Shown piece after piece: positions 1 through 64,000 of a stretch of 64,000 nucleotides of DNA. Numbering within the stretch: the stretch's first letter is position 1; each line of letters starts with the position of its first letter. Under the pieces are notes generated by a model. It searched no databases. It was not told the origin of the DNA and saw only the letters and a list, made by a program, of their open reading frames with translations. The DNA is from Actinocorallia herbida (GTDB taxonomy: Bacteria; Actinomycetota; Actinomycetes; Streptosporangiales; Streptosporangiaceae), in the NCBI RefSeq assembly GCF_003751225.1, contig NZ_RJKE01000001.1:2914001-2978000 (forward strand), given 5' to 3'. The position numbers and the translations under genes were made by a program.

Positions 1-214
1 TCGGGAACTGGACGAGGTCGCCCAGTCTCCGGCAGAACGCCACCTGTGCGGCGTCGTCCACGTGCAGTTCCCGGAAGAGGAGCACCCCGTGCTCCTCCAG
101 CGCCTCCAGGCACGCCTCTGGCAGATCCTCGTCACCGAGCAGTCTGTCCAGATCGACGTCCAGGACCTCGGCGCCCACATGCTCGCTCAGTCTCCGCGTG
201 GCGATCGCGCCCAT
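1..214 (-). CDS. TauD/TfdA-family dioxygenase, N-terminal part
   Basis: This is the first 71 codons of a gene that leaves the window at its left edge. It starts with ATG at 214, seven bases after a clear GAAAGGA ribosome site. The peptide begins MGAIATRRLSEHVGAEVLDV and continues with an EEHGVLLFRE segment; the 'GAEV.dvDL' opening and 'hGvllFr' strand are typical of Fe(II)/2-oxoglutarate-dependent TauD/TfdA enzymes. The HxD...H iron ligands lie beyond the edge, so activity cannot be judged. It begins 26 bases after the aldehyde dehydrogenase stop and is probably the last visible gene of the leftward operon that starts at 10118. Confidence 0.6.
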   Translation of the reverse strand, partial: MGAIATRRLSEHVGAEVLDVDLDRLLGDEDLPEACLEALEEHGVLLFRELHVDDAAQVAFCRRLGDLVQFP

Positions 215-240
215 CTCGTTCCTTTCTCCAGGTGGGGCCG

Positions 241-1677
241 CTAGGAGGCGGCGTCGTCCGGCGCGTAGCCGAGGATGCCCTTGACCTCCAGGTACTCCTG
301 GAAGCCGAAGTCGCCCCATTCGCGGCCGTTGCCGCTCTTCTTGTAGCCGCCGAACGGGCAGCCGAAGTCGAAGCCGTCGTTGATGTTGACCCAGCCCGCG
401 CGGATGCGCCGGGCCAGGGAACGCGCGGTGTCCAGGTCCTCGCCGTTGACGTACGCGGCGAGCCCGTACTCGGTGTCGTTGGCGATCTCGACGGCCTGGT
501 CGAGGTCGGCGTAGCCGAGGATCACCAGGACGGGGCCGAAGATCTCCTCGCGGGCGATCGCCATCTCCGAGGTGACGTTCGCGAAGACCGTCGGCTTCAC
601 GTAGAAGCCGCGCTCCAGCCCGTCGGGCCGGCCGGTGCCGCCCGCGACGAGCGTCGCGCCCTCGTCGATGCCCTTCTGGATGAGCGCCTGGATGTGGTCG
701 AACTGCGATCCGGCGACGACCGGGCCGATCGTGAAGTCGCCGTGCGGGTCGCCGACCGTGACGGTCGCGGCGGTCTCCTTCGCGATCGCGATAGCCTCGG
801 CCATCCGCGCGGCGGGCACCAGCATCCGGGCGGGCGCGCTGCACGTCTGCCCCGAGTTGCCCATCATCGCCCCGACGCCCCCGGCGACGTTCGCCGCGAA
901 GGAGGCGTCGTCGAGGACGATGTTCGGGCCCTTGCCGCCCAGCTCCTGCGTCACCCGCTTGACGGTCGGGGCCGCGTTCCGCGCGATCTCGATGCCGGCC
1001 CGGGTCGAGCCGGTGAACGACACCATGTCCACGTCGGGGTGGGCCGACAGCGGGACGCCGACGCCCAGGCCGTCGCCCTGCACGAGGTTGAAGACGCCGG
1101 CCGGGACGCCCGCGGCGTCCAGGATCTCGGCGAAGATCTGCCCGGTGAACGGCGAGCGCTCCGACGGCTTGAGCACCACGGTGTTGCCGGTCGCGAGGGC
1201 CGGGAAGAGCTTCACCGCGATCTGGTTCATCGGCCAGTTCCACGGGGTGATGAGCCCGCAGACCCCGATCGGCTCCTTGACGACGAGCGTCGGGCCGCGC
1301 TGCTCCTCGAAGGAGAACTCCTCGAGCAGTTCGATCGCCTTGACCAGGTGGCCCGCCGCGAGCTGCACCTGGAAGCCGTTGGCGAGGGAGGCGGGCGCGC
1401 CCATCTCCTCGGTGAGGGCGGCGCCGAGGTCGGCGGAGCGCTTGCCGTAGACGTCGAGGACGCTCTGGAGCAGCGCGATCCGCGCGGCCACGGTCGTCGC
1501 CGACCAGGCCGGGAGCGCGGCGCGCGCGGCGGAGACGGCCCGGTCGACGTCGGTCGCGTTCCCCGCCGCGACCTTCCCCGCGACCTCCTCGGTCGCCGGG
1601 TCGATCACGTCGAACGTGGTGTCCGAGGCCGGGTCGACCCACTGACCGCCGATGTAGAACTTCAGGTACTCACGCAT
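241..1677 (-). CDS. NAD(P)-dependent aldehyde dehydrogenase
   Basis: A full-length (478 aa) member of the aldehyde dehydrogenase superfamily, oxidising an aldehyde to a carboxylate in the cytoplasm. The active-site set is complete: Asn147 in TPWNWPMNQ, the FTGST cofactor turn (221-225), the general base Glu245 in ELGGKGPN and the catalytic Cys279 in NSGQTCSAP. The ATG start at 1677 follows AAGGA by seven bases. It lies 30 bases after the ThDP enzyme gene in the same operon, where it could oxidise the aldehyde formed by the SDR or by ThDP-dependent cleavage. The physiological substrate cannot be read from the sequence. Confidence 0.9.
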   Translation of the reverse strand: MREYLKFYIGGQWVDPASDTTFDVIDPATEEVAGKVAAGNATDVDRAVSAARAALPAWSATTVAARIALLQSVLDVYGKRSADLGAALTEEMGAPASLANGFQVQLAAGHLVKAIELLEEFSFEEQRGPTLVVKEPIGVCGLITPWNWPMNQIAVKLFPALATGNTVVLKPSERSPFTGQIFAEILDAAGVPAGVFNLVQGDGLGVGVPLSAHPDVDMVSFTGSTRAGIEIARNAAPTVKRVTQELGGKGPNIVLDDASFAANVAGGVGAMMGNSGQTCSAPARMLVPAARMAEAIAIAKETAATVTVGDPHGDFTIGPVVAGSQFDHIQALIQKGIDEGATLVAGGTGRPDGLERGFYVKPTVFANVTSEMAIAREEIFGPVLVILGYADLDQAVEIANDTEYGLAAYVNGEDLDTARSLARRIRAGWVNINDGFDFGCPFGGYKKSGNGREWGDFGFQEYLEVKGILGYAPDDAAS

Positions 1678-1707
1678 GGTCTGTCCTTCTCGTCGTCATC
1701 GGGGAGG

Positions 1708-3414
1708 TCACTGGGTGCCTTCGGCGTACCAGGTGCGGAACTCGTCGTAGCTGGGCATCTCCTCGGAGTTCGCCTTCGGGTCGACCGCGACGTGGATCAC
1801 CGCGGTCTTCCCGCTGGCGTACGCGCGCTTGATCGCGGGCGCGATGTCCTCGTCCCGCTCGACGTACTCGCCGTAGCAGCCGAAGCCCTCGGCGACCTTG
1901 TCCAGCCGGGTCGCGGTGCTCCAGTGCGTCCCCGTCTCCAGGGAGCCCTGGCCGAAGGTCCGCTTGTAGACGCCGACCTCGAGGCCCCACGCGTAGTCCA
2001 CGGCCACGACGCACACCAGCGGCAGGTTCAGCCGCGCCGCGGTCTCCAGTTCGGCGATGTGGAACTGGAAGGAGGAGTCGCCGGTGATGAGCATCATCGG
2101 GCGGCGGCCCCCGTCGGCGACCCCGGCCCCGACGGCGTAGGGAAGCCCGGTGCCGAGGTGCCCGAAGTTCTGGTTCCACATGACGTCGTGCGGTTTGGCC
2201 TGCGAGTAGGTCCAGCCGAAGATCGTGGTGGCGCCGCCGTCGCGGACCATGATCCCGTCGGCCGGGAAGACCTTGGTGGCCTCCACGATGAGCCGCGCCG
2301 GGTGGACGGGCGACAGGCCCGACGGAGCCGTGGCGGCGAGCTCGGCGAGCCGCTCGGCGTCCTCGCGGATCCAGCGCTCCAGGTCGGGCGACGCCTCGCG
2401 CGGCGTGTCGGACAGCGCCGCGACGAGCTGCGGCACGATCGCGCGCAGGTCGCCGACGAGCGGCACGTCGATCGCCCGGTTGACGCCGATGGCCTCGGGA
2501 TCCTGCTCGATGAGGATCCAGGACCGGTTCGCCTCGCCCGCGACCCAGTGCCGTCCCCGTCCGTAGTGGACGGGTTCGCCGAGCTCGGTGCCGATCGCCA
2601 GGCACAGGTCGGAGCCCACCACGGCCTCGATCGCCGAAGGCGAGAAACCGTAGGGGAACGTCCGGTCTTCCAGGCCCTTGATGTAGGAGGTGCCGCCGGA
2701 CGTCTGGATGACGGGGCAGGCCATCAGGTCCGCGAGCGCCTTCACCGACTCGCCGGCCCGCGAGGTGTGCACCCCGTGCCCGACCAGCAGGATCGGCTTC
2801 TCCGCCGCCCGGATGAGCCGCGCCGCCTCGTCGATCCCGTCCTGCCCGGCGGTCTGCCCGACCAGCCGGTACCGCGACGGCGGCAGCGCCTCGGGCACGT
2901 CGAGCTCCTCGAGGATGACGTGCGAGGGGTACTCGATGTAGACCGGTCCGGGCGTCCCGCTGAGCGCCTTGCGCAGCCCTTCCCGGATCACCTCGTCCGT
3001 CTGGTCGGCGTACTCGATGCTCGCGGAGTACTTCACCGAAGGCTCGAACAGCTCGGCCTGCTTGACGAACTGGATCCGGCCGCGCCGGACCCGCTGCTCG
3101 GTGATCCTGGCCCGCTGCCCGCCGAAGAAGATGACGGGCGAGTTCTCGACCTTCGCGCACATCATCGCCCCGGCGAGGTTGGCGACCCCGGGCCCGAGCG
3201 TCCCGATGCACACGGCGGGCCCGCCCGTCATCCGGGAGACCGCCTCGGCCATGAATCCGGCCGACTCCTCGTGGTGCGGTGCGACGACGTTCCAGCCGCG
3301 CTCCTCGGCGAGGTGGAACATGTGCACGAAGTTGGGATCGGGGATCCCGAAGATCGTCCTGATCCCCTCGGCCTCCAGGAGGTCGAGGATGCGTTCGTAG
3401 ACCTTGACCGTCAT
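1708..3414 (-). CDS. Thiamine-diphosphate-dependent enzyme (acetolactate synthase-like)
   Basis: A 568-aa protein with the three-domain layout of the acetolactate synthase/benzoylformate decarboxylase family: N-terminal pyrimidine-binding domain with the activating Glu48 in HHEESAGFMAEA, a central domain, and a C-terminal pyrophosphate domain opening with GDSSFQFH at 445. The usual second metal-binding Asn-Asn is Val472-Asp473 here, a conservative but uncommon change. The family decarboxylates 2-oxoacids or makes/breaks C-C bonds; ilvB in a valine pathway is unlikely because no ilvN/ilvC lies nearby. The start ATG overlaps the SDR stop (ATGA), so translation is coupled. Within this operon a 2-hydroxyacyl lyase or 2-oxoacid decarboxylase role fits, by inference only. 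Confidence 0.8.
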   Translation of the reverse strand: MTVKVYERILDLLEAEGIRTIFGIPDPNFVHMFHLAEERGWNVVAPHHEESAGFMAEAVSRMTGGPAVCIGTLGPGVANLAGAMMCAKVENSPVIFFGGQRARITEQRVRRGRIQFVKQAELFEPSVKYSASIEYADQTDEVIREGLRKALSGTPGPVYIEYPSHVILEELDVPEALPPSRYRLVGQTAGQDGIDEAARLIRAAEKPILLVGHGVHTSRAGESVKALADLMACPVIQTSGGTSYIKGLEDRTFPYGFSPSAIEAVVGSDLCLAIGTELGEPVHYGRGRHWVAGEANRSWILIEQDPEAIGVNRAIDVPLVGDLRAIVPQLVAALSDTPREASPDLERWIREDAERLAELAATAPSGLSPVHPARLIVEATKVFPADGIMVRDGGATTIFGWTYSQAKPHDVMWNQNFGHLGTGLPYAVGAGVADGGRRPMMLITGDSSFQFHIAELETAARLNLPLVCVVAVDYAWGLEVGVYKRTFGQGSLETGTHWSTATRLDKVAEGFGCYGEYVERDEDIAPAIKRAYASGKTAVIHVAVDPKANSEEMPSYDEFRTWYAEGTQ

Positions 3415-4346
3415 GATTCCCCTTGCCTTCCCGCGCTGCCTTGCGCGGCCATCGCGAAGCTGGTGCGGATGTGGTCGATGTGGGCCGACGGCACGACCGG
3501 CAGGACCCACGGCTCGGCGGCGTCCCGGATCGCGGCGAGGTTCCCGGCGACGTCCTCGACCGTCCAGGACGGCAGATACACGCCCGGCGTCTCGCCGACG
3601 AAGGCGCGCGCGACGCGGCCGGCGATCGAGACGAGCAGCTCGCCGGTGATCGAGCAGGTCTCGTGCGCGAGCCACCCGACGACGGGCGCGACGAGGTCGG
3701 CCCCCATCGGCGGGTAGGCGGAGGTGTCGATGCCCTCGGCCATCCGGGTCAGCGCGCCGGGCACGATGACGTTGCACCGGACGCCCTCGGCCGCGCCTTC
3801 CAGCGCGACCACGTTGGACAGCCCGATGATCCCGGCCTTGGCCATGCCGTAGTTGGCGACCCTGTGGTTGCCGTACAGCCCGCCGATCGAGGACGTCAGG
3901 ACGATCCGCCCGTACCCGGCGTCGCACATGAGCGGGAACGCGGGCCGCACGACATGGAACGCCCCGCGCAGATGGACGTCGAGGACGGCGTCGAAGTCCT
4001 CGTACGTCATCTCCTTGAGCGAGGCGGGCCGGACGATCCCGGCGTTGTGCACCAGGACGTCGATCCGCCCGTAGTGCTTCACCGCGGTCTCGACGATCTC
4101 CCGGCCGCCGTCGGCGGTCGCGACCGACGCGGTGCTCGCGACGGCCTCGCCCCCGGCCTCGGTGATCTCCCGGACGACGTCGTGCGCGGGCCCGTCGTCG
4201 GATCCCTCTCCGGTGAGCGCCCCGCCCGGGTCGTTGACGACGACCTTCGCGCCCCGGGACGCGAGCAGCAGCGCGTACTCCCGCCCGAGCCCGCGTCCGG
4301 CGCCGGTGACGACCGCGACCCGGCCGTCGAAGCGCAGATCAGGCAT
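3411..4346 (-). CDS. Short-chain dehydrogenase/reductase
   Basis: A 311-aa classical SDR. The cofactor motif TGAGRGLG (14-21), NAG at 101-103, and the catalytic Ser152/153, Tyr166 and Lys170 (YGMAK) are all present. An acidic residue after the second strand (VVVNDPGG) and the insert with GEGSDDGPAHDVV resemble the dehydrogenase domain of peroxisomal multifunctional enzyme type 2 (17-beta-HSD4-like), which oxidises 3-hydroxyacyl-CoA; a C-terminal tail of about 70 residues exceeds a minimal SDR. Its first eight bases overlap the BVMO end (ATGCCTGA), and its stop overlaps the ThDP gene, so it sits inside a tightly coupled operon. It may oxidise an alcohol produced after lactone opening. Confidence 0.88.
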   Translation of the reverse strand: MPDLRFDGRVAVVTGAGRGLGREYALLLASRGAKVVVNDPGGALTGEGSDDGPAHDVVREITEAGGEAVASTASVATADGGREIVETAVKHYGRIDVLVHNAGIVRPASLKEMTYEDFDAVLDVHLRGAFHVVRPAFPLMCDAGYGRIVLTSSIGGLYGNHRVANYGMAKAGIIGLSNVVALEGAAEGVRCNVIVPGALTRMAEGIDTSAYPPMGADLVAPVVGWLAHETCSITGELLVSIAGRVARAFVGETPGVYLPSWTVEDVAGNLAAIRDAAEPWVLPVVPSAHIDHIRTSFAMAAQGSAGRQGES

Positions 4347-6192
4347 GTTCCTTCTCCTCGGCGGAGCCCTTCAGGGAGAGCCCTTCGAGGTCGCCCTTGC
4401 CGCGCCACCCTTCGAGCAGGTCCTCCAGCACGTAGAAGCCCGGCCAGTAGGGGTCGCCGAGGTGCGAGCGGATCTTCGTCTCGCCTTCGTTGTTGTAGTA
4501 GCCGGGGGTGCACTCGCGCTGGAAGAGGCTGTTGTCGACCGCGCTCTCCCGGATCGTCGTCACCCACGCGTCCTGCGCCTCCGCGGTCGGCTCGACCGTC
4601 GTGGCGCCCCGCTCCAGCGCGGCGCCGATGATGTGGCCGATGTGCCGGGCCTGCTGCTCGAACATCGCGGTGGTGCTCGCGGTGACGCCGCCCTGGATGA
4701 AGCCGGTGAAGAACTGGTTGGGGAACCCGTGGCTCATGACGCCGTGCAGGGTCTTGTAGCCGTCGGCCCAGTGGTCGTACAGGGACAGGCCGTCCCGTCC
4801 GGTGAAGGGCGCGATGCCGAGGCGGCGGTCGAGGTCGGTGGTGATCTCGAAGCCGCTGGCGAAGATGACGCAGTCCACCTCGTGCTCGACGCCGCCCGCG
4901 ACGACGCCCTTGGCGGTGATCCGCTCGACGCCCTTGCTCGCCGACACGTCGATGAGGGTGACGTTCTCGCGGTTGAACGTGGGCAGGTACTCCTCGGAGA
5001 AGCACGGCCGCTTGCACAGGAAGCGGTAGTAGGGCTTCAGGGCCTCGGCCGTCGCGGGGTCGTCGACGATCTCGTCGATGCGGTCGCGCAGGCGCTGCAT
5101 CGTCCGGTAGTCCTCGATCTCGCGCAGCTCCATGAACTTCGCCGGGTCGGCGAGCGCGGCCCATCCGTTCGTCTCGTCCAGGCGGGCGGCGAGGTTGCGG
5201 CTCACCTCGGTCCAGCCGTCGCAGACGAGGTCGGGCTGACCGGGCGCGAACGCCTCGAACGCGGCGGTGTGGAAGTTGCGGCGGATCTCCTCCTGCCAGC
5301 CGGGCTTGAGCGTCTTGACCCACTCGGGGTCGATCGGCTCGTTGCCGCGCTCGTCGATGGACGAGGGAGTGCGCTGGAAGACGTAGAGGTGCTCGGCCGA
5401 CCGGGCGATGTGCGGGACCACCTGGACGCCGCTCGCGCCGGTCCCGATGACGGCGACCTTCTTGCCTTCCAGCCCGGTGAGGCCGCCGTGCGTGTCGCCG
5501 CCGGTGTAGGCGTAGTCCCAGCGGGCGGTGTGGAAGGTGTGGCCCTGGAAGTCGGCGATGCCGGGGATGCCGGGCAGCTTCGGCTTGTTGAACGGGCCCT
5601 GGCACATCACCACGAACCGGGCGCTGATCCGGTCGCCGCGGTTGGTGCCGATCAGCCACCGCTCGCTCGCGGCGTCCCACTCCAGGGACTTCACGAGCGT
5701 CTGGAACAGGGCGTCCTCGTACAGGCCGAAGTGCCGGCCGATCCTTTGGCAGTGCTCGAACACCTCGTCGCCGCGGGGGTACTTCTCCTTGGGGACGTAC
5801 CCGACCTCCTCCAGCAGCGGCAGGTAGCAGGTCGCGTCGTTGTCCACCTGGATGCCGGGGTAGCGGTTCCAGTACCAGACGCCGCCGAAGTCGCCGCCGA
5901 ACTCGATGACCCGCAGCGAGGACGCCCCCGCCTGCTTGATCCGGGCCGCGGCGACCAGCCCGGCGAAGCCGCCGCCGAGCACCGCCACGTCGATCTCCTC
6001 GACGACGGGCTCGCGCGGCGTGACCGGCGTGTACGGGTCGGCCTCGTAGTAGTCCTCGAACTCGCCCTCGGTGACGACGTACTGGGCCTGGCCCTCGGGC
6101 CGCAGGCGCTTGTCGCGCTCGGCGAGGTACTTGGCTCTCAGCGCGTCATGGTCGATCTCGGGGGTGGCCGTGGGTGCGCAGTTCTGCTGCAT
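4339..6192 (-). CDS. Baeyer-Villiger flavin monooxygenase
   Basis: A 617-aa class B flavoprotein that should insert oxygen next to a ketone using NADPH and O2, giving an ester or lactone. It has an FAD dinucleotide motif GGGFAG (73-78), an NADPH motif GTGASG (249-254), and between them the diagnostic fingerprint F-x-G-x-x-x-H-x-x-x-W-D at 214-225 (FQGHTFHTARWD). The roughly 60-residue extension before the FAD domain (DHDALRAKYLAERDKRLR) is the longer form seen in phenylacetone/cyclopentadecanone monooxygenase-type enzymes. It lies 28 bases after the Rieske oxygenase gene. Neighbouring SDRs and a lactonase-like gene match a ketone-to-lactone-to-acid route. Confidence 0.92.
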   Translation of the reverse strand: MQQNCAPTATPEIDHDALRAKYLAERDKRLRPEGQAQYVVTEGEFEDYYEADPYTPVTPREPVVEEIDVAVLGGGFAGLVAAARIKQAGASSLRVIEFGGDFGGVWYWNRYPGIQVDNDATCYLPLLEEVGYVPKEKYPRGDEVFEHCQRIGRHFGLYEDALFQTLVKSLEWDAASERWLIGTNRGDRISARFVVMCQGPFNKPKLPGIPGIADFQGHTFHTARWDYAYTGGDTHGGLTGLEGKKVAVIGTGASGVQVVPHIARSAEHLYVFQRTPSSIDERGNEPIDPEWVKTLKPGWQEEIRRNFHTAAFEAFAPGQPDLVCDGWTEVSRNLAARLDETNGWAALADPAKFMELREIEDYRTMQRLRDRIDEIVDDPATAEALKPYYRFLCKRPCFSEEYLPTFNRENVTLIDVSASKGVERITAKGVVAGGVEHEVDCVIFASGFEITTDLDRRLGIAPFTGRDGLSLYDHWADGYKTLHGVMSHGFPNQFFTGFIQGGVTASTTAMFEQQARHIGHIIGAALERGATTVEPTAEAQDAWVTTIRESAVDNSLFQRECTPGYYNNEGETKIRSHLGDPYWPGFYVLEDLLEGWRGKGDLEGLSLKGSAEEKEHA

Positions 6193-6220
6193 GGGGGTCC
6201 TCGGGCTCGGTCGTGGGGTG

Positions 6221-7591
6221 TCAGTCGAGGTCGCGCGGGGCGCCGGCGCCCATGTACTTCGCGAGGTTGTGGTGCAGGTTCGCCACTGCGCGCTCGCGGT
6301 ACGGGTTCGGCTTCGGGCCGGTGAAACCGCGGGCCTTCATGCCCTTCTGCACAGCGGCCATGTTGGAGAAGTCCTGCGGCAGGACCGTCCGCCAGTCCGG
6401 GTGGTCCGGGGGCGTGAAGACCCACTCGGTCTCCGGCTCCTCGCCCGGCGCGTACAGCTGGTAGACGGCGACCTCGAAGATGCACTTGTCGGGGTCGTAG
6501 CCGTAGGGGCGGGCGCTGTAGCAGAGCATGTTGTTCTGCCCGTGGCCGATCTGGAAGTTGGGGAAGATCTGCCAGGCCGTCCCGCTCGCCGCGACCGCCT
6601 CGGGGTCGACCGTCGGCCAGACGACGCCGCGGTCGGCGTCCTCGCGGCGGGCCGTCTCCAGCCAGTACTTCGCGACCTGGTCGGGCGGGGTGCCGTCGGG
6701 CAGCTCGGCGGCGAGCCGGTTGGCGACGTCCACCAGGGTCTCGGTGGTGTTGGTGTTGGCGTTCTCCCAGATGAAGTTCTGCATCTCCGCGGTCGAGACG
6801 CGGGCGTCGACGCCGCCGCCGATGCGCAGCTTGCCCTGGTTCTCCTCCAGGCCCTTGGGGGCCTCGAAGCCGATGTTGCTGTGCCTGCCCTGGACCCGGG
6901 ACCAGCCGAGGAAGCTGCCGAAGGGGATGAACTCCGGGTGGGTGTAGGGCACGTGGTACGTCTCGTTGAACGCCTCGAGCGCGACCTTCCAGTTGCAGTC
7001 GAAGACGAGCCAGCGCCGCCACCGGTAGCGGAAGCGCTCGAGATCGAACGACTTGAGCAGGGTCGGCGCGGGCTCCAGGTAGGTCCACAGCGGCTCGGCG
7101 TCCGGATCCATGGTGATCCAGATCCAGCCGCCCCAGGTCTCCAGCCTGACCTCGCCGAGCTTGATCTTGTCGTCGGTCAGGGTGCCCTGCCAGTCCTCCC
7201 GCTCGGGGACGCGGGTGCACCGGCCTTCGAGGTCGTAGCGCCAGCCGTGGAAGCCGCAGACGAACTGGCGGCCCCTGCCCCGTCCGTCGTGCGCGCCCTC
7301 GGGGGTGTCGACCAGGCGGCGGCCGCGGTGCGAGCAGACGTTGTAGTGGGCGCGGATCTCGTCGGGCGACGTCCGGACGACGATGATCGAGTCGTCCAGG
7401 ATGTCGTAGGTGAGGAAGTCGCCGACCTCGGGCAGCTCCTCCACCCGGCCGACCTGCTGCCACACCTTCGCCCACAGCCTGTCGCGCTCGGCCCTGGCCC
7501 ACTCCTCGGAGATGTAGGCCTCGACGCCGATGGTGAGCGGCCGCGACAGGTCCTCGGCCGCCGTGTCCGTGTGGTCGGCGGTTTCGCTCAT
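6221..7591 (-). CDS. Rieske non-heme iron oxygenase, alpha subunit
   Basis: A 456-aa ring-hydroxylating-type oxygenase. The Rieske [2Fe-2S] ligands are Cys86/His88 and Cys112/His115 (CSH...CGFH), and the catalytic iron motif is NETYHVPYTH with His213 and His218. The start chosen is ATG 7591 because GGAGGAAGTC precedes it; a TTG at 7603 is in frame but lies inside that ribosome site. No ferredoxin or reductase gene is in this operon; a VanB-type reductase lies far right at 60208-61149. The substrate is unknown; the family acts on aromatics, terpenoids, sterols and quaternary amines. Position between SDR and BVMO suggests it introduces the hydroxyl that is later oxidised to a ketone. Confidence 0.9.
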   Translation of the reverse strand: MSETADHTDTAAEDLSRPLTIGVEAYISEEWARAERDRLWAKVWQQVGRVEELPEVGDFLTYDILDDSIIVVRTSPDEIRAHYNVCSHRGRRLVDTPEGAHDGRGRGRQFVCGFHGWRYDLEGRCTRVPEREDWQGTLTDDKIKLGEVRLETWGGWIWITMDPDAEPLWTYLEPAPTLLKSFDLERFRYRWRRWLVFDCNWKVALEAFNETYHVPYTHPEFIPFGSFLGWSRVQGRHSNIGFEAPKGLEENQGKLRIGGGVDARVSTAEMQNFIWENANTNTTETLVDVANRLAAELPDGTPPDQVAKYWLETARREDADRGVVWPTVDPEAVAASGTAWQIFPNFQIGHGQNNMLCYSARPYGYDPDKCIFEVAVYQLYAPGEEPETEWVFTPPDHPDWRTVLPQDFSNMAAVQKGMKARGFTGPKPNPYRERAVANLHHNLAKYMGAGAPRDLD

Positions 7592-7656
7592 GACTTCCTC
7601 CAACCCGTCGGCGGACGGGGTGCGGTTGCGGGTTTGCTGACGTGTGGGGCGTTCCG

Positions 7657-8505
7657 CTAGAAGCGGGTGATCTCAGTACGGAACGCCTCGTCCTTGAGGA
7701 ACAGCGAGGTGTTGTCGGCGGCCAGCCAGGTCCACTTGAGGTTCAGACCGCCGTCCACCAGCAGGGTCTGGCCGGTGACGTAGGACGACAGGTCCGAGAG
7801 CAGGAAGAGGATCGCGCCGGCCTGCTCCTCGGGGGTGCCGCGGCGCCCCATGGCGATCGCGCGGGCGTCCCGCTCGGGGTCGGCCTCGACGTAGGTGAGC
7901 GAGGCGGGCGTCGCGGTGACGCCGGGGGCGACCGCGTTCACCCGGATCTCGGCCGACGCGAGTTCGACCGCCATCGTCCGGGTCGCCGCGACCAGCGCGG
8001 CCTTGGCGGTGCCGTAGCCGATGTGGAACGGCGCGGTGTTCATCCCGCTGATCGAGGAGACCGAGACGATCGAGCCCTTGCGGCCCTGGTCCTTGAGCTC
8101 GGCGGCGACCGCCTGGCTCATGAAGAACATCGTTTCCAGGTTCTGGGCGAACAGGGACCGCCAGGACTCGCGGGTGACCCGGGTGGAGGGCCGCCAGTCC
8201 GACGGGGCGGCGCCGCCCGCGACGTTGACGAGGCCGTAGAGGTCGCCGTCCGCTCCGCGGGCCGCCGCCAGGGCCGTCGCGATGCCCTCGTCCGTCGCCG
8301 CGTCGGCCGCGACGGGCACGACCTTGAGGCCCTCCTTCGCGAGGGGGGCGACGTGGGTGTCGAGGTTGTCCTGGGATCGGCTCACCGCGATGACCGTCGC
8401 GCCGGCCTGGGCGACCATGCGGGTCACCGTGGTGCCGATGCCGCCTCCGCCAGCGCCGGACACGATGACGACACGGCCTGCCATGCCGAGGAAGTCGGGG
8501 GACAT
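7657..8505 (-). CDS. Short-chain dehydrogenase/reductase
   Basis: A 282-aa SDR with a Gly-rich cofactor loop GAGGGGIG (17-24), catalytic Ser151, Tyr164 and Lys168 (YGTAK), and the family signature near the end (YVTGQTLLVDGG). The first turn is richer in glycine than the usual TGxxxGxG. The C-terminal tail after the VDGG strand is long and acidic-aromatic. It begins five bases after the SMP-30-like gene and is second in the leftward operon. It plausibly interconverts the alcohol made by the oxygenase and the ketone used by the BVMO, but direction and substrate are inferred from context only. Confidence 0.88.
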   Translation of the reverse strand: MSPDFLGMAGRVVIVSGAGGGGIGTTVTRMVAQAGATVIAVSRSQDNLDTHVAPLAKEGLKVVPVAADAATDEGIATALAAARGADGDLYGLVNVAGGAAPSDWRPSTRVTRESWRSLFAQNLETMFFMSQAVAAELKDQGRKGSIVSVSSISGMNTAPFHIGYGTAKAALVAATRTMAVELASAEIRVNAVAPGVTATPASLTYVEADPERDARAIAMGRRGTPEEQAGAILFLLSDLSSYVTGQTLLVDGGLNLKWTWLAADNTSLFLKDEAFRTEITRF

Positions 8506-8510
8506 ACCGG

Positions 8511-10118
8511 TCAGCCCTCCTTCCGGAAGGAGAGGACGCTGCCTTCGGCGTCACCGGAGACGTAGAGGGTGCCGTCCTGCCCTGCGGCGATCCCGGCGAA
8601 CAGGCCCTGCGGGCCGCTGAAGGGCGGGAGGCCCTTGAGGGGCTTGGGGTCCACGCCGGGAGGGGCGCCGACCGGGAGGCCGGAGGCGATGGTGGTGCGG
8701 ACCTTGCCGTCGAGGTCGATGTCGAGGAGGGTCTTGGCGCCCGCGTCGACCACGAGGAGGCGGGAGCCGCGGACCAGGATGCCCTGCGGGGTCTCCAGGC
8801 CGTCCGCGACGGTGTCGACGCCGGATCCGCGGAGCGCGACGACGCGGCCCGCGCCGGACTCGGACACCAGGCAGGTGCCGTCGGCGGTGAAGGCCACGCC
8901 GGTGGGCCCGTCCAGGCCGGACGCGAGGGTCGTCACCTGGCCGTCGCGCACGGAGACGACGCGCCCGGTGCCCTGCTCGGCGGCGACCACGGCGCCGTCG
9001 GGGGCCAGGGCCACGCCGTAGAGCTGGTCGAAGGGCTCGGTCTCCCCCGCGAGGATGTCGTGCTCGCCTTCGGCGGGCCGCCAGCGCGCGATCTGGCCGT
9101 TGGAGGTGGTGACGACGAAGGCGCCCGCGCCGTCGGCGGTGACGCCCCGGATGTAGCCGGGCCAGCCGGGGCTGAACAGCATGCCGAGGGTCTGCAGGCC
9201 GCCCTCGGGCGTGCGGGCGTAGAAGTAGGTGCCGTCGGAGATGTACAGGGTGCCGTCGGGGCCCACGGTGAGGTCGAGCGGCCAGGTCAGCCCGCCCGGA
9301 AGCACCTCGCGGGTCTTGCCGCCGCCCAGGACCTCGGTGATGTGGCCGGTGAAGCCGGAGACGAACAGGCGGCCGTTCACGAACGTCAGGTTGTCCAGTC
9401 CGGGCGCGATCGTCGCCAGGACCGTGCGGTCGCCGCTGCGCGGGTCGATGCGGAGCACCTCGCCGGTGGCGACCTGGGTGGAGACGATGAAGCCCTCGGC
9501 GTCGAACTTCACCGCGTCGGGGACGCCGAGGTCACCGGCGACGCGCTCGGGCTCGCCGCCGTCGGGGTCGATCCGCCAGATGTCGTTCGTGCCGAGCACC
9601 GGGTAGTAGAGCTTGCCGTCCGGGCCGAACTCCAGCGCGTTCGGCATCGGCAGGTTCTCGACCAGGACGCGGGGGGCGCCGCCGTTCGGGTCGAGCTCCA
9701 GGAGGCGGCCGCCGATCCGGCACTCGTCGATGAACAGCCGGCCCTGGTGGAAGGTGATGCCGTTGGCGCCGGGGACGTCGTCGCGGAGCACCCGGGTGCG
9801 GCCGTCCGCGGAGCGGACGCTGACCCTGCCGTCGTAGTACTCGGTGGCGTAGAGATCGCCGGCGGCGTCGAAGGCGAGGTCGTCGGGGGCGACGATCTCC
9901 GAGCCCATCGCGCTGACGGTCTCCAGCACGCCGGTGTCGACGTCGAGCGCGCTGATCTGGCTGCCCGCCACCTGCGCGACGTAGATGCGGCCGTCCGGCC
10001 CGGTGCGCAGGCCGTTCGCGCCGAACAGGCGGCTCGGCGGGGTGATCCGCGCCAGCGTCCAGCCTTCGGCGAGTGGAATCGAGGCGGGACCGGTATGACG
10101 CGCGCTGTTCTGTGCCAT
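8511..10118 (-). CDS. SMP-30/gluconolactonase-like beta-propeller protein, double length
   Basis: First gene of the leftward operon; 535 aa starting at ATG 10118, nine bases after GGGAG. The sequence is a run of about 40-residue blades of the type 'GPDGRIYVAQ', 'DAAGDLYATEYYDG', 'GPDGTLYISDG', continuing to the end. SMP-30/gluconolactonases are about 300 aa with one six-bladed propeller, so this looks like two propellers in tandem (roughly 1-285 and 286-535). No signal peptide is seen. Because it heads an operon with a BVMO, a lactone hydrolase role is attractive; a vestibule or sensor function is possible because metal ligands cannot be placed by eye. Confidence 0.75.
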   Translation of the reverse strand: MAQNSARHTGPASIPLAEGWTLARITPPSRLFGANGLRTGPDGRIYVAQVAGSQISALDVDTGVLETVSAMGSEIVAPDDLAFDAAGDLYATEYYDGRVSVRSADGRTRVLRDDVPGANGITFHQGRLFIDECRIGGRLLELDPNGGAPRVLVENLPMPNALEFGPDGKLYYPVLGTNDIWRIDPDGGEPERVAGDLGVPDAVKFDAEGFIVSTQVATGEVLRIDPRSGDRTVLATIAPGLDNLTFVNGRLFVSGFTGHITEVLGGGKTREVLPGGLTWPLDLTVGPDGTLYISDGTYFYARTPEGGLQTLGMLFSPGWPGYIRGVTADGAGAFVVTTSNGQIARWRPAEGEHDILAGETEPFDQLYGVALAPDGAVVAAEQGTGRVVSVRDGQVTTLASGLDGPTGVAFTADGTCLVSESGAGRVVALRGSGVDTVADGLETPQGILVRGSRLLVVDAGAKTLLDIDLDGKVRTTIASGLPVGAPPGVDPKPLKGLPPFSGPQGLFAGIAAGQDGTLYVSGDAEGSVLSFRKEG

Positions 10119-10198
10119 GGCGACTTGCTCCCAGGAAGCATTCGGGCAATGCGGGGGGAAGACCGGGAATTAATCACGAGAATTGTCTTTTTAGAGAG

Positions 10199-10215
10199 CG
10201 AGAATCCTGCTCTCG
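10199..10215. promoter_or_regulatory. Operator-like palindrome, left arm
   Basis: CGAGAATCCTGCTCTCG, an inverted repeat with 5-bp arms (CGAGA/TCTCG); the wider pair GAGAGC/GCTCTC flanks it from 10194. It matches the site at 10769-10785 in 13 of 17 positions. On the minus strand it follows a candidate promoter TTGCCC-N17-TTACGT, so a bound repressor would block the leftward operon. A further half site, CGAGAATT, lies at 10177-10184. Confidence 0.55.
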
Positions 10216-10275
10216 TTGTGGCGAACGTAACACCAGATCCGGCGACCGGGCAACAGGTCTGTTTATGCGTATGGT

Positions 10276-10294
10276 CCATTACTTGAAGTAATGG
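10276..10294. promoter_or_regulatory. 19-bp perfect palindrome
   Basis: CCATTACTT-G-AAGTAATGG has perfect 9-bp arms around one base. The core TTACTTGAAGTAA resembles MarR-family operators in shape and length. No MarR gene is adjacent; the only MarR gene in the window (49325) has different sites. Function is inferred from symmetry alone. Confidence 0.5.
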
Positions 10295-10728
10295 GACGTG
10301 TGCATGGGGTACTGGCGCGCGGAGGAGGGGTCGGTGCTCGGGGGTGGGGTGTCAGGGGCCGCTCGGCCGGATGGTGTGGCGACGGCCGTCGTCACGTCCC
10401 CCTTGCTATCACAATCATTATAAGGATTCAACAGATGGGAACGAGGTGGGAGAGGGCTGCCCGGCGGGTGGTCCGCGAGGCGTCCACTGCCATGGAAGGC
10501 CAGGTCATCAGGGATTTTCGGGACCGTGATGGGGCCTGTTCGCGGGGGTGGAAGGGCTGGGCGGGTCCCGTTCCGGACGCGGCACGCGGTCTTCGTCGTC
10601 GGGTTTCGGGGAGGCTGGGAGGGAGCTCGGGATCCTCGCCGGGGTGTCGGGTGGGCGGACCGGGAAGGAAGGGGGTGCGCGTGGGGCGGGGCCGGGACCT
10701 CGCGTCCGCCGATCGGCGCCCGGGTGGG

Positions 10729-10785
10729 TTGACGCCCGCAGCGTGCCGTGTAAAAATCCCGAATCGCACGAGAATTATATTCTCG
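10729..10785 (+). promoter_or_regulatory. Promoter and operator of the right arm
   Basis: TTGACG (10729-10734), 16 bases, then TAAAAA (10751-10756) form a sigma-70-like promoter pointing at the MDR gene. Directly downstream is the perfect palindrome CGAGAAT-TAT-ATTCTCG (10769-10785). This promoter-then-operator order is mirrored at the other end of the spacer, which indicates one repressor for both arms. Confidence 0.6.
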
Positions 10786-10889
10786 ATATTGAGATCGTAA
10801 TGACCAGAGTGGCAAAGGGTGGTGCGCCGGAGGCCGGTGAAGTAGGCCGTCGCGCGCAGCTCCGTGAAGTCGGACGAAGAGGATTCCTC

Positions 10890-11873
10890 ATGTTCTCCGC
10901 ATTGCTGATCGAGAAGGACGAGGCGGGCCGGCGGGTCGCCGTCGCCGCGCTGGACGAGGAGCGCCTCCCCGAAGGGGACGTCACCGTGGACGTCGCGTAC
11001 TCCACGCTGAACTACAAGGACGCCCTGGCCATCACCGGCGCGTCCCCCGTCGTCCGCAAGTTCCCGATGGTCCCCGGCATCGACTTCGCGGGCACCGTCA
11101 CCGCGAGCGGCCACCCCGACCACAGGCCCGGCGACTCCGTGGTGCTGAACGGCTGGGGCGTCGGCGAGAGCCACTGGGGCGGGCTCGCCCAGCGCGCGCG
11201 GGTGAACGGCGACTGGCTCGTGCCGCTGCCCACGGCGTTCACCGCCCGTCAGGCGATGGCGATCGGTACCGCGGGCTACACCGCGAGCCTCTGCGTCGAC
11301 GCCCTGCTCGCCTATGGCACCCGTCCGGATCAGGGCGAAGTCCTGGTGACCGGCGCGACCGGCGGCGTCGGCAGCGTGGCGATCGCGCTGCTCTCCCGGG
11401 CCGGATTCCAGGTGGCCGCCGTCACGGGCAAGCCCTCGGAGGCCGACTACCTCCATGCTCTCGGCGCGACCACCGTCCTGGACCGGGCCGCGTTCGCCGA
11501 AGCCGGAAAGCCGCTCCAGAAGGAGCGCTGGGCCGCCGTCGTCGACACCGCGGGCAGCCACATCCTCGCCAACGCCTGCGCGCAGATCCGCTACGGCGGC
11601 GCGGTCGCCGCCTGCGGCCTCGCCCAGGGCATGGACTTTCCTGCCAGCGTCGCCCCGTTCATCCTGCGCGGTGTCAGCCTCCTCGGCGTCGACAGCGTCA
11701 TGGCGCCCAAGGCCCGCAGGCTCACCGCCTGGGAGCGGCTGTCCCGCGACCTCGACGCCGCCGCGCTGGAGTCGATCGCGCGGGAGGTCCCCCTGGCCGA
11801 GGCCATCGACGCGGCGGCCGGCTTCCTGGACGGCAAGATCCGGGGCCGCATCGTCGTGGACGTCAACAGGTAG
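10890..11873 (+). CDS. MDR-family oxidoreductase, acrylyl-CoA reductase (YhdH/AcuI) type
   Basis: A 327-aa zinc-free medium-chain reductase that would reduce an activated C=C bond with NADPH. The N-terminal region has the AcuI/YhdH-type series '[13 protein letters not shown]' and '[12 protein letters not shown]', and the nucleotide-binding loop is [11 protein letters not shown]; Zn-binding cysteines are absent. The ATG at 10890 is preceded by GAGGATTCCTC. It leads the rightward arm, with the MaoC-like gene 12 bases downstream. Together with hydratase and CoA ligase it suggests processing of an enoyl-CoA intermediate. Assignment to the subfamily is good; the substrate is not known. Confidence 0.85.
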
Positions 11874-11885
11874 AGGAGAGCATCA

Positions 11886-13064
11886 GTGAGCGAGTCCCTC
11901 GAACTCGACCTTTCCGACGTCGACCACCGGGTCGGCAAGCCCGTCGGCGGCGGCCAGCTGTGGGAGCCGTGCAGCGCCTCCGACGTGCGGCGCTGGGTCA
12001 TGGCCATGGACTACCCGAACCCGCTGCACTGGGACACCGAGTTCGCCCGCGAGTCCCGCTTCGGCGGGATCGTCGCGCCGCAGTCGATGGCCGTCGGCCT
12101 CGACTACGGGCACGGCGCGCAGCCCGCCTGCGTCGGCCACATCCCCGGCAGCCACCTCATCTTCGGCGGCGAGGAGTGGTGGTTCTACGGCCCGCGCGTC
12201 AAGGTCGGCGACCAGCTCTTCCAGGAGCGCCGCTTCCACGACTACAAGGTCGCCGAGACGAAGTTCGCCGGGCCGACCATGTTCTCGCGCGGCGACACCG
12301 TGCACACCAACCAGCGCGGCGACCTCGTCGCCAGGGAGCGCTCGACCGCGATCCGCTACCTCTACGAGGAGGCCGCGAAGCGGGGCATGTACGACAACCA
12401 GGCCGGTGACATCCGGCGCTGGTCGGCCGCCGAACTCGACGGGATCGAGCGGCTGCGCCACGAGTGGATCCTGTCGAACCGGCTCGGCGTCTCCCCGCGC
12501 TTTGACGAGGTCAAGGTGGGCGACACCCTTCCGCGCCGCGTCATCGGCCCGCACAGCATCGCCAGCTTCACCACCGAGTACCGCGCCTTCCTGTTCAACA
12601 TCTGGGGCACCTTCCACTGGACGGCCCCGCCCGGCCTCGTCGACCCGTGGATCAACCAGGACCCAGGCTGGGGCCCCGGCTTCGGGTTCGACGAAGAGGG
12701 GGCCAAGATCGACCCCCGTAAGCGGGACGGCCTGTACGTCGGCCCGTCACGCGGCCACATCGACGCCGACAAGGCGAGCGACGTGGGTATGGCCCGCGCG
12801 TACGGCTACGGCGCGACCATGGGCGCCTGGTGCACCGACTACCTCGCCTACTGGGCCGGCCATGACGGCATGGTCCGCCACACCAAGGCCGACTTCCGGT
12901 TCCCCGCGTTCGAAGGCGACGTCACGTACTTCGACGCCGAGGTCGTCGGCAAGGAGCCCGCCTCGGCGTGGGGCGTGCCTCTCGTCCAGGTGAAGCTCAA
13001 GCTCACCGACCAGAACCACGCGGTCCTGGTGAGCTGCACCGCCGAAGTCGAACTGCCCCTCTGA
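11886..13064 (+). CDS. MaoC/FAS1-like hydratase (double hot-dog) protein
   Basis: A 392-aa protein starting with GTG 11886, nine bases after GAGGAGA. The N-terminal half holds the motif YPNPLHWDTEFARESRFGGI, typical of the N-terminal MaoC-like (FAS1-like dehydratase) domain where a hydratase D-x-x-x-x-H region folds into a hot dog; a second half from about residue 195 includes YGYGATMGAW and an HTKADFRFPAFEGD strand. Such two-hot-dog proteins act on enoyl-CoA or are hydratase subunits in steroid/terpenoid catabolism. It sits between the MDR reductase and the acyl-CoA synthetase. Whether it is active alone or pairs with a partner cannot be told. Confidence 0.75.
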   Translation: MSESLELDLSDVDHRVGKPVGGGQLWEPCSASDVRRWVMAMDYPNPLHWDTEFARESRFGGIVAPQSMAVGLDYGHGAQPACVGHIPGSHLIFGGEEWWFYGPRVKVGDQLFQERRFHDYKVAETKFAGPTMFSRGDTVHTNQRGDLVARERSTAIRYLYEEAAKRGMYDNQAGDIRRWSAAELDGIERLRHEWILSNRLGVSPRFDEVKVGDTLPRRVIGPHSIASFTTEYRAFLFNIWGTFHWTAPPGLVDPWINQDPGWGPGFGFDEEGAKIDPRKRDGLYVGPSRGHIDADKASDVGMARAYGYGATMGAWCTDYLAYWAGHDGMVRHTKADFRFPAFEGDVTYFDAEVVGKEPASAWGVPLVQVKLKLTDQNHAVLVSCTAEVELPL

Positions 13065-13094
13065 ACCACCCCCCGAACCAGGAGCAGATGAGCG

Positions 13095-14777
13095 ATGACC
13101 ACCCCGCCCGCACTCTCGATCGCCGCAGGCCCGCCGCTCGACGGCGAACCAGGGCTCGGCGCGCTCACTCTGCCCGGATTCCTGCGGGAGGTGACCGAGG
13201 CCTACGCCGAACGGGAGGCCGTCGCCTTCCCTTCGGCGGGCGGCGTCGTCCGCTGGACCTACGCGGAGTTGTGGGAGCGCTCCGTCGAGGTGGCCCGCGC
13301 GCTGCGGGCCTCGGGGCTCGGGCAGGGCGCCCGGGTCGGCGTCCTCATGACGAACCGGCCGGAATGGCTCGCCGCGGTCTTCGGCACCTCCCTGGCCGGG
13401 GGCGTCGCGGTGACGCTCTCGACGTTCTCCACGGCGCCCGAGCTGGACCACCTGCTCCAGACGTCCGGGGTGTCGTTCCTGCTGCTCGAGCGGCAGGTGC
13501 TGAAGACCGACTTCGCGGCGATCCTGACCGAGCTGGAACCCGCCCTCTTCGAGGCCGGGGGAGGGACGCTGCGGTCGACCCGGTTCCCGTTCCTGCGCCA
13601 CCTCGCCGTCGTCGGGGAGGCGGTGCCGGGCATAGAGACGTGGCGGGACTTCCTTGCGAGAGGCGCGGGCGTGCCTAGCGCGCTGATCGACGCGACGGCC
13701 GCGGCCGTACGGCCCAGCGACACGGCCGTGGTGTTCTTCTCCTCCGGCACGACCAGCCTCCCCAAGGGCGTCCTCAGCGCGCACCGGGGCGTCACCGTGC
13801 AGATGTGGCGGTTCCGGCGCATGTTCGGCTTCGGCCCGGACGACACCGTGCGCTGCTGGACGGCGAACGGGTTCTTCTGGTCGGGCAACTTCGGCCAGGC
13901 GCTCGGCGCGACCCTCGCGGCGGGCGGCAGCCTCGTCCTCCAGCCCGTGTTCGTCGCCGAGGAGTCCCTGGCGCTGATGGCGGCGGAGCGGGTGACGTTC
14001 CCCGTCGCGTGGCCGCATCAGTGGGCGCACCTGGAGAGCGCCGCGACCTGGGCGGAGACCGACCTGAGCGCCTTCGTCTACGCCGACCGGGCGACCCCCG
14101 CGGCCAAGCACCCGACGGTGACGGCCGACTGGACCGAGCCCGGCCGCGCCTACGGCAACACCGAGACCTTCACCATCTCGACCTGCTACCCGGCGAACAC
14201 CCCCGAGGAGGTGCACGCGGGCAGCAGCGGCCTCCCGCTCCCCGGCAACACGATCAAGATCGTCGACCCGCTGACGGGGGCCGTCGTCCCCCGCGGCGAC
14301 CACGGCGAGATCTGCGTGAAGGGCCCCACCCTCATGCTCGGCTACCTCGGCACCCCCCTGGACACGACCCTTGACGGCGAGGGTTTCTTCCCCACGGGAG
14401 ACGGCGGCCACCTGGACGAAGACGACCGCCTCTACTGGAAGGGCCGCCTGACCGATCTCATCAAGACCGGCGGCGCGAACGTCTCCCCCCTGGAGGTGGA
14501 CGAGGCCCTGTCCGCCCACCCGTCCGTCAAGGTGGCCAAGACCGTGGGCGTCCCCCACGACACGCTGGGCGAGATCGTCGTGGCCTGCGTCATCCCGCAC
14601 TCCGGCCAGGAGACCGACCCGGAGGCCCTGCGCGCCCACCTCCGCACCCGCCTCGCCGCCTACAAGGTGCCCCGGCACATCCTCTACTTCGCCGAGGCGG
14701 ACCTCAGCCTCACCGGCAGCAACAAGATCAAGTCCACCGATCTCCGTACCCTCGCCGCGGCGCGCCTGGCCCCCTAG
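13095..14777 (+). CDS. AMP-forming acyl-CoA synthetase
   Basis: A 560-aa adenylate-forming ligase that would activate a carboxylic acid to its CoA thioester with ATP. The P-loop FFSSGTTSLPKG (about 213-224), the YGNTE adenine motif, FPTGDGGHLDEDDRLYWKGR hinge and KTGGANVSPLEVD loop are complete, and the C-terminal catalytic lysine is in GSNKIKS. The N-terminal substrate pocket gives no clear specificity. AGGAGCAG lies before the ATG and 30 bases separate it from the hydratase gene. It would link acids made by the left operon to CoA-based degradation. Confidence 0.9.
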   Translation: MTTPPALSIAAGPPLDGEPGLGALTLPGFLREVTEAYAEREAVAFPSAGGVVRWTYAELWERSVEVARALRASGLGQGARVGVLMTNRPEWLAAVFGTSLAGGVAVTLSTFSTAPELDHLLQTSGVSFLLLERQVLKTDFAAILTELEPALFEAGGGTLRSTRFPFLRHLAVVGEAVPGIETWRDFLARGAGVPSALIDATAAAVRPSDTAVVFFSSGTTSLPKGVLSAHRGVTVQMWRFRRMFGFGPDDTVRCWTANGFFWSGNFGQALGATLAAGGSLVLQPVFVAEESLALMAAERVTFPVAWPHQWAHLESAATWAETDLSAFVYADRATPAAKHPTVTADWTEPGRAYGNTETFTISTCYPANTPEEVHAGSSGLPLPGNTIKIVDPLTGAVVPRGDHGEICVKGPTLMLGYLGTPLDTTLDGEGFFPTGDGGHLDEDDRLYWKGRLTDLIKTGGANVSPLEVDEALSAHPSVKVAKTVGVPHDTLGEIVVACVIPHSGQETDPEALRAHLRTRLAAYKVPRHILYFAEADLSLTGSNKIKSTDLRTLAAARLAP

Positions 14778-14823
14778 CACCGGTCCGCCCGTCCGCGCCG
14801 AGCGCCGGTGATCCCACCCGCGG

Positions 14824-14882
14824 TTGGACAAGAGGCCAATGGTCCTTTATTGTCGAGAGGCATAAGGTTCCACTGGCCTCTT
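14824..14882 (+). promoter_or_regulatory. Promoter with two tandem CCA-N-TGG operators
   Basis: TTGGAC (14824-14829) and TTTATT (14846-14851, 16-base spacing) form a candidate promoter for the SDR-TetR pair. Two imperfect 19-bp palindromes with a CCA-N-TGG core, AAGAGGCCA-A-TGGTCCTTT (14830-14848) and AAGGTTCCA-C-TGGCCTCTT (14864-14882), overlap it; their outer arms are nearly perfect mirror images (12 of 13). This fits autoregulation by the TetR protein at 15737. Confidence 0.55.
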
Positions 14883-14921
14883 ATTTGGGGCCGGTACGGC
14901 ACGGAAATCGGGGCGGTATCC

Positions 14922-15740
14922 ATGAGCAAGACCTGGCTGATCACCGGAAGTTCCCGAGGGCTGGGACGTGCCCTTGCGGAGGCGGTCCTGGACGCGGGCG
15001 ACGAGCTCGTCGCCACCGCGCGGCACACCGAGTCCCTGCGCGACCTCGTCGTCGAGTACGGCGACCGGGTCCGGCCGGTCGCGCTGGACGTGACCGACGC
15101 GGCCGCGGCCCGGGACGCCGTGCGGGAGGCGGTCGCGGCGTTCGGACGGCTGGACGTGGTCGTGAACAACGCGGGCTACGCCGACGTGGCCTCGATCGAG
15201 GACACGTCCGAGGAGGCCTTCCGCGCGCAGATCGACACGAACTTCTACGGGGTCGTGAACGTGACCCGGGCGGCGCTGCCCGTCCTGCGGGCGCAAGGGT
15301 CCGGGCGGATCATCCAGATCTCGTCGGTCGGCGGGCGGGTGGGCGGCCCCGGCCTGGGCGCCTACCAGTCCGCGAAGTGGGCGGTCGGGGGCTTCTCCGA
15401 GGTCCTGGCCAAGGAGGTCGCGCACCTCGGCATCAAGGTGACGGTCGCCGAGCCCGGCGGGATGCGCACCGACTGGGCGGGGTCCTCGATGGAGACGCCG
15501 CCGGTGAGCGGGCCGTACAAGCCGGTCATCGATCCCGTCATCGCCCGTCAGCGGCAGGCCGATGGAAACCAGCCCGGAGACCCTGCGCGGATCGCACGGA
15601 TCCTCCTCGACGTCGCCGCCTCCGCGGAACCGCCCGTGCGGCTGCTGCTGGGCAGGGACGCCGTCCGGGTCGCCGGCGCCGCGGCCGAGGCGCTCGCCGC
15701 CTCGGACGCCAAGTGGCGCGACGTCAGCGCGTCGGTGTGA
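14922..15740 (+). CDS. Short-chain dehydrogenase/reductase
   Basis: A 272-aa SDR with TGSSRGLG at 8-15, NNAG (82-85), and catalytic Ser135, Tyr148 and Lys152. After the active site it has the 'PGGMRTDWAGSSM' loop of the actinobacterial oxidoreductases that act on unknown small carbonyls, often annotated as general 'oxidoreductase' and co-encoded with a TetR repressor. Its GTG-TGA end overlaps the TetR start, so the two are expressed together from the promoter at 14824. It is probably a single-enzyme detoxification or metabolite-responsive unit unrelated to the catabolic arm upstream. Confidence 0.88.
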   Translation: MSKTWLITGSSRGLGRALAEAVLDAGDELVATARHTESLRDLVVEYGDRVRPVALDVTDAAAARDAVREAVAAFGRLDVVVNNAGYADVASIEDTSEEAFRAQIDTNFYGVVNVTRAALPVLRAQGSGRIIQISSVGGRVGGPGLGAYQSAKWAVGGFSEVLAKEVAHLGIKVTVAEPGGMRTDWAGSSMETPPVSGPYKPVIDPVIARQRQADGNQPGDPARIARILLDVAASAEPPVRLLLGRDAVRVAGAAAEALAASDAKWRDVSASV

Positions 15741-16408
15741 CCGGGACGGCGAACGACCGGCCGCCGGACTTCCAGCGCGCCCGCAACGCCGAGCAGCGCG
15801 AGGCCCGCAGGCAGACCATCCTCGAAGCAGCCGCGCAGCTCCTCGCCGAGCTGCCCGTCGGCGACATCAGCCTGCGCGAGCTCAGCCGCAGGGTCGGCCT
15901 GTCGAAGACCAACGTCGTGCGCTACTTCGAGACCAGGGAAGCGGTCTTCTTCGCCCTGCTCAACCAGTCCCTCGAACAGTGGATCGCCGACCTGCCCGCC
16001 GACCTGCCCCCGGCCCCGGCCGCACCCGAAGCCGTCGCGGACGCCCTGGCCCGCTCCCTCGCCCGCCGGACCCTCCTCTGCGAACTGCTCGGCTCCCTGG
16101 GCACCGAACTGGAACGCAACATCTCCGCCGAGTCCGCCCGCACCTTCAAACTCGCGCACATTCGCCTCCTCGCCGACCTTGCCGCCCTGCTCCAAGACCA
16201 CGTTCCCGCTTTGACCCCGTCCACGGCCCGTGAACTCGTCTCCCTCACCGTCATCTGCACCGCGGGCCTCTGGCCCTTCGCCCACCCCTCGCCGGCCGTG
16301 GCCGAAGCCCAGCGGCATCCCGACCTGGCCCCCACCAAGGTCGACTTCCCCTCCCGGCTGAGCCGCGCCCTCCAAGTGACCCTCACCGGTCTCCTCACCC
16401 TCGCCTGA
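15737..16408 (+). CDS. TetR-family transcriptional regulator
   Basis: A 223-aa regulator with a GTG start that overlaps the SDR stop (GTGA). The N-terminal helix-turn-helix is recognisable as REARRQTILEAAAQLLAE followed by ISLRELSRRVGLSKTNVVRYF (residues about 38-60). The C-terminal ligand domain is all-helical (LLADLAALLQDHVPALT) and resembles those of YxaF/TetR_C-type proteins, but no ligand can be named. It most likely represses its own operon through the CCA-N-TGG sites at 14830-14882. Confidence 0.9.
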   Translation: MTGTANDRPPDFQRARNAEQREARRQTILEAAAQLLAELPVGDISLRELSRRVGLSKTNVVRYFETREAVFFALLNQSLEQWIADLPADLPPAPAAPEAVADALARSLARRTLLCELLGSLGTELERNISAESARTFKLAHIRLLADLAALLQDHVPALTPSTARELVSLTVICTAGLWPFAHPSPAVAEAQRHPDLAPTKVDFPSRLSRALQVTLTGLLTLA

Positions 16409-16655
16409 TGCCGACGCCCGCCGTTCGGCGCTCGGTCCGGTGGCGGGCCGGCGAATGTCGGTGGGGTGCGGCAGACTGCGCCGCAGAGGTGAGGGAGGGC
16501 GTGCGGTGCGGGTGAGGTGTGCGAACTGCGGGCGGCCGCCGGCTCCACCGGATACGGGCGCTGCCCACAGGGCCATGGGAAGAGCCTCGACCCGTTCTGG
16601 AGCCCGGACTGACGCCGCCCGGGTGAGGCCGGGGCCGCGCGGGAACGTGGGATGT

Positions 16656-17195
16656 ATGGGAACCACTGCCCTGCTGGTCATCGACATGTTCAACCCGTAC
16701 CGGCACGAGGACGCCGAGCGGCTGCAGCACAGCGCGGCCGGGATCGTCGGGCCGCTCGCGGGGCTGGTGCGGCGCGCGGCGGCCTCGGGGGAGGGGCTCG
16801 TGGTCTACGTCAACGACAATCTCGGGGACTTCTCGGCCACCCGGGACGACCTCGTGGAAAGGGCGCTCGCGGGAGCGCGCCCGGATCTCATCGAGCCCCT
16901 GGTGCCCGCGCCCGATTGCGCGTTCCTCACGAAGATCCGCCATAGCGCCTTCTACGGCACGCCGCTGGAGTACCTGCTGAGCCATCGGGACGTCGACTCC
17001 GTCCTGCTGACGGGACAGGTCACCGAGCAGTGCGTCCTGTACACCGCGCTGGACGCCTATATCCGGCACATCCCGCTCGCGGTCGTCACCGACGCCGTCG
17101 CGCACATCGATCCGGAGCTGGGCGCCGCCGCGGTGCGGATGATGCGGCGGAACATGCGGGCCGACCTCGTCACGGCCGGCGAGTGCTTCGCCTGA
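16656..17195 (+). CDS. Isochorismatase-family cysteine hydrolase
   Basis: A 179-aa protein with the catalytic triad of the family: Asp in LLVIDMFNPY (about residue 9), Lys in FLTKIRHSAFYGT, and Cys in TGQVTEQCVLYTA, preceded by the non-prolyl cis-peptide region. Members hydrolyse vinyl ethers or amides (isochorismate, nicotinamide, N-carbamoyl compounds). The single-domain length excludes the aryl-carrier form of isochorismatases in siderophore pathways, and no siderophore genes lie nearby. The start ATG at 16656 gives the natural N-terminus MGTTALLVIDMF. About 250 bases upstream carry no gene. Confidence 0.85.
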   Translation: MGTTALLVIDMFNPYRHEDAERLQHSAAGIVGPLAGLVRRAAASGEGLVVYVNDNLGDFSATRDDLVERALAGARPDLIEPLVPAPDCAFLTKIRHSAFYGTPLEYLLSHRDVDSVLLTGQVTEQCVLYTALDAYIRHIPLAVVTDAVAHIDPELGAAAVRMMRRNMRADLVTAGECFA

Positions 17196-17199
17196 CGGG

Positions 17200-18480
17200 T
17201 CAGCCCAGGGCGTCGAGTTTGCGGCGGAGCACGCCGCGTTCGGCTTCGCCCGCGCACAGCTTGAGCGCGTGTTCGAACTCGGTGCGCGCCTCCTCGGGGC
17301 GGTCGAGGCGGCGGAAGAGTTCGCCGCGCACGGACGGCAGGAGGTGGGAGTGGGGGAGGGCGCCGGAGGCGGCGAGCGAGTCCACGAGGGGGAGGGCCGC
17401 GGCGGGGCCTTCGGCCATGGAGACGGCGACCGCCTTGTTGAGCTCCACGACGGGGGAAGGGGCGAGCGTGGCGAGGGCCTCGTAGAGGGCGACGATCCTT
17501 GCCCAGTCCGTCTCGGCGACCGAGGGGGCGACGGCGTGGCATTCGGCGATCGCGGCCTGGAGGCCGTAGGCGCCGAGGCCGCGGCCCGCGCGGGAGGCGT
17601 GCGCGAGGGCGGCCCTGCCGCGCGCGATCGCGCTGCGGTCCCAGCGGTGGCGGTCCTGGTCCTCCAACAGCACGGGGGAGCCGTCGGGGGCGGTGCGGGC
17701 GGGGAAACGGGCCGCGGTGAGCTCGAGGAGCGCGAGCAGGCCGTGCGCCTCGGGCAGCTCCGGGACGAGCCGGGCCAGCACCCGCGCGAGCCGCTGCGCC
17801 TCGCCCGCGAGGTCGAGCCTGATCACGGCGCGCCCGGAACTCGCCGACGACCCCTCGGTGAAGATCACATAGATGACGTTCAGGACCGAGGTGAGCCGGG
17901 CCGTCCGCTCCTCGGCGTCGGGCACCGCGAAGGGGACGCCCGCGAGCGCCTTCTTCGCCCGGGTGATCCTGGCCTGGACGGTCGCGGCCGGGACGAGGAA
18001 GGCCTGGGCGATCTCGTCGCTGGTCAGGCCGCCGACGACGCGCAGGGTGAGCGCCACCCGGGACTCGCGCGACAGCACGGGATGGCACGCGGTGAACATG
18101 AGCGCGAGGGCGTCGTCGTCCATCCGGTCCGGGTCCCAGAGGACCTCCTCGGCGGCGCGCGCCGGATCGGCGGGCGCGCCTCCGGCGGCGGCGCCGCCCT
18201 CGCCCAGCTCGCGGGCGAGGGCGGCGTACCGCTCGTCGAGGGCGGATCGGCGGCGGAACCCGTCGATCGCGCGGCGCCTGCCGACGGTGAGCAGCCACCC
18301 GGCCGGGCTGCGAGGCACCCCGTCGCGCGGCCAGCTCACCAGGGCCTCGGCCAGCGCCTCCTGGGCGAGGTCCTCGGCGAGCGCGAAGTCGCCGGTGTAG
18401 CGGGCGAGCGCGCCGACGATCCGCGCCGACTCGATCCGCCACACCGCGGCGACGGCCTCACGGCCGGTGGGGTCCGCCAT
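17200..18480 (-). CDS. ECF42-type RNA polymerase sigma factor
   Basis: A 426-aa extracytoplasmic-function sigma factor. Regions 2 and 4 are clear: FALAEDLAQEALAEALVSWP near residue 35 and LTLRVVGGLTSDEIAQAFLVPAATVQARITRAKKAL near 190. About 200 extra C-terminal residues (ALARGRAALAHASRAG, ALYEALATLAPSPVVELNKAVAV) form the helical, TPR-like extension that defines the ECF42 group, which has no anti-sigma factor and is regulated with a DGPF/YCII partner. That partner lies immediately upstream (18494-18913), 13 bases away. Target promoters cannot be deduced; their own promoter upstream of 18913 is a candidate. Confidence 0.9.
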   Translation of the reverse strand: MADPTGREAVAAVWRIESARIVGALARYTGDFALAEDLAQEALAEALVSWPRDGVPRSPAGWLLTVGRRRAIDGFRRRSALDERYAALARELGEGGAAAGGAPADPARAAEEVLWDPDRMDDDALALMFTACHPVLSRESRVALTLRVVGGLTSDEIAQAFLVPAATVQARITRAKKALAGVPFAVPDAEERTARLTSVLNVIYVIFTEGSSASSGRAVIRLDLAGEAQRLARVLARLVPELPEAHGLLALLELTAARFPARTAPDGSPVLLEDQDRHRWDRSAIARGRAALAHASRAGRGLGAYGLQAAIAECHAVAPSVAETDWARIVALYEALATLAPSPVVELNKAVAVSMAEGPAAALPLVDSLAASGALPHSHLLPSVRGELFRRLDRPEEARTEFEHALKLCAGEAERGVLRRKLDALG

Positions 18481-18493
18481 CGTCACGTCCCGT

Positions 18494-18913
18494 TCAGAGC
18501 TGGCCGGTCTCTTCCCGCCACGCCCGCTCCTTCTGGACCCAGACGTTGTCCTGCGGGAACTCGTCGATCGTCGGCACCCGCCGGATCTCGGTCTTGAACC
18601 CGTCCCCGGAGATCGGCGCCCGCTTCGCCCACTCGACCGCCTCCTCCTTGGACGCCACGTTGAGGATCCAGTAACCGCCGAACAGTTCCTTCGTCTCCCC
18701 GTACGGCCCGTCGGTGACGATGGGCGGCTCGGTCGAGTAGTCGACCACGACACCTTCCGCCGCGTCCTCCAGCCCCTCGGCGGCCAGCAGCACCCCGGCC
18801 CGGATCAACTCGTCGTTGAACCGGCCCATCGTGTCCAGCATCTCCCCGAAGTCCACGTCCGCGAACTTCGCAATGGCCTCGTCGGTGGCGCGCATGATCA
18901 GCATGTACTTCAC
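18494..18913 (-). CDS. YCII-family protein, partner of the ECF42 sigma factor
   Basis: A 139-aa cytoplasmic protein beginning MKYMLIMRATDEA, typical of YCII-like domains, with the DGPYGETKELFGGYWIL motif equivalent to the DGPF signature. The conserved His/Asp pair of YCII enzymes is not obvious. Genes of this type accompany ECF42 sigma factors and are thought to act with them, with the molecular role still unclear. Translation and probably transcription run from here into the sigma gene. Confidence 0.88.
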   Translation of the reverse strand: MKYMLIMRATDEAIAKFADVDFGEMLDTMGRFNDELIRAGVLLAAEGLEDAAEGVVVDYSTEPPIVTDGPYGETKELFGGYWILNVASKEEAVEWAKRAPISGDGFKTEIRRVPTIDEFPQDNVWVQKERAWREETGQL

Positions 18914-19051
18914 GGTTCGTCTCCTCGCTCGTCCGGGCCCCTTGCGGACCCTTCCACCCTAGGTCGAACGGCGAACCCGGCGGATCGACATGGGTCTCGA
19001 ACAAATCCCAGAAGTTCTCCCCAAGGGCTCCGCCGGGCGAGAATGGACGCC

Positions 19052-19684
19052 ATGCGCGCCCGCCCGATCTCCCCGGAACACCTGGTGGACGCACTGCGTG
19101 ACCGCATCGCGTCCTTCCCCCGGGATCGGCGCGTCCGCGTCGCCATCGACGGCCCCGACGCCGCCCACCCGGCCGTCCTGGCCGACGCCCTGGTCCAGCC
19201 CCTGCGCGCGCTGGGCAGAGAAGCCGTCCGCGTCTCCGCCCGCGACTTCCTCCGCCCCGCCTCCCTCCGCTTCGAATCAGGCCGAGAAGACCCCGACGCC
19301 TACTACGACGACCGGCTCGACACCTCCGCCCTGGACCGCGAGGTGCTCGGCCCCTTGGAACCCGGCGGAACGGGCAAGGTACTGCCAAGCCTCTGGGACG
19401 CCGACCGTGACCGGGCCACCCGTGCCCCGTACGTCGACCTTCGGGAAGGCGGCGTCCTGCTTCTCGACGGCACCCTTCTCCTCGGCCGCCGGCTCCCCTT
19501 CGATCTGACGGTCCACCTGAGCCTGTCGCCCGCGGCCTTGTCCCGCCGCACCCCCGCCGCCCTGGCCTGGACCCTCCCGGCCTACGACCGCTACCGCGTC
19601 GAGGCCGAACCCCTCGCCACGGCCGACATAGCCGTGGTCGTCGACGACCCCCGCCACCCGGCCCTGGTCGTCGACCCCGCCTGA
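19052..19684 (+). CDS. Uridine kinase-like protein with degenerate P-loop
   Basis: A 210-aa protein resembling actinobacterial 'uridine kinase' proteins (FYLRPASLRFE.G.EDPDAYYDDRLD, LLLDGTLLL). The usual Walker A GxxGxGKS should follow VRVAIDG, but here the stretch reads IDGPDAAHPAVLADAL with neither the glycine pattern nor Lys-Ser. The DGTLLL strand and several family blocks remain. ATG 19052 is preferred because GGCGAG lies ten bases upstream; ATG 19043 is also in frame. It is convergent with livF, with a terminator between them. Without the lysine, phosphate transfer is doubtful; a non-catalytic role is possible. Confidence 0.7.
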   Translation: MRARPISPEHLVDALRDRIASFPRDRRVRVAIDGPDAAHPAVLADALVQPLRALGREAVRVSARDFLRPASLRFESGREDPDAYYDDRLDTSALDREVLGPLEPGGTGKVLPSLWDADRDRATRAPYVDLREGGVLLLDGTLLLGRRLPFDLTVHLSLSPAALSRRTPAALAWTLPAYDRYRVEAEPLATADIAVVVDDPRHPALVVDPA

Positions 19685-19716
19685 CGCCTCCGCCCGGCCC
19701 GCGCCGGGCGGAGGCG
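19685..19716. terminator. Bidirectional terminator
   Basis: A perfect 14-bp GC-rich stem (CGCCTCCGCCCGGC and its complement) with a four-base loop CCGC sits just behind the uridine kinase-like gene and before the convergent livF stop. There is no T-run; in actinomycetes GC hairpins of this kind commonly end transcription. Confidence 0.75.
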
Positions 19717-19722
19717 ACGGGG

Positions 19723-20454
19723 TCAGGGGGCCGTGTCGGCGCCGAGGTAAACGGACTGGATGGCCGGGTCGGCGGCCACTTCGGCCGCCGGGCCGGAGAG
19801 TGCCACCGTTCCGCGTTCGAGGACGTAGGCGCGGTCGGCGAGTTTGAGGGCGACCATGGCCAGTTGCTCGACCAGCAGGATGGGGAGTCCCTGGTCGGTG
19901 TTGAGGCGTTTGATGTGGGTGAAGACCTCGGCGGCGCGGAGGGGGGCCAGGCCCAGGGTCGGTTCGTCGAGGACGAGGAGTTTGGGGCGGCTCATGAGGG
20001 CGCGGGCCACGGCGAGCATCTGGGCCTCACCGCCGGAGAGGGTGCCCGCGCGTTGGTCGCGGCGTTCGGCGAGACGGGGAAAGAGGTCGAGCATCTCCGT
20101 CAGCAGGCGCTTTTCCGCGGTGCGGTCCCGGCGGAGGCCGAAGGCGCCGAGACGGAGATTCTCCAGGACGGTGTGGTCGGGGAAGATCTGGCGGCCTTCG
20201 GGGACGTGGCCGAGGCCGAGGGCGGGGCGGCGGTGGCCGGGGACCCTGGTGATGTCCCGGCCGGAGAGCCGCACCACCCCGGCCGACGGCTTGAGCAGGC
20301 CGGACAGGACGCGGAGCGTCGTGCTCTTGCCCGCGCCGTTCGGGCCGAGCAGGACGACGAACTCGCCCTCGCCGACGGTGAGGTCCACCCCGCGGACGGC
20401 CTTGACGCCTCCGTATCCGGCGTGGACCCCGGACAGTTCCAGCACCGGGGCCAT
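19723..20454 (-). CDS. livF: ABC transporter ATP-binding protein, branched-chain amino acid type
   Basis: A 243-aa ATPase of the LivF class. It contains Walker A GPNGAGKST (about 38-46), the LivF-specific HVPEGRQIFPDHTVLENL block, signature GTLSGGEAQMLAVARAL, Walker B LLVLDEPTLGLAP and the switch His region (ILLVEQ). The start overlaps the end of the fused permease gene (TGATG). With LivH, the LivM-LivG fusion and the substrate-binding lipoprotein it makes a complete importer. The cargo may be an amino acid or, as in many actinobacteria, an amide, urea or an aromatic acid. Confidence 0.92.
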   Translation of the reverse strand: MAPVLELSGVHAGYGGVKAVRGVDLTVGEGEFVVLLGPNGAGKSTTLRVLSGLLKPSAGVVRLSGRDITRVPGHRRPALGLGHVPEGRQIFPDHTVLENLRLGAFGLRRDRTAEKRLLTEMLDLFPRLAERRDQRAGTLSGGEAQMLAVARALMSRPKLLVLDEPTLGLAPLRAAEVFTHIKRLNTDQGLPILLVEQLAMVALKLADRAYVLERGTVALSGPAAEVAADPAIQSVYLGADTAP

Positions 20455-22253
20455 CAGGCCACCTCCTCGATCAGGTCGGGGCGGCCCAGGTAGGCCTCCA
20501 GCACCTTCGGGTCCCGCCGCACCGTCTCGGGCGGGCCGGCCGCGATGACCTTGCCGCCGTCGATGACGGTGATCTCGTCGCAGAGGCCCATCACGAACTC
20601 CACGTTGTGCTCGATGAGGACGACGGCCAGGCCGCGGTCCCGGAACGTCCGGCAGAGCCTGCCGAGCGCGTCGATCTCGGCGGGCGTCAGGCCGGTCGCG
20701 GGCTCGTCGAGGATGAGGACGCGCGGTCCGGACGCGACGGCCCGCACCACTTCGAGCAGCCGCTTCTGCCCGTGGGAGAGCGAGCCGGCCAGGCGGTGCG
20801 CGCGGCCGGAGAGCCCGGCGAAGGCCAGTAGCCGCGCGGCGGCCTCCCGCCCGGCCCTCTCCCGACGCCGGTAGGACGGCAGGCGCAGCACCGCCGCGAG
20901 CCACCCGTAGCCTTCACGCCGCCGCATGCCGGTGAGCACGTTGTCAAGGACGGTCTGCTGCTCGAACAGGTGCGGGACCTGGAAGACCCGGGTGACGCCG
21001 AGCGCGGGCACCTGCCACGCCTTGGCCGGGGAGGGTTCCCCGAAGACGAGGACCTCGCCCGCGTCCAGGGCGTGGAACCGGGTGAGGCAGGACACGGTGG
21101 TGGATTTGCCGGATCCGTTCGGCCCGATGATCCCGTGCACGGTCCCCGCGCGGACCGCGACGTCGACCCCGTCGACCGCCTTGACACCGCCGAAGTGCTT
21201 GACCAGGCCGCGTCCTTCCAGCGCCGGGTGGTCGGTCTCCGGTGGCTCTGGCAGGATCCCGTCCGGTAGGCTGGCCTCCGGCTCGGCCTCGCCGGACACC
21301 TCGCCGTCGTCGACCCTGCCGAAGCGGCTCGCCCGAAACGTCCCGACGATCCCGCGTGGCAGCACGATCATCGTCATCAGCAGCGCGACGCCCAGGATCA
21401 GCGTCGTGTAGCGCCCGTAGTCCTTGATGAGTTCGACGAGCAGCGCGACGACCCCGACCCCGAGGACGGGTCCGACGAGCGTGCCGATGCCGCCGACGAA
21501 CAGTCCGACGAAGAAGGTGAGCCCGTTGTCCAGCAGCCCGACGTCCGGGTTGATGAAGCCGAGCTGGAGCGCGTAGAGCGCGCCCGACACGCCCGCGATG
21601 CCGCCCGCGACGGTGAAGACCAGCAGCCGGGTGGTCGCGGGCCTGACCCCCATCGCCGACGCGGTGTCCGGGCTCTCCATGACGGCGAGCGAAGCCCGTC
21701 CGACGCCGCTGCGCATGAGGTTGCGCTGGACGAGATAGGCGAGACCCAGGAACACGAGCACCACGTAATAGAAGGCGACCTTCGACAGAGACCCCGGGGC
21801 GACCCCGACGACGCCGTTGACGCCGCCCGTCACGTCCTCCCAGGCCCGTCCCGCCTCGATGACGATGAGGTTCGCCGCCAGGGTGATCATGCCGAAGTAC
21901 AGCGAAGTGGCTCGAAGGCTGACGAGCAGGACGGCCGCCGCCAGCCCCGCGCCCACCGGCACCGCCAAGGCGATCCCGACGGGCCAGGGCAGCCCGGCCT
22001 TCACGGTGAGGGACGCCGCGGCGTACCCGCCGACGAGCTGGAGCCCGGTGTGCAGCATCGACATCATCCCGCCGTACCCCATGGCGAGGTTGAGCGAGAT
22101 GGTGAGGATGCCGCTGATCGCCGCGGCCGCGACGACCCCGTTGTAGTAGGAGGCGTTGTAGCTGTAGAAGTCGGTGATGAATGGCCAGGCCAGCAGCACC
22201 GCGCCGAGGACGGCGCTGAGCGCGGCGAGGCCGAGCCGTACGGGGCGCGGCAT
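20454..22253 (-). CDS. Fused ABC permease and ATP-binding protein, LivM-LivG type
   Basis: One 599-aa chain joins a permease and an ATPase. Residues 1-about 320 are a LivM permease with about eight hydrophobic segments (SGILTISLNLAMGYGGMMSM, LGVGVVALLVELI). A charged linker (DDGEVSGEAEPEASLPDGIL) leads to a LivG ATPase: Walker A GPNGSGKST, LTRFHALDAGEVLVFG, signature GSLSHGQKRLLEVVRAV, Walker B VLILDEPATGLTP, and the LivG-specific IEHNVEFVM. In most genomes livM and livG are separate genes; here one reading frame runs through without a stop. ATG 22253 overlaps the livH stop. Confidence 0.9.
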   Translation of the reverse strand: MPRPVRLGLAALSAVLGAVLLAWPFITDFYSYNASYYNGVVAAAAISGILTISLNLAMGYGGMMSMLHTGLQLVGGYAAASLTVKAGLPWPVGIALAVPVGAGLAAAVLLVSLRATSLYFGMITLAANLIVIEAGRAWEDVTGGVNGVVGVAPGSLSKVAFYYVVLVFLGLAYLVQRNLMRSGVGRASLAVMESPDTASAMGVRPATTRLLVFTVAGGIAGVSGALYALQLGFINPDVGLLDNGLTFFVGLFVGGIGTLVGPVLGVGVVALLVELIKDYGRYTTLILGVALLMTMIVLPRGIVGTFRASRFGRVDDGEVSGEAEPEASLPDGILPEPPETDHPALEGRGLVKHFGGVKAVDGVDVAVRAGTVHGIIGPNGSGKSTTVSCLTRFHALDAGEVLVFGEPSPAKAWQVPALGVTRVFQVPHLFEQQTVLDNVLTGMRRREGYGWLAAVLRLPSYRRRERAGREAAARLLAFAGLSGRAHRLAGSLSHGQKRLLEVVRAVASGPRVLILDEPATGLTPAEIDALGRLCRTFRDRGLAVVLIEHNVEFVMGLCDEITVIDGGKVIAAGPPETVRRDPKVLEAYLGRPDLIEEVA

Positions 22254-23122
22254 CAGTGCGCCTCCCTTCGCTTGCCGAACAGGCCCGCGGGGAACAGTAC
22301 GAGGATCAGTCCGAGCAGGACGAATCCCACGAAGTTGCCCGCGGTCGGGCTGACGAGGTTGCGGACGACCGCGTCGAGCAGGCCGACGACGAGGCCGCCC
22401 GCGAGCGCGCCGCGCGGCGAGCCGACCCCGCCGATGACGGCGGCGGTGAAGCCCTTGATGGTGAAGACCAGGCCGCCCGCCGGGCCGATGAACAGCACGG
22501 GCGCCGCGAGCAGCCCCGCGACCGCGCAGATCACCGCGGCCATGGCGAAGCTCAGCACGACGATCCGCTGCACCGGGATCCCCATGATGACCGCGGTGTC
22601 GCGGCTGTGCGAGACGGCGCGAACGGCACGGCCGTAGGCGGTCCGGTGCAGGAACGCGTCGTACCCGGCCATGACCGCGACCGCGATGACGATCGCGCCG
22701 AGCTGCTGCCAGCCGACCATCGCGCCGAGCACGGTGAAGCCGCCCTCGACGACCGGCGCGGGCCGCAGCGCGTCGACGTCCCAGTAGCGCAGGGTGAACA
22801 GCGACTGGAAGATCATCGCGGTGGCGAGTGTGGCGACGATCCAGGCGTAGCGGGAGCCGGAGAGCTTCACCGGGAGCATGATCATGCGCTCCTGGGCGAG
22901 GCCGGCCGCGATCCCGACCAGCACGGTGATCGCGAACGCGGCGGGCCAGCCCCAGCCGGTCAGCGTGACGACCTGGTAGCCGACCGCCGCGCCCAGGACG
23001 AGCGTCTCGCCCTGGGCGAAGTTCATGACGCGGGTCGGCTGGAAGACGATCGCCAGGGCCAGCGCGACCAGGGCGTAGAGCGCACCGGAGAACAGGCCGT
23101 CGATCCAGACCCCGGCGCTCAT
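22253..23122 (-). CDS. livH: ABC transporter permease, branched-chain amino acid type
   Basis: A 289-aa LivH-family integral membrane protein with about eight hydrophobic segments, the opening GLFSGALYALVALALAIVF, the NFAQGE loop and a cytoplasmic coupling motif near ARAVSHSRDTAVIMGI. The family partner is the LivM half of the following gene, whose start overlaps this stop (TGATG). A 54-base spacer separates it from the substrate-binding protein gene. It should form the second half of the membrane pore. Confidence 0.92.
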   Translation of the reverse strand: MSAGVWIDGLFSGALYALVALALAIVFQPTRVMNFAQGETLVLGAAVGYQVVTLTGWGWPAAFAITVLVGIAAGLAQERMIMLPVKLSGSRYAWIVATLATAMIFQSLFTLRYWDVDALRPAPVVEGGFTVLGAMVGWQQLGAIVIAVAVMAGYDAFLHRTAYGRAVRAVSHSRDTAVIMGIPVQRIVVLSFAMAAVICAVAGLLAAPVLFIGPAGGLVFTIKGFTAAVIGGVGSPRGALAGGLVVGLLDAVVRNLVSPTAGNFVGFVLLGLILVLFPAGLFGKRREAH

Positions 23123-23176
23123 GCGGACACCTCGGGCACTTTGGCGCCTCCTTTTTCGCGGTGGTGGGGGATCGGG

Positions 23177-24373
23177 TCAGGAGCCGGCTTCGACGTCCTT
23201 GACGAACCAGCCCTGGGCGTCCTTCTGCCACTCATAGAGGTGGATGTCCTCCAGGGAGTAGAACTCGTGGGAGGAACCGGGGGCGATGGAGTTGCCGGAC
23301 GGCGTCTCGTCGGCGGACAGGTCGAGGGACTCGATCGCGGCGGCGACCTTCGCGGTGTCGTCGGCGCCTCCGGCGGCCTTCACGGCCTGGGACCATGCGT
23401 AGACGCAGTCGGCGGCCATGGCCGTCCCCTTGGGGGAGGTCGCGCCGCTCTCGGGGCCGACGTTCTTGCCGTAGGCGGCCTCGACGGCCTCGATGTGCTT
23501 CCGGTACCCGGGCCGCCACGCCGCCCTGTCGCGCATCGGGTACTGGTAGTTGGGCGCGGGGAAGATGGCGCCCTGCGCGTAGTCCCCGGCGGCCTCGATG
23601 AAGGTGATGTTCTGCATGCCGGAGCCCGCGCCCGCGAGTTCCCCGTCGTATCCGACCTCGGCGGCCGCTGCCATCGTCTTGGCGCCGCCGACGTTGGACG
23701 ACAGGAAGATGAGGTCGGCGTCCTTGAGCTTCTCGACGTACACCTTGTGGCTCTGGTCGTCGGCGCGGGTCTGCTGGAAGCCGAGGTACTCGATGCCGTA
23801 CTGACCGGCGGCCTCTTTGAGCATGGCGTCGAGGTTCTTGCCGGAGTCGTCGTTCTCGTAGATGAGGCCGAACGACCTCACGCCCGCGTCCTTGTAGTGC
23901 TGCATGAGCTTCTGGAGGTCGAGCCCGGTGGGGTCCTGGGAGCGGAAGCCGTAACCGAGCCCCGAGAAGTCGCCGGTGGAGACGCCGGGCTGGCAGTTGA
24001 CCTTCCGCGCCTGCTCGTAGACGCCCTTGGTGGCCTCGTAGAAGCTGGTCAGGCTGGGTCCGACGACGAGCTTCACCTGCTCGTCGCCCGCGAACTCGTT
24101 GGCCGCGGAGACCGCCTTGGCGGGGTCCAGCACGGTGTCGCGGACGACCAGCTCGACCTGCGAGCCGTCGATGCCGCCCGCCTCGTTGATCCGGTCGATC
24201 TCGACCTGGAGCGAGTTCTGCTGGGAGATGCCCAGGACCGCGAAGGCGCCGCTCATCGGCCCGGCGAGGCCGATCTTGATGGCCGGCTTGTCCGCGGCGG
24301 ACTTGCCGGAGCACCCGGCCGCCGTGACGGCGAGCACGGCGACCGAAGCGATGATCTTGAGGGAAGAGCGCAC
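23177..24373 (-). CDS. ABC transporter substrate-binding lipoprotein, periplasmic-binding type I
   Basis: A 398-aa extracytoplasmic receptor. The signal peptide ends in the lipobox-like AVTAAGC, so Cys21 should be lipidated. The mature part has the type I (LivJ/LivK) fold series: KIGLAGPMSGAFAVLG, INEAGGIDG, GPSLTSFYEATKGV, TADDQSHK, ATAVAADCVY-like helices. GTG 24373 follows GGGAG by eight bases, and the promoter at 24434-24462 lies upstream. It opens the importer operon and defines its cargo, which may be an amino acid, amide or another anion. The predicted ligand cannot be read from the pocket. Confidence 0.9.
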   Translation of the reverse strand: MRSSLKIIASVAVLAVTAAGCSGKSAADKPAIKIGLAGPMSGAFAVLGISQQNSLQVEIDRINEAGGIDGSQVELVVRDTVLDPAKAVSAANEFAGDEQVKLVVGPSLTSFYEATKGVYEQARKVNCQPGVSTGDFSGLGYGFRSQDPTGLDLQKLMQHYKDAGVRSFGLIYENDDSGKNLDAMLKEAAGQYGIEYLGFQQTRADDQSHKVYVEKLKDADLIFLSSNVGGAKTMAAAAEVGYDGELAGAGSGMQNITFIEAAGDYAQGAIFPAPNYQYPMRDRAAWRPGYRKHIEAVEAAYGKNVGPESGATSPKGTAMAADCVYAWSQAVKAAGGADDTAKVAAAIESLDLSADETPSGNSIAPGSSHEFYSLEDIHLYEWQKDAQGWFVKDVEAGS

Positions 24374-24433
24374 GAACTGACTCCCAAGTACTCAAGCATT
24401 CCGTCCACAGGAACGCTGTTTCGTACTGGGAGA

Positions 24434-24462
24434 CGTTAAGAACATGATCATATGACTGTCAA
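24434..24462 (-). promoter_or_regulatory. Promoter of the ABC importer operon
   Basis: On the minus strand TTGACA (24462-24457), 17 bases, TTAACG (24439-24434). The spacer contains the 8-bp palindrome ATGATCAT within ACATGATCATAT, a possible regulator site. The start codon of the binding protein is 61 bases downstream. A very good -35 box for this genome. Confidence 0.65.
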
Positions 24463-24523
24463 TAGGTCGGAACGTTTCCTGTTGTTACGGTCCAAGCCGC
24501 CCGGGGGTGACGAATCGCGCGGA

Positions 24524-25879
24524 TCACCCCTCGGGAGAAGGCGCGGCGGGACGCGGGACGCTGCCGTCGTCGTGGTCGTAGGGGGTGCCGGTGACGCCGG
24601 ACCGGCGCGCCGACGCCACCGCGGACCGCATGGCGAGGCGCTGCCAGGGGTCGCCGTTCGAGGCTCGGATCGTCGCGCGGGTCGCGGCGCTGGGGAGACG
24701 GTCGCCGATCCTTCGGAGGAGGACGTTGAGGTGGGTGGTCGCTTCGGCCAGGCGTTGCCAGGGCCGGAGCCGTGTCCCGGCCAGAGGGGAGTCCTGGAGC
24801 AGGGCACGGACCAGGGGTTCGCCCACCAGGGCGGAGAGCAGGCCGAAGAGGGGTTGGAGGGCTTTCGCCCGGAGGCGTCTGCGCAGGGGGCCGCCGCTGA
24901 GGATCTGCGCCAGGGCCGCGTTGACGGTGAGGGAGGTCCAGGGGGTGGGGCCGCCCGCGGTGAGGATCATGTGGTGGGCGAGGTGGAGGGCGTCGGGTGC
25001 GGTGCGGGGGATGAGGGCGGGGGTGACGCCCATGAGGTGGGCTATGCAGGACCAGTAGTGGAGGACGTCGTCGAGGGCGGCGGGGGTGATGCGCCTGCCG
25101 TGGGCGTGGTCGAAGAGGACGGGGTAGAGGCCGAAGGTGATGGCGGCGCCCATGGTCATGGCGTTGGAGATGGGGTTGCCGTGGTGGGCGAAGTGGGCGT
25201 CGCCCCAGGCGCGGCGGAGGGACAGCCGGGCCTGGGCGTGCATGAGGCGGACGCGGATGATGTCCTTGAAGACGGGCGAGCCGCGGTCGACACCGCCGGG
25301 GCGGGTGACCTGGTGGAACCAGGTGACGGTCTCGAGTTCGCGGCGGCGGAAGTCGGCGAGGAACCGGCGGGTCTGGCCGGTGGCGGAGGAGACCTCGGCG
25401 CCGACGAACGTGCCCATGGCGTCGCTGAACAGCATGGCGAGTTTGCCGGACAGGGACGCGTTGATCCACAGGCGGCGGCCTCGTTCCCACCGGTCGGCGT
25501 CGAACCAGCCGGGCGGGGCGTCCAGGTCGCGGAACAGGGCGACGAGTGCGGCGGGCGGATCGGGGACCGCGTCGATGCCCTGGTCGAGGGCCTGCTCCAG
25601 CATGCGGCGCCCACGGGCCATGCCGGTTGCGGAGAACGCCAGGACGACGGCGTCCATGAGTTCGTCGCCCTCCCAGCGGTGGTCGTCGAAGAGCGCGGTG
25701 AGCGGGGTCCGCTCGGGGGAGGCGCGCACGGTGATCCAGGGGGAGAAGAGCCGGTGGTGCGGTTCGGTCAGCCACAGGGCGGAGGGGGCGGCGGCTTCGG
25801 GGCCGGGACGGAGCGGCCTTCCCGGACGGTGGTGATGGTCGAAGGGATGCGGGTCGGCGGGCGTCGGGTTCGTCGACAT
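24524..25879 (-). CDS. MpaB/Lcp-family (DUF2236) oxygenase-like protein
   Basis: A 451-aa protein of the ER-bound oxygenase MpaB/latex-clearing family. Recognisable blocks are LFDDHRWEG near the start, FSDAMGTFVGAEVSSATGQTRRF, HFAHHGNPISNAMTM and HLMGVTPALIPRT. The family binds heme b; candidate His ligands are in WFHQV and HHGNP. No signal peptide is seen, unlike secreted rubber oxygenases. Start ATG 25879 follows CGGAG; the 47-base gap to the BVMO contains three direct GTGAC repeats. It is probably co-transcribed with the BVMO under the TetR at 27473. Confidence 0.75.
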   Translation of the reverse strand: MSTNPTPADPHPFDHHHRPGRPLRPGPEAAAPSALWLTEPHHRLFSPWITVRASPERTPLTALFDDHRWEGDELMDAVVLAFSATGMARGRRMLEQALDQGIDAVPDPPAALVALFRDLDAPPGWFDADRWERGRRLWINASLSGKLAMLFSDAMGTFVGAEVSSATGQTRRFLADFRRRELETVTWFHQVTRPGGVDRGSPVFKDIIRVRLMHAQARLSLRRAWGDAHFAHHGNPISNAMTMGAAITFGLYPVLFDHAHGRRITPAALDDVLHYWSCIAHLMGVTPALIPRTAPDALHLAHHMILTAGGPTPWTSLTVNAALAQILSGGPLRRRLRAKALQPLFGLLSALVGEPLVRALLQDSPLAGTRLRPWQRLAEATTHLNVLLRRIGDRLPSAATRATIRASNGDPWQRLAMRSAVASARRSGVTGTPYDHDDGSVPRPAAPSPEG

Positions 25880-25926
25880 GCGGCGCTCCGAGGACGTGAC
25901 GTGACGTGACGGGGGCGGACGGGCGG

Positions 25927-27396
25927 TCAGCGGGTGAGCCGGTAGTCGGCGGGGTCGAGGAAGCGGGTCCTGCGGCGGTAGGAGGTCATCGAGCCGGGCC
26001 AGTTGTTGGTGTTGCGCCGGGCGGGGTCGAGGTACCAGCTGTCGCAGCCGCCCTGGTTCCACACGGTGGTCGCCAACCTGTCCTGGACCGACGCGTCGAA
26101 GGAATCGAGGACGTCTTCGCGCACCTCCATCGTGGTGATCCCGTCCCGCAGGAGCCGGGCCGCCTGGACGATGTAGGCGATCTGGCTCTCCAGCATGTGC
26201 ACGATCGAGCCGGATCCCACGTTGGTGTTCGGGCCGTACATCAGGAAGAAGTTGGGGAACCCCGGGACGGCGAGGCCGAGATGGGCCCGTGCCCCGGACT
26301 TCCACACCGTGTTCAGCTCCCGCCCGTACAGCCCGGTGACGCGCATCGGCGCGACGAAGTCCTGGGCGCGGAATCCCGTCGCGAGGACGACCACGTCGGC
26401 GGAGTGCCCGCGCCCGTCGGCGGTGCGCAGGCCGTCCCGCTCGATCCCGGTGATGGCCGAGTCCACGACGCGGACGTGCGGCCGGTTGAGCGCCGCGTAG
26501 TAGTCGCTGGAGGTGAGGATGCGCTTGCATCCCGGCTCGTAGCGGGGGGTGAGGCGGCGCCGCAGCTCGGGATCGGCGACGGTGCGCAGCGCGAACAGGC
26601 AGAGCGCGCGGATGTGCAGGGAGAGCAGGAACCGGTGCGCGGGCGCGATGAGCGCGGGGTTGAGCAGCAGCTCGAACCAGAGGAAGATCCCGAGTCGGGA
26701 AAGCCGCTGGACGAACGGCAGCCTGCGGTTGACCGCCTTGCGCATCCGGGGGTAGACGCGGTCGGGCTTGCGGCTGATCCAGTGGTTCTCCTGCTGGAAG
26801 ATCGTGATCTTCGCGGCGCTCGTGGTGAGGAGGGGGACGAACTGGATCGCGCTCGCGCCGTTGCCGATGACGGCGATCCGCTTTCCGTCGAGGTCCGCGT
26901 CATGATTCCAGCGGGCGGAGTGGAAGAGGTCGCCGCCGAAGTCCGCCATGCCGGGGATGGGCGGGTAAGCGGGGTTGGAGAGCTGTCCGCAGGCGCTGAC
27001 CAGGAGGTCGAACCGCAGGAGACCGCCGTCCGCCGTGTGCACGGTCCAGCGCGCGGTGTCGGGGTCGAAGACCGCGTCGGTCACCTCGGCGCCGAACCTG
27101 AAGTGCCGGCGCAGTCCGAACGTGTCGGCGCAGCCCTCCAGGTAGGCGAGGATCTCCGGCTGCTCGGCGAAGCGCCGGCTCCAGTCGGGGTTCGGCGCGA
27201 ACGAGTACGAGTAGAGGTGCGACGGGGCGTCGCACGCGGCGCCGGGATAGGTGTTGTCCCGCCAGACGCCGCCGGGTCCCGCGGCGCGCTCCAAGATGGT
27301 GAGGTCGGTGAATCCGGCGCGTTTCAGCGCGATGGCCAGGCCGATGCCGCTGAAGCCGCTGCCGACTATCCCGACGGACAGATCATGACGTCCCAT
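25927..27396 (-). CDS. Baeyer-Villiger-type flavin monooxygenase
   Basis: A 489-aa class B flavoprotein without the long N-terminal extension of the enzyme at 4339-6192. FAD motif GSGFSG begins at residue 12, YPGAACDAPSHLYSYSF follows, and the fingerprint reads FGGDLFHSARWN, i.e. F-x-G-x-x-x-H-x-x-x-W with Asn instead of Pro/Asp at the end. NADPH motif is GNGASA. It belongs with CHMO/4-hydroxyacetophenone monooxygenase-like enzymes. Start ATG 27396 follows GGGGGC. It is divergent from a TetR gene with a perfect 18-bp operator between them, an arrangement also seen for ethA-ethR in mycobacteria, though sequence resemblance to EthA is not claimed. Confidence 0.9.
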   Translation of the reverse strand: MGRHDLSVGIVGSGFSGIGLAIALKRAGFTDLTILERAAGPGGVWRDNTYPGAACDAPSHLYSYSFAPNPDWSRRFAEQPEILAYLEGCADTFGLRRHFRFGAEVTDAVFDPDTARWTVHTADGGLLRFDLLVSACGQLSNPAYPPIPGMADFGGDLFHSARWNHDADLDGKRIAVIGNGASAIQFVPLLTTSAAKITIFQQENHWISRKPDRVYPRMRKAVNRRLPFVQRLSRLGIFLWFELLLNPALIAPAHRFLLSLHIRALCLFALRTVADPELRRRLTPRYEPGCKRILTSSDYYAALNRPHVRVVDSAITGIERDGLRTADGRGHSADVVVLATGFRAQDFVAPMRVTGLYGRELNTVWKSGARAHLGLAVPGFPNFFLMYGPNTNVGSGSIVHMLESQIAYIVQAARLLRDGITTMEVREDVLDSFDASVQDRLATTVWNQGGCDSWYLDPARRNTNNWPGSMTSYRRRTRFLDPADYRLTR

Positions 27397-27424
27397 GAGT
27401 GCCCCCAAAGATTGGGTTAGATTT

Positions 27425-27442
27425 ACCGACACTTGTGTCGGT
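27425..27442. promoter_or_regulatory. TetR operator, site 1
   Basis: ACCGACAC-TT-GTGTCGGT, a perfect palindrome with 8-bp arms in the 76-bp gap between the BVMO and the TetR gene. The same half site occurs at 28161-28182, so both belong to one regulator, best assigned to the TetR at 27473. Confidence 0.8.
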
Positions 27443-27472
27443 TGGCGTGACGCTAACACACGAAGGAGAGCA

Positions 27473-28084
27473 GTGACAGAGTCCTCACCCCGGGCCCGGA
27501 TGCGCGCGCCGGAACGCCGGGCGCTCATCACCGCGGCCGCGCTGGAGAGTTTCGCGGTCAAGGGCTACGAGGGGACCTCGCTCGGCGACATCGCCAAGGC
27601 GGCGGGGGTCTCTCGCACGGTCATGTACGACCACTTCCCGTCCAAGCGGGTGCTGCTCCTGGCCGTCCTGCACGAGGAGAACGCCAAGCTCGTCGAATTC
27701 GTGGCGTCGCGGATCACCGCGTCGGGCTCGGCCAGGGAGCGGATGCGCGGCACCGTCGACGCCTATTTCAGCTTCGCGGAGTCCCGGCCCAAGTCCCGAA
27801 GAGTGCTGTTCGACCTGGTCATCGAGGATGATCCGGAGATCTCGACGGTCCGTCAGGGCATCCGCGACGCGCGGCTGCGGGCGGTGGCGGCGATGCTCGC
27901 CTCGGACATGCGCGAGATCGGCGTCGACCCGGCGGAGCCGGCCGTCGAGGCGATGGTGGAGTTCATCATCAGCGGGCTCGACGGGGTGTCCCGGTGGTGG
28001 GAGCGCAAGCCGCAGACGCCCAGGCAGTCGTTGGTGGAGGGCGTCATGTGGCTGCTGTGGACGGGTCTGGAGCCGCGGTCCTGA
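27473..28084 (+). CDS. TetR-family transcriptional regulator
   Basis: A 203-aa TetR protein. The DNA-binding part is RRALITAAALESFAVKGYEG followed by TSLGDIAKAAGVSRTVMYDHF with SK at the helix end, about residues 15-60. The C-terminal half is helical (YFSFAESRPKSRRVLFDLV, MVEFIISGLDGVSRWW), as in small-molecule-sensing members. GTG 27473 has AGGAGAG upstream. Operators flank it on both sides: one before itself/the BVMO, one before the flavin oxidoreductase at 28211. It should coordinate these three or four genes. Confidence 0.92.
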   Translation: MTESSPRARMRAPERRALITAAALESFAVKGYEGTSLGDIAKAAGVSRTVMYDHFPSKRVLLLAVLHEENAKLVEFVASRITASGSARERMRGTVDAYFSFAESRPKSRRVLFDLVIEDDPEISTVRQGIRDARLRAVAAMLASDMREIGVDPAEPAVEAMVEFIISGLDGVSRWWERKPQTPRQSLVEGVMWLLWTGLEPRS

Positions 28085-28160
28085 GGCCGGATGCGGACGC
28101 GTCCTCGTCCGCGCGGGGCCCTTGACCGTCGCGCCATCGGCTTCTCATAGTGGGGCTCGG

Positions 28161-28182
28161 TAACCGACATGAGTGTCGGTTA
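28161..28182. promoter_or_regulatory. TetR operator, site 2
   Basis: TAACCGACA-TGAG-TGTCGGTTA, a perfect 9-bp-arm palindrome 29 bases before the start codon at 28211. It shares ACCGACA/TGTCGGT and the four-base spacer with site 1, which extends the TetR regulon to the Tat-exported flavin enzyme. Confidence 0.8.
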
Positions 28183-28210
28183 GCTCACCCCCCAACGCAG
28201 AGGAGCGACC

Positions 28211-30025
28211 ATGGAGGACAGCACCACCTCCGGCGCGAACGACAACGGCGGCACGGCGAATCCGATCGGACGGCGCGGGTTCGTCGCGGGCACGCTGGCC
28301 GCGGCCGGCGCGGCGGGCCTGACCTTCGGCGGCGGGTCCCCGGCCGCCGCCTCCTCGTCCCGCAGCGGCCGCGCCGCGGCCCCCGGCAAGCGGGTCGCGG
28401 TGTTCGGCGGCGGCATGGGCGGCCTGACCGTCGCGCACGAGCTCGCCGAGCGCGGATTCCAGGTGACCGTCTACGAGCGCAAGGCGTGGGGCGGCAAGTG
28501 CCGCAGCATGCCGTTCGCCGGCACCGCCACCGGGGGCCGCCAGGACCTCCCGGCCGAGCACGGGTTCCGGTTCTTCCCCGGCTTCTACCAGAACCTGCCC
28601 GACACGATGTCGCGCGTCCCGCGGCCCGGCGGCGGCACCCTCAAGGACAACTTCGTCGACGGCAAGGAGGTCTCGGCCTTCTACAACGGGACGAAGCTCG
28701 TGCTGCCCGCGCGCGGCAGCATCCTCGGCACCCTCAGCCCGGACTCCCTGCTGACGTTCCTGAACACCGCGGTGAAGGTGTTCGGCAACGTGCCCGCCGG
28801 GGAGGTCGCCTTCTTCCTCGAGAAGATGATCGTGTTCGTCACCAGCGGGCCGCAGCGGCGGCTCAAGCAGTGGGAGAACATGAGCTTCGCCGACTACGTG
28901 AAGGTCCAGGGCAAGTCCGAGCGCTACCGGGAACTCCTGGTGGAGATGTTCACCAGCACCCTCGTCGCGGCCAAGCCCGACAAGGCCAACGCGCACACGA
29001 TGGGCCTGATGGCCGAGGCCTGGGTGTACAGCACCCTCGGCCTGGGCGGCTACGGCGCCCCCGACCGGCTGCTCAACGCGCCCACCAACGAGGCGCTCAT
29101 CGACCCGTGGACGGCGTACCTGAGCGGCCTCGGGGTCGACTTCAAGATCGGCAAGACGCTGACCGAGCTGAAGGTCGCGAACGGGAAGATCTCCGGCGCG
29201 GTCATCAACGGCACCGAGCCCGTCGACGCCGACCACTACGTCCTCGCGGTGCCGCTGGAGCGGGCCGTCCCGCTGCTGAACAACGACATCCTCACCCTCG
29301 ACCCGGGCCTCCGGTCGCTGAGCAGCCTCACGACCGACTGGATGAACGGCATCATGCTCTACCTGAAGAAGCCCATCGACCTCAGCGAGGGCCACGTCGC
29401 CTACGCCGGGCAGCCGTGGGCGCTCACCTCGATCAGCCAGGCCCAGTTCTGGAAGAAGGACTTCGCCAAGACCTACGGCGACGGCACCGCCAAGGAGTGC
29501 CTGTCCCTCGACCTGTCCGCGTGGGACCGCCCCGGCATCCTCTACAACAAGACCGCCAAGGAGTGCACCCCCGACCAGATCATCGAGGAGATCCTCGCCC
29601 AGCTCCGCAAGGCGATCCCGTGGGGCGCGCTGCGCCTGACGGACTCCAATGTGCACTCGTACTTCATCGACCCGGCCATCACCGGTCTCGCCACCTCCCA
29701 GGTCGCCAACGACGAGCCCCTGCTCATCAACAGCCCCAGTTCCTGGAACTACCGGCCCGAGTCGACGACGAAGCTCCCGAACCTCTTCCTGGCCGCCGAC
29801 TACGTCCGCGCGGGCATCAACCTCGCGACGATGGAGGGCGCCAACGAGGCGGGCCGCAAGGCCGCCAACGCCATCATCGACGCCGCGGGCTCGGGCGGCG
29901 CCAAGGCCACCCTCCAGGACCTCTGGCAGCCCCCGGCCTTCAACGCCTTCTTCAACCAGGACGACGCCCGCTTCGCCGCCGGCAAGCCCAACGCCTTCGA
30001 CGTCCTCGACCCCTACCGCCCCTGA
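28211..30025 (+). CDS. Tat-exported flavin oxidoreductase (amine-oxidase/carotenoid-desaturase-like)
   Basis: A 604-aa FAD enzyme. It has a twin-arginine signal (IGRRGFVAGTLAAAGAAGLTF, Arg21-Arg22 region) with an Ala-rich cleavage area. The FAD motif FGGGMGGLTVAHELAERG begins at about residue 64; EHGFRFFPGFYQNLPDTM is the second typical block and the C-terminal FAD motif is FLAADYVRAGINLATMEGA. These features place it with hydroxysqualene dehydroxylase/phytoene dehydrogenase-like flavin amine oxidases. Export through Tat means it works outside the cell or at the membrane, unlike the BVMO. It is preceded by the TetR operator at 28161-28182. Confidence 0.82.
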   Translation: MEDSTTSGANDNGGTANPIGRRGFVAGTLAAAGAAGLTFGGGSPAAASSSRSGRAAAPGKRVAVFGGGMGGLTVAHELAERGFQVTVYERKAWGGKCRSMPFAGTATGGRQDLPAEHGFRFFPGFYQNLPDTMSRVPRPGGGTLKDNFVDGKEVSAFYNGTKLVLPARGSILGTLSPDSLLTFLNTAVKVFGNVPAGEVAFFLEKMIVFVTSGPQRRLKQWENMSFADYVKVQGKSERYRELLVEMFTSTLVAAKPDKANAHTMGLMAEAWVYSTLGLGGYGAPDRLLNAPTNEALIDPWTAYLSGLGVDFKIGKTLTELKVANGKISGAVINGTEPVDADHYVLAVPLERAVPLLNNDILTLDPGLRSLSSLTTDWMNGIMLYLKKPIDLSEGHVAYAGQPWALTSISQAQFWKKDFAKTYGDGTAKECLSLDLSAWDRPGILYNKTAKECTPDQIIEEILAQLRKAIPWGALRLTDSNVHSYFIDPAITGLATSQVANDEPLLINSPSSWNYRPESTTKLPNLFLAADYVRAGINLATMEGANEAGRKAANAIIDAAGSGGAKATLQDLWQPPAFNAFFNQDDARFAAGKPNAFDVLDPYRP

Positions 30026-30070
30026 GACCGGGGTGGGGAGTACGCGCCGCACCGTGCGCCCCGCCCTCCA

Positions 30071-30117
30071 CCGGCCCCGCCGCCCACTCCCGGCCCACAG
30101 CCGGGCGGCGGGGCCGG
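30071..30117. terminator. Strong bidirectional terminator
   Basis: A 15-bp perfect stem, CCGGCCCCGCCGCCC and complement (30071-30085/30103-30117), with a nested CCGGC/GCCGG inner hairpin in the loop. It lies between the flavin oxidoreductase and the convergent lipoprotein gene. Confidence 0.8.
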
Positions 30118-30160
30118 CTCCTTCGCAGCCGACCGGACGACGCGCTCTTCGACGGCCAGG

Positions 30161-30652
30161 TCAGGAGGACAGATGAGGAATGAGGAGGCCCGTGGAATCC
30201 AAGAGCGCGCGGGTACCGAGGGGCTCCGTCAGCGGAACGTCGACGTAAGCGGTGGGGGACGTGCCCTCGGCGGGCGGCGCGGCGGCCTTGGGGAAGCACA
30301 GGGTGACGGTCACCTTGACCTCGTCGCCCTTCTCGGCCGCCTTGACCTTGCAGGAGCCGGTGTCCTCGGTCGGCAGCGCGACCCACATCCGGACCGTCCT
30401 GCCGTCCGGCTGGACCTCGTAGTCCAGGACCTCCGCGGGGATCTTCTGCATCTTGGCGGCGGCCTTCACGGTGGGAAGCGCCCTCGTGCGGTCGAGCGTG
30501 TTCGCGGGCGCCCCGGTCGCCTCGGGCTTCGACTTCTTGGGCGCGGCCGCCTCATCTCCGTCCCCGCTGGAACAGCCCGCGGCCACGAGGGCCGGGAGCA
30601 GCACAGCGACGACACCGATGCGGGACCGCGTGAGGAGAGCCGAGAACGCCAC
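30161..30652 (-). CDS. Putative lipoprotein of unknown function
   Basis: A 163-aa secreted protein. A hydrophobic N-terminus (RIGVVAVLLPALVAAGC) ends in a lipobox with Cys26, followed by a Ser/Gly/Asp-rich tether and AAAPKKSKPEATG linker. The remaining about 110 residues alternate charged and beta-prone segments (VRMWVALPTEDTGSCKVKA, VKVTVTLCFPKAA); two cysteines there could pair. GTG 30652 is the start; AGGGG is 12 bases upstream, somewhat far. No family was recognised. It is separated from neighbours on both sides by terminators, hence probably monocistronic. Confidence 0.65.
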   Translation of the reverse strand: MAFSALLTRSRIGVVAVLLPALVAAGCSSGDGDEAAAPKKSKPEATGAPANTLDRTRALPTVKAAAKMQKIPAEVLDYEVQPDGRTVRMWVALPTEDTGSCKVKAAEKGDEVKVTVTLCFPKAAAPPAEGTSPTAYVDVPLTEPLGTRALLDSTGLLIPHLSS

Positions 30653-30768
30653 GATTACATCGAACCCCTGAATCCGAGTAGGTGCCGCCGACCCCCGGCG
30701 GCCCCAGAATTCTAGATCATCACGGTGCCGCACCCGCCCGGATCGCCGTTCCTGACGGTTTCCCACTC

Positions 30769-30815
30769 GGGGCGGGCTCGCACCCGGCGTGGATCGCCGG
30801 ACGCGAGCCCGCCCC
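30769..30815 (-). terminator. Terminator of the transporter-isomerase operon
   Basis: GGGGCGGGCTCGC and its complement form a 13-bp stem (30769-30781/30803-30815) with an inner CCGGCG/CGCCGG stem. It starts directly downstream of the isomerase stop at 30820. Confidence 0.75.
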
Positions 30816-30819
30816 GGCG

Positions 30820-31875
30820 TCATGCGAGGGAGGCGAGCACGGTGCGGAGGTGGGCCGTGCTCTCGGTGATGAACGCGAAGCGCTCGGCCACCGGGACGGG
30901 CCGGGACAACTCCTCGTATCCCGGACGGGTGCCCTCGGCGACCGCGCGGCCGTAGGAGTCCGACAGGCGGACGAGTTCGGCGAGGTCCCGCGTCGTCAGG
31001 TCCGGGTGGCCGTCGTGCCACAGGGGGTCGTAGATGGACAGGGGCAGAGGGAAGCGCTTGCCCATGACGCCCTCGATGGAGAGCGTCAGGCGCGGCGCGT
31101 GCTCCACCAGCGGGCGCAGCAGCGCGGGCCAGTCGATGACGCCCTGCCCGCAGGGCATCAGGAAGCGCCGGATCCCGTCGGGGGTGAGCAGCAGCGCGGC
31201 GTCGCGGACGTGCGTCTGGCGGACGTACGGGGCGACGCGGTGCGCGGCGGCGACGGGGTCCTCGCACCGGAGCAGCACGTTGGCGGTGTCGAAGGTGATC
31301 CCGAAGGCGTCCGGCCCGGCCTCCTCGACCAGGCGGACCAGCTCGAAGGTGGTGATCTCCTCGTGCGTCTCCAGGTTGAGGTGCACGCCGAGGTCGCGCA
31401 GGAGCGGGCCGAGGCGGGCCATCACCTTCGCGGTCGCCTCGAGCTGCTCGCTCCAGGTGACGTCGGTGCGGAACCTGTCGCAGCCGAGGCGGCCGGGCAG
31501 CGCGAACTTGTAGTTCGCGGTGGCCGACCACAGCTCCCGCACCCCGGCCTCCGCGCAGGCGACGATGAGCCTTTCCAGTCCCCGCAGGTAGTCGCCTTCG
31601 CCGAGTTCCCTCACCTCGGGGGCTTCCGGCGCCGCGAACGGGTTCACCTTCGCCGTTCCGACCTCGACGTACAGGCCGAGCTCGTCGGCGAGCTGCACGA
31701 TGGCGCGCAGTTCGCCTGGGTCGAGGGTCGGGCTCAGCTCCAGCGCCGACCGGAAGAACACCCCTTCCAGCCCCGCCTTGTGCACCTCGCGGAGCGTCCA
31801 CTCCGCGCCGTTCTCCGGCGCCCCGGGGAACTTGCTGCTGTCCGTCCCGACGGGGACGGCCCGGACGTCACGCAT
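30820..31875 (-). CDS. Sugar phosphate isomerase/epimerase-like TIM-barrel protein (paralogue 1)
   Basis: A 351-aa protein with the metal site of the xylose isomerase-like fold: Glu in NLETHEEITTFE, Asp in GITFDTANV, His in QTHVRDAAL, and Glu in LSIEGVMG. Members isomerise, epimerise or dehydrate sugars, inosose and 2-keto sugars. It is last in the operon after the BBE-like oxidase; its first eight bases overlap that gene (ATGCGTGA). It shares long blocks with the product of 33313-34416 (LETHEEIT, FDTANV/FDSANV, RVAPYxRxTHxRD, GVIDWPALL), so the two are paralogues that diverged inside one operon. Confidence 0.85.
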   Translation of the reverse strand: MRDVRAVPVGTDSSKFPGAPENGAEWTLREVHKAGLEGVFFRSALELSPTLDPGELRAIVQLADELGLYVEVGTAKVNPFAAPEAPEVRELGEGDYLRGLERLIVACAEAGVRELWSATANYKFALPGRLGCDRFRTDVTWSEQLEATAKVMARLGPLLRDLGVHLNLETHEEITTFELVRLVEEAGPDAFGITFDTANVLLRCEDPVAAAHRVAPYVRQTHVRDAALLLTPDGIRRFLMPCGQGVIDWPALLRPLVEHAPRLTLSIEGVMGKRFPLPLSIYDPLWHDGHPDLTTRDLAELVRLSDSYGRAVAEGTRPGYEELSRPVPVAERFAFITESTAHLRTVLASLA

Positions 31876-33301
31876 CGGTGCCGCCCGAGAGGTCCACGAG
31901 GCCGCGCCGGAACACGTTGCCCGGGTCGTACTCCCGCTTGATCTTGACCAGCCGCTCGTACTTCTCGCCGTAGATGTCGCGGGCCTCCATCGCGCTGACG
32001 ATCTCGCTGGTGAAGTTCACGTACGACCCGGCCTTGTACTCGTCCATCGCCGCGTCGAACTGCCGCGTCCACTCGATCAGCTCGGGCCCCTCGGACGGGA
32101 ACACCCACTCCGCGCCCGCGCTGGACATGAACTTGGCCTCGACCCGGTCGCCGACCGCGGTCGTCCACGGGTCGACGCGGGCCGCCTGGCCGCCGCGCGG
32201 GAACATCTGGAACGGGCACGCGAAGTGCGGCGCGATGGTCGACCCGGCCTGGAGCGGACGCCCCGGGTACCTGTCCGACCAGTGCAGCACGGTGTCGATG
32301 GCCTCGTCCGGGAACTCGCGGAGGTTGCCGTTGCGCCAGTAGCGCCGGATCCCGTACCGGAAGTCGTCGTCGCAGGCGCGCTGGAGCTCGACGTGCGGGA
32401 CGCTGTAGGAGGTGTCCCACACGGCCTTGGCCTGGGCGAACATCGGGTCGGTCACCGACGGGTCGTCTTCGCCCCACTGGACCGTCGCCACGCTGACGAT
32501 CTGGGTGCCGCGGTGCTCGGTCGGCACGACCGTCCAGTACTCGGGCACCTCGACCGTCCGGGCGTAGGTGACGACGTTGTCGGGCGCGTCGTACGACCAG
32601 TCCCGGAAGAACCGCAGGACGGCGTGCCGGTCGTCGGTCGCGAAGAACGCCTGCCGAACGTTCGCGAGCTTCTTGAAGGGCACGTACCTGTAGGTGAACG
32701 ACACCGCGACGCCGAAGTTGTGCCCGGCGCCGCGCAGCGCCCAGAACAGCTCGGGGTGTTCCTCGTCGGACGCGGTGATGATCCGCCCGTCGGCGAGGAC
32801 GAGTTCGATCGACAGCAGGTGGTCCACGGTCAGCCCGTACATGCGTGACAGGTAGCCGTTGCCGCCGCCGAGAGTGAGGCCCGCGACGCCGGTGTGCGAG
32901 ACCGTGCCGGCCGGGACGACGACGTCCTCGTCGGCGCAGGCCCGGTCGAGGTTGCCCAGCCGGCAGCCCGCGCCGACCTTGACGGTCCCGGCGGCCCGGT
33001 CGAAGACGACCTCGCGCATGCCGCCGGTGTCGAGCATGACGGCGCCGTCGGAGACCGCGCTGCCCGCGAGGTTGTGCCCGCCGCCCCGCACGGTGACGTC
33101 GACGCCCTTGTCGAGGCACCAGGTGAGGGCCCGCGCGACGTCGGCGGCGTCCCGGCAGGAGACGATCGCCGCGGGTTCGCGCTCGATGTCGGCGTTCCAC
33201 ACGTGCTTGGCCTGGTCGTAGCCGTGGTCGCCGGGGAGGATGACGGGGCAGTCCATGACGTCGCGGAGGCGGGCCGCGGCGGATGCGGTCAGAGTGCTCA
33301 A
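31868..33301 (-). CDS. BBE-like FAD-linked oxidase
   Basis: A 477-aa flavoprotein of the berberine-bridge/FAD-linked oxidase family: PCMH FAD domain with RGGGHNLAG (His expected to bind FAD covalently) and GVGAGCRLGNLDRA, then GLTLGGGNGYLSRMYGLTVD, and the C-terminal YDPGNVFRR. The second covalent site, normally Cys in GxC, is Ser here (GTVSHTGVAG), so flavin is probably held by His alone. Members oxidise sugars, alcohols and alkaloids to carbonyls. Start is TTG 33301, seven bases after AGGA. No signal peptide is present, so it acts in the cytoplasm on material brought in by the importer. Confidence 0.85.
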   Translation of the reverse strand: MSTLTASAAARLRDVMDCPVILPGDHGYDQAKHVWNADIEREPAAIVSCRDAADVARALTWCLDKGVDVTVRGGGHNLAGSAVSDGAVMLDTGGMREVVFDRAAGTVKVGAGCRLGNLDRACADEDVVVPAGTVSHTGVAGLTLGGGNGYLSRMYGLTVDHLLSIELVLADGRIITASDEEHPELFWALRGAGHNFGVAVSFTYRYVPFKKLANVRQAFFATDDRHAVLRFFRDWSYDAPDNVVTYARTVEVPEYWTVVPTEHRGTQIVSVATVQWGEDDPSVTDPMFAQAKAVWDTSYSVPHVELQRACDDDFRYGIRRYWRNGNLREFPDEAIDTVLHWSDRYPGRPLQAGSTIAPHFACPFQMFPRGGQAARVDPWTTAVGDRVEAKFMSSAGAEWVFPSEGPELIEWTRQFDAAMDEYKAGSYVNFTSEIVSAMEARDIYGEKYERLVKIKREYDPGNVFRRGLVDLSGGTDA

Positions 33302-33312
33302 GGGGGGTCCTT

Positions 33313-34416
33313 TCAGGATCGGGAGGAGTACTGGCCGGGGGCGAAACCGCCGAGGCGGGAGGCGCCGTCCGGCTGGGGAAGGCCGAGCACGTCGCGCAGG
33401 TGGCGGGCGCTCAGCGCGGTGAAGTCGTCGCGGGTGTAGGGGGAGCCGTCGCGCCACGCGTCCCGGCCGGGTGCGGCGCCGGCCTCGACGAGCGCTGCGT
33501 AGGCGGCGACCTGGCGGTCGATCTCGGCGAGTTCCGCCTCGGCGAGGTCGGGGTGCGACTCCCGCCAGACGGGCAGGGCGCTGTGCACGGTCATGTCCCG
33601 CTGGCCGCTGCCCGCCGGCTCGATCGTCAGCCGCTCGACGCCGGACAGCGCCCCGAGCAGGGCCGGCCAGTCGATGACGCCTAGGCCGCAGGGCACGAGG
33701 TAGCGGCTGAGCCCGTCCGGGCAGGGGAACAGCGCGACGTCCCGCAGGTGCGTGGCCCGTGTGTAGGGCGCGACCCGCCGGGCGGCCGCCAAGGGGTCCT
33801 CGCCGTGCACGTAGACGTTGGCGGAGTCGAAGGTGACGCCGAGGACGTCGGGCCCGACGCTCTCCACGAGCCGCACGATCTCCCACGAGGTGATCTCCTC
33901 GTGCGTCTCCAGGACGAGCCGCGCCCCGTTCGCGCGCAGGCACGGTGCGAGCCTGCGCAGGAACCGCTCGGTGGCGGCGAGCTGGTCGGCCCAGGGCGCC
34001 TCGCCGCGGTACCGGTCGGTGGCGTGCACGCCGGGCAGATGGGCCTTGTAGTTGCCGGTCGCGGTCCACAGGTCGGTGCAGCCGATCGCCGCGGCCGCCT
34101 CGATCATCGCCTCCATGCCCGCGAGGTAGCTGCCGCCGCCCAGGTCCCGCACCTCGGGCAGCTCGGCGATCATGTACGGGTTGACCTTGCCGACGCCGAG
34201 GTCCAGGTAGAGCCCGAGCGCGTCGGCGTGCGCCCGCAGCTCCCGCAGGAAGCCTGGGTCCAGGGACGGGGCCAGCTCGGCGAGGGTGCGGAACAGGACG
34301 CCGTCCAGGCCCGCCGCGCGGACCTCGTCCAGGATCTCCAGCGGGGGAGTGGCGACGGCGCCCTTCACGGGCCGTAGCGCCGACGGCAGCTTGACGTCGA
34401 GACCGATCCGGGTCAT
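33313..34416 (-). CDS. Sugar phosphate isomerase/epimerase-like TIM-barrel protein (paralogue 2)
   Basis: A 367-aa paralogue of the protein at 30820-31875 with metal residues in LVLETHEEITSWE, GVTFDSANV, ATHLRDVAL and LTIEPAG. Start ATG 34416 overlaps the ATPase stop (ATGA), and a gap of 11 bases follows to the oxidase gene. The last metal Glu lies in LTIEPAG rather than LSIEG, a small change that may alter specificity. Two isomerase copies bracketing an oxidase suggest successive steps on one carbohydrate-like substrate. Confidence 0.82.
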   Translation of the reverse strand: MTRIGLDVKLPSALRPVKGAVATPPLEILDEVRAAGLDGVLFRTLAELAPSLDPGFLRELRAHADALGLYLDLGVGKVNPYMIAELPEVRDLGGGSYLAGMEAMIEAAAAIGCTDLWTATGNYKAHLPGVHATDRYRGEAPWADQLAATERFLRRLAPCLRANGARLVLETHEEITSWEIVRLVESVGPDVLGVTFDSANVYVHGEDPLAAARRVAPYTRATHLRDVALFPCPDGLSRYLVPCGLGVIDWPALLGALSGVERLTIEPAGSGQRDMTVHSALPVWRESHPDLAEAELAEIDRQVAAYAALVEAGAAPGRDAWRDGSPYTRDDFTALSARHLRDVLGLPQPDGASRLGGFAPGQYSSRS

Positions 34417-35234
34417 CGGGCGTACTCCTCGTTGTTCCTGAGCGCGTTCTTGCGGCGGCGTTCCCGGTCGGCGGCCGGGTCGGGGATGGGCACGGCGGCG
34501 AGGAGCTCGCGCGTGTAGGGGTGCCGGGGAGAGCCGTAGACGGCGTCCCGGTCGCCCTCCTCGACGACCCGGCCGTCCTTGAGCACCGCGATCCGGTCGC
34601 AGAGCTGGCGGACCACGGCGAGGTCGTGCGCGACGAACAGGATCGTCAGCCCGAGCTCGCGCCGCATGCCGCGCAGCAGGTTGACGACCTGGGCCTGCAC
34701 CGAGACGTCGAGGGCGGAGACCGGCTCGTCGCACACGAGCACCTCCGGCCCGGACACCAGCGCGCGGGCGATCGCGATGCGCTGGCGCTGCCCGCCGGAG
34801 AACTGCGCGGGACGGCGCGGCAGGGCCGAGCCGGTCAGCCCGACCCGCTCCAGCACCTCCACGACCCGGTCCCGCCGCTCGGCGCGGGAGGCCTTCGGCT
34901 CGTGGACGCGCAGGGGCTCGGCGACGAGTTCCTCGACCGTCATCCGGGGGTTGAGGCTGGCGTAGGGGTTCTGGAAGACCATCTGCACCTCACGCCGGAA
35001 CCTGCGCAGCTCCGACCGGTCGGCGCGCAGCGCGTCGAACCCGGCATAGGTGACGGTTCCGGCGTCGGGCCGCTCCAGGCCGACGAGGCAGCGCAGGATG
35101 GTCGACTTGCCCGACCCCGACTCCCCGACGAGCCCGAGGGACTCGCCCTTCGCCAGCGTCAGCGACACGTCGTCGACCGCCTTGTGCGCCCCGAAGGTCT
35201 TGGTGAGTCCGGCGATGTCCAGGAGGGCGCTCAC
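34413..35234 (-). CDS. Oligopeptide-type ABC transporter ATPase (DppF/OppF class)
   Basis: A 273-aa ATPase: Walker A GESGSGKST, Q-loop MVFQNPYASLNPRMTVEE, signature QFSGGQRQRIAIARAL, Walker B VLVCDEPVSALDVS, H-loop FVAHDLAVV. The RHPYTRELLAAVPIPDP end is the OppF-like C-terminus. GTG 35234 overlaps the preceding gene (GTGA). It pairs with the OppD-class ATPase to power uptake. The OppD-type FeS-like CxxC tail is absent here but present in the partner. Confidence 0.9.
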   Translation of the reverse strand: MSALLDIAGLTKTFGAHKAVDDVSLTLAKGESLGLVGESGSGKSTILRCLVGLERPDAGTVTYAGFDALRADRSELRRFRREVQMVFQNPYASLNPRMTVEELVAEPLRVHEPKASRAERRDRVVEVLERVGLTGSALPRRPAQFSGGQRQRIAIARALVSGPEVLVCDEPVSALDVSVQAQVVNLLRGMRRELGLTILFVAHDLAVVRQLCDRIAVLKDGRVVEEGDRDAVYGSPRHPYTRELLAAVPIPDPAADRERRRKNALRNNEEYAR

Positions 35235-36280
35235 GCGACGGCCCCTTCCTGGCCCGTCACGTGGCAGGCCACGGAGCGGTCGCCGGGCAGCAGCGTCAGC
35301 AGGGGGCGGTCGGCGAGGCAGCGCTCGTCCCACCGGTCGCAGCGGGGGTGGAACGCGCAGCCGCCGGGCGGATCCGACGGGTTCGGCGGGACACCCGGGA
35401 TGAGATCGAGGTCGGCGGCGACGTCCCGGTCCACCCGCGGCACCGAGCGCAGCAGCCCCTGCGCGTAGGGGTGGCGCGGTCCGGCGAAGAAGGCGTCCAC
35501 GGCGCAGTCCTCGACCTTGCGCCCGGCGTACATCACCGCGACGCGGTCGGTGTACCCGGCGACGACGCCGAGGTCGTGCGTGATGAGCAGGACGGCCATG
35601 CCGCGCTCGGCGGCGAGCTCGTCGATGAGGTCGAGGACGGCCTGCTGGACGCGGACGTCGAGCGCGGTCGTCGGCTCGTCGGCGATGAGCACCTGCGGGT
35701 CGCCGATGATCGCCATCGCCAGGCAGACGCGCTGCCGCATCCCGCCGGAGAACTCGTGCGGGTAGGCCTTGAGCCGGTCGGAGGCGCGGGCCACGCCGAG
35801 CCGGTCGAGGGTCTCGCACGCCTTCGCCCGGGCCGTCGCGCGCGGCACCCCGCGCAGGGTGAGCGCCTCGGTGAGCTGGTCGCCGATGGTGAGGACGGGA
35901 TTGAGCGTGGTCTGCGGGTCCTGCATGACCATCGCGATGCCCGCGCCGCGCACCGCGCGCAGTTCGCGTTCGCGCAGCGCCAGCAGGTCGCGCCCGCCGA
36001 AGCGGACCTCCCCGCCGAGCGCGGCGTGCCGGTCGAGCCGCAGGAGAGCGCGGGCCGTCACCGACTTGCCCGAGCCGGACTCGCCGACGAGCGCGACCCG
36101 CTCGCCCCGTCCGACGGCGAGGTCGAGATCGCGGACGATACGTACGGACCTCCCTCTGGAGGAGGAATCGGCGACGGGGAAGTCGACCGTCAGTCCTCTG
36201 ACGTCGAGCAGGGGCCCGGTGCCCGTGGTTTCGAGGGCCGCCTCGGCATCGAGGACGGCCTTCACAGGATTGATCTTCAT
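35231..36280 (-). CDS. Oligopeptide-type ABC transporter ATPase (DppD/OppD class)
   Basis: A 349-aa ATPase with Walker A GESGSGKSV, QDPQTTLNPVLTIGDQL, signature EFSGGMRQRVCLAMAI, Walker B VLIADEPTTALDVRVQ and H-loop LITHDLGVV. Its C-terminus carries the HPRCDRWDERC cluster (GGCAFHPRC...ERC), the cysteine-rich motif of OppD-class proteins that binds an iron-sulfur cluster in characterised relatives. The N-terminal 25 residues before the ATPase are an extra extension. ATG 36280 overlaps the permease gene end (ATGA). Confidence 0.9.
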   Translation of the reverse strand: MKINPVKAVLDAEAALETTGTGPLLDVRGLTVDFPVADSSSRGRSVRIVRDLDLAVGRGERVALVGESGSGKSVTARALLRLDRHAALGGEVRFGGRDLLALRERELRAVRGAGIAMVMQDPQTTLNPVLTIGDQLTEALTLRGVPRATARAKACETLDRLGVARASDRLKAYPHEFSGGMRQRVCLAMAIIGDPQVLIADEPTTALDVRVQQAVLDLIDELAAERGMAVLLITHDLGVVAGYTDRVAVMYAGRKVEDCAVDAFFAGPRHPYAQGLLRSVPRVDRDVAADLDLIPGVPPNPSDPPGGCAFHPRCDRWDERCLADRPLLTLLPGDRSVACHVTGQEGAVA

Positions 36281-37143
36281 CGAACCTCCTGGCCGGTGCG
36301 GGCGCGCAGGGCGTCGCCGGCGAGGGCGAACGCGAGGGCGGTGAGCGCGATGACGGTGCCGGGGACCAGGGCGGTCCACCAGGCGTTGGTGAGGAAGCGG
36401 GACCCGGTCTCGACCATCGCGCCCCACTCGGCGCTCGGCGGCTGGGCGCCGGCGCCGATGAACGACAGGCCGGCCATGATGAGCGTCGCGCCGCCGATCT
36501 CCAGCGTGACCTGGACGTACACGCTGTCGAGCGAGTTGGGCAGGACGTGCCGGGTCATCAGCCGCCACTTCGAGACCCCGGTGATCCGGGCCGCCTCGAC
36601 GTACGTGGAGGCCATGGCGGTGCGCATCTCGGCGCGGGCGAGCCGGGCGAAGCTCGGCCACCACGACAGCAGCATCGCGATGATCGCCGAGCGCAGGCTC
36701 GGGCCGAGCGCGACGGAGATGCCGAGCGCCATCACCATGATCGGCAGGGACAGGGCGATGTCGCAGAGCCGCATCAGCGCCTCGTCCAGCCAGCGCGGGG
36801 CGAGCGCCGCGACCGCGGCCACGGTCACGCCGACCAGCGCGGACAGCACGACGGCGGTGAGCGAGCCGAGGATCGTCGGCCTGGCCCCGACCAGGACGCG
36901 GCTGAGCACGTCCCGGCCCGAGGCGTCGGTGCCGAACCAGTGCTCGCCCGACGGCGGCAGCAGCGCCTTGCCGAGCTCGACCTGGTAGGGGTCGTGCGGG
37001 GCGAGCAACGGGCCGAACGCCACCACGAACAGCAGCAGCCCGACGGTGAGGAACGCGGCCCGGTCGAGCGGCGCGAAGCGGCGCAGCCGCAGGAAGGACG
37101 GCAGCCGCAGCACGGGGCGGTGCGGGAGGGCGGGGGCGGTCAT
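36277..37143 (-). CDS. Oligopeptide-type ABC transporter permease (OppC class)
   Basis: A 288-aa inner-membrane protein with about six hydrophobic segments, the N-terminal HWFGTDASGRDVLSRVLVGAR block that marks OppC/DppC proteins, and the EAARITGVSKWRLMTRHVLPNSLDSV coupling loop. Start ATG 37143 overlaps the previous stop. The FAPLDRAAFL lead is short. It pairs with the OppB-class permease to form the pore. Confidence 0.9.
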   Translation of the reverse strand: MTAPALPHRPVLRLPSFLRLRRFAPLDRAAFLTVGLLLFVVAFGPLLAPHDPYQVELGKALLPPSGEHWFGTDASGRDVLSRVLVGARPTILGSLTAVVLSALVGVTVAAVAALAPRWLDEALMRLCDIALSLPIMVMALGISVALGPSLRSAIIAMLLSWWPSFARLARAEMRTAMASTYVEAARITGVSKWRLMTRHVLPNSLDSVYVQVTLEIGGATLIMAGLSFIGAGAQPPSAEWGAMVETGSRFLTNAWWTALVPGTVIALTALAFALAGDALRARTGQEVR

Positions 37144-38189
37144 GCCTTCGCTCCGAGCGGGGAGGCGCCGAACCGGTCGGCGCGGACCCGGGGGTCGCTG
37201 ACGAGGTGGAGGAGGTCGACCAGCAGGTTGACCAGGGTGATCGTGACGCCGGTGAAGAGCACCACGCCGAGGACCGCGAACGTGTCCTTCTGCTGCACGG
37301 CCTCGGTGAGGTAGGCGCCGACGCCGGGCCGTCCGAAGACGCCCTCGACGAGGACGGCGGCGCCGACCATCCACCCGGCCTGCATCCCGAAGAGGGTGAC
37401 GACGGGACCGATGCAGGTGCGCAGGCCGTGCCGGGTCATCACCCGCCACGGGGGCGTGCCCTTGGCGCGGGCCATGACGACGTGGTCGGCGTCCAACGCG
37501 GTGATCATGCTGCTGCGCACCAGCCGGACGGCGAACGCCACGAACGGCACCGAGAGGGTCGCGGCGGGCAGCACGAGGTGCTGGACCGCGTCCCACCAGG
37601 CGAACAGGTCACCCGCGAGCAGCGCGTCGAGCGTCGTGAGGCCGGTGACGCGCGGCACGTCGACGCCGAGGGAATGCGTGCCGGAGATCGGCAGCAGCCC
37701 CCACCGCGCGCCCAGCACGTGCTGGAGGATCAGCCCGAGCCAGAACAGCGGCAGCGCGCCCCCGGCGATCGCGCCGAGCCGGATCGCCGCGTCGGCCTTG
37801 CGCCGCTCGTACGCCGCGGCCAGGACCCCGATCGGGATGCTGAGCGTGACGAGCAGGACCAGCGCGGTCGCGACGAGTTCGACGGTCGCGGGCAGGGCGG
37901 TGCCGAGGTCCGCGGTGACCGGCCGGAAGGTGAAGATCGAGCTGCCGAGGTCACCGTGCAGGAGCCGGCCGAGGTAGGCGAGGTACTGGCCGAGCAGCGG
38001 CCGGTCGAGACCGAGCCGCTCCCGGACCGCCTCGACCTGCTCGGGGGTCGCCGTGATGCCCGCGGCGCTCTGCGCCTCGTCGCCGGGGATCGCCTTGATC
38101 ATGAAGAAGACCAGGGTGGCGAGCCCCCAGACGGACAGGGCGGCGAGGCCGAGGCGCTGGAGCAGATACCGTGTCAGGCGCCGTTCCAT
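37140..38189 (-). CDS. Oligopeptide-type ABC transporter permease (OppB class)
   Basis: A 349-aa permease with the canonical MERRLTRYLLQRLGLAALSVWGLATLVFF start, RLGLDRPLLGQYLAYLGRLLHGDLG block, six membrane segments and the coupling loop ARAKGTPPWRVMTRHGLR. It begins three bases after the substrate-binding protein gene stop. A second EGVFGRPGVGAYLTEAV motif near the end is typical for the family. Confidence 0.9.
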   Translation of the reverse strand: MERRLTRYLLQRLGLAALSVWGLATLVFFMIKAIPGDEAQSAAGITATPEQVEAVRERLGLDRPLLGQYLAYLGRLLHGDLGSSIFTFRPVTADLGTALPATVELVATALVLLVTLSIPIGVLAAAYERRKADAAIRLGAIAGGALPLFWLGLILQHVLGARWGLLPISGTHSLGVDVPRVTGLTTLDALLAGDLFAWWDAVQHLVLPAATLSVPFVAFAVRLVRSSMITALDADHVVMARAKGTPPWRVMTRHGLRTCIGPVVTLFGMQAGWMVGAAVLVEGVFGRPGVGAYLTEAVQQKDTFAVLGVVLFTGVTITLVNLLVDLLHLVSDPRVRADRFGASPLGAKA

Positions 38190-38192
38190 GGA

Positions 38193-39761
38193 TCAGCCGA
38201 CCTTGTAGGACTGCGGCACGTAGCCGACGTGCGCGGGGTGGAACTCGATGCCGGTGACGCCCTTCGGCGCGACGACGGCGGTCTCGTGGTCGGCGATGTT
38301 CATGGTCGCGGCGTCGGCGTCGATGAGCGTCTGCGCCTCCTTGTAGGCGGCGCACTGGACTTCGGCGTCACCGCTGCCGACGGCCTTGTCGAGCAGGGCG
38401 TCCACGGCGGGGTTGCTGTACTGGCCGTAGTTGGTGCCGGAGCCGACGAACCTGGAGCTGTAGGTCCGGTAGAGCAGCGAGCCCGCGTCGGGCGTCGGCG
38501 GGTTGTCCCACAGCAGGGACAGCTGCGGGGTCGTCTCGACCTTCTTCAGTGAGGCGATGAAGTTCGGGTAGGTGACCGGCTTCAGCTCCAGCGTCACGCC
38601 GATCTCCTTGAGCGACGACTGGAGCGCGGTCGCGGCCTCGGCGTGCTCGGTGAACATCGACTGGTAGGCCATCGTCAGCTTGACGCCCTTGTTGCCGGAC
38701 TCCTCCACGAGCGCCTTCGCCGCGGCGAGGTCCTGCTTCGCGGGCGCGATGTCGGCGCGGCACCCCATCGTGTCGGGCAGCGGGCCGGACGCGACGCCGC
38801 CGAAGCCGCGCAGGATCGTGTCGGTGTGGCCCTGGTAGTCGTAGGACAGCCGGATCGCCTCGCGGAGCTTCTTGTCGGTGGTCGGCCCTTCCTGGGTGTT
38901 GAAGAAGACGTAGAGTCCCTGCGGCTTCTTGAGCCGGACGACCTGGCGGTCCGGGTCGGCCTCGAACTCCTTGACGTCGATCGGGTCGATCGCGTCGGAC
39001 ACGTCGATGTTGCCGCTGGCCAGCTCGTCGCGCTGGGTCGCGCTCTCGGGGATGAGCCGGTAGATGACCTTCGCCGCGATCTTCGGGTCGGCGCCGTCGA
39101 CGCGGTGGTACTCGATCTGCTGGTTGGGCGCGTAGGAGGCGAGCTCGTACGGGCCGCTGCCCGCGGCGTGCGTGGCGAGCCAGGCCTGGCCGTTGTCGTC
39201 GCCCTCCTGCACGGCGTCCTCGTTGAGGATGTAGACCTTGCTGAGCGCGCCGATGAACAGGGACGACGCGGACCCGAGCCGGATGGTGAACGAGCTGTCG
39301 TCGGTGATCTCGGTCTTGTCGTAGGCGGCGATGGAGTCCGCGACGCCCACGCCGAGGGTCTTGATGCGGTCGAGCGTGTAGGCGACGTCCGCGGAGGTGA
39401 CGGGGCTGCCGTCATGGAACTTCGCGCCGTCGCGGAGCTTGACGGAGATCGAGCGGGCGTCGTCGGCGACGGTCCACTCCGCGGCGAGCACGCCGACGAT
39501 CTCGTTGGTCGGGCTGTAGTCCAGCAGCGCCTCGTACATCGGCACGACGGCCTGGTCGACCGTGGAGTTGACGGCCTGGACCGGGTCGAGGTTCGGCAGG
39601 GTGCCGTCGACGCCGAAGACGAGGGTGTCGCGGGCCGCGGCGGAGTCGGCCGCGCCGCCGCCTCCCGCGGTACAGGCGGTGAGGGCGAACGCGGAGAGCA
39701 CGGCGATCGGGACCGCGCGTCTGAAGTCCTTGCCGAGGAGGGTGCTGCGGCGAGAGTTCAC
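38193..39761 (-). CDS. Oligopeptide-type substrate-binding lipoprotein (family 5)
   Basis: A 522-aa receptor. The signal peptide IAVLSAFALTAC ends at lipobox Cys30, after an atypically basic MNSRRSTLLGKDFRR. The mature protein has the family-5 signature series (AEWTVADDARSISVKLRDGAKFHDGSPVTSADV, TLDRIKT). GTG 39761 follows GGAGGA by nine bases. Family-5 receptors bind peptides, but also nickel, oligosaccharides or opines; with isomerases downstream a carbohydrate or glycoconjugate cargo is as likely as a peptide. The operator of the GntR regulator lies 31 bases upstream. Confidence 0.9.
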   Translation of the reverse strand: MNSRRSTLLGKDFRRAVPIAVLSAFALTACTAGGGGAADSAAARDTLVFGVDGTLPNLDPVQAVNSTVDQAVVPMYEALLDYSPTNEIVGVLAAEWTVADDARSISVKLRDGAKFHDGSPVTSADVAYTLDRIKTLGVGVADSIAAYDKTEITDDSSFTIRLGSASSLFIGALSKVYILNEDAVQEGDDNGQAWLATHAAGSGPYELASYAPNQQIEYHRVDGADPKIAAKVIYRLIPESATQRDELASGNIDVSDAIDPIDVKEFEADPDRQVVRLKKPQGLYVFFNTQEGPTTDKKLREAIRLSYDYQGHTDTILRGFGGVASGPLPDTMGCRADIAPAKQDLAAAKALVEESGNKGVKLTMAYQSMFTEHAEAATALQSSLKEIGVTLELKPVTYPNFIASLKKVETTPQLSLLWDNPPTPDAGSLLYRTYSSRFVGSGTNYGQYSNPAVDALLDKAVGSGDAEVQCAAYKEAQTLIDADAATMNIADHETAVVAPKGVTGIEFHPAHVGYVPQSYKVG

Positions 39762-39791
39762 GGGTTGTCCTCCGGGAGGAGCAGGGGGCGT

Positions 39792-39802
39792 TTGGTATAC
39801 CT
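39792..39802. promoter_or_regulatory. GntR half-site/operator beside the importer operon
   Basis: TTTGGTATACC, containing the 8-bp palindrome GGTATACC. The mirrored copy TTTGGTATGCC lies at 39945-39955 on the opposite strand. Both fit FCD-type GntR sites, and the regulator at 41213 is of this class. Confidence 0.6.
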
Positions 39803-39936
39803 TCTTCTAAGTCTTGGGCCTAAGACAAGGGCCTCGTGTAAACAAAACGAGCAAACCATGTTTCAGGACGGTAACTTGACCAGGGGAAACGTGGAAGTTT
39901 CGCGCGAACGTCTGGTTTGTCGCCTGTAGCACGGCC

Positions 39937-39955
39937 TAAGATCTGGCATACCAAA
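39937..39955 (+). promoter_or_regulatory. Promoter and operator of the M24-GntR unit
   Basis: A -10 box TAAGAT (39937-39942), with TTTGTC 15 bases upstream as a weak -35, is followed by GGCATACCAAA (39945-39955), the inverse of the importer-side site. A GGCCTAAGA repeat also occurs at 39828 and 39933. The GntR probably represses both directions. Confidence 0.55.
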
Positions 39956-39992
39956 CCCTCCCCCCGGGGACCTCAGAGAAAGGTGGAACGTC

Positions 39993-41216
39993 GTGGTGGA
40001 CACCGGCTTCCCCACCCTCACGCTCGCTGAGCGCGACCGCCGCTACCGCGCGCTGCGCGCCCTCATGGACGAGCTCGGCCTCGACGCGCTGCTCGTCGCA
40101 GGCACCGGCCGTGACCAGCTCGACCGCTACCTCACCAACGAGGGCACCCGCGGCCTCTGCCTGCTGCCCCGCGACGGCGAGCCCGTCACCATGGTCCCCA
40201 CCGGCAACACCACCCTCGGCCGCCACGACGTCCCGGGCCGCGCCTACGAGCGCTGGGTCGCCGACCAGCGGCTCACCGGCCGCGCGCTCGGCCCCGCCGA
40301 CGTCATCGCGGAGAAGGGCCTGGCGAGCGCGCGGATCGGCGTCGTCGGCCTCAGCAGCCGCGCGCCCGCCAGCGTCGCCGGGACCATCCCCTACAACACC
40401 TGGAAGCGGATCCTCGACGCGCTGCCCGGCGCGGAGTTCACCGACGTCTCCGGCCGCTTCGAGATGGTGATGGTCGTGCATTCGGCGGAGGAGATCGCGA
40501 TGCTCCGCAAGTCCGCCGAGATCGGCGAGCACGCCACCGCGGCGATGGTCGCGGCCGCCGGACCCGGTGTGCGCGAGAGTGAGATCGTCGCCGCCGGGAT
40601 GCACGAGGTCACCCGGCGCGGCGGCCTGTGGATCACCGGGCCGCAGCGCAGCGGGCCCGAGCGGCTCGGCTGGTCCGGCGCCGACTGGATCTGGATGGGC
40701 GGCGGTGGCCGCGTCCTGGACAAGGGCGACGCGTTCGGCGCCGAGCTGTTCACCCTCTACGGCGGCTTCGAGACCCAGCAGCAGGTCGACCTGTTCATCG
40801 GCGAGCCCGACGCGGACCACCTCTTCCTGCACGAGGTGGCCGAGGCGTCCTACCGGGCGGGCGTCGCCGCGCTGCGCCCCGGCGTGACCTTCGCCGAGCT
40901 GTGCGCGGTGATGGAGGCGCCGCTGCGCGAGGCCGGCTGCTGGAACATGGGCCCGCTGGTCCAGACGGTCTCACCGGTGATCTACAACAGCGCCACCCAT
41001 GTCGGCCTCGACACCCAGCCGGGCCTCGCCGGGCTGCCGCTGCCCCCCACGACCCCGCGTGACGGCGACTTCGTCATCGCGCCGGGGGTGGCGTTCGCGT
41101 TCGAGCCGAACGCCTGCCGCGACCGCAAGCGGGTCTGCCTCGGCGGCACGGTCCTCGTCACCGACGACGGAGCCGAGGAATTGAACTCCCTCTGCAACCG
41201 CCTGAACGTAGTGTGA
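39993..41216 (+). CDS. M24-fold protein, creatinase/aminopeptidase P-like
   Basis: A 407-aa 'pita-bread' protein with the N-terminal creatinase domain (YRALRALMDELGLDALLVAG) and the C-terminal catalytic fold. Of the five M24 metal ligands, the first two Asp positions are Glu and Gln (AELFTLYGGFETQQQ), the His (SATHVGLD) and one Glu (FAFEPNA) are present, and the last Glu is Gly (CLGGTVLVTDDG). It is therefore probably not a normal metallopeptidase; creatinase-like metal-free hydrolysis is one option. GTG 39993 is the start; GTG 39996 is equally possible. It ends overlapping the GntR gene and is divergent from the importer operon. Confidence 0.8.
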   Translation: MVDTGFPTLTLAERDRRYRALRALMDELGLDALLVAGTGRDQLDRYLTNEGTRGLCLLPRDGEPVTMVPTGNTTLGRHDVPGRAYERWVADQRLTGRALGPADVIAEKGLASARIGVVGLSSRAPASVAGTIPYNTWKRILDALPGAEFTDVSGRFEMVMVVHSAEEIAMLRKSAEIGEHATAAMVAAAGPGVRESEIVAAGMHEVTRRGGLWITGPQRSGPERLGWSGADWIWMGGGGRVLDKGDAFGAELFTLYGGFETQQQVDLFIGEPDADHLFLHEVAEASYRAGVAALRPGVTFAELCAVMEAPLREAGCWNMGPLVQTVSPVIYNSATHVGLDTQPGLAGLPLPPTTPRDGDFVIAPGVAFAFEPNACRDRKRVCLGGTVLVTDDGAEELNSLCNRLNVV

Positions 41217-41905
41217 TCCACATGGAGACCACTGCGGCCGTGGGCGTGCGGACCGGTGAGCTGAAGTCGCTGCCCGAGCAGATCTGCGACCACATCCGCG
41301 AACTCATCATCGCCGACGAGCTGGAACCCGGGAGCTGGCTGCGCGAACGCGACCTGGCGCAACGCCTCGACGTCTCGCGCATCCCGGTCCGGGAGGCACT
41401 GCTCATGCTGGAGACCGAGGGGTTCGTCCGGCTCGTGCCCCGGCGCGGCGCGATGGTGAGCACGCTGACCCTGGCCGAGGCCGAGAACCTCTTCGACGTC
41501 CGCGAGGCGCTCGAGGTGCAGGCCGCCAAGCTCGCGGCCCGGCGGCTCGGCGCGGGCGCGCAGACCCCGCTGCTCGACCTCATGGCCCGCGCGGAGGCGG
41601 CGGCCGAGGCGGGGGACCGGGTCGCGCTGGAGGCGGCGAACGCGGCCTTCCACCACGAGGTGCTGGCGCTGTCGGGCAACCCGATCCTGGAGAGCCTGAT
41701 GAGGTCCATCGCGGGGCGCGTCCGCTGGCTGTTCCGCAAGCTCCCGTCGCGGGACCCTGCCTCCCAGCTCGCCAAGCACCGGGAGCTGTGCGACGCCATC
41801 GCCAGCGGCAACCCCGACCTGGCGGCCGCGGTGGCGTTCGCGCAGATCAGCCGGTCCAGGATCAACGCGATGAAGGTGCTGCGGCCGCTGCTCAAGGACG
41901 GGTGA
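41213..41905 (+). CDS. GntR-family regulator with FCD domain
   Basis: A 230-aa regulator: winged helix at 15-80 with LREDLAQRLDVSRIPVREALLMLE-like text (RERDLAQRLDVSRIPVREAL), then the FCD ligand/metal domain (LFDVREALEVQAAKLAARR, HHEVLALSGNPILESLM). The first start is GTG 41213 inside the M24 stop (GTGA); ATG 41222 is also in frame. The sites TTTGGTATACC and TTTGGTATGCC in the divergent region upstream are the natural targets. FCD proteins bind small acids or metal-chelated metabolites, so a sugar acid is a plausible inducer. Confidence 0.9.
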   Translation: MIHMETTAAVGVRTGELKSLPEQICDHIRELIIADELEPGSWLRERDLAQRLDVSRIPVREALLMLETEGFVRLVPRRGAMVSTLTLAEAENLFDVREALEVQAAKLAARRLGAGAQTPLLDLMARAEAAAEAGDRVALEAANAAFHHEVLALSGNPILESLMRSIAGRVRWLFRKLPSRDPASQLAKHRELCDAIASGNPDLAAAVAFAQISRSRINAMKVLRPLLKDG

Positions 41906-41960
41906 CGGGAGGCGGCCCGGCCCGGTGTACCGGGACCGGACCCGCCGCGGCCCTGTCCGC

Positions 41961-43406
41961 TCAGGCGTCCCGGGGGTTGGTCCAGGCGGCCATGACGGAC
42001 TGGCGGAGCTGGGTGAGGACGGCGGGGTGGAGCCGCGCGACATCGGTGGCCTCGGCGGGGTCGACGGCCAGGTCGTAGAGCTCCCACTGCCAGTTGGGGC
42101 CGGGTCGGCGGTACTCCTCGGTGCGGCCGAAGCCGATGGCCTTCCAGCGGCCCTGGCGGGTGGCCGCGGCCGTCCGGTCGCCGCGCCCGTGGTCCTCCTT
42201 GACCTGCGACGGGGTCGTGCCGAAGTGGTTGCGGAACCAGAACAGCGGGCGGTCCTCCGGGACGTCGCCCTGGCCGGTGAACAGCGGGCGCAGGGAGATC
42301 CCGTCGAGGCCGACCGGCACGGCCGCGCCGGCGAGGTCCACGAGGGTCGGCCGGAGGTCGTAGTGGACGGCGGGCCGTGCCGTCGTCCGCCCGGCCGACC
42401 CGGCGAGCAGGCGCGGCGACCAGACGATGAACGGGACCCGGATGCCGCCCTCGTAGAGGTTGCGCTTGTATCCGCGGAACGGCCCCGCGGCCTGGAAGAA
42501 GTCGGGGTCGACCCCGCCCTCCTCGTGCGGCCCGTTGTCGCTGGTGAACAGCACGATCGTGTTCTTGTCGAGGCCGCGCGCCTTCAGCCTGTCGATGATC
42601 CGGCCCACGCAGGAGTCGAGCAGGGTGACCTGGGCGGCGTGGCCCTTGGCGGCGTCGGTCCAGTCCTGCGCCGCGTACTGGCCGACCTCGGGAACGACCG
42701 CGGGCGCGTGCGGCAGGTTGGGCGTGAGGAACAGCAGGAAGGGGTCGTCGGCCTGGACGTCGAGGAACGCCTCGGCGTGCCGCAGGATCAGCTCGGGTCC
42801 GTAGTCGGTCCCCGCCCTCCCGGTGTTGCCCGGGTACCGGACGGCCTCCTTGTTGTGCCACAGGCGCGTGGGGTAGTAGTCGTGCGCCGCGTGGTGGGTG
42901 AGGTAGCCGTAGAACTCCGAGAAGCCGTGCTCGTTCGGGTGGTCGGGGCCCGGCTTGTCCAGGGAGAAGCCCCACTTGCCGAACAGGCCGGTCCGGTAGC
43001 CGTGGTCGCGCAGCAGCGTGGCGATCGTGGGCAGCGGTCCGAGCGGCAGGTCGCCGCCGCGGCTCGGCGGGTTGCGCCGGACGGGGCTGTGCCCGGTGTG
43101 CAGGCCGGTGAACAGGCAGGCCCGCGCGGGCGCGCAGACCGGCGCGGAGGTGTAGGCGTCGGTGAACCGGAGGCCCTCGGCCGCGAGCCTGTCGAGGTTC
43201 GGCGTGGCGATCTTGCGCTGCCCGTAGGCGCCGAGTTCGCCGTAGCCGAGATCGTCGGTGAGCACGACGATGATGTTCGGCGGCCGCACCGGCGGCGGCT
43301 TGGGCGTCGCCGCCTTCTTGGTCCCCGTGCTGCATCCCGCCGCGGTCAGCGCGAGTGCGCCCAGCCCGGCGAGCACCCTCCGCCGCGCCCATTCCGCCTC
43401 ACCCAC
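41961..43406 (-). CDS. Secreted sulfatase (arylsulfatase family)
   Basis: A 481-aa enzyme with the formylglycine-generating motif C-x-P-x-R as VCAPARACLFTG, plus NIIVVLTDDLGYGELGAYG metal ligands, GHSPVRRN, KWGFSLDKPG, HDYYPT and FTSDNGPHEEGG. An N-terminal WARRRVLAGLGALALTAAGC combines a twin-arginine motif with a lipobox, so it may be exported and lipid-anchored. GTG 43406 is chosen because AGAGG is nine bases upstream; longer frames start earlier but without such a site. Substrate specificity (aromatic or sugar sulfate) is not visible. Being divergent from the ROK kinase gene, it may serve sugar sulfate use. Confidence 0.85.
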   Translation of the reverse strand: MGEAEWARRRVLAGLGALALTAAGCSTGTKKAATPKPPPVRPPNIIVVLTDDLGYGELGAYGQRKIATPNLDRLAAEGLRFTDAYTSAPVCAPARACLFTGLHTGHSPVRRNPPSRGGDLPLGPLPTIATLLRDHGYRTGLFGKWGFSLDKPGPDHPNEHGFSEFYGYLTHHAAHDYYPTRLWHNKEAVRYPGNTGRAGTDYGPELILRHAEAFLDVQADDPFLLFLTPNLPHAPAVVPEVGQYAAQDWTDAAKGHAAQVTLLDSCVGRIIDRLKARGLDKNTIVLFTSDNGPHEEGGVDPDFFQAAGPFRGYKRNLYEGGIRVPFIVWSPRLLAGSAGRTTARPAVHYDLRPTLVDLAGAAVPVGLDGISLRPLFTGQGDVPEDRPLFWFRNHFGTTPSQVKEDHGRGDRTAAATRQGRWKAIGFGRTEEYRRPGPNWQWELYDLAVDPAEATDVARLHPAVLTQLRQSVMAAWTNPRDA

Positions 43407-43618
43407 GCCGCGGGACCTCTTCGACGGATGACGGGGGGACGCACACGGAGAACTCCTTAGATACCAGGACGAATCACGGCACCCTACCGTCATGATCGGC
43501 GGCCTCGCAGGACGAACCGGGAGTGATGCGACACAGTCCCCCGCGCCCGGCGAGATCCCCTATCCTTCGTGACCGCGTGCCCACGGGGGACGCCCCCACA
43601 GGAGGAAAGGCACGGTCC

Positions 43619-44503
43619 ATGACGGTTCTCGCGATCGACATCGGCGGCACCAAGTTCGCCGCGGCCCTCGCCGAACCCGACGGGACGCTCCGCGCCAGGT
43701 GCGAAGTCCCCGTCGGCGGTGACCCGTCGGCGGTGCTGCACACGTTGCTCGACCGGTTCCCGGCGGACGCGGTCGGCGCCGTCGGCATCGGCTCGGCGGG
43801 CCCGCTCGACCTCGGGGCGGGCACGGTCAGCCCCGTCAACATCCCCGCGTGGCGCGGCTTCCCGCTCGTCGCGGAGGTCGAGGGGAGGCTGCCCGGCCGT
43901 CCGGTGCGGCTCGCCGGGGACGCCCAGTGCATGGCGCTCGGCGAGTGGTGGCGCGGCGGGACCGGCCACGACTCCCTGCTCGGCGTCGTCGTCTCGACGG
44001 GCATCGGCGGCGGCCTCGTCCTGGACGGCCGCCCCTACTTCGGCCCGGCCGGCAACGCCGGATTCCTCGGCCACGTGGTCGTCGACCCCACCGGCGACCC
44101 CTGCGGCTGCGGCGCCACGGGCTGCCTGGAGACCATCGCCAGCGGCCCGAGCATGGTCCGCCGCGCTCTGGCGCGCGGCTGGGCGCCCGGCTCCGTCCCG
44201 CCCGACGCCCGCGCCCTCGCCGACGCGGCCCGTGCGGGCGACCCGCTCGCCCTCGCCGTCTTCGCCGAGGCGGCGGCCGCCCTCGGCGCGGTCATCGCCG
44301 ACGCCGCCACCCTCCTGGACCTCCGCCACACCGTCATCGGCGGCGGCCTCGCCGCCGCGGCCGACCTCCTCCTGGACCCCATCCGCCGCACCCTCACCGC
44401 CCGCCGCCCGGCCACCCTCTCGCCCGTCACCGTCTCCGCGACGGCCCTGCGCCGCGACGCGGGCCTCTACGGCGCCGCGGCCCTGGCCGTCCTCCCCACC
44501 TGA
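43619..44503 (+). CDS. ROK-family sugar kinase
   Basis: A 294-aa kinase starting at ATG 43619 (MTVLAIDIGG) after AGGAAAGGCAC. Phosphate loop DIGGTKFAAAL, catalytic Asp in GDAQCMALGEWWRGG, and the zinc-finger GHVVVDPTGDPCGCGATGCLE are intact. The lack of an N-terminal helix-turn-helix makes it an enzyme, not a repressor. Length and motifs fit glucokinase, N-acetylmannosamine kinase or similar; which one is unclear. It may phosphorylate sugar released by the divergent sulfatase, by context only. Confidence 0.88.
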   Translation: MTVLAIDIGGTKFAAALAEPDGTLRARCEVPVGGDPSAVLHTLLDRFPADAVGAVGIGSAGPLDLGAGTVSPVNIPAWRGFPLVAEVEGRLPGRPVRLAGDAQCMALGEWWRGGTGHDSLLGVVVSTGIGGGLVLDGRPYFGPAGNAGFLGHVVVDPTGDPCGCGATGCLETIASGPSMVRRALARGWAPGSVPPDARALADAARAGDPLALAVFAEAAAALGAVIADAATLLDLRHTVIGGGLAAAADLLLDPIRRTLTARRPATLSPVTVSATALRRDAGLYGAAALAVLPT

Positions 44504-44831
44504 CGCCCCACCGACCCGGCACCCGGCTCGCAGTCCTCCGCCTCCGCCACTTCTTCTTCACCTACTCCGGGGACCGACGCCGTCATCCCGGCATCGGTAC
44601 TTATGCCATCTGGGTGAATCGTAATAAGGGCTATAAAGCGGACGAACATCTCGGAAGGTATAAAAACCACTACTTGTCGGTAAGTTCGTGGGGAAAATAC
44701 CTGAATGTGGAATTGTTGCTAGGGTTCTGACCAGTCAGAAACCACTCCTCGGTGGAGGCGGCCCTGGCGTCCGGCCCCTGTCGTCCCGCCGTGCGCGGAC
44801 GGTTCGGCCGGGGCGGGCACGATGGAGCGAG
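44504..44831. other. Spacer with an AT-rich island upstream of the P450
   Basis: From about 44583 to 44740 base composition drops to roughly half A+T in otherwise GC-rich DNA (e.g. GTAATAAGGGCTATAAAGC, GGTATAAAAACC). A 38-codon frame (44614-44730) starts with GTG but has no ribosome site and no recognised similarity. A 16-bp palindrome at 44725-44740 is the only clear regulatory element. Confidence 0.65.
44725..44740. promoter_or_regulatory. Palindrome before the P450 gene
   Basis: TTCTGAC-CA-GTCAGAA has perfect 7-bp arms, 92 bases before the P450 start. Size and symmetry suit a TetR or LysR dimer. No divergent regulator gene is adjacent, so the binding protein is unknown. Confidence 0.5.
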
Positions 44832-46271
44832 ATGCCGACCGGCCAGAGCAGTGACGGGTCCACCGCGTCGAAGAAGGCGAACGGCCGCTCGGTGCGGGGA
44901 GGACTCGCGACGGCGGCCGCCGAGCCGCTCATGACCGCGGACTTCGCCGACGACCTCGGCCCCTTCCTCGACGGACTGCGCGACCGGCACGGGCCCGTCG
45001 CCCCCGTCGGCCTGTACGGCGTCCCGGTCTGGATCGTGCTCGGCTACCGCGAGGTCCTCGAGGTCCTGCACAACCGGAACCGGGTGTGGACCAAGGACAC
45101 CGCGCGCTGGAAGGCGCGCGCCGAAGGCAGGGTCCCGGCGGACTGGCCGTTCCTGACCGCGCCCGAGGCGGACGGCGTCCTGTTCCTCGAGGGGCCCAAG
45201 CACACCGAGCGGCGCGGCACATGGCTCGCCGCGCTGCCCCCGTTCCAGGACCAGACCCACCCCGTGGCCCGCGACCTGCAAGAGCGCTGCCGCGCCTATG
45301 CCGACGAACTCGTCGACCTCCTCGCCGACGGCGCCACGCGCGGCTCCGCCGACCTCGCCGCGCAGTACGCCCGGCCGCTGATGCTCATGCTCTGCCAGGA
45401 GATGATCGGCGTCACCGCGGTGACCGACGACCTCCTCCTCGACGTGTGGCGCACCATGGACATGGGGCCGGAGTCCCGCCCCGCGCTCGCCCGGGTCACC
45501 GCGCACGCCGTCGCCGCGGTCGCGGAGAAGCGGCGCAGGCCGGGCGACGACCTGCCCTCCCTGATGCTCGCCGCGGCCGGGCCCGACCTGACCGACGAGG
45601 AGATCGCGGTCGACATGGTCGCGCTGATCATCCACCTCGGCGACATGGCGTCCTCCCTCATCTGCTCCACCGTCCTGGAGGTGGTGAGCGGTGACGCCGG
45701 CGCGCGGGCCAGCCTCGCGGGCGGGCTGGTACGCGAGACGGTGAACCGGGCGGTCCTCACCGAACCGCCCAACTCCCACCTCACCCTCCGGTTCGCGGTG
45801 GCCGACACCGTGCTCGGCGGTGTGCCGGTGGCGGCTGGCGACCCCGTCCTGCTGTCGGTCGCCGCGGCGCACCGCGACCCCGCGTTCGCCCAGGCCAGGC
45901 AGGGGATCTACAGCTCGCGCGCGCATCTGGCGTGGGGCGCGGGCGCGCACCGGTGCCCCGGCGCGGAACTCGCGATGACCCTGGTGGCGATCGCCGTCGA
46001 GCAGCTCTTCGAGCGGCTCGCCGCGCTGGAACTCGTCCTGCCGCCCGAGGAGCTCTCGTGGCGGCCGTCCCCCGCCGTGCGCGCGCTGCGCGCCCTGCCC
46101 GTCAACTTCCGGCTGCACCCGCCCGTCACCGGGACGCGGCCCTTGCCGATCATCCAGGCGGTCGCGCCGGCCGAGGCGCCCGCCCCGGCGCCGAAGCGGG
46201 CGCGCCGGTCGGTCAGCCGCGCCCTCCTCGGCAGGGTGGTCCGGGCCGTCCGCGGTGACTCCGCCCGCTGA
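44832..46271 (+). CDS. Cytochrome P450 lacking the ExxR motif (CYP156/157-like)
   Basis: A 479-aa P450-fold protein. The heme-binding loop is HLAWGAGAHRCPGAELA with thiolate Cys375. The K-helix that should hold E-x-x-R reads LVRETVNRAVLTEPPN; aligned on the PP, the ExxR slot is RAVL, and no E-x-x-R exists nearby. The I-helix is IIHLGDMASSLICST, with Asp but Ala in place of the oxygen-activating Thr. Streptomyces CYP157 proteins also lack ExxR and have the same 'SRAHLAWGAG.HRCPG' heme loop. Typical conservon genes around CYP156/157 are absent here. Start ATG 44832 follows GGAGCGAG. Function is unknown. Confidence 0.85.
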   Translation: MPTGQSSDGSTASKKANGRSVRGGLATAAAEPLMTADFADDLGPFLDGLRDRHGPVAPVGLYGVPVWIVLGYREVLEVLHNRNRVWTKDTARWKARAEGRVPADWPFLTAPEADGVLFLEGPKHTERRGTWLAALPPFQDQTHPVARDLQERCRAYADELVDLLADGATRGSADLAAQYARPLMLMLCQEMIGVTAVTDDLLLDVWRTMDMGPESRPALARVTAHAVAAVAEKRRRPGDDLPSLMLAAAGPDLTDEEIAVDMVALIIHLGDMASSLICSTVLEVVSGDAGARASLAGGLVRETVNRAVLTEPPNSHLTLRFAVADTVLGGVPVAAGDPVLLSVAAAHRDPAFAQARQGIYSSRAHLAWGAGAHRCPGAELAMTLVAIAVEQLFERLAALELVLPPEELSWRPSPAVRALRALPVNFRLHPPVTGTRPLPIIQAVAPAEAPAPAPKRARRSVSRALLGRVVRAVRGDSAR

Positions 46272-46311
46272 CCCTTGACCAACGGCGTGCCCCCGGCCGC
46301 CCCTGACGGCC

Positions 46312-46584
46312 GGGGCCCCGGTGCGGGGCAGGGCGGGATCGTGCTCATCGCCGTGGTCTGCGTGGTGCTCGTCGCCGTCCGGTGGGGACGGGGAGGAGGC
46401 CGACACCGCGGTCCGCCGCAAGCGCGACGACGCCGCTCTGCGGCTCGCCCTCGTGTCGTGCGAGCGCGCCACGGTGCTGCGCCTTCGGGACGATCGGGAG
46501 ATCGACGACACGGTCCTGCGGCAGATCCGGGCGATCCTCGACATCGAGGAGGTCCGCCTCAACCGGAACCCGATCTCGGAGTGA
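46312..46584 (+). pseudogene. Remnant of a Na+/H+ antiporter C-terminus
   Basis: Two out-of-register pieces remain of what looks like a CPA1/NhaP antiporter. The first reads GQGGIVLIAVVCVVLVAV, like a transmembrane stretch; the second, in the next frame, is ERATVLRLRDDREIDDTVLR followed by ILDIEEVRL, which matches the characteristic cytoplasmic tail 'RLRDEGRI.DEV.RR...LDLEE.RL' of actinobacterial antiporters. The N-terminal membrane domain of about 400 residues is gone and a shift joins the parts near 46390. The identification is by memory of the family tail, so moderate confidence. Confidence 0.5.
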
Positions 46585-46671
46585 AGGTCCGGAACCTCCT
46601 GGAAACGACCTGCGTCTTTTCCCTGTAGCGTTACGCCGCTGTTCCGCCGGTGCCAGAGAAAGAGCCCCCCC

Positions 46672-47187
46672 ATGACCGACGACTTCGCGAAGTTCGACAC
46701 CGTGTTCACCTGCGGGACCCTGCTGTTCGTGGCCGTCGGGCTGCTGGTCGCGCTGGGCGGAGTGCGGGGGGTCTTCAGCGCCCGGTCGTTCGCGCGAAAG
46801 GCGCACCGGGTGCCGGGCGTCGTCAGCGATGTGAAGACGCGGATGACCGGCAGCGGCCGATCGCTCAGGGCCGCCAACCGTCCCGTCCTGGTCTTCACCA
46901 CGCTGGAGGGACGCGACATCACCGTGGAGTCGAGGGAGCCGTCCGACCACGGGGTCGGCGCCGAGGTCGAGGTCTTCTACGACCCGGCGAACCCGACCAG
47001 CGCCACGGCGGGCGCGCCGGCCTCCGGCGGGTTCGGGCCGATCATCGCGGGACTGATCTTCGCCGCGTTCGCCTTCGGCATGTTCTACGCCTCCGGCGGA
47101 CCGGACGTGGTCGGCTCCTGGATCGGCGGTTCCAGCGAGTGCTTCGTCAACGATGTGCCCGTCGACTGCGGAGACCTCGACTGGTAG
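46672..47187 (+). CDS. DUF3592-type membrane protein
   Basis: A 171-aa protein with an N-terminal hydrophobic helix (VFTCGTLLFVAVGLLVALGG) and a second one near the C-terminus (GPIIAGLIFAAFAFGMFYA). Between them lies a small beta domain (HRVPGVVSDVKTRMTGSGR, RPVLVFTTLEGRDITVES, EVFYDPANPTSATAG), the pattern of DUF3592 proteins of unknown role in actinobacteria. A short C-terminal tail has two Cys (SSECFVNDVPVDCGD). Start ATG 46672 is preceded by AGAGAAAGAGCC. Confidence 0.7.
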   Translation: MTDDFAKFDTVFTCGTLLFVAVGLLVALGGVRGVFSARSFARKAHRVPGVVSDVKTRMTGSGRSLRAANRPVLVFTTLEGRDITVESREPSDHGVGAEVEVFYDPANPTSATAGAPASGGFGPIIAGLIFAAFAFGMFYASGGPDVVGSWIGGSSECFVNDVPVDCGDLDW

Positions 47188-47190
47188 GCG

Positions 47191-47784
47191 TCAGCCCGCG
47201 GCGGCCCGGCCCGCGGTGATCGACCGGCAGAGGACGCCCAGCTCGTCGACGACCGCGTCGAGGGGCGCGGAGGAGCGGCGGGCCTGGGCCATGACCAGAG
47301 CGCCCTCGAGCGCGCCGATGACGAGCACCGCGACGGACTCGGCGCGCTCCCGGTCGGCCCCGTCGGCGACGAGCTTCTCGGTGATCATCCCGCACCAGGA
47401 GCCGAAGGCGTCGCCCGCGACGTCCCGGGCCGTCCGCTCGGTGCCCAGGGCGGCCGCGACGATCGGGCAGCCGATCTCGTAGTCGCCCGCCTCCAGGCCG
47501 CGCCTCCAGATGCCCACCAGCGCGCGCAAGGCCGACGGGGTGTCGGAGGCGTCGAGGATGCGGCTCACGGCCTTGTCCAGATAAGCGGCGGCACTGCGGG
47601 TCGCGTCCTCCATCAGCTGCGCCCGGCCGCCGGGGAAGTGGTGGTAGACCGAGCCGCGCGGGGCCCCGCTGTCGGCGAGCACGTCGGCGAACGACGTCGC
47701 GGCGACGCCCTGCCTGCGGATCATCCCGATCGCGCTCTGGATCATCGCCGCCCGGGGTCCGTCCGGGTCCTTGCGTCGCGGCAT
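47191..47784 (-). CDS. TetR-family transcriptional regulator
   Basis: A 197-aa regulator with MIQSAIGMIRRQGVAATSF and ADVLADSGAPRGSVYHHFPGGRAQL as its helix-turn-helix (about 12-50), followed by a LmrA/YxaF-type helical domain (YEIGCPIVAAALGTERTA). Start ATG 47784 follows AAGGGTGGCC. It is divergent from a thioesterase-like gene with a 28-bp perfect palindrome between them. The PRGSVYHHFPGGR motif is characteristic of the LmrA/YxaF group. Confidence 0.92.
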   Translation of the reverse strand: MPRRKDPDGPRAAMIQSAIGMIRRQGVAATSFADVLADSGAPRGSVYHHFPGGRAQLMEDATRSAAAYLDKAVSRILDASDTPSALRALVGIWRRGLEAGDYEIGCPIVAAALGTERTARDVAGDAFGSWCGMITEKLVADGADRERAESVAVLVIGALEGALVMAQARRSSAPLDAVVDELGVLCRSITAGRAAAG

Positions 47785-47812
47785 GGCCACCCTTCCCTTC
47801 TGCGCGCCCAGG

Positions 47813-47840
47813 TTCCTATGTATGGTTGCATACATAGGAA
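47813..47840. promoter_or_regulatory. Perfect 28-bp operator
   Basis: TTCCTATGTATG and its reverse complement CATACATAGGAA (12-bp arms) flank a 4-base GTTG centre in the divergent gap. The length matches two TetR dimers or one large footprint; target of the TetR gene at 47191. Confidence 0.8.
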
Positions 47841-47867
47841 AACTTGTCTTCCCCGCGAGGAGCATCC

Positions 47868-48683
47868 GTGACCACGACCGACGCCCTTCACCCGTTCGAC
47901 GCGGCCATCGCGCTCACCGCCGAGGCCGACGGCCGATTCCACGGCAAGACGGCGCCCGCGTACGCGAACATGGTCGGCCCCTTCGGCGGCATCACCTCCG
48001 CGACCCTTCTGCGCGCCATCGAGCAGCACCCCGAGCGGCTCGGCGACCCGCTGTCCCTCACCGTGAACTTCGCGGGCCCCATCGCCGACGGCGACTTCGA
48101 GATCGCCGTGCGGCCCGCGCGCACCAACCGGACGACCCAGCACTGGGTGATCGAGCTGTCCCAGGGCGGCGTCGTCACCACCACCGCCACCGCGGTCTTC
48201 GGCATCCGCCGCGACACCTGGGCGGACGGCGAGGCGACCATGCCCGTCGTGCCCGCGCCCGAGGACGTCGAGCGCTCAGGGTTCCCCGACTTCATCTCCT
48301 GGGCCGGGAACTATGAGATGCGGTTCACCGAGGGCGCCATCCCGGAGAAGGAGGGCGAGAACCCGGACTCCACGACCACCATGTGGGTCCGCGACACCCC
48401 GGCCCGCCCGCTGGACTTCGCTTCCCTGACGTCCCTGTGCGACGTCTTCTACCCCCGCGTCTTCCTCCGCATGGGCACCTACCTGCCTGCGGGCACCGTC
48501 TCCCTCACCATCTACTTCCACGCCGACGCCGCGGAACTCGCCGCCCAGGGCACCGACCCCCTCCTCGGCACCGCCTCCTCCGCGCGTTTCTCCCGCGGCT
48601 ACTTCGACCAGTCGGCCCAGCTCTGGTCCCGTACCGGCACCCTCCTCGCCACCACCCACCAGATCGTGTATTTCAAGGGCTGA
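47868..48683 (+). CDS. Acyl-CoA thioesterase-like (double hot-dog) protein
   Basis: A 271-aa protein of the TesB-like fold: N-terminal FHGKTAPAYANMVGPFGGITSATLLRAIEQHP, where the GPFGG turn and catalytic-type helix lie, then VNFAGPIADGDFEIAVRPARTNRT and a C-terminal hot dog (ARPLDFASLTSLCDVFYPRVF...). The family hydrolyses acyl-CoA; no CoA pathway genes are linked. GTG 47868 is preceded by GCGAGGAGC. Controlled by the adjacent TetR through the 28-bp palindrome, which suggests a response to a fatty acyl or xenobiotic signal. Confidence 0.8.
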   Translation: MTTTDALHPFDAAIALTAEADGRFHGKTAPAYANMVGPFGGITSATLLRAIEQHPERLGDPLSLTVNFAGPIADGDFEIAVRPARTNRTTQHWVIELSQGGVVTTTATAVFGIRRDTWADGEATMPVVPAPEDVERSGFPDFISWAGNYEMRFTEGAIPEKEGENPDSTTTMWVRDTPARPLDFASLTSLCDVFYPRVFLRMGTYLPAGTVSLTIYFHADAAELAAQGTDPLLGTASSARFSRGYFDQSAQLWSRTGTLLATTHQIVYFKG

Positions 48684-48756
48684 CCCACCCCGCCCCGGGT
48701 CCCGCCTTCCCTCCCGGAAGCGCGGGGCTCGTCGTTCCCGGCCCGTGCGGAGGCGG

Positions 48757-49212
48757 TCAGGGGCGGTCACGGGGCTCGAGGACGACGAGGGGGATATCGC
48801 GGGACGTCTTCTTCCGGTAGTCGTCATAGAGGGGGAAGATCTCCGTCATCGTCGTCCAGAGCCGCCGCCGCTCGTCGGGCGCCGCGGTGCGGGCGACGGC
48901 GGGGAACCTGTCCGAGCCGACCTGGACGTCGGCCTCGGGATGGGCGACGAGGTTGAGGTACCAGGCGGGATGCCGGTCCGCCCCGGCGTTCGACGCCACG
49001 AGCAGGAAGCGGTCGCCGTCGCGGCCGTAGATGAGCGCGGTGCGCCGCGCCTGGCCCGACCTGCGGCCCCGCGTGGTGAGCAGCAGCGTCGGCCACCCCT
49101 GGTACAGGTGCCCGTCCGCGCCGTCGCTCGCGACGTAGGCCCGGATGTGCGCGGCGACCCAGCCCGTCGGGCTGTCGGAGACCTGCTGATTCATGCCGGT
49201 CGGTTCGGACAC
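48757..49212 (-). CDS. Ddn-type nitroreductase-family protein
   Basis: A 151-aa protein of the deazaflavin-dependent nitroreductase (F420/FMN split-barrel) family, with LLLTTRGRRSGQARRTALIYGRDGDRFLLVASNAGADRHPAWYLNLVAHPEADVQVG as its core. Start GTG 49212 follows AGGAGA; GTG 49233 and an internal Met exist as alternatives. It is divergent from a MarR gene with two 13-bp operators between. Probably an F420H2-dependent reductase or quinone reductase active in redox protection. Confidence 0.85.
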   Translation of the reverse strand: MSEPTGMNQQVSDSPTGWVAAHIRAYVASDGADGHLYQGWPTLLLTTRGRRSGQARRTALIYGRDGDRFLLVASNAGADRHPAWYLNLVAHPEADVQVGSDRFPAVARTAAPDERRRLWTTMTEIFPLYDDYRKKTSRDIPLVVLEPRDRP

Positions 49213-49240
49213 GCCGCCATCTCCTTCACTCACTAGATTG

Positions 49241-49253
49241 TTCAGTTACTGAA
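49241..49253. promoter_or_regulatory. MarR operator copy 1
   Basis: TTCAGT-T-ACTGAA, a perfect 13-bp palindrome, 37 bp from the second copy at 49278-49290. Both lie between the nitroreductase-like gene and the MarR gene. Confidence 0.8.
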
Positions 49254-49277
49254 GTACTTTGGGACCGTAGCAGAAGC

Positions 49278-49290
49278 TTCAGTCACTGAA
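49278..49290. promoter_or_regulatory. MarR operator copy 2
   Basis: TTCAGT-C-ACTGAA, differing from copy 1 only in the central base; flanking G/C bases are also mirrored. The spacing of about 3.5 helical turns allows two dimers to act on both promoters. Confidence 0.8.
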
Positions 49291-49324
49291 CAGTCCGCGG
49301 TGTGAAATGTTCTATGCTGTGGGC

Positions 49325-49753
49325 ATGAGCACTCAAGGTGGCGAGGCGGTGGTGGAGCTGACCGCGCTGGTCACCGAGGTCACCGAAAGGCTGCGGGACG
49401 ACTTCCGCGCGATCGCCGCCGACCTCGATCTGAACCCCAGCCAGGCGATCGTCGTGAACCGGCTGACGGAGCCGGTCCCGATGCGCGCCCTGGCCGGCTG
49501 GCTCTCGTGCGAGCCGTCCAATGTCACGAACATCGTCGACGGCCTGGAGCGCCTCGGCCTCGTGGAGCGCCGCGCCGACCCCGCCGACCGGCGCGTCAAG
49601 CAGGTCGTCCTCACGCCCGAAGGCGAGCGCCGCCGCGATCTGCTGCACGCCCGTGGCCTGGCCGGCGCCACGGCCTTCTTCGACCTGGACGACGCCGAGA
49701 AGTCACTCCTCCGCGGCCTTCTGACCCGCCTCCTCCGCACCGGCCCGTCCTGA
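49325..49753 (+). CDS. MarR-family transcriptional regulator
   Basis: A 142-aa winged-helix protein with LNPSQAIVVNRLTEPVPM, LAGWLSCEPSNVTNIVDGLERLGLVERRADPADRRVKQVVLTPEG, the classical MarR core including the DxRxxxxxLT wing. ATG 49325 is six bases after TATGCT, so the message is probably leaderless. The two TTCAGTnACTGAA sites upstream suggest it represses itself and the nitroreductase-like gene. Confidence 0.92.
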   Translation: MSTQGGEAVVELTALVTEVTERLRDDFRAIAADLDLNPSQAIVVNRLTEPVPMRALAGWLSCEPSNVTNIVDGLERLGLVERRADPADRRVKQVVLTPEGERRRDLLHARGLAGATAFFDLDDAEKSLLRGLLTRLLRTGPS

Positions 49754-49835
49754 TGGCCTCGCGCCCGTCCCGTCCCCGAGCCCGGCCCGCCGTGGGCGAG
49801 GGGCCCGGGTGCGCGGGGCCGGCGGGTCAGGCGGG

Positions 49836-50249
49836 TCAGGCGTCGGGCTGGCGGGCTTCGCCGGCGCGCTGGGCTTCGACGCGGCGCCGGGCTTCGGCCC
49901 AGTCGACGGGCAGGGCGGTGGTGGGGGAGGTCCAGAAGACGAAGGTGGACTCGCGCATGACGCGGCGCTTGGCGCGCATGACGGACTTGTGGGGTTCGGT
50001 GGCGGCGTAGGCGCGGACGGCGGCTTCGTCCTTCCAGGCGGAGAGCGTCCAGAAGGTGCGGTGCAGGAGGTCGGCCTTGAGGGCGACGCCGTGCGCGCCG
50101 GGGGAGCGGCGGGCCTGGCGCCACAGGGCGAGGGAACTGAGCAGGAACCCGGGGACGTGGCGGAGGGAGCGGACTTCGAGCCGCGAGGCCATGACGAGCA
50201 CGGACGGCGCGGCGGGCGGTTCGGGAGTGGTCCAGGGAAGAGTCGGCAC
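49836..50249 (-). CDS. DUF3291/monooxygenase-like small protein
   Basis: A 137-aa protein with a dimeric alpha/beta-barrel look: VLVMASRLEVRSLRHVPGFL, DLLHRTFWTLSAWKDEAAVRAYA, HKSVMRAKRRVMRESTFVFW. Such folds occur in DUF3291 and spheroidene-monooxygenase-like proteins, which bind heme or small substrates. GTG 50249 has AAAGGCG five bases upstream. Divergent from the TetR gene at 50353, with an operator between. The role is unknown. Confidence 0.65.
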   Translation of the reverse strand: MPTLPWTTPEPPAAPSVLVMASRLEVRSLRHVPGFLLSSLALWRQARRSPGAHGVALKADLLHRTFWTLSAWKDEAAVRAYAATEPHKSVMRAKRRVMRESTFVFWTSPTTALPVDWAEARRRVEAQRAGEARQPDA

Positions 50250-50276
50250 GGGAACGCCTTTCGTCGGCTGACTCGG

Positions 50277-50295
50277 ATCTAGTCACTGTCTAGAT
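50277..50295. promoter_or_regulatory. TetR operator
   Basis: ATCTAG-N7-CTAGAT is a 19-bp palindrome in the gap between the DUF3291 gene and the TetR gene. The centre TCACTGT is asymmetric. Confidence 0.65.
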
Positions 50296-50352
50296 TAGCC
50301 GTCGGGTGCAACGAACGGCTCGATATATTCATTCCTGAGAGAAGGGGCGCAC

Positions 50353-50904
50353 ATCAGCGAGCGCAGCTACCACCACGGCAACCTCCGCCGCGCCGTTCTG
50401 GACGCGGCGGTCGCGGCCATCGGCGAGTCGGGCACCTCCGGGTGGAGCATGCGGGAGCTGGCCCGCCGCGCGGGCGTCTCGCACGCCGCGCCCGCCCACC
50501 ACTTCGGCGACAAGCGCGGCCTGCTGACCGCCCTCGCCGCCGAAGGCTTCACCCTGTTCGCCGAGACCCTGACGGCGGCCGGAGAAGACCTCGTCGACCT
50601 CGGCGTCGCCTACGTCCGCTTCGCGGTCGCGCACCGTGCCCACTTCGAGGTGATGTTCCGCCCCGACCTCTACGACCCCGCCGACCCCGAAGTCCTCGCC
50701 CCCGCGACCGCCGCCCGCGCCATCCTCGACGAAGCGGCGGCCCGCGCCCTCGGCACCCCCGACACCGCCGCGGCCTCCGCCTCCGCCTGGTCCATCGTCC
50801 ACGGCTTCACCGAACTCTGGCTCCGCGGCGCGCTCCCCGCGGCCCTGGGCCCCGATCCCGAACAGGCCGCCCGCCGCACCCTGACCCTCCTCACCCGCCC
50901 CTGA
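50353..50904 (+). CDS. TetR-family regulator with an apparent ATC start codon
   Basis: A 183-aa regulator. The N-terminus expected in the family, SERSYHHGNLRRAVLDAA, is encoded right after ATC 50353, while no ATG, GTG or TTG lies between the upstream stop (50296) and the helix-turn-helix. GAAGGGG at 50341-50347 is five bases before ATC, an ideal spacing; the CTG at 50335 has no ribosome site and would add six residues. An internal ATG (50449) would delete the first helix of the DNA-binding domain. The C-terminal domain resembles the TetR_C_25-type sensors (HFEVMFRPDLYD). Either a rare AUC start or a sequence error is involved. Confidence 0.75.
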   Translation: MSERSYHHGNLRRAVLDAAVAAIGESGTSGWSMRELARRAGVSHAAPAHHFGDKRGLLTALAAEGFTLFAETLTAAGEDLVDLGVAYVRFAVAHRAHFEVMFRPDLYDPADPEVLAPATAARAILDEAAARALGTPDTAAASASAWSIVHGFTELWLRGALPAALGPDPEQAARRTLTLLTRP

Positions 50905-50949
50905 CCCCCCGCCGCCGATCCTAGGATCCGAGACGCCGAAGGAGGAGGG

Positions 50950-51690
50950 TTGAGCCCGACGCCCTCGCCGGACGCCGCGGCGGTCCTCCGGGACGCGCCC
51001 TCGCTCCGGCTGGTCGAGGTCCCGCCGCCGCCCGTGCCGCCCCGGCACCGGGAGGCCGCCGACCTGCTCTGGGAGGCCGAGACCCGGGCGCGGCCCGAAG
51101 CCCTGTTCGACGGGCCGGTCGTCGTGTGCGCGTCCCTGGCGCGGGAGGCCGACGGCGGCTGGGCGCTCGCCTGGGCTCCGGCCGCCTACCGGCACTTCAC
51201 CCTGCGCCGGGTCCCCGGCGCGACGCCGCTCCCCTCGGTCTTCGTGACCGTCGTCCAGCCCGACGAGGACGGCGCCCTCCTCGTCGGCCGCACCGGGCCG
51301 GCGACCGCGGTCCCCGGCCGGTGGCAGCTCCCCGGCGGCTCGGTCGAACCCCCCAACGGAGGCCCGCTCGACCTGGCGGAACTGGGCCGTCAGGCGGCGC
51401 GGGAACTCGCGGAGGAGACCGGAACCCGTACCCCGCCCGGCGACCTGGTCCTCTGGGCCGTCAGCGAGGGCGAGTACGGCAACGTCGGCGTCCACTTCCG
51501 CGCGCCGCCCCTCCCGGCGGCCGCGCTCCGCGCCTCCTTCGCCGACCTGCTCGCCGCGGAACGGGCCGCGGGCCGCCGCCCGGAGTTCGCCGCCTGCGCC
51601 CTGATCAACGCGGCCGCGGACCTCGCGACCTTCCCCCACCCGCACGCGGACTACCTCGCCCCCGTCCTCCACCGCTGGACGCACTCCTGA
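50950..51690 (+). CDS. Nudix hydrolase family protein
   Basis: A 246-aa protein with a Nudix core: the box GGSVEPPNGGPLDLAELGRQ followed by AARELAEETGTR, where the RExxEExG catalytic residues are present, though the GX5E part is extended by two residues. An N-terminal domain of about 95 residues (LRLVEVPPPPVPPRHREAADLLWEAETRARP) precedes it. Start is TTG 50950 with GGAGGAGG close upstream. Nudix enzymes hydrolyse nucleoside diphosphate-linked compounds; the extra domain is not recognised. Confidence 0.75.
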   Translation: MSPTPSPDAAAVLRDAPSLRLVEVPPPPVPPRHREAADLLWEAETRARPEALFDGPVVVCASLAREADGGWALAWAPAAYRHFTLRRVPGATPLPSVFVTVVQPDEDGALLVGRTGPATAVPGRWQLPGGSVEPPNGGPLDLAELGRQAARELAEETGTRTPPGDLVLWAVSEGEYGNVGVHFRAPPLPAAALRASFADLLAAERAAGRRPEFAACALINAAADLATFPHPHADYLAPVLHRWTHS

Positions 51691-51762
51691 CCGAAGGCCG
51701 ACCGCCGGATCGCGCACCGGTTGGCAGATGGTGATATGTCGGGTGATATGGACTGGCGGTCC

Positions 51763-51870
51763 ATGATGACGAGCACGGCCCTGTGGTCATTCGCCCTGGT
51801 GGTCGGCCCTCTCACCCTCACGCCCGGTCTCGACACCGCGCTGATCCTGCGGACCTCCGCATCCGCCTGG
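51763..51870 (+). pseudogene. Truncated LysE-family exporter
   Basis: The first about 33 codons, TALWSFALVVGPLTLTPGLDTALILRTSAS, match the N-terminal helix of LysE/RhtB-type exporters. The sequence then loses its similarity and runs out within a GC-rich stretch; no later membrane segments are found in any frame before the deformylase gene. Upstream, GTGATATG occurs twice in tandem (51731 and 51743). Confidence 0.6.
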
Positions 51871-51934
51871 CCGCAGCCGGGCGACGGTCCCGCACCACTT
51901 GCCGGTGCGGGACGGTCAGGGGAGCGGTCCGGTG

Positions 51935-52483
51935 TCAGGGACGGCGGCCGGGCGCGGGGTGGGGGCTGAACTTGATCCTGGGCGGGGCGGGCCGGTTCCA
52001 GGCGGCGTCCCGGATCGCGCGCATGGCCGCCTTGCGCCGTGCGGTGTCCATGCGGTCGATGAACAGGACCCCGTCGAGGTGGTCGGTCTCGTGCTGGAGG
52101 CAGCGCGCCAGGTGCCCGGTGCCGACGATCTGGACCGGGTCGCCGTGCAGCGTGAACCCCTTCGCCACGACGTTGAGCCGCCGGATCGTGTCGAAGTAGA
52201 GCCCGGGCATGGACAGGCAGCCCTCCGGTCCGTCCTGCTCGGCCTCGTCGGGGAACTCCAGCACCGGATTGACCAGATGCCCGGACACCTGCGGGTCGTG
52301 GAAGGCGAAGACCCGCAGGCCGACGCCGATCTGCGGCGCGGCGAGCCCCGACCCCTGCTGATCCCGCAGCGTCGCGTCGAGGTCCCGGACGAGATTGCGC
52401 AGTTCGGCGTCGAAGTCCGTCACCTCCCGCGCAGGCGTCGTCAGTACCGGATCACCGAAGAGGCGGACGGGCATGACGGTCAT
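51935..52483 (-). CDS. def: Peptide deformylase
   Basis: A 182-aa metallo-enzyme that removes formyl groups from N-terminal Met. All three motifs are there: GSGLAAPQIG (44-53), EGCLSMPG with the metal Cys89, and QHETDHLDG with His131, Glu132 and His135. Length fits type I/III deformylases. Start ATG 52483 follows GGGGGAG. It is probably one of two or more copies, because the housekeeping def normally lies beside fmt; here it pairs divergently with an HTH regulator, which hints at inducible use. Confidence 0.95.
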   Translation of the reverse strand: MTVMPVRLFGDPVLTTPAREVTDFDAELRNLVRDLDATLRDQQGSGLAAPQIGVGLRVFAFHDPQVSGHLVNPVLEFPDEAEQDGPEGCLSMPGLYFDTIRRLNVVAKGFTLHGDPVQIVGTGHLARCLQHETDHLDGVLFIDRMDTARRKAAMRAIRDAAWNRPAPPRIKFSPHPAPGRRP

Positions 52484-52510
52484 GAGGGCTCCCCCTTCGC
52501 CGAGGCTGCT

Positions 52511-52532
52511 TTGCAAAGACTATAGTTTGCAA
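52511..52532. promoter_or_regulatory. Leaderless promoter with palindrome
   Basis: TTGCAAA-N8-TTTGCAA is a palindrome lying just upstream of the HTH start. TATAGT (52521-52526) is a -10 box seven bases before GTG 52534, so this message is probably leaderless. The site also reaches toward the divergent deformylase. Confidence 0.65.
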
Positions 52533-52533
52533 G

Positions 52534-53082
52534 GTGGAGAACGCACGGCCGACCGCCCGATCCCGCGACCTGCCCGAGCATCCCGTGCGGGTGGCCCTGC
52601 TCGGTCTGCTTCGCCGCGATGGCGTTGTGACGGCCACCGGCGCGGCTCGGGAGCTGGGCGGGAGCACGGGGCTCTACTCGTTCCACCTGCGCAGGCTCGC
52701 CGAGTTCCGGCTCGTCGAGGAGGTCCACGGGGGGAAGGGCAGGGTGCGGCCTTGGCGCCTCGTGGATCCGGCGGGGGAGGGCCCGCCGCCCGCCGGCCGG
52801 GACGAGGTGCCCACCGACGCCGAGCTGAGCGCGGTGAACCGGGGGCTTGAGGACGAGAGCTACCGGCACTGGCTGGCGACGCGCGACACGGCGCCGGAAC
52901 GCTGGCGGCACGACGAGGTCTTCAGCCAGGTCGTCCATCTCACGCCCGAGGAACTCGCCGGGATGGCCGACGTCATCCGCGCGCTGATCGCCCAGTACCG
53001 GCATCGGGACGACCGGCCTTCGGCGCGGCCTCCCGGCACGGAGGCCGTCGCCGTCGTGGCCCGGTTGTTCCCGCTGCTGTAG
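52534..53082 (+). CDS. Winged-helix (ArsR-like) transcriptional regulator
   Basis: A 182-aa regulator whose N-terminal half is a winged helix (HPVRVALLGLLRRDGVVTATGAARELGGSTGLYSFHLRRLAEFRLVEEVHGG), as in ArsR-like/helix-turn-helix domain 20 proteins. The C-terminal part (VNRGLEDESYRHWLATRDTAPERWRHDEVFSQ) resembles that of actinobacterial regulators with a helical C-terminal domain. The start GTG is taken because the -10 box is seven bases away. It probably controls the divergent peptide deformylase. Confidence 0.85.
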   Translation: MENARPTARSRDLPEHPVRVALLGLLRRDGVVTATGAARELGGSTGLYSFHLRRLAEFRLVEEVHGGKGRVRPWRLVDPAGEGPPPAGRDEVPTDAELSAVNRGLEDESYRHWLATRDTAPERWRHDEVFSQVVHLTPEELAGMADVIRALIAQYRHRDDRPSARPPGTEAVAVVARLFPLL

Positions 53083-53085
53083 GGG

Positions 53086-53481
53086 TCAGGGGGCGTCGTA
53101 GCGCCGACGGGAGGCGGCCACGTAGGGGCGGTGCTCTTCGGCCCAGGTGATGAGGCCGGCCACCTGGGCGGAGAGGGTCTCGCCCACGGGGGTGAGGGCG
53201 TAGTCGACGCGTGGGGGAGAGGTGGGCGTGACGGTGCGGGAGACGAGGCCGTCGCGTTCCAGGCTGCGCAACGTGAGGGTGAGCATGCGCTGGGAGATGC
53301 CTTCGATGGCGCGCTGCAGTTCTGAGTAACGCCGGGGGCCGTCGCCGAGCAGGTTCAGCACCAGGACGCTCCACTTGTCGCCGACGCGGTCGAGGACGTC
53401 GCGCAGCCGGCAGGTCGGATGGTCCTCGGTGACGCGCACATCGGTGTGCCTTGGGTGGGTTGAAGTGCCTTCTTCCGCCAT
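53086..53481 (-). CDS. HxlR-family transcriptional regulator
   Basis: A 131-aa winged-helix protein with [61 protein letters not shown], the standard HxlR core starting at Cys 25. A conserved Cys often senses redox or aldehydes in the family. ATG 53481 is six bases after CACAAT, which with TTGTGT (17-base spacer) forms a promoter giving a leaderless transcript. Divergent from the DUF5519 and MDR genes, which it likely controls. Confidence 0.92.
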
Positions 53482-53548
53482 GACGGCATTGTGAACCAGA
53501 CTCGAAGCGCACACAAGAAGTGACCAACGCACAGAAGGTGCTGTGGCA

Positions 53549-54034
53549 ATGAGCCTCGATCTGACCGACCCTCCGCCCCGTCCAGGACCGCGTCCGCGGA
53601 CCACGGGCCTGGAGATCCCGCACGACCAGCTCGACCAGTTCTCCCCGCCGCACATCAGGGCCGCCCTGGTGGCGGAGGCGCGGGCGCTCGACGGCGTGTT
53701 CACCGGCCCCAGCCAGGTGTCCGAGCCGTCTTCACTGGCGCTGCGGCTGCACGACCCGGCCGGACCGTGGGAGGCGTATCTGCATCCCAGTCGCGACGAG
53801 TTCGCGCACATCCACCGCTCCGGCTTCCTCCACCTGACCGTTCCCGCCGCGCTGGCGGCGCCGCTGGAGCGGGCCGGATGGGCCGAGCCGCATCCGATCA
53901 GCCGCCGTCCCGAGTGGCCGGACGCGATCGTGATGCTCTACGCCCCGCGCGACGAGGCCGATCTGGCCGTCGCCCGCGCCGTCCTGCGCGCCTCGTGGCG
54001 GCAGGCCGCCGCGACGTCCCCCGAAACGGAGTGA
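53549..54034 (+). CDS. DUF5519 (luciferase-domain) protein
   Basis: A 161-aa protein with [38 protein letters not shown] and [20 protein letters not shown], the DUF5519/luciferase-like signature found in small actinobacterial proteins. Despite the name there is no evidence for luciferase activity. ATG 53549 is preferred over GTG 53543 as GAAGGTG then has eight bases spacing. It precedes the MDR gene by five bases in one operon, so co-expression with the oxidoreductase is expected. Confidence 0.72.
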
Positions 54035-54039
54035 TCAAC

Positions 54040-54963
54040 ATGCGTGCCATGGCTTTTCCCGGGTTCGGCGCGGACCTGGCGGCCACCGACCTCCCCGTCC
54101 CCGAGCCCGGCCCCGGCGAGGTGCTGGTCCGGGTGCTGTCCTCCTCGGTCAACGGCTTCGACCTGGGCGTCCTCGCCGGAGGCCTGCAAGGCGTGTACGA
54201 GTACGAGTTCCCCGTCGTGCTCGGCAAGGACTTCGCCGGCACCGTCGCGGCCGTCGGGCCCGGCGTGACCGGGTGGACGCCGGGCGCCGACGTCTTCGGG
54301 GTGGTGATGCGCCCGACCCTGGGCCAGGGCGGCTACGCCGAATACGTGGTGGTGAGCCCGCAGTACGGCCTCGCCGCGATCCCCGACGGGCTCGACCACG
54401 CCCGTGCGGGCGTGCTGGGACTGGCCGGGACCGCGGCGCGCAACGCGGTCGACGCCGTCTCCCCAGAGGCGGGGGAGACCGTGCTGGTCTCGGGCGCGAC
54501 CGGTGGCGTCGGCTCCTTCGCCGTCCAGCTGGCCGCCGCGCGCGGTGCCCGGGTGATCGCCACCGCCCGGCCGGGAGCCGAGGCCGCGTTCGTCACCGGT
54601 CTGGGCGCCGCCCGGGCCGTCGACCCCGCGGACCTGGAGGCGGGGGTGCGCGCGCTCGCGCCGGGCGGGGTCGACGCCGCCCTGCACCTGGCGGGCGACG
54701 GCCCCTCCATCGCCGCCCTCCTGGCCGAAGGCGGGCGCCTCGCCTCGACGGTGCACTTCACCCCCGAGGAGACCGGCCGGGGCATCAAGGCCACCACGGT
54801 GATGGCAGACCCGAGCCGGGAGACACTGGAGCGGCTCGCCGCCGAAGTGGTCCGGGGAAGCCTGCGGGTCCCTCTGGCCCGCTCCTATCCGCTGTCCGAC
54901 GCGCCGCGAGCCCTCACCGACTTCACCGCCGGAACCGTCGGCAAACTCGCCATCGCCCTCTGA
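54040..54963 (+). CDS. MDR-family quinone/enoyl oxidoreductase
   Basis: A 307-aa zinc-free medium-chain oxidoreductase. GKDFAGTVAAVGPGVTGWTPGADVFGV and nucleotide loop [23 protein letters not shown] mark the quinone oxidoreductase-like group; VNGFDLGVLAGGL is the early substrate block. ATG 54040 follows CGGAG with nine bases spacing. Together with the HxlR regulator this resembles MhqR/YodB-type detoxification of quinones or aldehydes, but the HxlR ligand is not known. Confidence 0.88.
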   Translation: MRAMAFPGFGADLAATDLPVPEPGPGEVLVRVLSSSVNGFDLGVLAGGLQGVYEYEFPVVLGKDFAGTVAAVGPGVTGWTPGADVFGVVMRPTLGQGGYAEYVVVSPQYGLAAIPDGLDHARAGVLGLAGTAARNAVDAVSPEAGETVLVSGATGGVGSFAVQLAAARGARVIATARPGAEAAFVTGLGAARAVDPADLEAGVRALAPGGVDAALHLAGDGPSIAALLAEGGRLASTVHFTPEETGRGIKATTVMADPSRETLERLAAEVVRGSLRVPLARSYPLSDAPRALTDFTAGTVGKLAIAL

Positions 54964-55213
54964 GGACACGGCGCTCCCGCCCGCTTCGCCCCGTCCTCCG
55001 CCGGAGGATCTCCTGAGGCAGGCCGCAGGGCCGATACCCGCTACCCGTCGGCCCGCAGCGAGGACGTCAGCGGGTCGCGGGCACGGGGAGGACGGGTTCG
55101 GCGGTGCGGATGCGGCGAGGGCGGTGGCGCGGCGCTTGAGCACCGCCCGTCCCCGGGGACGGGTCGGGGAGATGCGACCCGTGACCGTCCGGAGCGGCTG
55201 CGCTCCGGACCCG

Positions 55214-56035
55214 TCAGAGGGGAGGGAAGAGCGAGGCCGCGTAGGAGCCGGCCGTGCGGGGTGGGTGGGGGAGGAGTGCGGCCAGGTCGGAGGTCTGGAG
55301 TTCCAGGGCGCCGGAGGCGGCCAGGGATTCGAGGAAGGCGAAGGCGGCTGGTGCGGGGGCGCTGCGGGGGACCGCCTTCACGGGGGTGCCGGACGCGTGG
55401 GAAAGGGAGGCGGCGAGCTCGGGATGGGTCCACAGGGGGCCGGTGAGGTCGTAGGCCCGGTTCGCGGGCTCGGCGGAGGTGAGGACCCGCACCGCGGCTT
55501 CGGCCAGGTCGGTGCGGAACGCGGTGTTGAGGCCCCGTCCGGCGGTGCCGTCGGGGAGTTCGCCGGAGGCGACGGCGTCCAGCAGGGACGGGTTGAGGAA
55601 CGCCTCGCTGTAGAAGGGGTTCCGGAGGAACGTGCAGGGCAGGCCGCTGTCTTCGATCAGGCGTTCCGTCGCGAAGTGGGCGGCGGGGACTCCCGTGGAT
55701 CGGGTGTCCGCGCCGAGGAAGCTCGTGTAGACGAGCGTTCCGACGCCCGCCGCGCGGGCCGCCTCAACGGCCGCGCCGTGCTGGGCGATGCGCCGGGCGG
55801 GGTCGATCTCCGGGGACGAGATGAGGAGGAGCCGTTCGGCGCCGGCGAAGGCCGAGCGCAGAGAGGCCGGGTCGTCGTAGTCGCCGTGGCGGATCTCGAT
55901 GCCGCGCGCTGCCAGGTCGGCGGCCTTCGCCGGGTGCCGGACCGCGGCGACGATCCGCTCTTCCGGCCGCGTCCTGCGCAGGCCGTCGAGGACGAGCCGG
56001 CCGAGTGCTCCTCCGGCCGCGGATACGACGATCAT
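55214..56035 (-). CDS. NmrA-like NAD(P)-binding protein
   Basis: A 273-aa atypical SDR. The Rossmann opening MIVVSAAGGALGRLVLDGLRR and LIYTSFLGADTRSTGVPAAHFATERLIEDSG (with Ser and a YxxxK-like region replaced) show NmrA/quinone oxidoreductase-2 kinship. Such proteins act as reductases or redox sensors. ATG 56035 has AAGGGAGC upstream. A 250-base gap with no gene lies between it and the MDR gene. Substrate is unknown. Confidence 0.8.
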   Translation of the reverse strand: MIVVSAAGGALGRLVLDGLRRTRPEERIVAAVRHPAKAADLAARGIEIRHGDYDDPASLRSAFAGAERLLLISSPEIDPARRIAQHGAAVEAARAAGVGTLVYTSFLGADTRSTGVPAAHFATERLIEDSGLPCTFLRNPFYSEAFLNPSLLDAVASGELPDGTAGRGLNTAFRTDLAEAAVRVLTSAEPANRAYDLTGPLWTHPELAASLSHASGTPVKAVPRSAPAPAAFAFLESLAASGALELQTSDLAALLPHPPRTAGSYAASLFPPL

Positions 56036-56156
56036 GCTGCTCCCTTTCGCCCCGGATGAGGTGCTCCGCCCGACCGCCGGACGGAAGATCATCACTTTCT
56101 CCGGTGCGACCCGGGCCGTCAACGGAATTTCCGGCCGCCCACGGTGGGCCGGCCGG

Positions 56157-56636
56157 TCAGGTCTCGTCGGGGGCGCGCAGGACGGGCAGGGGCGCGGACG
56201 GCTTGATCTCCTCCAGGTGGAGGAAGGTGGTGATCCGCTGGGCGCCGTGCAGGGAGAGCTTCAGAAGAATCCGCTGGAGGTCGGGGACGTCGCGGGCGGC
56301 GATGACGATCACCATGTCGGTCTCGCCCGCGATCACGTCGGCGGTGATCACCTCGGGGACGGCCCTGAGCGCCTCGTAGAAGGTGCGTTCGAACTTGGGG
56401 GTGTGCCGGGCCAGTGAGATCGTCACATAGACCTTCAACGGGAAGCCGACGAGGGCCGGGTCGAGATCTGCCCGAATACGACGGATCACCCCCGATTCCT
56501 TGAGCTTCCTTATACGGTGCAGCGTCGCCGTGGGGGAGAGACCGACGAGGCCGGCGAGCTCCGCGTTGGTCCGGTCGGCGTCGTGCTGGAGCTCGTCCAG
56601 CAGTCTGCGGTCGATTTCATCCAGTCCAGCGGCCAT
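56157..56636 (-). CDS. Lrp/AsnC-family transcriptional regulator
   Basis: A 159-aa regulator: DEIDRRLLDELQHDADRTNAELAGLVGLSPTATLHRIRKLKESGVIRRIRADLDP gives the DNA-binding part, and the RAM effector domain follows (VYVTISLARHTPKFERTFYEALRAVPEV, TDMVIVIAARD). Divergent from the EamA transporter gene with a 70-bp gap; export of an amino acid or drug regulated by this protein is a common arrangement. Confidence 0.93.
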   Translation of the reverse strand: MAAGLDEIDRRLLDELQHDADRTNAELAGLVGLSPTATLHRIRKLKESGVIRRIRADLDPALVGFPLKVYVTISLARHTPKFERTFYEALRAVPEVITADVIAGETDMVIVIAARDVPDLQRILLKLSLHGAQRITTFLHLEEIKPSAPLPVLRAPDET

Positions 56637-56706
56637 CTCACGCAGTTTAGTAGCGTTTCGGCCGCTGACATGCGGATATTACGGTCGTCTTTCCGATCCT
56701 TGGGAC

Positions 56707-57651
56707 ATGCGAAACCTCCGTTCCGGTCCCTTGAGCGCCCTGATCGTCTCGGGCGTGCTGTGGGGAATCACCGTGCCCCTGACGAAGGTCGCCCTTGACG
56801 GGCTGGGGCCGATGTGGCTCACCGTGGTGCGTTTCGGGATCGCCGCCCTGCCCCTTCTCGTGATGGCGGGCCGTACCGAGCTGCGCAAGGCGTGGAGACC
56901 CGAGATCCTCGCCTGGGGCGCGGTCGGCTACGGGGCGGTGATCGTCCTGCAGAGCGTCGGCATCGGCCGGACGTCGGTCGCGCACGCGTCGCTGATCGTC
57001 GGGCTGATCCCGGTGCTCGGCGCGATCGCGGCGGTGGTCCTCGGCCGGGGAGGCGCCGGCCGGACCGGCTGGATCGGGTTCGGCGTCGCGTTCCTCGGCA
57101 TCGCGCTCGTCGCAGGGGCGGGTGGCGGCGGGGCCACCCTGTCCGGTGACCTCTTGGTCTTCGTGAGCGCCGCGCTGTCCGCCGCCTTCCTCATGGTCCA
57201 GCCCGGCCTGCTCGCCGGACGCCGCCCGCTCGCGGTGACCGCGGTCCAGTTCACCGCGGCGGCACTGGCCGCCGTGCCGGTCGCCTGCCTGACCGAAGGC
57301 GCCCCGGCGGTTCCGGCCGCCCAGGGCCCACTGCTCGCGCTCGCCGGCCTGATCATCGCGGGCACGCTCATCCCGTACTGGCTGTTCGCCTACGCCCAGG
57401 CTTGGGTGGCCCCCGACCTCGCGGGCGCGTTCCTCAACATCGAGCCCGTCATCGGCTTCGGCATCGGCGTCGTCCTGTTCGGCGACCCGTTCGGCCCGCT
57501 TCAGATGGCCGGCGGTCTGGCCGTCATCGCGGGCCTCGTCCTGACCACCCTCCCGCAGGGCGGCGCGGTTCCGCCGCCGCCGGAACCGGGCGCGGTGCCG
57601 GAGCCGCGGCCCGAACCCGTCCTCGTCGGCCAGGCCACGGCAGGCGTGTGA
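56707..57651 (+). CDS. EamA-type (DMT) transporter
   Basis: A 314-aa membrane protein with ten hydrophobic segments, two EamA repeats starting at SALIVSGVLWGITVPLTKVALDG and LLALAGLIIAGTLIPYWLFAYAQAW. The C-terminal 35 residues are Pro/Glu-rich and cytoplasmic. DMT carriers export amino acids or metabolites. ATG 56707 is chosen as the start because upstream codons lie inside the promoter gap. The AsnC gene is transcribed in the other direction. Confidence 0.88.
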   Translation: MRNLRSGPLSALIVSGVLWGITVPLTKVALDGLGPMWLTVVRFGIAALPLLVMAGRTELRKAWRPEILAWGAVGYGAVIVLQSVGIGRTSVAHASLIVGLIPVLGAIAAVVLGRGGAGRTGWIGFGVAFLGIALVAGAGGGGATLSGDLLVFVSAALSAAFLMVQPGLLAGRRPLAVTAVQFTAAALAAVPVACLTEGAPAVPAAQGPLLALAGLIIAGTLIPYWLFAYAQAWVAPDLAGAFLNIEPVIGFGIGVVLFGDPFGPLQMAGGLAVIAGLVLTTLPQGGAVPPPPEPGAVPEPRPEPVLVGQATAGV

Positions 57652-57834
57652 CGCGGGCCGACACGATTCGGTCACGGCCGTCGCGATCCGTCCACGAGTG
57701 GATCTTCCACCTACCTCCATTCGGCCTCCCCAACCCGTCCGTTGGAGGGCGCCGAGGTCGTCCGGGCACGTTGGCGGCCCGGCCCTTCGTCGGTGCGGGT
57801 TGGCGTTTGGGCTGGAGCCTGGTGGAATGGGCCC

Positions 57835-58524
57835 GTGGACGAGGTCGAGGGCGCGCCCGTCGGACGGCGGGTCGTGCTCGGGATGCTGGGTCTGGGGGCG
57901 CTGGGCGTCGCCCTGGGCTCGAGGGCGCAGGACAAAGTCGGCGACGTGCTCGCGCCGATCTCCGGGATCATCCCCGCGGCGGGCGGATTCCGCTACTACA
58001 CGGTGACCTCGTCCGTTCCGGAGGAGACCGCGCAGACCTACCGGCTCGAGGTGTCCGGCCGGGTCGCCAAGAAGCGGACGCTGACCATGGCGGATCTCGC
58101 CGCGCTGCCCCAGACCTCCCTGACCCGCGATTTCCAGTGCGTCACCGGCTGGCGCGTGAAGGACGTCGCGTGGAGCGGCGTCGCGCTGCCCGATCTCCTG
58201 GACGCCTGCGGCGCCGACCCGAAGGCCGCCGCGATCACCTTCACCTCCTTCGACGGCGTCTACACCGAGTCCCTGACGATGGAGCAGGCCCGCCGGCGCG
58301 ACATGCTGGTGGCCACTTCGATGCTCGGCGGCCCGGTCACGCACGACCACGGCGGCCCCGTCCGGCTGTTCACGGCGCCGATGTACGGCTACAAGTCGCT
58401 CAAGTGGCTCGGCGGCATCGAGGTGGTCGACGAGGTCGAGCCCGGCTACTGGGAGCTGCGCGGCTACGACGTGGACGCCTGGGTGGGCCGATCGAACGGA
58501 CGGACAGATGCGCCGACTTCCTAG
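57835..58524 (+). CDS. Molybdopterin oxidoreductase of the sulfite-oxidase fold, Tat-exported
   Basis: A 229-aa MsrP/YedY-like protein. It has a twin-arginine-like signal GRRVVLGMLGLGALGVALG, then RLEVSGRVAKKRTLTMADLAAL, and the Mo-binding Cys in TRDFQCVTGWRVKDVAWSGVAL, with FDGVYTESLTMEQA. The mature domain is short relative to YedY (about 290 aa) but the pterin-pocket blocks are there. GTG 57835 is preceded by GGTGGA. The next gene, a cytochrome b, overlaps by 17 bases, so the pair should act as catalytic subunit and membrane electron donor. Confidence 0.8.
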   Translation: MDEVEGAPVGRRVVLGMLGLGALGVALGSRAQDKVGDVLAPISGIIPAAGGFRYYTVTSSVPEETAQTYRLEVSGRVAKKRTLTMADLAALPQTSLTRDFQCVTGWRVKDVAWSGVALPDLLDACGADPKAAAITFTSFDGVYTESLTMEQARRRDMLVATSMLGGPVTHDHGGPVRLFTAPMYGYKSLKWLGGIEVVDEVEPGYWELRGYDVDAWVGRSNGRTDAPTS

Positions 58525-59149
58525 GTTCGGCCGCGCCGAACGCGCCGTCCACCACGTGACGGCCCTGCTGATGTTCGTCTGCCTGATCACCGCGGCGCTG
58601 CTGTACTTCCCCGCGCTCGCCGAGCGCGTCGGCCAGCGCGATCTGCTCAAGCCCGTCCACGTCTGGGCGGGTTTCCTGCTTCCGGTCCCGATCCTCCTCG
58701 GCCTGCTCGCCAAGGCGTTCCGTTCGGACCTGCGGCGTCTCAACCGGTTCGTCCCGGCCGACTGGGCGTGGCTGCGCAGCCGGGACCGCAGGGCCGTCCG
58801 CGACGGCCTGGGCGTCATCCCGATCGGCAAGTTCAACCCCGGCCAGAAACTCAACGCGGCCTTCACCGCGGGCGCGATCCTGGTCATGCTCGGCACCGGC
58901 GCGATCCTGACCTTCCCCGACCCGTGGCCCGACGGCTGGCGCACCGGCGCGACCTTCGTCCACGACTGGCTCTTCCTCGCCATCGCCGTCATCGCCACCG
59001 GCCACCTCTGGTACGCCCTCCGCGACCGCGACGCCCTCACCGGCATGGCCATCGGCACCGTCCCCCCGTCCTGGGCCGCCGAACACCACCCCACCTGGTA
59101 CCGCGAACTGACCGACGACGACCAGACCCCGGCCGAGCCTCGGTCCTGA
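58508..59149 (+). CDS. Cytochrome b/formate dehydrogenase gamma-type membrane protein
   Basis: A 213-aa integral membrane protein with four hydrophobic segments and heme-b candidate His residues at VHHVTALLMF, KPVHVWAGFLL, FVHDWLF and GHLWYALRD. The KFNPGQKLNAAF block is typical of the FdnI-like gamma subunit. It overlaps the molybdoenzyme gene and probably passes quinol electrons to it, like YedZ to YedY in function though not in sequence. Confidence 0.8.
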   Translation: MRRLPRFGRAERAVHHVTALLMFVCLITAALLYFPALAERVGQRDLLKPVHVWAGFLLPVPILLGLLAKAFRSDLRRLNRFVPADWAWLRSRDRRAVRDGLGVIPIGKFNPGQKLNAAFTAGAILVMLGTGAILTFPDPWPDGWRTGATFVHDWLFLAIAVIATGHLWYALRDRDALTGMAIGTVPPSWAAEHHPTWYRELTDDDQTPAEPRS

Positions 59150-59239
59150 CCCGGCTCGTCCTTCGCACCGGTGATCCAGCCGATCCTCGGCACCGGCGGC
59201 CACGTCCGCGCCAGGACGTCCACGGTGACCGTCCGCCGG

Positions 59240-60211
59240 TCAGAGATGGACGAGGAGCGCCGGGACGTCAGAGAGGCCGCGGAGGGCGTCGTTGAGGTGG
59301 GTGCAGCCGGCGACGCCGGGGAGGGCGCGGTGGACGGTTCCGGCGAGGTCGGCCAGAGGCAGGCCGAGTAGGCGGGGGAGCGTGCCGACGGCCAAGGGGC
59401 ATTCGGTGTAGGGGAGAATGCGGGGTTCGGCGGAGAGGGTGCGTAGGACGAGCGTCGAGGGATCGGCAGTGGCGCGGACCCGGTACTCGTGGACGGCGAC
59501 GCGGCCGCCTTCGGGGATCGTGGTGCTGTCCTGGAACATCGCGTCGATCATGACGGCGTCGGCGGTGCGCGTCACGTCGAGGCGGCGGGCGCGCCGGGCG
59601 GCGGGGACCTCGTGGTCGGGCAGGGCATGCCAGGCCCACGGGTCGGCGTGCGCCGAGAGCGCAGCGACGGGTCGCTGGTTGGCGAGCTGGAGGGCGGGCG
59701 CCTCGGGGGTGAGGGCGCTCGATCCCGGCTGGAAGCCGGTGCAGACGCCCGTCATCGGCAGCGGGTCGGTGACCAGCCCGGACGACGGGTCGGGCAGCCA
59801 CCGCGACCGGGCCATCGGCGCGACGAGTGAGGCACCGCCCAGGTCGTCCAGGAGGAGGTGCAGGGGGGTGCGCGCGGTCCGCTCGGCCGGAAGGGCCTGG
59901 CCGACGAGCGCGCGCAGGCCGCCGCCCGCTCTGCCGCCGACGAGTCCGGCGAGCCCGGCCCGTGCGGGATCCGCCGCGATCGCGGTGATCGTCCGGCTTC
60001 CGGGCGCGAACCGGACGGTCAGCGCGTCCTCCGCGACGACCTTCGGCCCCTCCTCCTCGAAGGTGCGCAGATCCCGTGCCCGTCCCCGGGTGAGCATGGG
60101 CCCGTCGAACCCCCCGGGCCAGGTCGTGTCCAGGGTCGAAGTCCGCCGGACCGACCCGGCCACGCGCGCGGGGGCGGGCCCGAGCGGGCCGAGGACGGTG
60201 GGCGCGCTCAC
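59240..60211 (-). CDS. DUF2889 protein
   Basis: A 323-aa protein recognised from the C-terminal block LPGVAGCTHLNDALRGLSDV, with a preceding GVCTGFQPGSSAL stretch and RKRTSTLDTT/VRRTSTLDTTWP start region, as in DUF2889 proteins. GTG 60211 overlaps the reductase stop (GTGA). DUF2889 genes occur in actinobacterial degradation loci; no catalytic role is established. It is translated with the VanB-type reductase and the LLM gene. Confidence 0.72.
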   Translation of the reverse strand: MSAPTVLGPLGPAPARVAGSVRRTSTLDTTWPGGFDGPMLTRGRARDLRTFEEEGPKVVAEDALTVRFAPGSRTITAIAADPARAGLAGLVGGRAGGGLRALVGQALPAERTARTPLHLLLDDLGGASLVAPMARSRWLPDPSSGLVTDPLPMTGVCTGFQPGSSALTPEAPALQLANQRPVAALSAHADPWAWHALPDHEVPAARRARRLDVTRTADAVMIDAMFQDSTTIPEGGRVAVHEYRVRATADPSTLVLRTLSAEPRILPYTECPLAVGTLPRLLGLPLADLAGTVHRALPGVAGCTHLNDALRGLSDVPALLVHL

Positions 60212-61149
60212 AGGTCGAGCACCAGCTTCGCCGACCGGGCCCGCGAGACGCACGGGAAGATGACGTCCCCGGCGGCCTGCTCGTCCTCGGTGAGCAGCGA
60301 GTCCCGGTGGTCGGGCGTCCCGCCGAGCACGGTCGTCTCACACGATCCGCAGGTGCCCTCCCGGCAGGAGAAGGACGGCGCCGTCCCTTCCCGCTCCAGC
60401 GCCTCCAGCAGGGTCTCGCCCGCGCCGACGGTGATGGTCCGCCCGGCCCGCGCGAGCTCCACCTCGAAGGAGCCGTCCGGCCCGTCGAGGACGATCTCGC
60501 GGGGCGTGAACCGCTCGGTGTGCAGGTCGAGCAGCGGGAACCGGGAGCAGGCCGCCTCGAGCGCGCCGAGCAGTGGCTCAGGACCACAGGCGTAGACGGC
60601 GGTCCCTTCCGCGGCTTCGGCCAGCGCCGCGTCCAGATCGAGCAGCCCGTGCGCGTCTTGCGGCCGCAGCGCGACCCGCTCGCCTCCCAGGGCGACGAGT
60701 TCGTCCGCGAACGCCATCGAAGCCCGGGTACGCCCTCCGTAGAGCAGCCGCCAAGGCAGGCCGCGCCCTTCGACCTCCCGGATCATCGGCAGCAGCGGTG
60801 TGATCCCGATGCCGCCCGCCACGAACAGGTACCCGGGCGCCTCCACGAGCGGGAAGGCGTTGCGCGGCCCGTCTATCTCCAGGGTCCCGCCGACCTCAAG
60901 CGCGCGGTGGACGTGCAGGGAACCTCCGCGCCCGTCGGGCTGCGCGAGCACCGCGACCCGCAGCGACCCCCGGTCGGCGGGATCCCCGCACAGCGAGTAC
61001 TGCCGGACGAGCCCGGGCCCGAGCAGCAGGTCGAGGTGCGCGCCCGGCGTCCACTCCGGCGCGCCGCCGGAGGGCCGCAGCGTCAGCAGGCAGACCCCGT
61101 CGGCGACCTGCTCCTTCCCGGTGATCTCGGCCTTCAGCGCCGTGCTCAT
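60208..61149 (-). CDS. PDR/VanB-type oxidoreductase with C-terminal [2Fe-2S] ferredoxin
   Basis: A 313-aa one-chain electron donor. The FMN/NAD domain shows VRQYSLCGDPAD, GPRNAFPL, VAGGIGITPLLPMIRE and AVYACGPEPLL; the plant-type [2Fe-2S] domain has CREGTCGSCETTV and a fourth Cys in FPCVSRA. It transfers NAD(P)H electrons to a Rieske oxygenase. ATG 61149 overlaps the LLM gene's stop. The partial Rieske-like gene at 63793-64000 and the oxygenase at 6221 are possible clients. Confidence 0.9.
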   Translation of the reverse strand: MSTALKAEITGKEQVADGVCLLTLRPSGGAPEWTPGAHLDLLLGPGLVRQYSLCGDPADRGSLRVAVLAQPDGRGGSLHVHRALEVGGTLEIDGPRNAFPLVEAPGYLFVAGGIGITPLLPMIREVEGRGLPWRLLYGGRTRASMAFADELVALGGERVALRPQDAHGLLDLDAALAEAAEGTAVYACGPEPLLGALEAACSRFPLLDLHTERFTPREIVLDGPDGSFEVELARAGRTITVGAGETLLEALEREGTAPSFSCREGTCGSCETTVLGGTPDHRDSLLTEDEQAAGDVIFPCVSRARSAKLVLDL

Positions 61150-62186
61150 CGGCCCGCCGCCGTCTCCACGAGCCGCGCGCACAGCTCGGCGCGCGGCCAG
61201 CCGCCGAGGACGAGCGTGGTCAGGCAGGTGCCGAGCCAGCGGGCCTTGAGGTCGTCGCAGATCTTCTCGGCCGGGCCGACCAGCGCGACGTCCTCCACCA
61301 TCGCGGTCGGCACGGCGTCGGCGGCCTCCTGCTTGCGGCCCGCGAGGTAGAGGTCCTGGATGCGGGCGCACTCTTCGCCCCAGCCCATCCGCTCGAACAC
61401 GTCGAGGTGGAAGTTCGTGCCCTTGGCGCCCATACCGCCGACGTACAGCGCGATCGTAGGCTTCAACTTGGCTGCCGCGGCCTCCACGTCCTCGCCTTCG
61501 ACGGCCCAGACGACGCCCGCCACCTCGAAGTCCTCCGCGCCGCGCCGCGCCCCGGGCCGGGCGAACCCTTCGGCCAGCGCCGCCCGGTAGAAGTCGTCGC
61601 TCTTGGGCGAGAACCACAGCGGGATCCACCCGTCCGCGATCTCCGCGGCCAGCGCGACGTTCTTCGGCCCCTCGGCCCCGAGATGGACGGGGACGTCGCG
61701 CCGCACCGGGTGCACGGTCGAGCGCAGCGGCTTCCCGAGCCCGGCGCCGCCCTGGTAGGGCAGCCGGTAGTGCTTCCCCTCGAACCTGACGGGCTCCTCG
61801 CGCGCCCAGACCCGGCGCATGATCTCCACGTACTCGCGGGTGCGCTCCAGCGGCCGGGGATAGGGCTGCCCGTACCACCCTTCGACGACCTGGGGCCCGG
61901 ACGCGCCGATGCCGAGCACCATCCGGCCGCCGCTCAGGTGGTCGACGGTCTGCGCGGCCATCGCGAGGGCCGTCGGGGTGCGGGCCGACATCTGGCAGAC
62001 CGCGGTGCCGAGGCGCATCCGCCCCGTCCTGGCGCCCCACCACGACAGCGGCGCGATGGCGTCGGACCCGTAGGTCTCGGCGGTCCAGAAGCTCTCCACG
62101 CCGGCCTCCTCGGCGGCGGCCAGGCGGCCGTCGACGTCGCGGGGCGGGCGGGAGGTCCAGTAGCCGGCGGCGATTCCGATCTTCAC
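61146..62186 (-). CDS. LLM-class F420-dependent oxidoreductase
   Basis: A 346-aa luciferase-like monooxygenase fold: MKIGIAAGYW, VESFWTAETYGSDAIAPLSWWGARTGRMRLGT, MAAQTVDHLSGGRMVLGIGASGPQVVEGWYGQPY. The GASGPQV and SGGRMVLG blocks are typical for F420-type members of actinomycetes. The absence of a flavin reductase nearby favours F420. It precedes the VanB-type reductase in a coupled operon, 11 bases after the hydratase gene. Confidence 0.87.
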   Translation of the reverse strand: MKIGIAAGYWTSRPPRDVDGRLAAAEEAGVESFWTAETYGSDAIAPLSWWGARTGRMRLGTAVCQMSARTPTALAMAAQTVDHLSGGRMVLGIGASGPQVVEGWYGQPYPRPLERTREYVEIMRRVWAREEPVRFEGKHYRLPYQGGAGLGKPLRSTVHPVRRDVPVHLGAEGPKNVALAAEIADGWIPLWFSPKSDDFYRAALAEGFARPGARRGAEDFEVAGVVWAVEGEDVEAAAAKLKPTIALYVGGMGAKGTNFHLDVFERMGWGEECARIQDLYLAGRKQEAADAVPTAMVEDVALVGPAEKICDDLKARWLGTCLTTLVLGGWPRAELCARLVETAAGR

Positions 62187-62197
62187 GGGGGTGCCTC

Positions 62198-63007
62198 TCA
62201 GTGGTTGCGGTAGACCGGCGGGCGCTTCTCCAGGAAGGACGCGACGGCCTCCCTGTGGTCCCTGGTCAGCGCGCTAAGGATCTGGGTGCGGTTCTCCAGC
62301 GCGATCGCCGAAGGCAGCGAGGCGGTCTCCAGGTTCGCCCACAGGACGTCCTTGGTCATCCACACGCCGAAAGGGGAGTGCTCCGCGATCGCGGCCGCCT
62401 TGGCGAGCGCCGCGGGGAGCAGTTCGCCGGGCGCGTGGACGGACGAGGCGAGCCCGATCTCCAGCGCCTCGGCGGCGTCGACGCGGCGGCCGGTGAGCAT
62501 GATGTCGGCGGCCCGGGAGAACCCGGCGATCCGCGGGAGCAGCCAGCTCAGCCCGACGTCGCAGGCCGACTGGCCGCGCTTGATGAACGACGCCTCGAAG
62601 GCCGCGCCGTCGGCCATGAGCCGCAGGTCGGCGGCCAAGGCGAGGGACATGCCTCCGCCGTAGGCGGGCCCGTTGACGGCGGCGATGATCGGCGCCCGGG
62701 TCTCCCGGAACGCGGCGGTCAGGGAGGCTATGTGCTCCTGGACCCGCATCCCCGCCTGGACCCTGCCCTCACCGTCGGACGCGCCGGGCGGCACGCCGTA
62801 CCCCTTGAGGTCGATGCCCGCGCAGAACGCCCGGCCCTCACCGGTCAGGACGATCGCGCGGACCGAGGCGTCCTCGCGGACCCCGCCGAGGAGGCCGTGC
62901 AGCTCCTCGACGAGCTCGGCGTTGAGCGTGTTGAGCGACGCCGCCTTGTCCAGGCGGATCAGCAGGACCCCGGGGGAGGGTTCTTCGGTGCTGATGAACT
63001 GGTTCAT
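62198..63007 (-). CDS. Enoyl-CoA hydratase/isomerase
   Basis: A 269-aa crotonase-fold protein. The oxyanion-hole segments are GRAFCAGIDLKGYG and GPAYGGGMSLALAADLRL; the acid/base Glu positions usual in hydratases appear as AAFEASFIKRGQSACDVG, with Ser/Asp where the second Glu would be, so isomerase or other crotonase chemistry is possible. ATG 63007 is preceded by AAAGG (seven bases). First gene of the leftward block, driven by the promoter at 63055-63083. Confidence 0.88.
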   Translation of the reverse strand: MNQFISTEEPSPGVLLIRLDKAASLNTLNAELVEELHGLLGGVREDASVRAIVLTGEGRAFCAGIDLKGYGVPPGASDGEGRVQAGMRVQEHIASLTAAFRETRAPIIAAVNGPAYGGGMSLALAADLRLMADGAAFEASFIKRGQSACDVGLSWLLPRIAGFSRAADIMLTGRRVDAAEALEIGLASSVHAPGELLPAALAKAAAIAEHSPFGVWMTKDVLWANLETASLPSAIALENRTQILSALTRDHREAVASFLEKRPPVYRNH

Positions 63008-63054
63008 TTTCGGCCTTTCTCTACCGCTCCCGCGCTGCTCGGAGCGGCCCACTT

Positions 63055-63083
63055 ATCCTAAAGGCTTTAGATTTAAATCTCAA
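63055..63083 (-). promoter_or_regulatory. Promoter with overlapping palindromes
   Basis: On the minus strand TTGAGA, 17 bases, TAGGAT precede the hydratase gene. The spacer holds CTAAAG-G-CTTTAG (63058-63070) and AGATTTAAATCT (63069-63080). These would let a TetR repressor block the promoter; the divergent TetR gene at 63149 is the candidate. Confidence 0.7.
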
Positions 63084-63148
63084 GGGAGTAGGTAACCGAT
63101 GGGCCGTAAGGCCCTGGTGCGGACCGGGTGATCGGCTAGGATTCGGGC

Positions 63149-63796
63149 ATGCCACGTCCCCGTCAGCCGCTCATCAGCCGGACCGGCGCGGTGGCCGCGG
63201 CGATCGAGATCATCGACACCGAGGGCCTCGAAGCGCTCAGCCTCCCGCGCCTCGCCCGGCACATGAACGTCCGGGCGCCCTCGCTGTACCACCACTTCGC
63301 CGACAAGTCCGCGATCCTCGCCGCGGTCTCCGCCGCCGTGGTCGCCGAGACCGTCGTGCCCCGCAAGCCCGACCCCGAGCGGTGGGTCGAGTGGTTCGTC
63401 CAGCTCAGCCTCAACCTGCGCCGGGCCGTGCTGCGGCACCGCAACGCCGCGCCGCTGCTGCTCTCCTACCCGCCGCGCGACATGCTGACCGACCTCTACG
63501 AGGACGCCGCCAGGTACCTCGCGGCCTGCGGCGTCCCGGCCGAGGTGCACGTCCAGATCCTCGACAGCATGGACACCCTGACGCTCGGCGCCTGCATCTC
63601 CGAGGCGGTCAAGCCCGCCGCCGCCCGCCGGGCGATCTTCCCCGTCGACGCCGAACGTCAGCCCGTCCTGGCCGAGGCGATGGCCGCGAACACCTTCACC
63701 CAGGCCAGGCTGTACGAGGAGATGATCCGCAGCTTCCTGCACGGCGTGATCCACTTCGCCGCGGAACGCCGGGCGCAGGCCGAGGCCGCGTCCTAG
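63149..63796 (+). CDS. TetR-family transcriptional regulator
   Basis: A 215-aa TetR protein with LISRTGAVAAAIEIIDTEGLEALSLPRLARHMNVRAPSLYHHFADKSAIL at its N-terminus (helix-turn-helix about 27-52). TAGGAT lies six bases before ATG 63149, so a leaderless transcript is likely. The C-terminal sensor is helical (LNLRRAVLRHRNAAPLLL). Its stop overlaps the convergent oxygenase gene end in a shared CTAG. Probable regulator of the hydratase-LLM-reductase block. Confidence 0.92.
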   Translation: MPRPRQPLISRTGAVAAAIEIIDTEGLEALSLPRLARHMNVRAPSLYHHFADKSAILAAVSAAVVAETVVPRKPDPERWVEWFVQLSLNLRRAVLRHRNAAPLLLSYPPRDMLTDLYEDAARYLAACGVPAEVHVQILDSMDTLTLGACISEAVKPAAARRAIFPVDAERQPVLAEAMAANTFTQARLYEEMIRSFLHGVIHFAAERRAQAEAAS

Positions 63797-64000
63797 CGGG
63801 TGAGCTTCGCGACGTCCTCGGCCAGCACCGTGTGGAACATCTGGCCCGGCAGTTCGTTGCGGCCGTAGACGAGTTCGCCGACCCCGCCGGTCGCGATGTT
63901 GCCGGTGATCGTCCCGGCCACGTGCCAGTCCTCGTCGAGGAGGGTCTTCATCAGCAGCTCCCAGTTCTTGTCGAAGAACCTGACCTGCCTTTCGGTCTCG
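63793..64000 (-). CDS. Rieske-type oxygenase alpha subunit, C-terminal end (probable)
   Basis: The last 68 codons of a gene entering from the right edge. The peptide ETERQVRFFDKNW, DEDWHVAGTITGNIATGG and ELVYGRNELPGQMFHTVLAED resembles the C-terminal portion of ring-hydroxylating oxygenase alpha subunits, where a 'ED...iQ..l..G......yGRNE.....FH' pattern is common. Stop TAG overlaps the TetR stop. Only the tail is visible, so Rieske and iron ligands are not seen and the call is moderate. With the VanB-type reductase and LLM gene it suggests a second oxygenase system. Confidence 0.55.
   Translation of the reverse strand, partial: ETERQVRFFDKNWELLMKTLLDEDWHVAGTITGNIATGGVGELVYGRNELPGQMFHTVLAEDVAKLTR

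Follow-up and report, generated by a model that had tools for sequence, protein, structure and literature searches.

Described P450s without the ERR triad

The ERR triad of cytochromes P450 is held to be necessary for folding and heme uptake, and mutants affected in it usually misfold (PMC3990721, PMC4694641). A census of Streptomyces found the EXXR glutamate in all P450s except short fragments (PMC6408508), and another census discards motif-lacking proteins as pseudo-P450s (PMC7369989). The published exceptions that we found are CYP157 and P450s of flatworms. CYP157 proteins without EXXR are already on record, at least in the form in which they are cited in later papers (PMC3599690, PMC3990721, PMC4694641), and the CYP157C motif, published as EQSLW, places the Glu one residue off the slot. 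CYP157 is a published precedent for the loss of EXXR and limits the surprise of the present case. The flatworm protein CYP3050A1 from Schistosoma mansoni also lacks EXXR and PERF and is essential to the organism (PMC4694641), but it is eukaryotic and belongs to an unrelated lineage. It has been proposed that CvnE proteins modulate CvnA kinases devoid of a sensor domain, or provide their sensory input (PMC13343842).

The gene described here lies in the window, the stretch of 64,000 nucleotides of DNA that was analysed (Table 1). We are confident that its product is a heme-thiolate protein of P450 fold that has lost the ERR triad, an orphan sister of the CvnE/CYP157-like P450s. In the literature searched, no paper was found that describes either an Arg in the Glu slot or the clade of the protein, referred to below as the focal clade. 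In the many natural proteins of this clade the Glu-to-Arg reversal is fixed and the I-helix acid retained, so that the purpose of the triad can be tested directly.

Table 1 Features of the P450 locus (positions are those of the window)
Feature	Position	Strand	Evidence
Perfect palindrome TTCTGACCAGTCAGAA, candidate operator	44725..44740	.	~90 bp upstream of the P450 ATG
P450-fold protein, 479 aa, ATG start	44832..46271	+	Pfam p450 above cut-off; AF2 pLDDT 84.8
Arg128, C-helix heme-propionate contact, kept	45213..45215	+	26/26 focal, 8/8 canonical, 8/14 CvnE-like rows
I-helix Asp271-Met272-Ala273; acid kept, Met in the Thr slot	45642..45650	+	81-sequence alignment
K-helix E302-T-V-N305-R306-A-V-L309; ExxR slot = RAVL	45735..45758	+	E302 and N305 invariant (81 homologues)
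Arg320, post-PP heme-propionate contact, kept	45789..45791	+	81/81
Meander, shortened (residues 349-363), without the PxRF arginine	45876..45920	+	clade alignment and canonical comparison
Heme loop HLAWGAGAHRCPG (residues 365-377) with Cys375; Trp368 replaces the proximal Phe	45924..45962	+	C375 and W368 both 81/81
Basic amphipathic C-terminal helix (residues 460-474, predicted) on a flexible tail	46209..46253	+	AF2; tail in 79 scored members

Gene product and fold

The gene is intact and its product is a predicted heme-binding protein of the P450 type; it is not a broken gene. The Pfam p450 match scores 33.1 bits against a cut-off of 22.8 and covers residues 317-395 only. CYP154C proteins top the list of a PDB sequence search. 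The AF2 model, built with 36 clade sequences, has a pTM of 0.86; the N-terminus, meander residues 358-361 and most of the tail (435-457) are its parts of low confidence. Both Foldseek and VIA-align returned CYP154C as the closest solved fold (CYP154C1 and CYP154C2; 1gwi, 9u53; Z ~46, ~30% identity), the VIA-align superposition on 1gwi_B giving Z 45.9 across 384 residues. The B-C loop WxAxxxGxxPADWPL is common to the focal protein and CYP154C, whereas the ERR triad and an I-helix HETT motif are present in CYP154C1 only. Membership in the P450 fold is indicated by the Pfam score, the superposition on 1gwi_B and the heme Cys375 found in 81/81 homologues.

Distribution and selection

Relatives were sought in 395 genomes of the class and 343 of the family, plus a named collection. 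A query of the genome contigs with the single protein yielded no match, and a search with an alignment yielded 290 relatives. The focal relatives share ~42-57% identity, and a clear score gap sets them apart from a second group of matches with 32-40%. Named members come from Actinomadura, Thermomonospora, Nonomuraea, Microbispora, Acrocarpospora, Sphaerisporangium, Spirillospora and Streptomyces; the lineage is widespread in actinobacteria. Among the matches listed in the family search, one genus holds exactly one match per genome in 59 genomes. In the window's own genus the gene is present in one of three genomes and thus patchy.

Close pairs in the clade are under purifying selection, with dN/dS values of 0.12-0.37 (23 pairs). 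The window copy deviates at only 6 of 102 near-invariant columns; its branch is long (0.83 in the 48-row tree described below).

K-helix and meander

The K-helix of the focal protein reads LVRETVNRAVLTEPP, also given as VRETVNRAVLTEPP, and residues 300-310 are helical in the AF2 model. A preliminary description had placed RAVL in the ExxR slot. The assignment held in a PP-anchored alignment and in a MAFFT alignment with canonical P450s (n = 8, seven from the same genome and CYP154C1): the Glu slot is occupied by R306 and the Arg slot by L309. Across 81 aligned homologues, residue 306 is Arg in 80 and Lys in one, residue 309 is Met (37), Ile (16), Leu (14), Ala (9) or Thr (5), and residues 302 (Glu) and 305 (Asn) are invariant. 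Since the motif is fixed throughout the clade, it reflects neither chance nor a sequencing error. An ExxR in a shifted position, the outcome that would have spoken against the assignment, was ruled out: E..R occurs within residues 290-325 in none of the 81 sequences, and the conserved ExxNR has one residue more than the motif. A survey of the same genome covered 40 P450 places, five of them without an ORF by the heme-loop pattern. The other P450 ORFs found by this pattern kept ExxR in 38 of 38 cases, and the exceptions seen were the focal gene and a conservon-linked P450 at 7.93 Mb with the motif NEVLW.

No conserved meander Arg was found among the 81 homologues, and the PxRF meander is absent from the focal clade and the CvnE-like group alike. 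The pattern P.RF/D.RF gave 13 matches, which were read as the D349-P-R-F352 stretch, in which residue 351 is variable. Residue 363 is Arg in 81/81. As judged from these alignments, the whole ERR triad is lost: the K-helix Glu has become Arg, the K-helix Arg has given way to a hydrophobic or small residue, and the meander Arg is missing.

I-helix and heme contacts

The I-helix aligns with that of CYP154C1 without gaps from LTD (residues 253-255) to LI (276-277). Asp271 therefore falls in the acid position, paired with Glu, and Met272 in the position of the catalytic Thr (P450cam Thr252), while Ala273 pairs with the following Thr. An alternative with Ala in the Thr slot, obtained from a gapped HMMER alignment, was dropped because the gaps cancel and the gapless alignment is preferred. 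The loss of the oxygen-activation Thr, noticed early on, is thus confirmed, but its replacement is not the Ala originally named. Residue 271 is Asp in 80 sequences and Glu in one (n = 81), and residue 272 is His (34), Phe (18), Val (15), Tyr (7), Met (3), Leu (3) or Ile (1). P450 enzymes use the I-helix acid in their oxygen-activation relay.

The heme Cys is kept in every homologue, as had been claimed; it is not the only invariant residue, since Arg128, Arg320, His/Arg373 and Asp271 are conserved too. The heme contacts and the I-helix acid thus persist, whereas nothing remains of the ERR triad and the Thr. At position 368 (window 45933-45935), seven residues ahead of the heme Cys, the clade has Trp and not Phe throughout. 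The proximal Phe position tunes the heme potential in other P450s.

Phylogenetic position

In a tree of 48 rows comprising focal, CvnE-like and canonical P450s, the focal proteins formed one clade (support 100/100) and the CvnE-like rows grouped at 84/82. Together they split from the canonical P450s at 100/100. The kinship to the CYP157-type group suggested by the preliminary description is borne out, and the focal clade is a new branch beside CYP157-type P450s, as placed against CvnE/CYP157-like rows. Identity to these rows is 32-40%, compared with the >40% to named CYP157 members that defines CYP157, none of which are in the set. The K-helix of CYP157 ends in LW (EVLW/EQSLW); that of the clade follows NR-x-x-[MILAT] and never has Trp (n = 81).

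Both groups lack ExxR, the PxRF meander and the catalytic Thr in its place, and both keep the heme Cys. In the CvnE-like rows (n = 14) the Glu slot holds Glu in seven, His in five, and Ala and Leu in one each, so ExxR is already eroded there. With Glu in only half of these rows, the contrast originally drawn with a Glu-keeping CYP157, and the greater rarity deduced from it, fails. The groups differ in the Arg slot, which is Trp in CYP157/CvnE and Met, Ile, Leu, Ala or Thr in the focal clade, in the Glu slot, which is Arg in the focal clade, and in the I-helix acid, which is mostly Gln there (10/14 at residue 271) and Asp here. The conservon genes are a further difference, treated below.

C-terminal tail

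After the last strand, the focal proteins continue with a tail of median 48 aa (79 scored members). A basic amphipathic helix at the tail end was found in all scored members (RSSLWRYLTGLIR and SLVRRVLRMMR are examples), and the last 18 residues carry a net charge of at least +3 in 96% of them. The tail suggests that this predicted heme-thiolate protein is probably attached to the membrane as a peripheral protein. The conservon-linked rows L027, L031, L037, L039 and L059 end 7-16 aa past the last strand. An aromatic amphipathic end was seen in L029 and L034, both conservon-linked, and in L028, L030, L032, L033 and L036. Four of the latter (L030, L032, L033, L036) form a separate tight CvnE-like group with the K-helix DHVMW; the short loci examined around them showed no conservon genes.

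Genomic context

Homologues of CvnA, CvnB or CvnC were found neither in the window, as the preliminary description had stated, nor at ~100 focal loci. A place next to cvnA-D characterizes CvnE genes; none of the focal genes at these loci has it. Conservon genes adjoin 8 of 14 CvnE-like loci, the six others being covered by 4-kb loci only. Genome-wide, there are 15 roadblock and 11 DUF742 matches, and the nearest roadblock match, at 2.72 Mb, is ~240 kb from the focal gene. A conserved operon partner was rejected: neighbour clustering of 80 loci revealed no gene common to all 12 subclades, the widest families spanning three. The lack of a neighbour common across subclades indicates that no redox partner or pathway is linked to the gene. 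In the window, the flanks encode a ROK-family protein (43523-44503), a sulfatase, a DUF3592 protein and a TetR regulator.

Possible function

We tentatively favour a stand-alone heme-thiolate protein with a sensor or regulator role, in a sister clade to the conservon P450s, although we hold this to be somewhat short of probable. We lean towards it because of the kinship with CvnE, the absence of neighbours with redox or biosynthetic roles, the tail and the single-copy retention in one genus. The proximal side would be held by a rebuilt K-helix/meander contact around the invariant E302, N305 and R306, and the C-terminal helix would anchor the protein at the inner face of the membrane or on a partner in the membrane. 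The heme might chiefly be a switch responsive to a ligand or to redox state, in line with the proposal for CvnE, rather than the centre of a high-turnover oxygenase. It is doubtful that the clade represents Actinomycetota stand-alone heme-thiolate sensors split from CvnE and characterized by a charge-reversed K-helix (ExxNR) and C-terminal amphipathic membrane attachment. The main point against a sensor is the retention of Asp271, which is mostly Gln in the CvnE-like group; the absence of conservon genes at the focal loci is a further one. The near-fixed Asp271 and the retention of all heme contacts speak instead for a working P450 oxygenase, in which Asp271 and water would deliver protons, a task usually shared with Thr, electrons would come from ferredoxins with genes at other loci (or peroxide would be used), and the K-helix would fold without ERR. 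Also in favour of this reading, the solved folds nearest to the focal protein are the CYP154C steroid/macrolide hydroxylases, and an Ala in the Thr slot does not prevent activity in CYP107A1 and CYP158A2. Because the ferredoxins of actinobacterial P450 enzymes are often encoded elsewhere, the absence of linked partners is weak evidence. We nevertheless rate an oxygenase as possible rather than likely, given a sister group with eroded oxygen-activation residues and regulatory linkage and no recurrent biosynthetic or redox neighbour. A peroxygenase was one of the functions first considered; one of the CYP152 type is disfavoured because the I-helix Arg-Pro that replaces acid-Thr in CYP152 is absent, the clade having Asp followed by His, Phe, Val, Tyr or Met.

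The lost Thr and the invariant Trp368 at the proximal Phe position, which would shift the heme potential, would also suit a heme enzyme that catalyses a non-oxidative reaction, for example isomerization, dehydration or a nitric-oxide-type reaction; this is improbable, as features of known non-oxidative P450s were not identified in the sequence and the acid is kept. Still less credible is a degenerate heme-free scaffold resembling the P450-derived glycosyltransferase activators. TIGR04515, the family of these activators, is among the matches of the focal protein, but its 52.6 bits fall below the curated cut-off of 343. The short Pfam span and the long branch of the window copy also speak for such a scaffold, whereas the invariant Cys375 and propionate contacts, the low dN/dS of the close pairs and the few deviant columns of the window copy argue against it.

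Further observations at the loci

The palindrome TTCTGACCAGTCAGAA is expected 0.08 times by chance in the window at two or fewer mismatches. As an operator of the clade it was ruled out by its absence from the relatives, so that it is possibly a strain-specific operator. In the same genome, locus L059 (G000:C1:7923001-7943000) carries at 6216-11618 a classic conservon followed by the CYP157-like P450 with NEVLW; the other strand holds a second P450, of the canonical type. In the deepest focal subclade, the genes at L057 and L058 adjoin others whose translations resemble trehalose synthase and other proteins of glycogen/maltose metabolism.
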